Shown here one piece after another: positions 1-23,081 of a stretch of 23,081 nucleotides of DNA (position 1 is its first letter; each line of letters opens with the position of its first letter). The notes beneath the pieces were generated by a model. That model ran no database searches and had not been told where the DNA came from. It was given only the letters and a program-made list of their open reading frames with translations. The position numbers and the translations under genes were made by a program. Where the stretch lies: IMG/VR virus record IMGVR_UViG_3300042141_000177, positions 1 through 23,081 of that record. One strand, 5' to 3'. The stretch is from a virus.

Positions 1-2
1 TG

Positions 3-254
3 ACTGGAAATTTAGCCAAGTCTACAAATGTTGTAACACAATCAACTTCTACTTCAAGCAAACCAAGTGGAAAAGCATCAAAACAAATAGATGGTAGTGA
101 TGTAACAGGAGATCCTAATGATTTTGATTATTATCAAAAATATAATAATGGTTGGTTTAGAAGATCTGGTGTATCCGATCCCAAAAAGGGCGGTTATCAA
201 TATACACAAGTAACAGATTCAAATTTGGTTAAAAAATTAGATTCTTTATCTTGA
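3..254 (+). CDS. C-terminal part of an unidentified protein
   Basis: Open from the window edge in frame 3 to a TGA at 252-254, giving 83 residues. The first third is rich in Ser, Thr, Lys and Gln and looks like a flexible linker. The end holds aromatic residues (DYYQKY, GWFRRSG) and a Lys-rich tail. The other two frames are closed early by stops. A promoter follows directly, so this gene ends the preceding transcription unit or is read through. I do not recognise the family and the start is outside the window. Confidence 0.7.
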   Translation, partial: TGNLAKSTNVVTQSTSTSSKPSGKASKQIDGSDVTGDPNDFDYYQKYNNGWFRRSGVSDPKKGGYQYTQVTDSNLVKKLDSLS

Positions 255-265
255 TATAATTTTTA

Positions 266-294
266 TTGACATATATAATATTTTTTACTACAAT
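266..294 (+). promoter_or_regulatory. sigma70-like promoter for the deaminase-like gene
   Basis: TTGACA at 266-271 and TACAAT at 289-294 are separated by 17 bases. The expected transcription start is near 301, only about 5 bases before the ATG at 306. Confidence 0.65.
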
Positions 295-305
295 TATGTA
301 GTAAT

Positions 306-713
306 ATGTTTTATAGATTAGAAGAAATTGCAAAGTCTCTAATAGACGAGAATTCTTTTAAAACCAGATGTCGTCATTTTTCTTTTATTTTATACAAAAG
401 AAAAATAATATCTATTGGTATGAATTGTAAAAAAACTCATCCAATAAATTTATTAAATCCAAAATTTTGTAAAGAGAATGGATTAAATGTTTCCGATCAA
501 AAACAAATATGTTCCGAATTGAATTCTATTTTGAAGTTGAAAAGAATGACAAATATAGATACCAATAAATGTATATTGGTAAATTTGAGATATGATAAAA
601 ATGGAAACTTGGCATTATCAAAACCTTGTTCATCGTGTGAAAATTTATTAAAATACCATAATTTTAAAAAAATAATATGGACTAATGATAACGGAGAATA
701 TGTTTCTTTGTAA
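306..713 (+). CDS. cytidine deaminase-fold protein
   Basis: 135 residues. It carries the zinc-site pattern of the cytidine/deoxycytidylate deaminase superfamily: C69-S70-E71 (the C-x-E that replaces HAE in cytidine deaminases) and P107-C108-x-x-C111. C69, C108 and C111 would bind zinc and E71 would be the proton shuttle. Residues 88-96 form a hydrophobic strand before the PCxxC loop, as expected. In the family these enzymes deaminate cytosine in nucleosides, nucleotides or nucleic acid; the substrate here cannot be told. It is short but compatible with a single deaminase domain. It has its own promoter, almost no leader and no visible Shine-Dalgarno. Confidence 0.7.
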   Translation: MFYRLEEIAKSLIDENSFKTRCRHFSFILYKRKIISIGMNCKKTHPINLLNPKFCKENGLNVSDQKQICSELNSILKLKRMTNIDTNKCILVNLRYDKNGNLALSKPCSSCENLLKYHNFKKIIWTNDNGEYVSL

Positions 714-720
714 AAAAAAT

Positions 721-748
721 TTGACATTTTTAAAAATGTTAGTAAATT
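721..748 (+). promoter_or_regulatory. sigma70-like promoter for RNA ligase 1
   Basis: TTGACA at 721-726 and TAAATT at 743-748 with a 16-base spacer. The predicted start falls on or next to the ATG at 755, implying a leaderless message. Confidence 0.55.
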
Positions 749-754
749 TGTTTT

Positions 755-1765
755 ATGAAACTTGCATCGATAGAAGTCATAAAAAATATAAAAGTTCACC
801 CTAATGCTGATTCATTAGAAATTGCAGAAGTTCTTGGTTGGCAAACAGTTGTGAAAAAAGGAATCCACAAAGAAGGGGATAAGGTTGTTTTTATTACAAT
901 TGATACTATTGTTCCTCGTTGCGAATGGTCTGAATTTTTGGTAGATCAAAAGAATCCAGATAAGCCTATTAGACTTAAAAACATAAAACTACGTGGTGAG
1001 TATAGTTCAGGATTGGTTATTCCAATGATTGAATTTCCTTTACAATTTGAATCTCTAGATGTTGGTGATGATGTAACAGAAATACTTGGAATTCAAAAAT
1101 ACATAAAAGAAATCCCTGCTAATCTTTCTGGTGAAACATTAGGAGATTTTCCCACAAATATCATCTCAAAAACTGATGAAGATAATGGATTGAATGATCC
1201 AAATCTAGTTGAAAAGGTTCTTAATCACGATTCTCATATCACAGTAACTCAAAAGTTGGATGGTAGCTCAATTACACTTATTGTTGAGAATGGAGAACTC
1301 ACCCAAGTTTGCACTAGAAATCTTTCCAAGAAAGAAACGGAAAACAATACATTTTGGAAAGCGGCAAGAAAACTTACTATTCCTCAAGGCTGGACGGGAG
1401 TTATACAAGGCGAATTAGCGGGTAATGGAATCCAAAAAAATCAACTTAAATTAGAAGACGTTAAGATTTTTGTATTCCAAATTAACCAAGACAAAAAATA
1501 CATGACATACGAAGAGATGAAAGAATTTTGCGAAAATTCTTTACATTGCGATGTAGTTCCGCTAGTATGTAAGTTGAGTTTGGAAGAACAAATAAAACTT
1601 TGGGTAAATCCTCTGCAAAAATTACAAGAATTAGCAGACAAACAAAAATACCCAAGTGGGTTGGAAGGAGAGGGAATAGTAATAAGACCATCATCTTATC
1701 CAAGAAGTTATTCTTCTCGTCGTCCATTGGGATTCAAACTCATCAACAGAAACTATAAAGACTAA
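755..1765 (+). CDS. RNA ligase, DRB0094/Rnl5 type
   Basis: 336 residues. The nucleotidyltransferase motifs are clear: motif I KLDGSS with the adenylated Lys at 167, motif IV EGIVIR at 306-311 and motif V FKLIN at 327-331. An N-terminal domain of about 120 residues (ASIEVIKNIKVHPNADSLEI onward) resembles the OB-like domain in front of the catalytic domain in Deinococcus radiodurans RNA ligase and its relatives. The family seals 3'-OH/5'-phosphate nicks in RNA using ATP through ligase-AMP and RNA-adenylate intermediates. A promoter abuts the ATG and no ribosome binding site is visible. The next gene starts one base after the stop. A second, unrelated-type RNA ligase lies at 11585. Confidence 0.88.
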   Translation: MKLASIEVIKNIKVHPNADSLEIAEVLGWQTVVKKGIHKEGDKVVFITIDTIVPRCEWSEFLVDQKNPDKPIRLKNIKLRGEYSSGLVIPMIEFPLQFESLDVGDDVTEILGIQKYIKEIPANLSGETLGDFPTNIISKTDEDNGLNDPNLVEKVLNHDSHITVTQKLDGSSITLIVENGELTQVCTRNLSKKETENNTFWKAARKLTIPQGWTGVIQGELAGNGIQKNQLKLEDVKIFVFQINQDKKYMTYEEMKEFCENSLHCDVVPLVCKLSLEEQIKLWVNPLQKLQELADKQKYPSGLEGEGIVIRPSSYPRSYSSRRPLGFKLINRNYKD

Positions 1766-1766
1766 T

Positions 1767-1946
1767 ATGTACAAACTCGAAAGAAAAGAATATGAAGGTA
1801 ATTGGTATGAAGTAATGCTTTCTCCATTTAAAACAAGGGAAGAAATTAAAGTATATCATGCAAAATACAGCAAATATTATCCTAATACAAAAACAACTTA
1901 TAGAGTTACAAATCTTGAAACAGGAGGAATGAAAGTTATTCGATGA
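1767..1946 (+). CDS. small hypothetical protein
   Basis: 59 residues starting at an ATG one base after the ligase stop. It begins MYKLERKEYEGNWYEVMLSP and ends with GGMKVIR. It is charged, rich in Tyr and Lys, and has no membrane segment. Its TGA overlaps the ATG of the next gene (ATGA), which supports co-translation. No family recognised; it could be a small beta-rich domain. Confidence 0.6.
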   Translation: MYKLERKEYEGNWYEVMLSPFKTREEIKVYHAKYSKYYPNTKTTYRVTNLETGGMKVIR

Positions 1947-2131
1947 ATCTTTACTCTGAATTAGCAGAGGTTGGAGATATTCAAAATGATCTAAAAGATA
2001 TGACCGATAATATTTTGGACCTTTACCATAAAAATCCAAAAAAATGTGAACATCTTTTAATTGAATTAGGAGAATTAAATAAAGAGTTAGATGATTTAGA
2101 AAAAGAGTTTGAAGAATTGTTAATAAATTAA
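1943..2131 (+). CDS. small acidic helical protein
   Basis: 62 residues, strongly acidic. The second half has a leucine/glutamate heptad-like pattern (LIELGELNKELDDLEKEFEE) that predicts a coiled coil. The start overlaps the upstream stop by ATGA. No enzyme motif is present; it is likely a small oligomerising or adaptor protein, function unknown. Confidence 0.6.
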   Translation: MNLYSELAEVGDIQNDLKDMTDNILDLYHKNPKKCEHLLIELGELNKELDDLEKEFEELLIN

Positions 2132-2147
2132 GATAAGTAAATTAAAT

Positions 2148-2510
2148 ATGAGAAAAAAAGATGATATTTTATTAGAACAAGCATATTCAAAAATATTGAA
2201 AGAAGAATTCGATGATCATAATCGTGATGATGATAGTAAAGTTTTTCACGTTGATGATACTGTGATATTTAACGATCCAACTGGATTACCTTATTCATAC
2301 GAAGTTAGTTATGAAAAGAAAATGAAGAGCGGTTTTTATGATGATTCAGTATTAAGCGTTGAAATAAATTCGGCTAAAGCATATAAGAAAGATTCCGATG
2401 ATGTTGAATTTCTTTTTGATGTTACTAATGAATCAAATCCAAATTTTTCTGATATTCAGGATTGGGTTTATAATTGGGCAATTGGAGATTCAAAGCTAGA
2501 TACTTTATAA
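2148..2510 (+). CDS. hypothetical protein with N-terminal helix
   Basis: 120 residues. It opens with a charged helix containing LLEQAYSKILKEE, a type of N-terminal segment I associate with small proteins of T4-like and other large phages. The rest is acidic with alternating strands (VFHVDDTVIF, YSYEVSYEKK, SVLSVEIN). No catalytic motif was found. It is the last protein gene before the RNA island; the promoter for the non-coding RNA starts 7 bases after its stop. Confidence 0.65.
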   Translation: MRKKDDILLEQAYSKILKEEFDDHNRDDDSKVFHVDDTVIFNDPTGLPYSYEVSYEKKMKSGFYDDSVLSVEINSAKAYKKDSDDVEFLFDVTNESNPNFSDIQDWVYNWAIGDSKLDTL

Positions 2511-2516
2511 TTTATA

Positions 2517-2544
2517 TTGACATTTTCCAAAATTAATATATAGT
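2517..2544 (+). promoter_or_regulatory. promoter of the RNA island
   Basis: TTGACA at 2517-2522 and TATAGT at 2539-2544 with a 16-base spacer. The expected start is near 2551. No credible gene start follows, so the product should be the structured RNA, probably reading on through tmRNA and tRNA-Tyr. Confidence 0.65.
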
Positions 2545-2550
2545 CTTTAT

Positions 2551-3254
2551 TAGATAGTTGGTTCCCGATGAGCCAACGGGACTGGGAAATCTCGGTCGAA
2601 CCCAAAATCGGAAATTGATATTTGACATTTTAATTTTAGTAGACCCGCCATGCCTCTCACTTGACATGAGTAGTTTCTAAAGTACACGGCAACTAGTAAG
2701 TTGATGCACACTTTGGTGGGTGTTTCTTTTACCAAGCGCAGATGCTAGCAAAGCTCTACCGCGATGGGCAACAATGCAATGTTTCCGGAAACAACATTTA
2801 ACCCATAGGGAACTTCTTCGATTATTATGTATGCGTCCATAAGATACTTGGAGGACTAATGATTAGAATGAGAAGTCTTGGTAATGATTTTAAAAACTGG
2901 AATGTTGGTTTAGAAAACCATCATCTAAGGAGTGGGAGACTGGACGTGGAGAACTGGTAATTCGTATGGACACAATTCATATAAGCCATACACCCTATTT
3001 ATAGGTACGGAGATGACCGTGAATTGCGTTTCACAGGACGAAGAAATTCGTAACCCCTTTAGCTTTAAAAAGCACACCAGTTACAATTTTGATAAGTCGG
3101 ACGGGAATAGTGTGCTGTGCTGTTCTTAAAAAGCTCACCGTTGCAGACTGTCACCAGACTCGATTAGGCAGAGGGTAACAAGCAATCTTCGTCCAACGTG
3201 AGAAAAACGCGGTAGCCAATGAAGAACTTTCTGGTAATGATCTTTGAAAATTAT
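2551..3254 (+). ncRNA. large structured non-coding RNA, family unknown (GOLLD/ROOL-like setting)
   Basis: About 700 bases between a promoter and the tmRNA have no supportable protein gene and clearly higher GC than the neighbours (28 of 60 bases at 2641-2700 against 13 of 60 in the gene at 2161-2220). Many short perfect helices are visible. GTTGG/CCAAC at 2557-2576 has its loop bases TTCCC able to pair with the following GGGA, an H-type pseudoknot. Others are TGGTTT/AAACCA at 2906-2920, GTATGG/CCATAC at 2964-2991, ACGG/CCGT near 3007-3020, GTGAA/TTCAC near 3019-3034, ACGAA/TTCGT closing a GAAA tetraloop near 3038-3051, and AGCACAC/GTGTGCT at 3071-3116. GOLLD and ROOL RNAs are similar in size and often occur in phages beside tRNAs; membership is inference. 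The 3' limit is uncertain. Confidence 0.65.
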
Positions 3255-3667
3255 GGGGGTGAATTAGATTTCGATTTATAGTTGAAACCTAAAAGTGCAT
3301 GTAGAGGATGATAGTTGGCCTCTTTAATAATCTATCAAAAAACTAAATGCAGAAGACAATACTTCTGATCTTTTAGCCGAAGCTGAATACATCTTCAACA
3401 ATGCTGACGAGTTCCTCGCTGGCGTTGAAGACTACGCACTCGCCGCTTGAAGCCTAACGGTAATCCTCTAACCCCGTTTTGAATTGCAGAGGTTTTGACG
3501 ATCTGTTAGAAATCATGTAAAATATATTACGGAGTTTGTTGTAACTTTAAAACAACAAGGTTGGTTAATGTGCCACGATACCTTATAAATCAAATACATT
3601 AAAGCATGTAGTATCTTTTAGAGGATATTATAAAGACAGGAAGGGCAGAACTTCCTCATCTCCACCA
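3255..3667 (+). ncRNA. ssrA: transfer-messenger RNA (tmRNA), one-piece type
   Basis: 413 nt. The 5' end GGGGGTG pairs with CATCTCC before the encoded ACCA at the 3' end. The 5' portion follows the bacterial tmRNA pattern: ATTTCGAT, AAGTGCATG, then GTTGGCCTC. Pseudoknot 1 can be drawn from AGAGG 3303-3307 with CCTCT 3319-3323 and GATAG 3310-3314 with CTATC 3332-3336. CTAAAAG near 3289 pairs with CTTTTAG near 3615, the long helix joining the two ends. The resume codon GCA at 3349 lies at nucleotide 95, close to the E. coli position, and TAAAT precedes it. The role is rescue of stalled ribosomes by trans-translation with SmpB; no smpB is seen here. The T-arm GGAAG/CTTCC closes a loop GGCAGAA that lacks the usual TTC. 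Confidence 0.92.
3349..3450 (+). other. tmRNA tag-peptide reading frame, 33 residues
   Basis: From resume codon GCA to TGA at 3448-3450 the frame is open and encodes a 33-residue tag. It begins AEDNTSDLLAEAEY and ends FLAGVEDYALAA. The terminal YALAA is the classic degron recognised by ClpXP and similar proteases. Most bacterial tags I know are about 8-15 residues, so this is unusually long, and its first part is rich in acidic residues and leucine. Confidence 0.85.
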
Positions 3668-3671
3668 ATTT

Positions 3672-3756
3672 GGGTAGATAGACTCGTAAGGGGCGAGAAT
3701 TGGCTGTAGACCAATTGTTATTTTTAACCCTGTCCGTTCGAATCGGACTCTACCCA
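3672..3756 (+). tRNA. tRNA-Tyr (GUA)
   Basis: The acceptor GGGTAGA pairs with TCTACCC and the discriminator is A3756. The anticodon arm is ATTGG-CTGTAGA-CCAAT with anticodon GTA. A long class II variable arm (TGTTATTTTTAACC) fits bacterial tRNA-Tyr. The T-arm GTCCG-TTCGAAT-CGGAC is perfect. CCA is not encoded. It starts four bases after the tmRNA CCA, so both probably come from one transcript by RNase P processing. A T-rich run follows. The 3' half overlaps the C-terminal codons of the minus-strand endonuclease. Confidence 0.93.
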
Positions 3757-4557
3757 CATTTTTCTTTTTTTATTTTTATCAACAATTTTAAAAATCTCTT
3801 CGTATATATTCTTTGCGTAATTTTTTGAAAACTTACAATTTCCTAAGTTTATTGTTATTAATTCTATTCCTAGTTTTTCACACATTATGGCTTTGTTTTT
3901 ATCTCTATTTTGAATTTTTTCTAATGTTCCTTCACCATAAATTGGAATATAATGAAATATACCATTGAGTTCAAATGCCATCATTAAATCTGGAATATAG
4001 ATATCCAATTCTGATCCTATTGTGTTTTTATCGTTAAAAATAATATCTAAATCTAAAAAATCACTGCGTAAGTTATCTTCCACGTATTTTTCTATTTTAG
4101 AGCGAGATAAACCGCTTTTATTATGAGCATATGCGTGTAATTTCAAAGATAAACTTCTACAACTATGCGAACAAAATTTAGAGTCTGGTGTTTCCGCTTT
4201 ATATTCAATATTACATTTTTGACAAATTTTATGGTATTTTTTAGTTGATTGTTTTTTGCAAAAATCCCCACAATAACGTCTATTATATTTAGAAATAAAA
4301 ATTACACCACATTCCTTACATTCACTATAAACAGTTTTAGATATTTTTATATCTCGTTTAGGTTTGGGACAATTTGAACAACGGTTTTTTTTATTTTTAT
4401 TTTTTTCTGAAACTAAAAATTCTCTATTGCAAATAAAACATAAAACATTTTTTCTTTTAGTTCTAAACACGTTATTAAATTTAGCAGCGCAACTCTGATT
4501 ACAAAATTTTTTTTGCCATTTTCCAGTTAAATCTTCTTTACAATTACAACATTTCAT
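3724..4557 (-). CDS. zinc-finger EDxHD-type (Vsr-like) homing endonuclease
   Basis: 277 residues. The N-terminal half has four paired-cysteine modules of treble-clef type (C3-C6/C19-C23, C40-C43/C60-C63, C80-C83/C96-C100, C112-C115/C129-C133), probably zinc-binding and DNA-contacting. The C-terminal half has the pattern of the EDxHD/Vsr-like nuclease fold: GSELDIYIPDL with E183 and D185, then AFELNGIFHY with E196 and H202, followed by a KIQNRDKNKAIMCEKLGI helix. Relatives such as I-Bth0305I act as free-standing or intron-borne homing endonucleases in phages. It is the only gene on this strand nearby and its last ten or so codons are antisense to the tRNA-Tyr 3' half, with the stop at 3724-3726. 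This suggests it landed against the tRNA gene. Its own DNA target is unknown. Confidence 0.78.
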   Translation of the reverse strand: MKCCNCKEDLTGKWQKKFCNQSCAAKFNNVFRTKRKNVLCFICNREFLVSEKNKNKKNRCSNCPKPKRDIKISKTVYSECKECGVIFISKYNRRYCGDFCKKQSTKKYHKICQKCNIEYKAETPDSKFCSHSCRSLSLKLHAYAHNKSGLSRSKIEKYVEDNLRSDFLDLDIIFNDKNTIGSELDIYIPDLMMAFELNGIFHYIPIYGEGTLEKIQNRDKNKAIMCEKLGIELITINLGNCKFSKNYAKNIYEEIFKIVDKNKKRKMWVESDSNGQG

Positions 4558-4620
4558 ATAAATATACTTATAAGTTTTACATTGTTTTTTGTAAAATTTT
4601 TACATTTTAAATTTTGTTAA

Positions 4621-4643
4621 TTCGAATACTACCACACCAACCA
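4621..4643 (+). other. tRNA 3'-end-like fragment
   Basis: TTCGAAT is followed by five bases (ACTAC), seven bases (CACACCA), then ACCA, exactly the spacing of a T-loop, T-stem, acceptor strand, discriminator and CCA. The bases upstream do not supply the matching 5' T-stem, so the tRNA is not intact. It may be a relic left by the nearby endonuclease insertion; chance is possible. Confidence 0.35.
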
Positions 4644-4661
4644 TTTCTGCGGAGTCGAACC

Positions 4662-4694
4662 AAACCCCATTGAACTACCAACTCAATGGGGTTT
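4662..4694. terminator. strong hairpin, probable bidirectional terminator
   Basis: AAACCCCATTGA (4662-4673) and TCAATGGGGTTT (4683-4694) form a perfect 12-bp stem around a 9-base loop, followed by an AT-rich run on the + strand. It sits between the divergent endonuclease and spanin genes. Read on the minus strand, the centre resembles a tRNA D-arm (TGAGTTGGTAGTTCA), so it could derive from a broken tRNA gene. Confidence 0.5.
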
Positions 4695-4724
4695 ATTTAT
4701 TTAAAATAAAGATAAATATTATAT

Positions 4725-5324
4725 ATGAAAAAATTATTTTTATCTTGTTTTATATTACTATTTTTAAATAGCTGTACTGTTTATACAGAAAAACAATCGG
4801 AAGCATTATCTCGTTCCGTATATGCGACAAAAGATTCTTTGGATAATGCTCGTTTGGATTTAGCAGATACCTATGCTAATGAATCAACAAGAATAGTAAA
4901 ACCACCTAAACAAAGAATAGATATTAAACCTGTTTATAAAAAGAATATTGATAACATTTCAAGTCAAAGCAAAGTAAAACCAACAATTATAAACAAACAA
5001 AGAGTTTTGATAATACCGGAAAAATATAAAAACGATACGGTTGTTGTTGTAAGCTCCGAAGAATATCAACAGCTATTAAAAGATAAAGAAACATATGAAC
5101 AAATAGAAAAAGATATTGCAAATATAACAGAAACAAAATTAGCAGTAGATCAGGAATTGATTCGTCAAATGGAATATAATGATAAAATGATAAAGGATTT
5201 AAATATAATGCAAAAAAAGTTAGTAGAAAAAGATCTTGCTATTTTACAAAGAAACATTGCAATAATATTTTTACTTGTTATAATGGGAGGAGCAACTTAT
5301 CTAAGAATAAAAGGAATACTCTAA
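4725..5324 (+). CDS. candidate unimolecular spanin (lipoprotein with C-terminal membrane anchor)
   Basis: 199 residues. The N-terminus is a lipoprotein signal: KK, a hydrophobic stretch, then FLNSC with the lipidated Cys at 17 and no Asp at +2, which favours the outer membrane. The middle is periplasmic and charged, with a predicted coiled coil at about 112-175 (SEEYQQLLKDKETYEQIEKD onward). A single transmembrane helix lies at about 177-193, near the C-terminus. That order is the hallmark of unimolecular spanins such as phage T1 gp11, which tether outer to inner membrane and fuse them in the last step of lysis of Gram-negative hosts. No endolysin or holin is evident beside it. It could instead be another envelope-spanning lipoprotein. 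Its stop overlaps the next ATG by one base. Confidence 0.62.
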   Translation: MKKLFLSCFILLFLNSCTVYTEKQSEALSRSVYATKDSLDNARLDLADTYANESTRIVKPPKQRIDIKPVYKKNIDNISSQSKVKPTIINKQRVLIIPEKYKNDTVVVVSSEEYQQLLKDKETYEQIEKDIANITETKLAVDQELIRQMEYNDKMIKDLNIMQKKLVEKDLAILQRNIAIIFLLVIMGGATYLRIKGIL

Positions 5325-5620
5325 TGGATGAAATTATAAAAAATTTAACAGAAAAATATCCACAGTTTGAATTTAAATTAAATTTATATTCAAATGCAAC
5401 GCAAAGACCTCCATCACAAATATATAACGTACTAAGTTGGTTGAATCAAGAACCAACAGAATTAGAAGAATTATCCGATCAACAATGGGATAGTATAGAA
5501 GTTAATGAAGTTAATATCGGAAAACTATGGGATTGTTTGGTGATGAATAGTGGAGAAGTCTCATTTGATGGTGATATAAATTTTAATGAGTCTTTAGATC
5601 GATATAATAGTTTTAGTTAA
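5324..5620 (+). CDS. hypothetical acidic protein
   Basis: 98 residues, acidic. It begins MDEIIKNLTEKYPQFEFKLN; a Trp-containing central part (LSWLNQEP, DQQWDSIE, GKLWDCLV) alternates with acidic stretches. The start shares a base with the preceding stop, so it is translationally coupled to the spanin candidate. No signal peptide, membrane helix or known motif is seen. Confidence 0.6.
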   Translation: MDEIIKNLTEKYPQFEFKLNLYSNATQRPPSQIYNVLSWLNQEPTELEELSDQQWDSIEVNEVNIGKLWDCLVMNSGEVSFDGDINFNESLDRYNSFS

Positions 5621-5621
5621 A

Positions 5622-5726
5622 ATGTATAACAAGTTTGATATAATTTGTTGGTCAGTTATCATAATCGCATCTTTGTATTCTACAATTTATGGAACCTATA
5701 AAATATTAGAAGTAATTTTAAAATGA
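5622..5726 (+). CDS. 34-residue single-pass membrane peptide
   Basis: ATG at 5622, one base after the previous stop, to TGA at 5724-5726. The product begins MYNKFDIICWSVIIIASLYS and contains one hydrophobic helix at about 7-27. It overlaps the next gene by ATGA. The tight spacing on both sides supports it as real, but so short an ORF could be chance. It might be a holin-like or accessory membrane peptide; this is not shown. Confidence 0.45.
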   Translation: MYNKFDIICWSVIIIASLYSTIYGTYKILEVILK

Positions 5727-5983
5727 AAACACTAAAAGAAAAAATTATAGATATATTAGGTGAAGATGAAAATTTTTTATTAGCAGATGGATTTGATGAT
5801 GCATTTGTTGGTATAGGTAGACAATTTGGTAGACCTATTGCTGTATATGATAGATTTGAATGTATAGAACTATTGATAAAAGAAGGAATGTCCGAAGAAG
5901 AAGCCGAAGAATATTTTCAATTTAATGTAGAAGGAGCATGGGTTGGTGAAAATACTCCTATATTTTTAGAAAAATTATATTGA
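5723..5983 (+). CDS. conserved phage protein of unknown function
   Basis: 86 residues. It has LLADGFDDAFVGIGRQFGRP, then AVYDRF, then GMSEEEAEEYFQFNVEGAWV and GENTPIFL. I recognise this combination from small conserved proteins of phages and some prokaryotes, with no assigned function. It is complete relative to those relatives. The start overlaps the upstream stop by ATGA. The stop lies within the promoter of the next gene. Confidence 0.72.
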   Translation: MKTLKEKIIDILGEDENFLLADGFDDAFVGIGRQFGRPIAVYDRFECIELLIKEGMSEEEAEEYFQFNVEGAWVGENTPIFLEKLY

Positions 5984-6008
5984 CAATACAGAAATTATAT
6001 TATAGAAT
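5980..6008 (+). promoter_or_regulatory. sigma70-like promoter
   Basis: TTGACA at 5980-5985 overlaps the stop of the previous gene; TAGAAT at 6003-6008 is 17 bases on. The predicted start near 6015 leaves a leader of about 6 bases before the ATG at 6021. Confidence 0.6.
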
Positions 6009-6020
6009 TTTACTGATATT

Positions 6021-6374
6021 ATGACATACAAAATACGCAAACGTGAAAACGTAACACTATATCTCGCAAGTGAAGTAGTTGAATTAGACCCAAATGATTT
6101 CCGTGACTTGGAAGAAAATCCATATACTGGAGACAGTCAACAAGAGTTTTTAAAATACATTGAAAGCTTGAATCTAGACTATTCTGATCCATCGGAAGAA
6201 TTGGATTATGATGTACAAGAGAGTTTAAAAAAACTCGGAGAAAATATCGAATTAACAGAGTTTGGAAATTCTGCTGAAAAAGGTTCTAATACTTGGTTTG
6301 AGTTGGGAGAAGAAAATCCAGCATATCGTAGGACTGGTGGATTTGACGTTAGTTGTAGTAGCAACGATAACTAA
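6021..6374 (+). CDS. hypothetical acidic protein
   Basis: 117 residues, acidic, beginning MTYKIRKRENVTLYLASEVV. It has a strand-rich start, a middle with EFLKYIESLNLDYSDPSEEL, and a Gly/Asn/Ser-rich tail. No recognised domain. It has its own promoter, and the next gene begins one base after its stop. Confidence 0.62.
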   Translation: MTYKIRKRENVTLYLASEVVELDPNDFRDLEENPYTGDSQQEFLKYIESLNLDYSDPSEELDYDVQESLKKLGENIELTEFGNSAEKGSNTWFELGEENPAYRRTGGFDVSCSSNDN

Positions 6375-6375
6375 A

Positions 6376-7023
6376 ATGAAAAAGAAAAATAAACCATCTA
6401 AAAAAGTATCTATAGAGTTTGATGAAAGACATCTTGGAACTCTTGTAACGGCATTAGAAGTTTATTCTCGTCTTCGTTCTGGACAAATCAAAATTGCAAT
6501 GGATACAGCATTTTTGGATAAGGATCTGACGTATGAGGATGGAGAGGTTTTAGAGAGCATGGTGAGAACTATTGTTTTCCATAAAGAAAAAGAACTAATG
6601 GAACATAGAAATGCTTATTATGGTGTTGGTTGCGAAAAAATGAAAGATGGCACAGTTGCATGGGAAATTAAAAAGACCATCGATCAATATTTGCATTACC
6701 AAAGAAATGATGGTTATAGAAGTATTTGTAATGTTTCTGGTGATGGAGCTTTTCAAATTTCTGATGTTCCTATACCAAAAATAATAGAACCTTCTCGTAT
6801 GCTGTCGGAATTTGCTTATTGGAAACCGCAAAAAGAATTCAGAATTCCACAAAGATATCAAGATCGGGTGGATAAAGCAATGAAGAATAAAAACTTTACT
6901 TTGGTTTGGGAACTAGTAGACAAAGCATTTAAGAATTCTTTACCAAAAGGTTCTAGTTCTAGCGTACAAGAAGTTGCTGGAACATATTATGTAATTGTTA
7001 AAGAGCCATACAAAATGGATTGA
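6376..7023 (+). CDS. conserved phage hypothetical protein
   Basis: 215 residues from the ATG at 6376. The reading frame extends further upstream but only inside the previous gene. The N-terminal part (VSIEFDERHLGTLVTALEVY followed by SRLRSGQI) resembles helical segments of uncharacterised phage proteins I recognise. The C-terminal half has PSRMLSEFAYWKPQKEF and a short beta ending. No catalytic motif is seen. Its TGA shares bases with the start of the HNH gene, so the two are coupled. Confidence 0.65.
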   Translation: MKKKNKPSKKVSIEFDERHLGTLVTALEVYSRLRSGQIKIAMDTAFLDKDLTYEDGEVLESMVRTIVFHKEKELMEHRNAYYGVGCEKMKDGTVAWEIKKTIDQYLHYQRNDGYRSICNVSGDGAFQISDVPIPKIIEPSRMLSEFAYWKPQKEFRIPQRYQDRVDKAMKNKNFTLVWELVDKAFKNSLPKGSSSSVQEVAGTYYVIVKEPYKMD

Positions 7024-7607
7024 TGATGAAATTTATTGATAGACACAATGTTTTAATTTTAAATAAACACTGGATACCGATTAATACTACAACCGCTAGA
7101 CATTCGTTTTCTTTGATGTATTCGGATCATGCAAAGGGAATGATGATAGAACAAGATAAAGTAGTTCCATTGGAATGGCATGAATGGCTTTGTTTAAAAG
7201 TTAATGATACTGATAAAAAAATAAAAACCGTAAAAGGATTTATTAAAATTCCAACTGTTATTGTTTTAAATCATTATGATAAAATCCCAAGACAAACCGT
7301 AAAATTCACTCAAAAAAATTTATGGGAAAGAGATAATTTTACTTGTCAATATACTGGTAAAAAAATAACCAGATTAACAGGTAATATCGACCATATTATT
7401 CCTAAATCACAAGGAGGAAAAACAACATGGGAAAATTGTGTATTGGCGCATAAAGAAATAAACGCAAGAAAAGCCGATAAGACACCAGAACAAGCAGGAT
7501 TGAAACTTTTAAAAAAACCATCTGCGCCTAGATTCATGCCAGTTTCTTTTTATATTAGAAACAAAGACGAAATAGAAGATTGGAATTTATTTTTAAATAC
7601 AATTTAA
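7023..7607 (+). CDS. HNH endonuclease
   Basis: 194 residues from the ATG at 7023 (another ATG follows at 7026). The HNH motif lies in the second half: CQYTGKKI, then NIDHIIPKSQGGKTTWENCV with the catalytic DH, the central Asn in WENCV, and HKEINARKAD with the last His. The N-terminal domain (HNVLILNKHWIPINTTTARH) is the type found in stand-alone bacterial and phage HNH proteins. It could be a homing endonuclease or a host-DNA-degrading nuclease. The start overlaps the stop of the upstream gene. Confidence 0.85.
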   Translation: MMKFIDRHNVLILNKHWIPINTTTARHSFSLMYSDHAKGMMIEQDKVVPLEWHEWLCLKVNDTDKKIKTVKGFIKIPTVIVLNHYDKIPRQTVKFTQKNLWERDNFTCQYTGKKITRLTGNIDHIIPKSQGGKTTWENCVLAHKEINARKADKTPEQAGLKLLKKPSAPRFMPVSFYIRNKDEIEDWNLFLNTI

Positions 7608-7609
7608 TT

Positions 7610-7894
7610 ATGGAAAATATTATTGAAGAAATTACAAAATTGACTGACGAATGGTATCATTTGATAGGCAAAGATCATCATAAAGACAGAGACTGTCATT
7701 GGTATATCGAAACGAAATGGAGCTATGGTTATCCTCCAGTATATACGGTTCAACATTTTGGATATATTCTTGACAAAATAGAAGAAGAATGCGATTCTTA
7801 TGAAGAAGCACTAACTTTTTTGAGAGACACTTTAAAAAAAGAAATAGAAGATGAAAAACAATCTCAAAAAGAAAACGAAGAAAATGGATGGTAA
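7610..7894 (+). CDS. hypothetical protein
   Basis: 94 residues from the ATG at 7610, two bases after the HNH stop; a longer in-frame extension lies inside the HNH gene and is unlikely. It begins MENIIEEITKLTDEWYHLIG and has a His/Asp/Trp patch (KDHHKDRDCHWYIETKW) that could hint at metal or nucleic-acid binding, but no family was recognised. The C-terminus is a very charged helix. Confidence 0.62.
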   Translation: MENIIEEITKLTDEWYHLIGKDHHKDRDCHWYIETKWSYGYPPVYTVQHFGYILDKIEEECDSYEEALTFLRDTLKKEIEDEKQSQKENEENGW

Positions 7895-7895
7895 T

Positions 7896-8600
7896 ATGAA
7901 AACATTAAACAAAGACAAACCCTTATTATTTTTAGGAGATCATCACGGATCTTGGGGGTTATTATTTGATATTATCAAAGATAAAAATATTGAAAATTGC
8001 AATATCATTTCTGTCGGAGATCTTGGTATAGGGTTTAAATATAAAAAAGAATCTGAATATTCTCAATCAGAGAAACTTAGCAACATGTTCAAAGAAAGAA
8101 ACATCAATTTTTATGGTATTCCGGGGAATCATGATAATCGATTCTTTTTTGAAGGAAAAAATAGAATTGTTTTTGAAAATTTTGAACTAATTGAAGATTA
8201 TACTGTAATGAATTACGGAGACAAAACTATCCAATTTATTGGTGGTGCTGTTTCTATTGATAGAACTTCTCGCAAAGAAGGTGTTTCTTATTGGACGGAT
8301 GAAGCTGTTAAATTAGATAGAGACAAATGTAAAGAAGTTGATATTCTTGTAACCCACACCGCTCCGTCTTGGTGTTTTCCGCAACAGTTTAATGAAATGG
8401 TTTATGGTTGGGCATTGGAGGATGCTTACCTTATCGGAGATCTTAGCAATGAAAGAGCTATAATGGATGAAATTTTTAAACTATGTAAACCAAAACTTCA
8501 TCTATATGGTCATTTCCATAGTTCTTGGACAGAAGAGATTAATGGATGTAAACATAAATTGTTAGATATTAACGAGATTTGGGGAAATACATATGTTTAA
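7896..8600 (+). CDS. calcineurin-like metallophosphoesterase
   Basis: 234 residues from the ATG at 7896, one base after the previous stop. All five metal-binding blocks of the calcineurin-like phosphoesterase fold are present in order: GDHHG near the N-terminus (D-x-H), VGDLG, GIPGNHDN, VTHTAPS and YGHFHSS. Such enzymes use two metal ions to hydrolyse phosphomonoesters or diesters; the substrate cannot be read from the sequence. It is the first of three such enzymes in this window. The 3' end overlaps the next gene by 8 bases. Confidence 0.86.
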   Translation: MKTLNKDKPLLFLGDHHGSWGLLFDIIKDKNIENCNIISVGDLGIGFKYKKESEYSQSEKLSNMFKERNINFYGIPGNHDNRFFFEGKNRIVFENFELIEDYTVMNYGDKTIQFIGGAVSIDRTSRKEGVSYWTDEAVKLDRDKCKEVDILVTHTAPSWCFPQQFNEMVYGWALEDAYLIGDLSNERAIMDEIFKLCKPKLHLYGHFHSSWTEEINGCKHKLLDINEIWGNTYV

Positions 8601-8847
8601 TCTAAAAAGAATAAGTAGTATTATGACAGATGCATTATCGGCAACGGAATGTTTTTTTTATAATTCTTCCGTTTATAGAGAATTTTTGGAAGAAAGAGAA
8701 GAAGTATTAAAACATAAGTGGTTGGAAAGTGAAAAAAAAGGCTATGATATTGGTTATAGTGCTGCTCTAATCGATTGGATTATAAAATATAGAAGACAGT
8801 GGAGAAACCATAGAAAAAATAAATTGTGTAAATATACATATGGTTAA
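8593..8847 (+). CDS. small hypothetical protein
   Basis: 84 residues. A central helix carries many charged residues (LEEREEVLKHKWLESEKKGY) and is followed by DIGYSAALIDWIIKYRRQWR, an amphipathic, basic C-terminal segment of a kind I have seen in short bacterial proteins without assigned function. The start overlaps the phosphoesterase end by 8 bases and the end overlaps the next gene by 8 bases, so all three are likely co-translated. Confidence 0.6.
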   Translation: MFNLKRISSIMTDALSATECFFYNSSVYREFLEEREEVLKHKWLESEKKGYDIGYSAALIDWIIKYRRQWRNHRKNKLCKYTYG

Positions 8848-10414
8848 AATATACGGAAAATCTCAAATATTCGCTAAGGCATTTTTTGTTCCTATTCCTA
8901 TTACGAGTGTACCGCAATTACCAACTAACATTATTTGGACAGGTTTAGGTTCTGATAACAATTGGAGTACTTCTTCTAACTGGAATTTAAGAGTTCCCCA
9001 AGATTATGACACTCTTAAATTTGCTGGGTCAACTCGTTTAATTCCCCTTAACAATTTGACAAATGATATGCCTTTCCGTGGTATATTTTTTAATCCTGGA
9101 TCAGGAGCTTTTCGTTTAGATGGTAATAGGTTTGTTTTATATTCAAATAGTATTGTGAACAGTTCTAATAATATTCAAACTATTAATAATAATATTAATT
9201 TGGGGCTAAACGCAGAAACAGTAAATTGCGCAACTTCTTCCATTAATCTTAACTGTAATATAAGCGGTTCTGGATCTTTAACAAAAGTTGGGAGATCTTT
9301 ATTAACATTAAGTGGTAATAATACATATACAGGAAATACCTATATAAGTTCTGGTATTGTTTCTATTTTAAATAGCAATCCATTTGGGACAGGAAAAGTT
9401 TATCTTTCGGGAAGTGTTGCTGGTATTTCTGTTAATTCAAACGCGAGTCCAACGAATGTAATTATCAACAATCCTATTTTTATAGATGGCGTAAGACAAA
9501 GCTTTGGATATAATATTCAAGCACAAAAAAATACAATATTAAATGGTTTAATAACAGTAGGACCTAGACCGTTTCTTCCAAGTGGTTTAGAAGTTGGAAC
9601 CAATTCAACAATGACAATAAACGGTGGAATTACTGCATTTTATTCGATGAATACACCGCTTAGATTTACGGGAACAACGAATAACGTAAATACAGGAACT
9701 TTTGTTATAAGTTCTAAACCTATTATTATGGATAATCCTAATGGTGGAATTACTACTAGTCCTAATTTTCCAGTTGAAAATATAATTTTAGCCGTTACAG
9801 GAAATAAATGCGATTGGATAATCGTTAATACAACTTTTACAACACTTCTTCCATATGCTATTAATAACGATATTATAACATTTGCAACTAAATCTAGAAT
9901 TGATTTAAACGGAAATCACCAAAAAATTAGACCAACGTTCAATATTGCACATCAATTTAATATATTAACTTCTTGTAATATATATAATAACAAATCTAAT
10001 TTTGTTGATTTAAACATTAATTGTGAACTACCATCAGCAATAAACTATTCATATACAGGTAGCATTTCTGGTAATGTCAACTTACATAAAAATGGAACTG
10101 GTATGTTTCGTGTTTCTGGTATTTATGGTATTACTCCACAAAATATTGGTTTGAGATATACTGGATTTACGGCAATCTCCGCAGGGACTATATTAAATTA
10201 TATTACATATTCCAATCCTTCTAATAAAATAAATTATTCACGATTTACTGCTACATCATTAACTGTTGATTTTGCAATTCCCCCAATAGCTGGTGATTCT
10301 TTTATATTGTTAGGTGGAAGAACGGTTAATTCCTATCCATCGGTAACATTACAAAATGCTTCTGGTAGAACAGGATCTTACAACTCAACAACTTCAACTT
10401 TATCAATTACATAA
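8840..10414 (+). CDS. autotransporter-type beta-strand repeat protein (probable adhesin or tail-fibre-like protein)
   Basis: 524 residues, rich in Asn, Ser, Thr and Ile, with the short strands and turns of a right-handed beta-helix. The N-terminal block IIWTGLGSDNNWSTSSNWN with DTLKFAG is the W-x-G...NW opening typical of proteins carrying passenger-associated transport repeats. One clear repeat is GSGSLTKVGRSLLTLSGNNT plus YTGNTYISSGIVSI at about 143-176; a weaker one is GNVNLHKNGTGMFRVSG later on. No autotransporter barrel, signal peptide or cell-wall anchor is seen. In bacteria such repeats occur in surface proteins, especially of Verrucomicrobia, Planctomycetes and Proteobacteria. In a phage a virion surface or receptor-binding role is the simplest guess. 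Confidence 0.72.
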   Translation: MVKIYGKSQIFAKAFFVPIPITSVPQLPTNIIWTGLGSDNNWSTSSNWNLRVPQDYDTLKFAGSTRLIPLNNLTNDMPFRGIFFNPGSGAFRLDGNRFVLYSNSIVNSSNNIQTINNNINLGLNAETVNCATSSINLNCNISGSGSLTKVGRSLLTLSGNNTYTGNTYISSGIVSILNSNPFGTGKVYLSGSVAGISVNSNASPTNVIINNPIFIDGVRQSFGYNIQAQKNTILNGLITVGPRPFLPSGLEVGTNSTMTINGGITAFYSMNTPLRFTGTTNNVNTGTFVISSKPIIMDNPNGGITTSPNFPVENIILAVTGNKCDWIIVNTTFTTLLPYAINNDIITFATKSRIDLNGNHQKIRPTFNIAHQFNILTSCNIYNNKSNFVDLNINCELPSAINYSYTGSISGNVNLHKNGTGMFRVSGIYGITPQNIGLRYTGFTAISAGTILNYITYSNPSNKINYSRFTATSLTVDFAIPPIAGDSFILLGGRTVNSYPSVTLQNASGRTGSYNSTTSTLSIT

Positions 10415-10415
10415 T

Positions 10416-10661
10416 ATGGTTATACAAAGAGATACAAACAACTGGTCATTTAGTACAGAGGAACAAAACGGCCTTTGGCATTTAATATTTGACAATAATA
10501 AAAATGTGATAACATTGTTTGAATCGATTGGTATTACATCAACTCAAGAAAACCTTTTTGTTGGTACAAAGGAAGAGTGTGATCGATATATAATCGACGA
10601 AGAACTATATCACATAATCGACGAAGAACCATATCATATAACTGATGAAAACTCACAATAA
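10416..10661 (+). CDS. hypothetical protein with C-terminal tandem repeat
   Basis: 81 residues from the ATG at 10416, one base after the stop of the beta-repeat protein; an in-frame extension into that gene is unlikely. It starts MVIQRDTNNWSFSTEEQNGL. The C-terminus repeats an eight-residue unit (IIDEELYH, IIDEEPYH, ITDE) encoded by a 24-base tandem repeat. Its position directly after a possible fibre gene is where phages often place a fibre accessory or chaperone; that role is only positional inference. Confidence 0.6.
   Translation: MVIQRDTNNWSFSTEEQNGLWHLIFDNNKNVITLFESIGITSTQENLFVGTKEECDRYIIDEELYHIIDEEPYHITDENSQ
10590..10649 (+). repeat. 24-base tandem repeat, 2.5 copies, inside a gene
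   Basis: Copies at 10590-10613 and 10614-10637 differ at only two positions; a degenerate half copy follows at 10638-10649. The unit length is a multiple of three, so copy number can change without breaking the frame. Confidence 0.8.
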
Positions 10662-10725
10662 AAAATTACTAGCATTTTTAATTTTGATAATTTTCAGCAT
10701 AGCATATTTTTTATTGACTTTATAA
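10645..10725 (+). CDS. 26-residue membrane peptide
   Basis: ATG at 10645 to TAA at 10723-10725. The peptide starts MKTHNKKLLAFLILIIFSIA and is a short basic head followed by one hydrophobic helix. It overlaps the end of the previous gene by 17 bases, and its last codons overlap the -35 box of the following promoter. Size alone cannot prove it is translated, but basic-head plus single-helix microproteins recur in this window. Confidence 0.38.
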   Translation: MKTHNKKLLAFLILIIFSIAYFLLTL

Positions 10726-10741
10726 AAAAGTAATCTATCAT
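10714..10741 (+). promoter_or_regulatory. sigma70-like promoter upstream of GIY-YIG gene and RNA ligase 2
   Basis: TTGACT at 10714-10719 and TATCAT at 10736-10741 with a 16-base spacer. The predicted start near 10748 coincides with an ATG at 10749 that opens only a 16-codon reading frame. Confidence 0.55.
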
Positions 10742-10748
10742 AAGATTC

Positions 10749-10799
10749 ATGAAAGTCATTCTTCCAATAGAAGAAGGTTATTTTAATATTAAAACTTAA
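10749..10799 (+). CDS. 16-residue micro-ORF at a promoter start
   Basis: Reads MKVILPIEEGYFNIKT then TAA. The ATG sits where full-length genes begin behind the other promoters of this window. It loosely resembles the start of RNA ligase 2 (MKAFNFPSSEEF), so it may be the stranded 5' end of a gene disrupted when the GIY-YIG gene arrived, or a leader peptide. The evidence is thin. Confidence 0.3.
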   Translation: MKVILPIEEGYFNIKT

Positions 10800-10839
10800 A
10801 TTAGACTGGTATAATTTGTATTACTGTATAAGTAATTAT

Positions 10840-11598
10840 ATGGTGATTTACAAAACAACAAATATAATCAATAATAAAATATATGTTGGAAAATCTATAA
10901 AAGAAAAAAATTCTTACATAGGATCTGGTATATTATTAAACAGAGCAATTAAAAAATATGGAAAAAATAATTTTATAAAAGAAATTATAGATCGTGCAAA
11001 TACATTGGAAGAATTAAACGAGAAGGAAATATATTGGATAGAAAAATTAAATTCTACTGATCAAAAAATAGGGTACAATATAGCAAAGGGCGGTACTGGT
11101 GGGGATACTCTGAGCAATCATCCAAATGAATTAAAAATACGTAAAAAAATAAGAGAATCTTTAGATAAAATTCAAAAAACATCAGAACATAGAAAAAAAG
11201 CATCTGAAAATTTTAAAAAAATTTGGAAAAGAGAAGGATATAGAGAAAAGATGGCTGGTAAAATGAAAGGGCGAAAAATAACATGGAAAGATAAAATTAG
11301 AAAAAGTGTTAATGCTTATTATGCTGAAAATGGTCCGAGAAAAGTATCAGAAGAAACCAAATTAAAAATAGTTAAAAATAGAAAATCTAAGTTTACTGTA
11401 AAAATACCTGATGATATTCAAAATAAAATTGTTAGTCTATATAAAGATTTTGGTGCATCTAGAATTTCTGAAATTTTACTAAAAGAAAATAATCAGATAG
11501 TATCTAGATTCTTAATAATAAGAGTTTTAAAAGAAAAAGGATTATATAAAAAAAATTGTAAAGGATTAAAATTTTTGAAAAATAATGAAGGCGTTTAA
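10840..11598 (+). CDS. GIY-YIG homing endonuclease
   Basis: 252 residues from the ATG at 10840; a TTG-initiated extension to 10816 is less likely. The GIY-YIG nuclease domain covers about residues 1-90: VIYKTTN and IYVGKS as the two signature strands, SYIGSG, a Lys-rich helix with AIKKYGKNNF, and the catalytic Glu in EKEIYWIEKL. The remainder is very basic with NUMOD3-like helices (SEHRKKASENFKKIW, EETKLKIVKNRKSKF) and a final helix-turn-helix-like segment, both probably for DNA recognition. It overlaps RNA ligase 2 by 14 bases and separates that gene from the nearest promoter, as expected of an invading mobile gene. Confidence 0.85.
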   Translation: MVIYKTTNIINNKIYVGKSIKEKNSYIGSGILLNRAIKKYGKNNFIKEIIDRANTLEELNEKEIYWIEKLNSTDQKIGYNIAKGGTGGDTLSNHPNELKIRKKIRESLDKIQKTSEHRKKASENFKKIWKREGYREKMAGKMKGRKITWKDKIRKSVNAYYAENGPRKVSEETKLKIVKNRKSKFTVKIPDDIQNKIVSLYKDFGASRISEILLKENNQIVSRFLIIRVLKEKGLYKKNCKGLKFLKNNEGV

Positions 11599-12664
11599 TT
11601 TTCCTTCTTCGGAAGAATTTTGTATCAGAAATTGTGTTATTGGAAATACTGAGTGTGTACTAATATTTCCTATTAAACATGATATTAAATGGAATGATGA
11701 GAATAAAATATTCCGTTCTTCTATTTGGACTAAAGATGGAAAATTGGTTAGTGCCTCATGGAAAAAATTCACAAATCTCGGAGAACAATTAGATTTTGAA
11801 CCACTCGATACTGATTCTGATATTGAGTTTGTTCACAAACTAGATGGATCGACTCTGATTGTTTCAAAATTTAAAGGAGAATTAATTGTTAGAACAAGAG
11901 GAACTCATGATGCAACCATATTAGATAATGGTGATGAAATTTCTTTTTTGAAGCAAAAATATCCTTTAATTTTTGATAATAATATTTTGAATAACGAGAA
12001 ATATTCAATTGTTTGCGAATGGTATTCTCCTAAAAACATTATAGTTGAAAGAGAAGCAGAAGAACCAACAATTTGGCTTACGGGTGTGATAAAACATGAT
12101 GATTATTCTTATGTATTACAAAACGATTTAGATATATTTGCTACTGATTGGAAAATAGGAAGACCTATTCGATATCGGTTTAATTCACTTTATTCTATGA
12201 TCGAATCGGTTAATCAATGGAAAAAAGGGGAAGGAATTGTAATTTACGGTAATAATGGGCAGATACTCAAAAAAACCAAGTCTGATCGTTATCTTCTTCT
12301 ACATAAAATTAAATCTCAATTAAGTTCTACTAAAAATTTAATCGAATTTTATGTAGATAAGGAAATGCCATCTTGTAGTGATTTCTATAAATTAATCGAA
12401 ACGGAGTTTGATTATGAGATAGCCATTCAATTAAAAGATGAGATTGAGAAGATTTGCGAAGCAGGAGAAAAATCAAAAAAATATATTGATCATATCCTAG
12501 AAGTATTGCACGATATTAGAAAAGTAGAGACGAGAAAAGAACAAGCTGAAATGATTAAGAGAAACTTCCAAGAAAATTCTTCGTTTGCTTTTTCAATTCT
12601 TGATGGTAAGATTATTAACAAAGAACAGTGGATTAAACTGATAAACCAAAAGTATGAAAGTTAA
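11585..12664 (+). CDS. RNA ligase, T4 Rnl1 type
   Basis: 359 residues, close to the 374 of T4 RNA ligase 1. Visible parts are an N-terminal strand region ending WKKFTNLGEQ, motif I KLDGST with the adenylated Lys at 85, VRTRGT after it, CEWYSPKNIIV at 144-154, motif IV EGIVIY at 216-221 and a Lys-rich motif V (LKKTKSDRYL). A helical C-terminal domain follows, as in Rnl1. In T4 this enzyme with polynucleotide kinase reseals tRNA cut by the host anticodon nuclease PrrC. Here it is joined to the GIY-YIG gene by a 14-base overlap and to the next gene by an 11-base overlap. The tRNA-repair role is inferred from family and from the kinase-like gene at 21725. Confidence 0.85.
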   Translation: MKAFNFPSSEEFCIRNCVIGNTECVLIFPIKHDIKWNDENKIFRSSIWTKDGKLVSASWKKFTNLGEQLDFEPLDTDSDIEFVHKLDGSTLIVSKFKGELIVRTRGTHDATILDNGDEISFLKQKYPLIFDNNILNNEKYSIVCEWYSPKNIIVEREAEEPTIWLTGVIKHDDYSYVLQNDLDIFATDWKIGRPIRYRFNSLYSMIESVNQWKKGEGIVIYGNNGQILKKTKSDRYLLLHKIKSQLSSTKNLIEFYVDKEMPSCSDFYKLIETEFDYEIAIQLKDEIEKICEAGEKSKKYIDHILEVLHDIRKVETRKEQAEMIKRNFQENSSFAFSILDGKIINKEQWIKLINQKYES

Positions 12665-12890
12665 AGAGTTAATAGAAATTTTATCACAAAAAGATCAAAA
12701 TATGCGTGTGGTTGTGGATGGATACGAAACTGGATATGATGAATTGGAAAAAGTCTATCTAGTTAAAATAGCTCCCAATCCCAAAGCAGATGTAAAAACA
12801 TGGGAGGGCGATTTTGATGAAGTTGATCTTCATCCTAAAAACTCTTATGAAGAAAATGAAATAGCATTATGCTTACCTAGAAAATCATGA
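12654..12890 (+). CDS. conserved phage protein of unknown function
   Basis: 78 residues. It begins MKVKELIEILSQKDQNMRVV followed by VDGYETGYDELEKVY, a pattern I recognise from a widespread small phage family of unknown function. It overlaps the RNA ligase end by 11 bases. The C-terminal half is acidic and shows no catalytic residues. It looks full length. Confidence 0.72.
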   Translation: MKVKELIEILSQKDQNMRVVVDGYETGYDELEKVYLVKIAPNPKADVKTWEGDFDEVDLHPKNSYEENEIALCLPRKS

Positions 12891-12893
12891 ATT

Positions 12894-13208
12894 ATGTATA
12901 TTAATATAACAATAAGAAATTTTTGCAAACCAAGAAAAAAATTTGAAAAATATTTTTCATTTTATAAACAACTTTCCAAATATAAAAATTTAGAATTTGA
13001 AATTTTTTATTCAGGGGAAAATATTTTTCAATTTGAATTAGATTTTGCTCCAATTACAAGAGATCATGGTGGTTTGGGTATAAATTTAAATTTTTTGGGG
13101 TTTGAAGCTGGCTTTAGAATTTACGACTCCAGACATTGGGATTATAAAAATTGGTGTTGGGAAGAAACAACAGAAGAAATGGTGAACAAAAATTTTGATA
13201 ATTTTTAA
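12894..13208 (+). CDS. conserved phage protein of unknown function
   Basis: 104 residues, aromatic-rich. It carries DHGGLGINLNFLGFEAGFRI then YDSRHWDYKNWCWEE, which I recognise from a small family spread among phages and without known function. The strand-rich pattern suggests a compact beta fold. It starts three bases after the preceding stop. A promoter for the next unit follows immediately. Confidence 0.7.
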   Translation: MYINITIRNFCKPRKKFEKYFSFYKQLSKYKNLEFEIFYSGENIFQFELDFAPITRDHGGLGINLNFLGFEAGFRIYDSRHWDYKNWCWEETTEEMVNKNFDNF

Positions 13209-13210
13209 TA

Positions 13211-13239
13211 TTGACATTTCTATAAAATTAATTTAATAT
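13211..13239 (+). promoter_or_regulatory. sigma70-like promoter
   Basis: TTGACA at 13211-13216 and TAATAT at 13234-13239 with a 17-base spacer. The expected start near 13246 is one base before the ATG at 13247. Confidence 0.65.
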
Positions 13240-13246
13240 TATCTGT

Positions 13247-13756
13247 ATGGATAAAGAACTCGAAATAGAACTCGTAAAGAAGTACCCCAAAATTCTCCGT
13301 GATTATAAAGGAGACCCAATGCAAACTTGCATGGCATGGGGAATGGAGTTCGATAACGGCTGGAAAGATTTAATAGATAAAGCTCTACATAAATTGCAAT
13401 ATTTTTGTGATTTATCTTCTAAAGAAGGGGAAACAGTACAAGTCATTGCTACACAGATGAAGGAAAAAATCGGAACTCTTGCCTTTTACTTCACGGGAGA
13501 AGGTGGCAAAAGAGAAGATTGGGATATTATCGATGACATAATTACAGAAACAGAAAGGCGTTCTGCACATGTCTGCGAAGTTTCCGGAAAGTATGGAGAG
13601 CTTTGTCATAAGGGTAGTTGGTTCAAAACTCTTTGTTACGAGGAAGCAAGAAAGCGAGGATATAAAGCATGTAATCCTGGCACTGAGGAATATTGGAAAG
13701 AGAAAGACGCAAAAGGAGAAAAAAATGACAACCACGAAGAACTTAGAACAACTTGA
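13247..13756 (+). CDS. conserved phage protein with Cys-rich segment
   Basis: 169 residues. Blocks KYPKILRDYKG, CMAWGMEFDNGWKDLI, VQVIATQMKEKIGTLAFYFT and CEVSGKYGELCHKGSWFKTL with a following Cys match a phage family I recognise by pattern; relatives usually have a C-x-x-C there, giving a possible zinc-binding region. Here the first pair is C-x-x-x, so metal binding may be altered. No function is known. It is the first gene behind its promoter, with virtually no leader. Confidence 0.7.
   Translation: MDKELEIELVKKYPKILRDYKGDPMQTCMAWGMEFDNGWKDLIDKALHKLQYFCDLSSKEGETVQVIATQMKEKIGTLAFYFTGEGGKREDWDIIDDIITETERRSAHVCEVSGKYGELCHKGSWFKTLCYEEARKRGYKACNPGTEEYWKEKDAKGEKNDNHEELRTT
13711..13718 (+). promoter_or_regulatory. 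Shine-Dalgarno site
   Basis: AAAAGGAG lies 6 bases before the ATG at 13725. It is one of the few strong ribosome binding sites in the window and fixes that start inside the preceding gene rather than the earlier in-frame ATG at 13569. Confidence 0.7.
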
Positions 13757-14186
13757 AGAGTATGCATTTTATGAAAGCGGGTTGTCTGCTGATGGCTGTC
13801 TAGAAAAATTAGATTATTATACAAACGAAGCTATTAAAAGATATGGTAGAATTCTTTTAGAAAAACAAAAAGAAAATTTCATAAATGGATTTCAAGGATG
13901 TTGCTACACGTGCGAACCTGTCGGAATTCTTAATCAAAAGCTGGAAGAACAGCTTAGATCAATTGAAGAAGATGGTACAGAAGAACATAACAATGCTGTA
14001 GAGCTTCGTATGAAACTTGCAGAAACTCTTGTTCAAAACGATGAACTTAAAAAACTAGCTAGAAAACTTTATGGAACAGTTCTCCATGTATATGAATTAG
14101 CCAAAGTAGATCCTTTAGTTGTAATTGGCCCATCTCTATATAAAGAAGCAGCGGAAGGTGCAAAAGAATATGAAGAATTTGAATGA
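13725..14186 (+). CDS. hypothetical helical protein
   Basis: 153 residues from the ATG with the strong Shine-Dalgarno. The N-terminal part includes LEEYAFYESGLSADGCLEKL and a CCYTCEP cysteine cluster near residue 60. The rest is mostly helical and acidic (EEQLRSIEEDGTEEHNNAVE, LRMKLAETLVQNDELKKLAR). It overlaps the upstream gene by 32 bases and the downstream one by 17. No family recognised. Confidence 0.62.
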   Translation: MTTTKNLEQLEEYAFYESGLSADGCLEKLDYYTNEAIKRYGRILLEKQKENFINGFQGCCYTCEPVGILNQKLEEQLRSIEEDGTEEHNNAVELRMKLAETLVQNDELKKLARKLYGTVLHVYELAKVDPLVVIGPSLYKEAAEGAKEYEEFE

Positions 14187-14340
14187 AATTCTTGAAAAGA
14201 TTTTGTTCTTTTTGGTTATTCTTGTATTGATATTATCGGCTTTTGTTTTTGGTTCTTATATGCAAACGCAAAGTAAATTAGACATGCAAGAACTAGAACA
14301 ATTAGTAGAAAAAGAATTACAGGAAAAACATGGAAACTAA
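14170..14340 (+). CDS. small single-pass membrane protein
   Basis: 56 residues from the ATG at 14170, with GGAAGG about 10 bases upstream. A hydrophobic helix at about 8-30 (ILFFLVILVLILSAFVFG) is followed by a charged helical tail (ELEQLVEKELQEKHGN). It overlaps the genes on both sides. Probably membrane-bound with the tail in cytoplasm or periplasm; function unknown. Confidence 0.55.
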   Translation: MKNLNEILEKILFFLVILVLILSAFVFGSYMQTQSKLDMQELEQLVEKELQEKHGN

Positions 14341-14596
14341 ATATAAATTTGAACAAGTAACAGGCTGTACGGCTTTTGGGTTTTACGTAAACGAAGAACC
14401 TATTTCGGATATTCCTGAAGAAAAACAGGAAGAAATTTTGGATTATCTTTTCCTTAAGATTAAAGAAGGAATTAAAGAAAACACTATTCAATTTGAAAGT
14501 GTTGTAGAACTTTTTCAATATGATGATTATGAATATGATCCAGAACCATGTTCTCAATGTTTTGATACTGTGCAAACTACAACATGGTTAATTTAA
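14330..14596 (+). CDS. hypothetical acidic protein
   Basis: 88 residues, acidic. It has SDIPEEKQEEILDYLFLKIK in the middle and DDYEYDPEPCSQCFDT near the C-terminus, with a single C-x-x-C pair. It begins within the last codons of the preceding membrane protein. It ends four bases before the convergent GIY-YIG gene on the other strand. No family recognised. Confidence 0.58.
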   Translation: METKYKFEQVTGCTAFGFYVNEEPISDIPEEKQEEILDYLFLKIKEGIKENTIQFESVVELFQYDDYEYDPEPCSQCFDTVQTTTWLI

Positions 14597-14600
14597 TAAA

Positions 14601-15491
14601 TTATTTTTTTTTAAATAAAGTTCTCCCTTTCCAAAAACCTTTTGGTATTTCTTCATTTTTTTTAATAAGAGTGTTAATAATTCCATTAGTAATGTGGATT
14701 TTTCCACTATTTACACCCACTAGTTCCTTGTTTTTTAATCTAGGATCATCTTTGGAGACTTGAAAAGTTTTGCCGTTTAAATCTTTTACCGAAACAAATC
14801 CAACGGTTTGTGGTACAATTTCTCCTGTTTGTAATCTTTTATCATCGGTATTTACTCTAAAATGATTTCCATTATTATCTCTCACTTGAATTGTGTTTTT
14901 TGTAACATGTTTCAATTCTCCAGAAAGTAATCTTTTATCGTTTTTATCTACTCTAAATGTATTTCCATTGTCATCTTTTACTGTAACTTTATTTTTAGCG
15001 GTGGAAAATACATTAGATCTATCATCTTTTATTCTTTCATCGCCTTTGTCTACTTTTATTATTTCACCTGATTTTGTTTTTATCATTACTTTATTTCTTG
15101 CTATTCCGAATAATTCACCGCTCTTCAATCTCTCGTCATTCTGAAACACATTAAAAATATTTCCTTTCACATCCCTAGCAGTAACCATCCCATTTCTTCC
15201 ACCCTTTCCTCCTACACAAATATTATAAGTATTTTCATCTTTAACAAAATCTTCAGTCACCAATTCCGCTTCTTTTTGATAACATTCTTCTAAAGTTGAA
15301 AATTGAAAAAGAATTTCTCGTTTAAAGTGCTCTTTTCCGTATTTTTTAATTGCTTTTTTAAGAAGCCTACCTGAGCCTATATAATCATCTAATAAATTTG
15401 TGGTAGAATGAACACCTATATAAATTTTTTTATTTACAAGGTTTGTTGTTTTGTATACAATATGATAAATATTTGTTTGCTGAGCTTTCAT
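14601..15491 (-). CDS. GIY-YIG endonuclease with five internal modular repeats
   Basis: 296 residues. Residues 8-95 form the GIY-YIG nuclease domain: HIVYKTTN, IYIGVHS, DDYIGSG, an AIKKYGKEHF helix and the catalytic Glu in YQKEAELV. Residues 102-264 are five repeats of 32-34 residues with consensus V-x-V-K-D-x-x-G-N-x-F-x-V-x-K-x-D-x-R-L-x-S-G-E-L. A last segment (ITNGIINTLIKKNEEIPKGF then WKGRT) resembles the small DNA-binding module at the end of many phage homing endonucleases. The repeats probably read DNA along its length. It lies against the + strand genes, fitting a mobile gene. An N-terminal Met at 15491 is supported by the domain start. Confidence 0.83.
   Translation of the reverse strand: MKAQQTNIYHIVYKTTNLVNKKIYIGVHSTTNLLDDYIGSGRLLKKAIKKYGKEHFKREILFQFSTLEECYQKEAELVTEDFVKDENTYNICVGGKGGRNGMVTARDVKGNIFNVFQNDERLKSGELFGIARNKVMIKTKSGEIIKVDKGDERIKDDRSNVFSTAKNKVTVKDDNGNTFRVDKNDKRLLSGELKHVTKNTIQVRDNNGNHFRVNTDDKRLQTGEIVPQTVGFVSVKDLNGKTFQVSKDDPRLKNKELVGVNSGKIHITNGIINTLIKKNEEIPKGFWKGRTLFKKK
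14700..15188 (-). repeat. five coding repeats of about 98 bases
   Basis: Encodes residues 102-264 of the GIY-YIG protein as five consecutive related modules. They are diverged at the protein level (for example VTVKDDNGNTFRVDKNDKRL and IQVRDNNGNHFRVNTDDKRL), so they are old duplications rather than a fresh expansion. Confidence 0.75.
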
Positions 15492-15513
15492 AGTTAATAG
15501 TTTGAAGTTTAGA

Positions 15514-15544
15514 TCTGGTGGGTACTGGTAATACCGCGACCAGA
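15514..15544. other. intergenic hairpin, function unknown
   Basis: TCTGGT (15514-15519) pairs with ACCAGA (15539-15544) and GGTA (15521-15524) with TACC (15532-15535). It is GC-richer than its surroundings and lacks a following T run, so it is not a typical terminator on the + strand. It lies upstream of the minus-strand endonuclease start and of the + strand promoter, and could be regulatory or a homing-site relic. Confidence 0.45.
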
Positions 15545-15572
15545 AATATTTATCTTAAAATATCTTTTTTTC

Positions 15573-15600
15573 TTGCATTTTTTTAAAAAAATAGTATCAT
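15573..15600 (+). promoter_or_regulatory. sigma70-like promoter
   Basis: TTGCAT at 15573-15578 and TATCAT at 15595-15600 with a 16-base spacer. The predicted start near 15607 leaves about 6 bases before the ATG at 15613. The -35 box is weaker than the others in this window. Confidence 0.5.
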
Positions 15601-15612
15601 ATATTCAAACTC

Positions 15613-15885
15613 ATGATTAAAGAACTAATATACCAAGCATCTGGATTGCTGATGACTTTTTGTTATTTGATTTGTACAGTACCACAAATAATTAAAACGT
15701 ATAAAACCAAATCAGCCAAAGACATATCGGTTGGTTCTTTGGGTTTAGTTGTTTCGGGTCACATATTTTCTATAGTATATGCAACATTTGGAAGTAATAA
15801 CATTTGGGTTTTTGTTTGTGCATTGGGTGGTTTATTATCATCTGTCATAATGTTAATTCTTTGGAGCAAATACGGAAAACAATAA
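15613..15885 (+). CDS. SemiSWEET/PQ-loop family membrane protein
   Basis: 90 residues, the normal length for a bacterial SemiSWEET half-transporter. Three hydrophobic helices lie at about 8-28, 39-60 and 64-84. The signature CTVPQIIKTYKTKSAKDIS is at 21-39, with the PQ pair at 24-25 that acts as a hinge in the family. SemiSWEETs are dimeric facilitators moving sugars across the inner membrane; PQ-loop relatives move other small molecules. Such a gene is uncommon in phages. It is the first gene of a promoter-led unit and is followed two bases later by a metallophosphoesterase. Confidence 0.8.
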   Translation: MIKELIYQASGLLMTFCYLICTVPQIIKTYKTKSAKDISVGSLGLVVSGHIFSIVYATFGSNNIWVFVCALGGLLSSVIMLILWSKYGKQ

Positions 15886-15887
15886 TT

Positions 15888-16550
15888 ATGATTTTAGCAT
15901 TATCTGATATTCATTTAGGCAGTCCAATTTGCCAAGCAAGTTTGACACTGCATTTGCTGGAGAATGAAATATATGATACTCTTGTAATATGTGGAGACTT
16001 ATTGGATAGTTACAATATTCATAGACTTTGTAAGAAGCAATGGAAAATCTTATCTATCCTCCGAAAAATTTCAAAAAATAAAAAATGTATTTTTATTAAA
16101 GGAAACCACGATAAAGACTTGGAAACGATTTCGGCTCTTCTTGGTTTTGAGTTTGTGGATGAGTATAATGAATTAGTAGGCAAAAAAAGAATTTTATTTA
16201 CTCATGGAGATAAATTTGATTTCTTTATTACCACAAAACCTTTCTTGACCGAGCTTGCTTCTGGTATATACTATATTCTACAAAAGATTGATAAGAAGCA
16301 AAAACTTACAAGAAAACTTAAAACCAAAATTAAAACATGGCACGGAGCAGCACATGATTTGACAGTCAGAATTGCTCAATACTGTTACAATAACAAATAC
16401 GATGCGGTTTGTTTCGGTCATACGCATGTACCTAAACAATATTATGTTGGTGGAATAGAATGTGTTAATTTAGGTTCTCAATGTGATTTGCCAATTACCT
16501 ATGCTTTGATAGATGATAGAGGAAATATAGAATTAAAACAACACGAATAA
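15888..16550 (+). CDS. calcineurin-like metallophosphoesterase, LpxH-like
   Basis: 220 residues from the ATG at 15888; an upstream extension lies within the SemiSWEET gene. Motifs in order: SDIHLGS (D7, H9), VICGDLLD, IKGNHDKD, LFTHGDKFD and CFGHTHVP. The spacing and the insertion between THGD and GHTH resemble UDP-2,3-diacylglucosamine pyrophosphatase (LpxH)-like proteins, but the substrate is not assured and phage members may act on nucleotides or nucleic acid ends. It starts two bases after the SemiSWEET stop, so the two are probably expressed together. Confidence 0.82.
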   Translation: MILALSDIHLGSPICQASLTLHLLENEIYDTLVICGDLLDSYNIHRLCKKQWKILSILRKISKNKKCIFIKGNHDKDLETISALLGFEFVDEYNELVGKKRILFTHGDKFDFFITTKPFLTELASGIYYILQKIDKKQKLTRKLKTKIKTWHGAAHDLTVRIAQYCYNNKYDAVCFGHTHVPKQYYVGGIECVNLGSQCDLPITYALIDDRGNIELKQHE

Positions 16551-16551
16551 T

Positions 16552-16638
16552 ATGACAATGGCAATTTTTTCTTTTATTTTAACTTTAGTGTTGACAGCAT
16601 GGGCTATTTATTGTTACATTAATGTCGATGGAAAATAA
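16552..16638 (+). CDS. 28-residue membrane peptide
   Basis: ATG at 16552, one base after the phosphoesterase stop, to TAA at 16636-16638. The peptide begins MTMAIFSFILTLVLTAWAIY, almost wholly a hydrophobic helix. It overlaps the start of the next gene by 17 bases. Close spacing favours translation, but the size makes it uncertain. Confidence 0.4.
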   Translation: MTMAIFSFILTLVLTAWAIYCYINVDGK

Positions 16639-16897
16639 TACATTTGAAGAATACAAATATGCAATTCGTCACAAACCTACAAAAAAATGGGTTAATTTTA
16701 AAAACGATGATTTAGAATTAACTGCAACTGCTATAGAATTAGTAGATTTCAAGGATTGTCTAATAGTAGCAGCTAAAGATTATCTTGAATTGTTTTTAAA
16801 AAGGAGTTCATTTAATAATACTGCAAATTATGGTAACGAAAATTTTTTGGAATTTGAGCTTGTAAAAATCAAATGTTCCTATACAATAGAATCATGA
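16622..16897 (+). CDS. hypothetical protein
   Basis: 91 residues from the ATG at 16622 (a second in-frame ATG follows at 16628). It opens MSMENNTFEEYKYAIRHKPT then KKWVNF, a pattern suggesting a small beta domain with a conserved Trp. A middle segment DFKDCLIVAAKDYLELFLKR is probably helical. Its TGA overlaps the next ATG. No family recognised. Confidence 0.58.
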   Translation: MSMENNTFEEYKYAIRHKPTKKWVNFKNDDLELTATAIELVDFKDCLIVAAKDYLELFLKRSSFNNTANYGNENFLEFELVKIKCSYTIES

Positions 16898-17160
16898 GTG
16901 ATTATACAAAGCCATATACACCAGAAGGAAAACACCCCGAAGACGCAATCTATGAAGTTAAAGAGTTCTTTAAAAAACTCCAAGACGTTCAAGAAGATTA
17001 TTTTCAAAGATTGTCTAAAGGATTAAAATTAACTGAAGAGGGGGAAGAATATCTTTTCGATTACATTTATAATATAAGCAATGATGATCAGCAAATTGAT
17101 GACTTTTCGCATTATTTGGAAACACTTGGTAAAAACTACGAAGATTTAATTAGAAAATAA
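16894..17160 (+). CDS. hypothetical helical protein
   Basis: 88 residues from the ATG at 16894, which overlaps the preceding TGA; the longer frame upstream lies in the previous gene. It is acidic and helical: EDAIYEVKEFFKKLQDVQED, then LTEEGEEYLFDYIYN and a C-terminal SHYLETLGKNYEDLI. No motif of known function. Probably cytoplasmic. Confidence 0.6.
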   Translation: MSDYTKPYTPEGKHPEDAIYEVKEFFKKLQDVQEDYFQRLSKGLKLTEEGEEYLFDYIYNISNDDQQIDDFSHYLETLGKNYEDLIRK

Positions 17161-17163
17161 TTT

Positions 17164-17343
17164 ATGAACACAAAAATTGATCCTTTCTACCTAGCGTGTG
17201 TATCTCTTATTGCTCTTAGTTTAGTTCTTATGGGCTGTTTGGCATATACTGAAGTGAAAGAGAAAGAAATTAAAGCCAATCTTATTAAAGAAGCCATTCA
17301 AAAAGGTTGGACGCCAGAACAGGTCAAAGATATTTTAAAATGA
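17164..17343 (+). CDS. small single-pass membrane protein
   Basis: 59 residues. A short polar head (MNTKIDPFY) is followed by a hydrophobic helix at about 9-30 (LACVSLIALSLVLMGC) and a charged tail with AIQKGWTPEQVKDILK. Its TGA overlaps the ATG of the next gene. The DNA encoding its last ten codons recurs at 23027-23060 at the window end, so this gene boundary has been copied. Confidence 0.58.
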   Translation: MNTKIDPFYLACVSLIALSLVLMGCLAYTEVKEKEIKANLIKEAIQKGWTPEQVKDILK

Positions 17344-17364
17344 ACAAAAACAAAAAATATGTAT
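17310..17364 (+). repeat. junction repeat, copy 1
   Basis: 55 bases spanning the end of the membrane protein and the start of the next gene. It matches 23027-23081 at 49 of 55 positions, including the same ATGA overlap. The second copy runs off the window, so the full repeat is longer. Confidence 0.85.
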
Positions 17365-17759
17365 TTGAAATTATTGTCAGAGAGACAGAAAATCTAGAAA
17401 AAATCTGCTCAACAATTACGGCTTGTGATTATACTTTTGAAGAACTAAAGGGAAGAAAAGCTGATTTACAAATTTTAAATTGCAAAGATATTCTTCTAGA
17501 TCATCTTCCTAAAAAAGAATTAGAGAAGTATTTTAAAGATTCTCAAGCTCCTTTTGTTAATGCTCCACAAAAAACAAATAATGAAGAAACATACTACGAG
17601 AGAGTTGATGATGGGGAGATATTTGTTAAAGACAAATACACAAACACCTTCTACAATGTAAACATGCAAAAATTTAAAGATGAAGGATATTTCGTTTCTG
17701 CTTATTCAGAAGAAATTATGAATAGACTTGTGAAAAAAGGATGTTTTAGAAAAATATAA
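17340..17759 (+). CDS. hypothetical protein, member of a local paralogous set
   Basis: 139 residues from the ATG at 17340, overlapping the upstream TGA. It begins MNKNKKYVFEIIVRETENLE and has an N-terminal beta-alpha part with the segment DILLDHLPKKELEKYF. The opening resembles the protein at 19684 (KEKRYFIEITIKDSETLE) and a third copy starting at 23057 (MNKDKKYV). The C-terminal half has TYYERVDDGEIFVKDKYTNT. Function unknown. Confidence 0.65.
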   Translation: MNKNKKYVFEIIVRETENLEKICSTITACDYTFEELKGRKADLQILNCKDILLDHLPKKELEKYFKDSQAPFVNAPQKTNNEETYYERVDDGEIFVKDKYTNTFYNVNMQKFKDEGYFVSAYSEEIMNRLVKKGCFRKI

Positions 17760-17764
17760 AAATA

Positions 17765-18088
17765 ATGAAACTCTATCTACCAGAAACATTTCAAGAACTA
17801 GGTCATTTTACTTGCAAAGAACCTATATATTTTGATGTTTATTATGTAAACAGAGTAACAGGAGCAGTGCATTTTGTATGGGACTTTGGCATGGAGTCTT
17901 CGATTAGTTTAAAAAGCTTTACTTGTAAACATTTAAAAAGATTAAAAGAAAAGATTTACAGAGAAGTAATTTTTGATCTCGGTCATGCTTTCTTTCATTA
18001 CGAAGGTGATCCAAATTATACATATTACCATTGGGCATTGAAGGCTTGGTTGGAGGATAGATTAGAAACAAAAGATTATGAATGCTAA
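17765..18088 (+). CDS. hypothetical protein
   Basis: 107 residues, aromatic- and His-rich. It begins MKLYLPETFQELGHFTCKEP, then has IYFDVYYVNRVTGAVHFVWD as two beta strands with a turn, and a C-terminal helical part GHAFFHYEG...HWALKAWLEDRL. It starts five bases after the preceding stop and overlaps the following gene by 11 bases. No family recognised. Confidence 0.62.
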   Translation: MKLYLPETFQELGHFTCKEPIYFDVYYVNRVTGAVHFVWDFGMESSISLKSFTCKHLKRLKEKIYREVIFDLGHAFFHYEGDPNYTYYHWALKAWLEDRLETKDYEC

Positions 18089-18479
18089 CACAATAAGATA
18101 TTTTAAAAAAGCAGAAAAGATTCAAGAAACACTTAGAAAGTTTAACTTCCATCATTTTGAATACCTTTGGTATACTGATGGAAGATATTCTGGATGTTGG
18201 AAAGATATGTCTGTATCCATGGATGAACCAGAACAAGATTCTTATTGTCACTGGCAGTTTACTTTTAGAAGTAAATGGTCAACTGATAGGAGATTATATC
18301 TAGAGGCAGTTGTACCAGTATTTGAAGATTATTTTGTTATGGATTTGAGATATTATCCAGAAACCGAACTACATGATAGGAAAGGATTTTCTGGACCAAC
18401 GCCTGTTTTGTCTATTCGAGGAATTTTAGAAGAAGACTTGACTAATATGCAAAAGTTTATAGACTATTTGATTAAATGA
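18078..18479 (+). CDS. hypothetical protein
   Basis: 133 residues. It starts MNANTIRYFKKAEKIQETLR and has a strand-rich, Trp-rich middle (EYLWYTDGRYSGCW, HWQFTFRSKWSTD), then VVPVFEDYFVMDLRYY. A C-terminal helix LEEDLTNMQKFIDYLIK closes it. It overlaps its neighbours by 11 bases upstream and 4 downstream (ATGA). No catalytic motif seen. Confidence 0.62.
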   Translation: MNANTIRYFKKAEKIQETLRKFNFHHFEYLWYTDGRYSGCWKDMSVSMDEPEQDSYCHWQFTFRSKWSTDRRLYLEAVVPVFEDYFVMDLRYYPETELHDRKGFSGPTPVLSIRGILEEDLTNMQKFIDYLIK

Positions 18480-18703
18480 GAGCAGACTACAAAAACACAA
18501 AAGTTGGAGATCAAATAGTCTTCAAAAAAGCTGGAACTTGGCATTACTTCAGAGATAGAATTGAAAATGCTAAGAAACTAGAAGTAGGAAAAACTTACAC
18601 CGTCAAAGAAATTTCTGTTGCATCTTCTTCAACTGGTGTTAAGCTAGAAGAAACTGGTGAATTGGAATATGAACTTTGCTGGTTTGATATCATAGAAAAT
18701 TAA
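18476..18703 (+). CDS. small beta-barrel-like phage protein
   Basis: 75 residues. NTKVGDQIVFKKAG near the start, LEVGKTYTVKEISVASSSTG and VKLEETGELEYELCWF are the successive strands of a small SH3/KOW-like barrel, a type I recognise in many small phage proteins. The fold is inferred from pattern only and no partner is known. The start overlaps the preceding stop by ATGA. Confidence 0.62.
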   Translation: MRADYKNTKVGDQIVFKKAGTWHYFRDRIENAKKLEVGKTYTVKEISVASSSTGVKLEETGELEYELCWFDIIEN

Positions 18704-18707
18704 AATT

Positions 18708-19073
18708 ATGAATCAAAATATACAAAACTGGATAATTGAACAAGCAAGCAATGTAACAAATTGGGCTAATGCAGAAGTTCCTTTGTTTATTCAAGAATTT
18801 TTGATTTGGAATTTTTATAATGGACTAATTAACATTGTAGGAATTTTAATTTTATTAGTAATAACTTTTGGTCTTTGTATTAAATTTAAAAAGAATCTTG
18901 TTGAATCTTTTGAAGATGAACATCCATTGATGATTATAACTCTCGTTTTTACTATTCCTATTGTAGTATTTTCAGTTGTAAATCTTTTTTGTAGTGTTAA
19001 AGATGTGATTCAAATTAAAGTCGCTCCAAAAGTTTATCTTGTAGAAAAAGCAGCAGAAATGATTAAAAAATAA
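18708..19073 (+). CDS. two-helix membrane protein
   Basis: 121 residues. Two hydrophobic helices lie at about 35-60 (GLINIVGILILLVITFGLCI) and 74-98 (MIITLVFTIPIVVFSVVNLF). Around them are a polar N-terminus of about 30 residues and a basic C-terminal helix ending KAAEMIKK. It could be a holin-like or other inner-membrane phage protein; the sequence does not decide. Four bases separate it from the preceding gene. Confidence 0.6.
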   Translation: MNQNIQNWIIEQASNVTNWANAEVPLFIQEFLIWNFYNGLINIVGILILLVITFGLCIKFKKNLVESFEDEHPLMIITLVFTIPIVVFSVVNLFCSVKDVIQIKVAPKVYLVEKAAEMIKK

Positions 19074-19076
19074 ACC

Positions 19077-19268
19077 ATGATTGACGCAGCATACGTAGCA
19101 TATTGGCAAAAACAAACTGTAGAAGTTACTAGAGAATATTTTATTCTTCAAGAAGCGTTGAATGAAATTGCTATTGCTCCTTCTGATAAGGAGCCATTCA
19201 ATAATGTCGAATGGTATAAAAATGTTGCAAAAATAGCATTGGAAAAATCTTCATTGAAATATGAATAA
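19077..19268 (+). CDS. small hypothetical protein
   Basis: 63 residues, beginning MIDAAYVAYWQKQTVEVTRE and followed by a helix EYFILQEALNEIAIAP. A second helix ends the protein (WYKNVAKIALEKSSLKYE). It starts three bases after the membrane protein and overlaps the next gene by 8 bases. No known motif. Confidence 0.58.
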   Translation: MIDAAYVAYWQKQTVEVTREYFILQEALNEIAIAPSDKEPFNNVEWYKNVAKIALEKSSLKYE

Positions 19269-19599
19269 TGAATATATTCCTCATAAATGGTTAGTTGTTA
19301 AGATTGATGGAGAGAAATTTCCTTTGACTTATAAAGTATTTGCTTGTTGGTATGGCGGCTATTTGAATGGCGATTCTTGGAAGTTGAATAGTGGAATCAC
19401 AAAAGTCACAAAAGAAGAAAATTTTTATTTGTTTGAAGGTTATTCTGGTTCTGTTTATAAATGTCACACAGATGCTTATGGGACAAATATGTACGGTCAC
19501 GGAGTTTTACAGGATATTATAGAAAGATCCAAAAAAGCTGGAGTAAATGTAGAGATTCTTCCAGAAGATACAAATTTGCTTGACTTGCCTTACGAATAA
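19261..19599 (+). CDS. conserved phage protein of unknown function
   Basis: 112 residues. It has VFACWYGGYLNGDSWKLNSG followed by a strand and FEGYSGSVYKCHTDAYGTN, a Gly/Trp/Tyr-rich pattern I associate with small phage proteins of unknown function. The C-terminal helix (HGVLQDIIERSKKAGVNVEI) is followed by an acidic tail. It looks complete. It overlaps the preceding gene by 8 bases. Confidence 0.65.
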   Translation: MNNEYIPHKWLVVKIDGEKFPLTYKVFACWYGGYLNGDSWKLNSGITKVTKEENFYLFEGYSGSVYKCHTDAYGTNMYGHGVLQDIIERSKKAGVNVEILPEDTNLLDLPYE

Positions 19600-19683
19600 T
19601 TCTATATTGATTGCATGAGGAATCCAGAAGACACAAAGTATGTTTGGGATAAAAAAAACTTTAATATTATTAAAAAAAATATT

Positions 19684-19884
19684 ATGAAAGAAAAAAGATA
19701 CTTTATTGAAATTACAATAAAAGACTCTGAAACATTGGAACCAGTTCGTTCTATTTCTACTAGTTTAGATTATCCAGAAAGCTTTTTTAGCAACCCTCAT
19801 GCCAATTTAATGAGAGAGATTTATGGATGCGTGGATATACTTTGCTCAATCCATTTTGGAAACGATAAGCAATTCAAGCTTTAA
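19684..19884 (+). CDS. hypothetical protein, paralogue of the 17340 product
   Basis: 66 residues from the ATG at 19684. A longer form from the ATG at 19615 is possible, but the similarity to the 17340 protein begins at this Met: MKEKRYFIEITIKDSETLEP against MNKNKKYVFEIIVRETENLE, then SLDY against ACDY and CVDIL against CKDIL. It is about half the length of that protein, lacking the C-terminal region, so it is either a shorter member or truncated. Function unknown. Confidence 0.55.
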   Translation: MKEKRYFIEITIKDSETLEPVRSISTSLDYPESFFSNPHANLMREIYGCVDILCSIHFGNDKQFKL

Positions 19885-20151
19885 ATGAAAATTTCGAAGA
19901 ATAGTTTAGGCGGACAGAACAACCATGGACGCATGAGTGGCGCACGTTCGAGTCGTGCTTCTTCGACCATTTTTAAAAAATTACAAAAGTTGGATAGAGA
20001 GATTTCAAGGCTTCAAGAGCGACTAATCTTTACTGGGACTTTTCGTTTCGATTTTGGAAAACATAGAAACAAGAAACTCGAAGAACAAATCAAAAAACTT
20101 GACTTGAAGAGAAAAGAAGTTAGACTAGAGAGAAAGAAATATAAAGTATGA
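19885..20151 (+). CDS. basic coiled-coil protein
   Basis: 88 residues, strongly basic. The first 28 residues are Gly/Ser/Arg-rich and probably disordered (GGQNNHGRMSGARSSRASS). A coiled-coil helix follows (FKKLQKLDREISRLQERL) and a second at the end (KKLEEQIKKLDLKRKEVRLE). A nucleic-acid-binding role is plausible from charge only. It begins directly after the previous stop and overlaps the next gene by ATGA. Its 3' end sequence recurs at 20357-20390. Confidence 0.58.
   Translation: MKISKNSLGGQNNHGRMSGARSSRASSTIFKKLQKLDREISRLQERLIFTGTFRFDFGKHRNKKLEEQIKKLDLKRKEVRLERKKYKV
20117..20150 (+). repeat. junction repeat of the basic gene, copy 1
   Basis: 34 bases covering the last codons of the basic gene and the ATG of the next. 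It matches 20357-20390 at 29 of 34 positions. Confidence 0.75.
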
Positions 20152-20363
20152 ACGACAATGATGTATTTTTATTTTACAAACACAAAGTAATTCGATGGTT
20201 TCCTAATGTTAGTATAGATCAGGGTTGCGCATTTATTAAGGAAAATGTTGATTCAGGTAATTTTAATATGTTGCCAGATAATCCATTTTTAAACGAAGAA
20301 ATGGAAAAACATCCAAATGACGTTCATGTTTTCGGAAAATTAGAAGTAATAAACAGGAGTTAG
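20148..20363 (+). CDS. small hypothetical protein
   Basis: 71 residues, beginning MNDNDVFLFYKHKVIRWFPN. It then has IDQGCAFIKENVDSGNF and ends DVHVFGKLEVINRS. Mixed alpha/beta appearance and no catalytic residues recognised. Its start overlaps the previous stop by ATGA. Its stop lies inside the second copy of the junction repeat. Confidence 0.55.
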   Translation: MNDNDVFLFYKHKVIRWFPNVSIDQGCAFIKENVDSGNFNMLPDNPFLNEEMEKHPNDVHVFGKLEVINRS

Positions 20364-20390
20364 ACTGGAAAGAAAGAAATATAATTTATG
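20357..20390 (+). repeat. junction repeat of the basic gene, copy 2 (gene-end relic)
   Basis: In the right frame this copy still reads VRLERKKYNL and a TGA overlapping the next ATG, although the rest of the basic gene is absent here. It is a fossil of that gene's 3' end in front of an unrelated gene. Confidence 0.7.
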
Positions 20391-20576
20391 ACAATATATA
20401 CAGCAAAAGTAAATGGTGAGTTTTTAAGAGCTGCGCGTGAAGAAAATTGGACTTGGGAAGAAGCACAAGAAAATTTAAAACAGACATATGGAGAAGATGC
20501 TGTTATAGAACTAGTTTCAAGTTTTTGTGGAAGTAGATTTAATCCATTGGATGAAGTTGAAAAACATGAAAAATAA
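20388..20576 (+). CDS. small hypothetical protein
   Basis: 62 residues, acidic. It has MTIYTAKVNGEFLRAAREEN, then WTWEEAQENLKQTYGEDAVI, a helix-strand pattern, and the tail SSFCGSRFNPLDEVEKHEK. It sits behind the relic end of the basic gene, which supplies the ATGA overlap. It overlaps the following gene by 11 bases. No family recognised. Confidence 0.55.
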   Translation: MTIYTAKVNGEFLRAAREENWTWEEAQENLKQTYGEDAVIELVSSFCGSRFNPLDEVEKHEK

Positions 20577-20775
20577 AATTACAGTAAATTTATACGCTAA
20601 AAAGTACGGAGAAAACGAACTAGCTAAAATGATTCTTAACAAAGAATTTGGTTTTGAATTTACAATTGAAAGCGATACAGAAAGAAGTCGAAGAATTCTA
20701 TCTTTTGAAGAAGCACTATCTTTAAAAGATAGTTTAGATCAGGTTTTTAGCGATTACAAAAAATATAGTTCGTAA
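20566..20775 (+). CDS. small hypothetical protein
   Basis: 69 residues from the ATG at 20566; the longer frame upstream is inside the preceding gene. It begins MKNKITVNLYAKKYGENELA, then has MILNKEFGFEFTIESDTERS and FEEALSLKDSLDQVFSDYKK. A beta start and helical end suggest a compact fold, function unknown. The next 57 bases hold only an 11-codon ORF that I do not call. Confidence 0.55.
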   Translation: MKNKITVNLYAKKYGENELAKMILNKEFGFEFTIESDTERSRRILSFEEALSLKDSLDQVFSDYKKYSS

Positions 20776-20832
20776 AAATTATGAGTAGTGAATTGGAGAG
20801 AACCTATTGGGGTTGAAGACTAAATTAAAAAC

Positions 20833-21051
20833 ATGGACGATAATTCAAAATATCTATTGACATCCGTTAAAGAAGATTTAACATATATACAGAACAATAT
20901 TTTCAATAAACCAAAGAAAGTTGAATGCGAATGTAGACCATTCGGTAATGATAATGTAATATTCTTTCTCACTAAAACGCCTAATATCTTTCACAGAAAA
21001 ATGATGGAATTGGTTTTTGGTTTTAAATTTAAAATTAATGAAAATATCTAA
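20833..21051 (+). CDS. small hypothetical protein
   Basis: 72 residues. The N-terminus is helical (MDDNSKYLLTSVKEDLTYIQ), then two cysteines occur as CECRPFGNDN, followed by a hydrophobic strand and a C-terminal part MMELVFGFKFKINENI. It overlaps the phosphoesterase that follows by 14 bases. No family recognised. Confidence 0.55.
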   Translation: MDDNSKYLLTSVKEDLTYIQNNIFNKPKKVECECRPFGNDNVIFFLTKTPNIFHRKMMELVFGFKFKINENI

Positions 21052-21721
21052 CTATTTTTGGGAACCTATTAAAATCGAACATACCAATGTTTATTTTTGG
21101 TCTGACATGCACTTAGGACATAAGTGCGAACACTGGGAAATCCCTTTGTGGAAAAATAGAGGGTTTGATTGCGTAGAGGATCACGATGAAACTTTGATCA
21201 ACAGATGGAACAATAAACTCAATCAAGAGTCTGAAATTTTTCATTTAGGTGATATAATGTTTGGTACTAAAGGAGAAGAAAGATTAACAGATGTTCTCAG
21301 TAGGTTGACATTCAAAACTCTTTATCTTTTTTCTGGCAATCATTCAGCTGGTTACAAGCAATTGTTGAGCAAGTCATTGGAAGAAAATGGAACTAGGTAT
21401 CTTGATTTTAATAATAAAAGAGTTTATTTTGTTCCAAATTATTTAGAAATTATGATTTGCGGTCAACCCATCGTGCTTTCTCATTATGCTTTAGCCTCAT
21501 GGAATGGTCAAGGTAAGGGAAGCTTGATGATACATGGTCATTCTCATTCGAATCTATATAAGAGCGAACTTGGAAAACTTTTATACCAATGCAAGATTAT
21601 TGATGTTGGTGTAGAAAATTCACCAATTCCTATTTCCTTTAGTGAAATTAGAAATAAATTCAAAAACATTGAAAATAAAACATTTGATCATCATACTAAA
21701 GATACTTTAAATCCTTTTTAA
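21038..21721 (+). CDS. calcineurin-like metallophosphoesterase
   Basis: 227 residues from the ATG at 21038; an earlier in-frame ATG lies inside the previous gene. Motifs are FWSDMHLGHK (D and H), IFHLGDIMFG, LFSGNHSAGY, LSHYALASW and MIHGHSHSN, the set of the calcineurin-like phosphoesterase fold. The HLGD, GNH and HGHSH spacing is that of small phage and bacterial members. The substrate is unknown. It is followed three bases after its stop by the polynucleotide-kinase-like gene, so a joint role in processing nucleic-acid ends is possible but inferred. Confidence 0.83.
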   Translation: MKISNYFWEPIKIEHTNVYFWSDMHLGHKCEHWEIPLWKNRGFDCVEDHDETLINRWNNKLNQESEIFHLGDIMFGTKGEERLTDVLSRLTFKTLYLFSGNHSAGYKQLLSKSLEENGTRYLDFNNKRVYFVPNYLEIMICGQPIVLSHYALASWNGQGKGSLMIHGHSHSNLYKSELGKLLYQCKIIDVGVENSPIPISFSEIRNKFKNIENKTFDHHTKDTLNPF

Positions 21722-21724
21722 ATA

Positions 21725-22132
21725 ATGAAAACTCTTTATCTTATCTGTGGTCCGAGTGGTTCAGGAAAAACTACTTTCGCTAACAAACTTAAAAAGGAAA
21801 AAAATATCACCAATCATTTCGAAGCAGATCAATGGATGGTTGATCTGTATGGCAACTATTTTTTTGATCCTAAAAGGCTTGGTTACTGTCATGCAGAGTG
21901 CCAAAAAAGAACAGAAGAGTCTATGCAAAGAGGGGAAGATGTTATTGTCTCTAATACCACTCTTACTAAAAAAGAAGCAAAACCTTATATTGACTTATCT
22001 AAAAAATATGGTTATACTGTAGCAATATGGCATATGACTGGAGAATTTATAAACAAACACGGAGTTCCATATTGGAAGGTTGAAGAAATGAGAAACAAAA
22101 GACAATGGTTTTCTTTGGAAGATTTTAATTAA
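21725..22132 (+). CDS. P-loop kinase, polynucleotide-kinase-like
   Basis: 135 residues. The Walker A motif GPSGSGKTT begins at about residue 9. EADQWM, CHAECQKRTEESM and DVIVSNTTLTKKEAKPYIDL follow, the order seen in the kinase domain of T4 polynucleotide kinase and N4BP2-like proteins. T4 Pnkp adds a 3'-phosphatase domain, which is absent here; the length is that of a kinase domain only. It would phosphorylate 5'-OH ends of RNA or DNA using ATP. It starts three bases after a metallophosphoesterase. With the two RNA ligases it suggests RNA end-healing and sealing. Confidence 0.75.
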   Translation: MKTLYLICGPSGSGKTTFANKLKKEKNITNHFEADQWMVDLYGNYFFDPKRLGYCHAECQKRTEESMQRGEDVIVSNTTLTKKEAKPYIDLSKKYGYTVAIWHMTGEFINKHGVPYWKVEEMRNKRQWFSLEDFN

Positions 22133-22138
22133 AAATTA

Positions 22139-22627
22139 ATGAGTAAGCTACTAAAACACGCAAAAAAAGAACTAGGTCTTATCTATTCAGAAGAAGATCT
22201 AAAAGAAGGATATAATAAATTAGCATACGATTGTATTCTAGAACTTATTGAAGTATTTTCAAAACAAGGACATTCTGGTTTCAGTGCTCCTTATGTTGCA
22301 AATATGTTTAAAACTCTAGCAAATTTTGAAACATTAACTCCTCTGACTGGAGAAGACGATGAATGGGGAGATATTTCTAGTTTAGGAGATGATACAAAAT
22401 ATCAAAACATAAGAAACGGTGCAGTATTTAAAAATTCAGATGGGTCATCTTATTACATAGAAGCTGTAGTATGGAGAGATTCAGATGGAGATTGTTATAC
22501 AAACGGAAAGTCCAGAATGAAAGTCAAGTTTCCTCTTATCCCTAAAACTTTTTATGTTGACAGCTATGAAGATGGTTCATATAATGAAAAGCAGTATCAA
22601 GAAGCTTTAGACTATTATGCAAAATAG
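22139..22627 (+). CDS. conserved phage protein of unknown function
   Basis: 162 residues. It carries ELIEVFSKQGHSGFSAPYVA, then LTPLTGEDDEWGDIS, then NGAVFKNSDGSSYYIEAVVW and VKFPLIPKTFYVDSYEDGSY. I recognise this combination from phage proteins without a known role. It appears complete. It ends within the start of the YopX gene (11-base overlap). Confidence 0.72.
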   Translation: MSKLLKHAKKELGLIYSEEDLKEGYNKLAYDCILELIEVFSKQGHSGFSAPYVANMFKTLANFETLTPLTGEDDEWGDISSLGDDTKYQNIRNGAVFKNSDGSSYYIEAVVWRDSDGDCYTNGKSRMKVKFPLIPKTFYVDSYEDGSYNEKQYQEALDYYAK

Positions 22628-23000
22628 AATCCTTAAATTTCGAGCTTGGGATAAACTAGCAAAACAATTCACCTATCCAGATAAAGGATATCAAGGACAT
22701 TATGTTCTTACTTTGAATGGACAATTTCAAAACCTTCAGAATGGTTCTGGTGGTGATGAATATGTTGTTCAGCAATTTACTGGAGAATATGATAAGAACA
22801 AAAAAGAAATTTATGAAGGCGATATCATTAGATCATATTCCAAAGAATTTATTAACGACAATTATGAAGCTGAAGTAGTTTTTATAGACGCCGCCTTTCA
22901 TTCAAAAATTAATGAAAAAGAATATGCAGGTATATGGAGTGGAGATGATATTGAAGTAATTGGAAATATTTTCGAAAATAGTGAACTTTTAAAACAATGA
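22617..23000 (+). CDS. YopX family protein
   Basis: 127 residues. It begins MQNRILKFRAWDKLAKQFTY, the hallmark YopX opening with FRAWD, and continues with a variable middle, VVQQFTGEYDKNKKEIYEGD and the typical YEGDII segment, then VEVIGNIFENSELL-type ending. YopX proteins are common in phages of many hosts and their function is unknown. The ATG overlaps the preceding gene, and the TGA overlaps the ATG of a truncated second YopX start. Confidence 0.85.
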   Translation: MQNRILKFRAWDKLAKQFTYPDKGYQGHYVLTLNGQFQNLQNGSGGDEYVVQQFTGEYDKNKKEIYEGDIIRSYSKEFINDNYEAEVVFIDAAFHSKINEKEYAGIWSGDDIEVIGNIFENSELLKQ

Positions 23001-23026
23001 ATAGACAACTAAAATTTCGTATTTGA
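22997..23026 (+). pseudogene. truncated YopX-like start
   Basis: ATG at 22997 encodes MNRQLKFRI and then TGA at 23024-23026. YopX proteins continue with a Trp-Asp at this point; here the codon is TGA and the next codon is GAC (Asp). From 23027 on, the sequence is the junction repeat, so the remnant may have been cut off by that duplication. Confidence 0.45.
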
Positions 23027-23081
23027 GACACTAGAACAAGTCAAAGGTATTTTAAAATGAATAAAGACAAAAAATATGTAT
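23027..23081 (+). repeat. junction repeat, copy 2
   Basis: It matches 17310-17364 at 49 of 55 bases. It preserves the end of a relic reading frame (LEQVKGILK) and an ATGA overlap with the gene that follows. It is cut by the window edge. Confidence 0.85.
23057..23081 (+). CDS. start of a paralogue of the 17340 gene
   Basis: ATG at 23057 opens MNKDKKYV, matching MNKNKKYV of the 17340 product. It runs off the window, so length and integrity are unknown. Confidence 0.6.

What the first reader, a model, noticed from the sequence alone, without database searches (positions are those of the whole stretch)
2551..3254. Candidate giant ornate non-coding RNA in front of tmRNA and tRNA-Tyr
A promoter at 2517-2544 drives about 700 bases with no credible gene, raised GC, an H-type pseudoknot candidate and at least six perfect hairpins, one with a GAAA tetraloop. 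Known large phage RNAs of this size (GOLLD, ROOL) often sit beside tRNAs, but I cannot match this sequence to either from memory. It could be a diverged member or a new family. Promoter and helices are seen; family and role are inference.
Basis: partly seen in the sequence, partly recalled or inferred. Interest (0 to 1): 0.85.

Follow-up and report, generated by a model that had tools for sequence, protein, structure and literature searches.

The report
Phage array of small structured RNAs
What looked like one giant RNA in an uncultured phage is a promoter-driven row of at least six separate small folded RNA genes, most of an undescribed kind, ahead of tmRNA and tRNA-Tyr; one copies the RNA antitoxin motif of a bacterial anti-phage system, so the row may partly be RNA counter-defence.

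Summary
In detail: a sigma-70 promoter (2517-2544), about 700 non-coding bases of raised GC, many helices and an H-type pseudoknot, ending at a tmRNA (3255-3667) and tRNA-Tyr. The "one giant ornate RNA" reading does not hold. About 60 related IMG/VR stretches show a mosaic: units A, B, C, E, F and G occur in 29 different combinations in a nearly fixed order. They are gained or lost one by one, occur alone, and are separated by genuine tRNAs in relatives. A, C, F and G are backed by compensatory base changes (A and G 0/500 shuffles). Nothing reaches an Rfam cut-off except tmRNA. A follows a sigma-70 promoter in most copies, usually heads the cluster, and is mostly followed by a boxA-like motif; another such motif precedes tmRNA. 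This suggests an rRNA-like antitermination leader (inferred). B carries every conserved feature of the abiF RNA antitoxin motif, but with a long extra apical domain, a score below the Rfam cut-off and no abiF gene in 12 phage contigs. True abiF RNAs sit directly 5' of Abi_2 toxin genes. Best reading: a processed non-coding operon of new phage RNA families, with B a likely in-trans AbiF antitoxin mimic. Functions are untested.

The parts
2517..2544 (+). sigma-70-type promoter TTGACA-N16-TATAGT of the non-coding operon
   Evidence: 11/12. -35 and -10 kept with a changing spacer in about 20/33 relatives; background 0.78%.
2551..2614 (+). Unit A: 5' pseudoknot RNA. P1 2557-2561/2573-2577; hairpin P2 2580-2586/2591-2597; pseudoknot helix 2565-2569/2607-2611
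   Evidence: 98.5% of cells paired, 47 cells changed on both sides, 0/500 shuffles. Usually the first element after the promoter.
2616..2627 (+). boxA-like motif TGATATTTGACA directly 3' of A
   Evidence: 24/35 A copies have <=1 mismatch to TGNTCTTTGANA within 40 nt, against 0.37% of background windows.
2640..2728 (+). Unit B: abiF-like RNA. CCCGCC 2644-2649/2715-2720, bulged A 2650, TGC 2651-2653/GCA 2706-2708, CUCUC loop start, long structured apical domain
   Evidence: abiF model hit 2644-2721, 25.3 bits, up to 29.9 in relatives, the only hit per contig. Aligned with genuine abiF RNAs. Stem 98% paired with compensated pairs. Stand-alone copy in an unrelated phage, L124.
2729..2884 (+). Unit C (with variable extension hairpin): closing helix TTACCAAG 2729-2736 / CTTGGTAA 2877-2884; P3 ATGGG/CCCAT 2764-2768/2802-2806
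   Evidence: seven closing pairs tested 100% paired in 19 sequences; P3 15 both-sides cells, 0/500. The extension at about 2818-2870 is absent in L007, L013 and L100.
2895..3082 (+). Unit E: about 185-nt structured RNA, includes the GAAA-loop hairpin 3038-3051; closing helix not settled
   Evidence: ACGAA/TTCGT versus ATAGA/TCTAT. Replaced by a different sequence in L013, absent in L053, L003 and L044.
3091..3152 (+). Unit F: GATAAGTC..GACTGTC closing; inner helix ACGG 3101-3104 / CCGT 3138-3141
   Evidence: ACGG/CCGT, ATGG/CCAT, GTGG/CCAC, GCGG/CCGC, 17/17 fully paired.
3153..3235 (+). Unit G: three-helix RNA closed by ACCAGA/TCTGGT, usually just 5' of tmRNA, also alone
   Evidence: 97.1% paired, 11 of 17 pairs with changes on both sides, 64 cells, 0/500 shuffles. 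46 matches at E<=1.5e-14.
3238..3249 (+). second boxA-like motif TGATCTTTGAAA, about 16 nt 5' of tmRNA
   Evidence: exact in the window, kept before tmRNA in nearly all relatives, even where tmRNA is far from A (L003, L064, L071).
3255..3667 (+). tmRNA gene (tag ...AEYIFNNADEFLAGVEDYALAA)
   Evidence: Rfam 89.5 bits, full length; tag read. ARAGORN misses this copy but finds it in relatives.
3672..3757 (+). tRNA-Tyr (GTA)
   Evidence: ARAGORN
755..1765 (+). RNA ligase gene upstream of the array
   Evidence: Pfam RNA_ligase 9.2e-17; phrog_968 1.4e-57

Best explanation
Window 2517-3757 is one non-coding operon of an uncultured phage. A sigma-70 promoter makes a precursor that begins with pseudoknot RNA A and a boxA-like site. 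The precursor runs through at least five further self-contained small RNAs (B, C, E, F, G), passes a second boxA-like site, and ends with tmRNA and tRNA-Tyr. It is then cut into separate stable RNAs, like a tRNA or rRNA operon. A plus boxA probably works as an rrn/nut-like leader that keeps polymerase going through a long untranslated transcript. B is an orphan abiF-type RNA that probably binds a host AbiF (Abi_2) toxin in trans and keeps it off during infection. The roles of C, E, F and G are unknown; my best guess is that some are further host-directed (counter-defence or translation) RNAs. Shown: separate covarying units, modularity, the promoter match, motif positions, B's match to the abiF motif and the absence of abiF from the phage contigs. 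Inferred: co-transcription, processing, antitermination, AbiF binding. Confidence per step: separate small RNAs 0.93; A+boxA as antitermination leader 0.5; B as AbiF antitoxin mimic 0.45.
For: Modularity: 60 contig stretches, 29 architectures, nearly fixed order. tRNA-Ala between B and C. tRNA-Thr and a tRNA-like RNA between C and F. Single-unit occurrences. Covariation: A, G, B stem, C, F. Leader: promoter and position; boxA-like motif on the array strand after A and before tmRNA. Real rRNA leaders in fetched genomes carry the similar CGTTCTTTAAAAATTT; published consensus GYTCTTTAANA (PMC5725501) and TGTTCTTTAACA (PMC2666751). B: single best abiF hit per phage contig, 1.9e-5 to 5e-4 in nine contigs, none in 14 control genomes. 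Of 2.9 million viral contigs the long-loop abiF pattern matched 15 stretches; 14 lie in these arrays and the other is an orphan B. In bacteria the same motif lies directly 5' of Abi_2 genes. AbiF RNA neutralises AbiF in trans by direct binding (PMC12373285).
Against: No expression data, so operon and processing are inferred. B scores below the Rfam cut-off (25-30 against 37 bits) and has a 46-nt apical insert that genuine abiF RNAs lack. The host, and whether it has AbiF, is unknown. The boxA-like motif has G where proteobacterial boxA has A, and some A copies (L096, L098, L103) lack it. About 13 A copies have no strong sigma-70 match, and three have a tRNA within 500 nt upstream. Tested units have no counterpart in hosts (A: chance hits only; G: 0 of 399 genomes, a weak test without a positive control), so there is no direct support for decoys other than B.
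Confidence: 0.55

Rival explanations
1. One giant ornate RNA (a diverged GOLLD/ROOL-like or new single RNA) whose domains are the units seen here.
For: Size (~700 nt), tRNA neighbourhood, nearly fixed order of units. Consensus folding of close relatives proposes E-G and F-G helices, including a 9-bp perfect complement GGACGAAGA/TCTTCGTCC.
Against: No GOLLD, ROOL or OLE match even at E 10. Units are lost singly, swapped, occur alone and are separated by whole tRNAs. The E-G complement drops to 7/9 where E's own hairpin is compensated, and G keeps TTCGTCC in phages without E.
Confidence: 0.05
2. A phage 'housekeeping' RNA operon like the extra stable RNAs of the T4 tRNA cluster: the units support translation or RNA metabolism in the infected cell and have no counter-defence role. 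B resembles abiF RNA because it binds a phage or host RNA-binding protein of another kind.
For: Tight link with tmRNA, tRNAs and an RNA ligase gene. No host defence-linked counterparts found for A or G.
Against: B shares precisely the unpaired, protein-facing positions of abiF RNA (bulged A, GCCUCU, GC.CA). Fast turnover of units between close relatives looks like arms-race loci (inference).
Confidence: 0.33
3. Decayed tRNA genes and mobile debris next to homing endonucleases, with no function.
For: tRNAs and tRNA-like elements are interspersed in relatives; an HNH/homing-type endonuclease abuts tRNA-Tyr.
Against: Strong compensatory change and invariant loops; conserved promoter, order and spacing.
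Confidence: 0.03
4. cis-acting leader: the units regulate or process only the tmRNA/tRNA downstream.
For: G and a boxA-like motif sit directly before tmRNA in many phages.
Against: A-B-C-E arrays without tmRNA next to them (L100) and G without adjacent tmRNA (L045, L080); B alone in L124.
Confidence: 0.06

Closest known systems
abiF RNA (Rfam RF03085; RCd22 antitoxin of C. difficile prophage, PMC12373285)
   Same: B: 6-bp stem, single bulged A, 3-bp NGC/GCN stem, CUCUC loop start, CA.. internal loop, in the same geometry
   Different: Apical loop carries an extra ~46-nt structured domain; no abiF gene next to it or elsewhere in 12 contigs; below gathering score
rrn/nut antitermination leaders (boxB-boxA-boxC; HK022 put RNA)
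   Same: Promoter, then structured RNA, then a boxA-like site, then a long untranslated transcript; a second boxA-like site before the next stable RNA, as in rrn spacers
   Different: A is a pseudoknot unlike any known boxB/put that I know; boxA position 9 is G; function not tested
GOLLD / ROOL large phage RNAs (PMC12286853)
   Same: Phage, non-coding, near tRNA islands, ~700 nt in total
   Different: No Rfam match; separate modular units, not one RNA
T4 tRNA cluster with extra stable RNAs and SegB homing endonuclease (PMC13096335 for SegB/tRNA-Tyr; RNAs C and D from memory)
   Same: tRNA-Tyr, a homing-type endonuclease and extra RNAs side by side
   Different: Many more RNA families, tmRNA included, no sequence relation tested
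RNA-based anti-defence: Racr anti-CRISPR RNAs (PMC10651486), pseudo-ToxI (from memory)
   Same: Phage carries the RNA half of a host defence system as an orphan
   Different: Here the AbiF system; no activity shown

Membership tests
GOLLD / ROOL / OLE | covariance-model match | tested here: not met
   cmscan, none at E<=10 over 2480-3800; none in 7 relatives
GOLLD / ROOL / OLE | one continuous RNA | tested here: not met
   modular gain/loss and tRNAs between units
abiF RNA (RF03085) | stem, bulged A, NGC/GCN, CUCUC, CA internal loop | tested here: met
abiF RNA (RF03085) | score at or above Rfam gathering (37 bits) | tested here: not met
   25.3-29.9 bits; some bacterial copies at 33.6 bits do precede Abi_2 genes
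abiF RNA (RF03085) | Abi_2/abiF gene downstream | tested here: not met
   PF07751 absent from 12 contigs, up to 203 kb
abiF RNA (RF03085) | neutralises AbiF by direct binding | not testable with these tools
   needs experiment; shown for RCd22 in PMC12373285
boxA antitermination element | boxA consensus near the start of an untranslated operon | tested here: inconclusive
   TG[AT]TCTTTGA[AC]A placed as expected, but position 9 differs from GYTCTTTAANA
boxA antitermination element | NusB/S10 binding, Rho resistance | not testable with these tools
   -
H-type pseudoknot (unit A) | two interleaved helices with compensatory change in both | tested here: inconclusive
   P1 covaries; the pseudoknot helix is perfectly paired but invariant
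tmRNA | Rfam RF00023 above cut-off and tag ending ALAA | tested here: met

The most novel reading that the evidence does not exclude
The operon is a phage arsenal of RNA decoys. B blocks AbiF, and C, E, F, G and the other units found in relatives (H, I, K, L, M, N) each imitate the RNA partner or substrate of another RNA-dependent host defence. Units are swapped between phages according to host immunity and are expressed through a dedicated antitermination leader, A plus boxA.
Probability: 0.22. Interest if true: 0.93.

Novelty: new variant of a known kind. Interest (0 to 1): 0.78.

Why it matters
It adds five covarying or conserved RNA families (A, C, E, F, G) that match nothing in Rfam, plus at least six further candidates in relatives. 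It corrects a likely source of error, in which modular phage RNA arrays are read as single 'giant' RNAs. It gives a directly testable case of a phage carrying the RNA antitoxin of an abortive-infection system without the toxin, and a candidate phage version of an rRNA-style leader for non-coding operons.

Tried and rejected
Whole-region folding energy: not significant. BLAST against named phages: only a 35-nt tmRNA piece, so no isolate relative. Plasmids: none. Pattern A in 84,980 bacterial and archaeal species: three hits, all in GC-rich coding DNA, judged chance. G model in 399 Pseudomonadota genomes: none (no positive control). My first thought that the units are degenerate tRNAs fails, because their folds are not cloverleaves; only unit K and a few elements in relatives are tRNA-like. 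The cross-unit E-G helix was tested and set aside. My first B structure strings were off by one or two columns; one search has the correct outer stem but a misplaced inner stem. A first abiF pattern was malformed. boxA in Bradyrhizobium by pattern gave no rRNA neighbours; direct inspection of rRNA leaders worked better. A defence-library scan failed on a coordinate slip and was not repeated. The host could not be identified.

Full report
THE OBSERVATION. The window is a 23,081-bp IMG/VR virus fragment. At 2517-2544 there is an 11/12 sigma-70 promoter. Between 2551 and 3254 no ORF exceeds 65 aa and GC is 0.40-0.43 against 0.23-0.34 around it. Rfam finds a full-length tmRNA at 3255-3667 (89.5 bits) and nothing else above its cut-offs; tRNA-Tyr is at 3672-3757. 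At E<=10 only a weak abiF RNA match at 2644-2721 is added inside the region, and no GOLLD, ROOL or OLE. The whole stretch folds no better than shuffled sequence (z -0.93), so comparison was needed.

RELATIVES. The RNA ligase gene upstream (755-1765) and the 2148-2510 ORF brought in related phage contigs. Two pattern scans, for units A and G, added more. BLAST with the region gave full or broken matches whose breaks fall at the same places, at about positions 90, 180, 272, 541 and 612 of the region. In L013 a complete tRNA-Ala lies exactly between two of these blocks. In L053 a tRNA-Thr and a tRNA-like RNA lie between C and F.

AN ARRAY, NOT A GIANT RNA. Scanning all contigs with unit models gives 60 stretches with 29 different unit combinations in a nearly constant order A<B<C<E<F<G<tmRNA. 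G occurs with tmRNA alone in ten stretches. A occurs alone before tRNAs, or directly before tmRNA (L092, L107). B occurs alone in an unrelated 47%-GC phage (L124). L096, a 48%-GC phage, has two A copies, each followed by other structured stretches. The individual units covary. A: 98.5% of cells paired, 47 cells changed on both sides, 0/500 shuffles; its pseudoknot helix is perfectly paired but invariant, so neither proven nor disproven. G: 97.1%, 64 such cells, 0/500. C: closing helix 100% paired and an inner helix with 15 such cells, 0/500. F: four different versions of one helix, all 17 paired. B: outer stem 98% paired with two compensated pairs (the inner stem was misplaced in that count, and UGC/GCA can be read directly). 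E is the least settled; its GAAA-loop hairpin has compensated versions. Alignments for A and G were fitted to the structure, so their percentages lean towards it; the variation is also visible in the plain MAFFT alignments. Consensus folding of ten close relatives proposed helices between E and G, but these weaken to 7/9 where E's own hairpin has changed by compensation, and G keeps the sequence in phages that lack E.

UNIT A AND THE LEADER IDEA. In about 20 of 33 A copies a >=11/12 sigma-70 promoter ends 9-19 nt before the core of A, against 0.78% of comparable background windows. A is usually the first RNA element of its cluster, with tRNAs, tmRNA or other units downstream. Directly after A, 24 of 35 copies have TG[AT]TCTTTGA[AC]A within one mismatch, against 0.37% of background windows. 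The same motif recurs about 16 nt before tmRNA, even where tmRNA is far from A, and is rare elsewhere in the contigs. These copies are related, so the percentages are not independent trials. Bacterial boxA is GYTCTTTAANA in gammaproteobacteria (PMC5725501) and TGTTCTTTAACA in Taylorella (PMC2666751). Leaders of 16S genes fetched here carry CGCTCTTTAACAACT and CGTTCTTTAAAAATTTAG. The phage motif has G at one position where these have A. I infer an rrn/nut-like antitermination leader; no experiment was possible.

UNIT B AND ABIF. The abiF RNA model finds B as the only hit in ten of twelve phage contigs, nine of them at E 1.9e-5 to 5e-4, always below the Rfam cut-off, with no hit in 14 control genomes. 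Genuine abiF RNAs found in Pseudomonadota lie directly 5' of Abi_2 genes in four of four cases where the adjacent downstream ORF was scanned (L125, L130, L131, L132; Pfam E 5e-52 to 3e-57). L127 and L135, where a more distant ORF was scanned, gave other families. Aligned to them, B shares CC.CC-A-.GCCTCT, GC and GG.GG. It differs by a structured insert in the apical loop. No Abi_2 gene exists in twelve phage contigs, including fragments of 203 and 134 kb. Published work shows that the abiF RNA RCd22 neutralises its toxin in trans by direct binding and that stem structure, not stem sequence, matters (PMC12373285). An orphan copy in a phage is therefore most simply read as an antitoxin mimic that disarms host AbiF. 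This is inference from shared form.

SURROUNDINGS. Upstream lies an RNA ligase. Immediately after tRNA-Tyr, overlapping it on the other strand, is an HNH/homing-type endonuclease ORF; relatives of it lie beside RNA/tRNA clusters in L059, L100 and L033. In T6 the homing endonuclease SegB amplifies a tRNA-Tyr segment to escape the Septu defence (PMC13096335), which offers a route for the shuffling seen here.

VERDICT. Observation confirmed. 'Giant ornate RNA' not supported. In its place stands a modular non-coding phage operon of several undescribed RNA families, with one orphan abiF-like RNA and a probable antitermination leader. The array reading is firm; the functions are hypotheses with clear tests.

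Noticed in passing
L053:2263-2391, L102 (tRNA hit 2716-2831 -), L106:10534-10632, L095, L105: Unit K: a tRNA-like RNA with good acceptor, D and T arms (44-47 bits to the tRNA model) whose anticodon arm is replaced by a 25-50 nt element with a conserved GGTAAAGGACC. A similar long tRNA-like RNA occurs in the unrelated phage L096 (4865-4971, 41 bits).
   Followed up: partly
L044, L095, L106, L109, L105, L062, L066 (H); L019, L081, L100, L102 (I); L097, L101, L105, L106 (L); L105, L106 (M); L102 (N): At least six further structured-looking unit families in the arrays of relatives, not present in the window.
   Followed up: partly
window 19885-19990 and L062:7953-8058: ARAGORN reports a tRNA with a 4-base anticodon (gacg) inside the start of an 88-aa ORF. 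Nearly 60 nt, including synonymous positions, are identical in the distant contig L062. Possibly a tRNA-like element overlapping a coding start, or a strongly conserved peptide resembling a ribosomal protein motif.
   Followed up: partly
window 3724-4557 (-): HNH/homing-type endonuclease ORF whose 3' end overlaps tRNA-Tyr on the opposite strand. Relatives lie next to RNA/tRNA clusters in L059, L100 and L033.
   Followed up: partly
window 10816-11598 (+) and 14601-15491 (-): Two ORFs beginning like GIY-YIG endonucleases (IVYKTTN..KIYIG); by eye only.
   Followed up: no
L013:2400-2555: The place of unit E holds a different structured sequence closed by GAACTG/CAGTTC, i.e. a unit swap at a fixed position.
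   Followed up: partly
L074 and L094, just upstream of A: A perfect-looking inverted repeat (GTCCTACC..GGTAGGAC) in place of a recognisable promoter.
   Followed up: no
L124:1-1290: Stand-alone B in a 47%-GC phage followed by another unrecognised structured-looking stretch, with a tRNA-Arg 0.8 kb downstream.
   Followed up: partly
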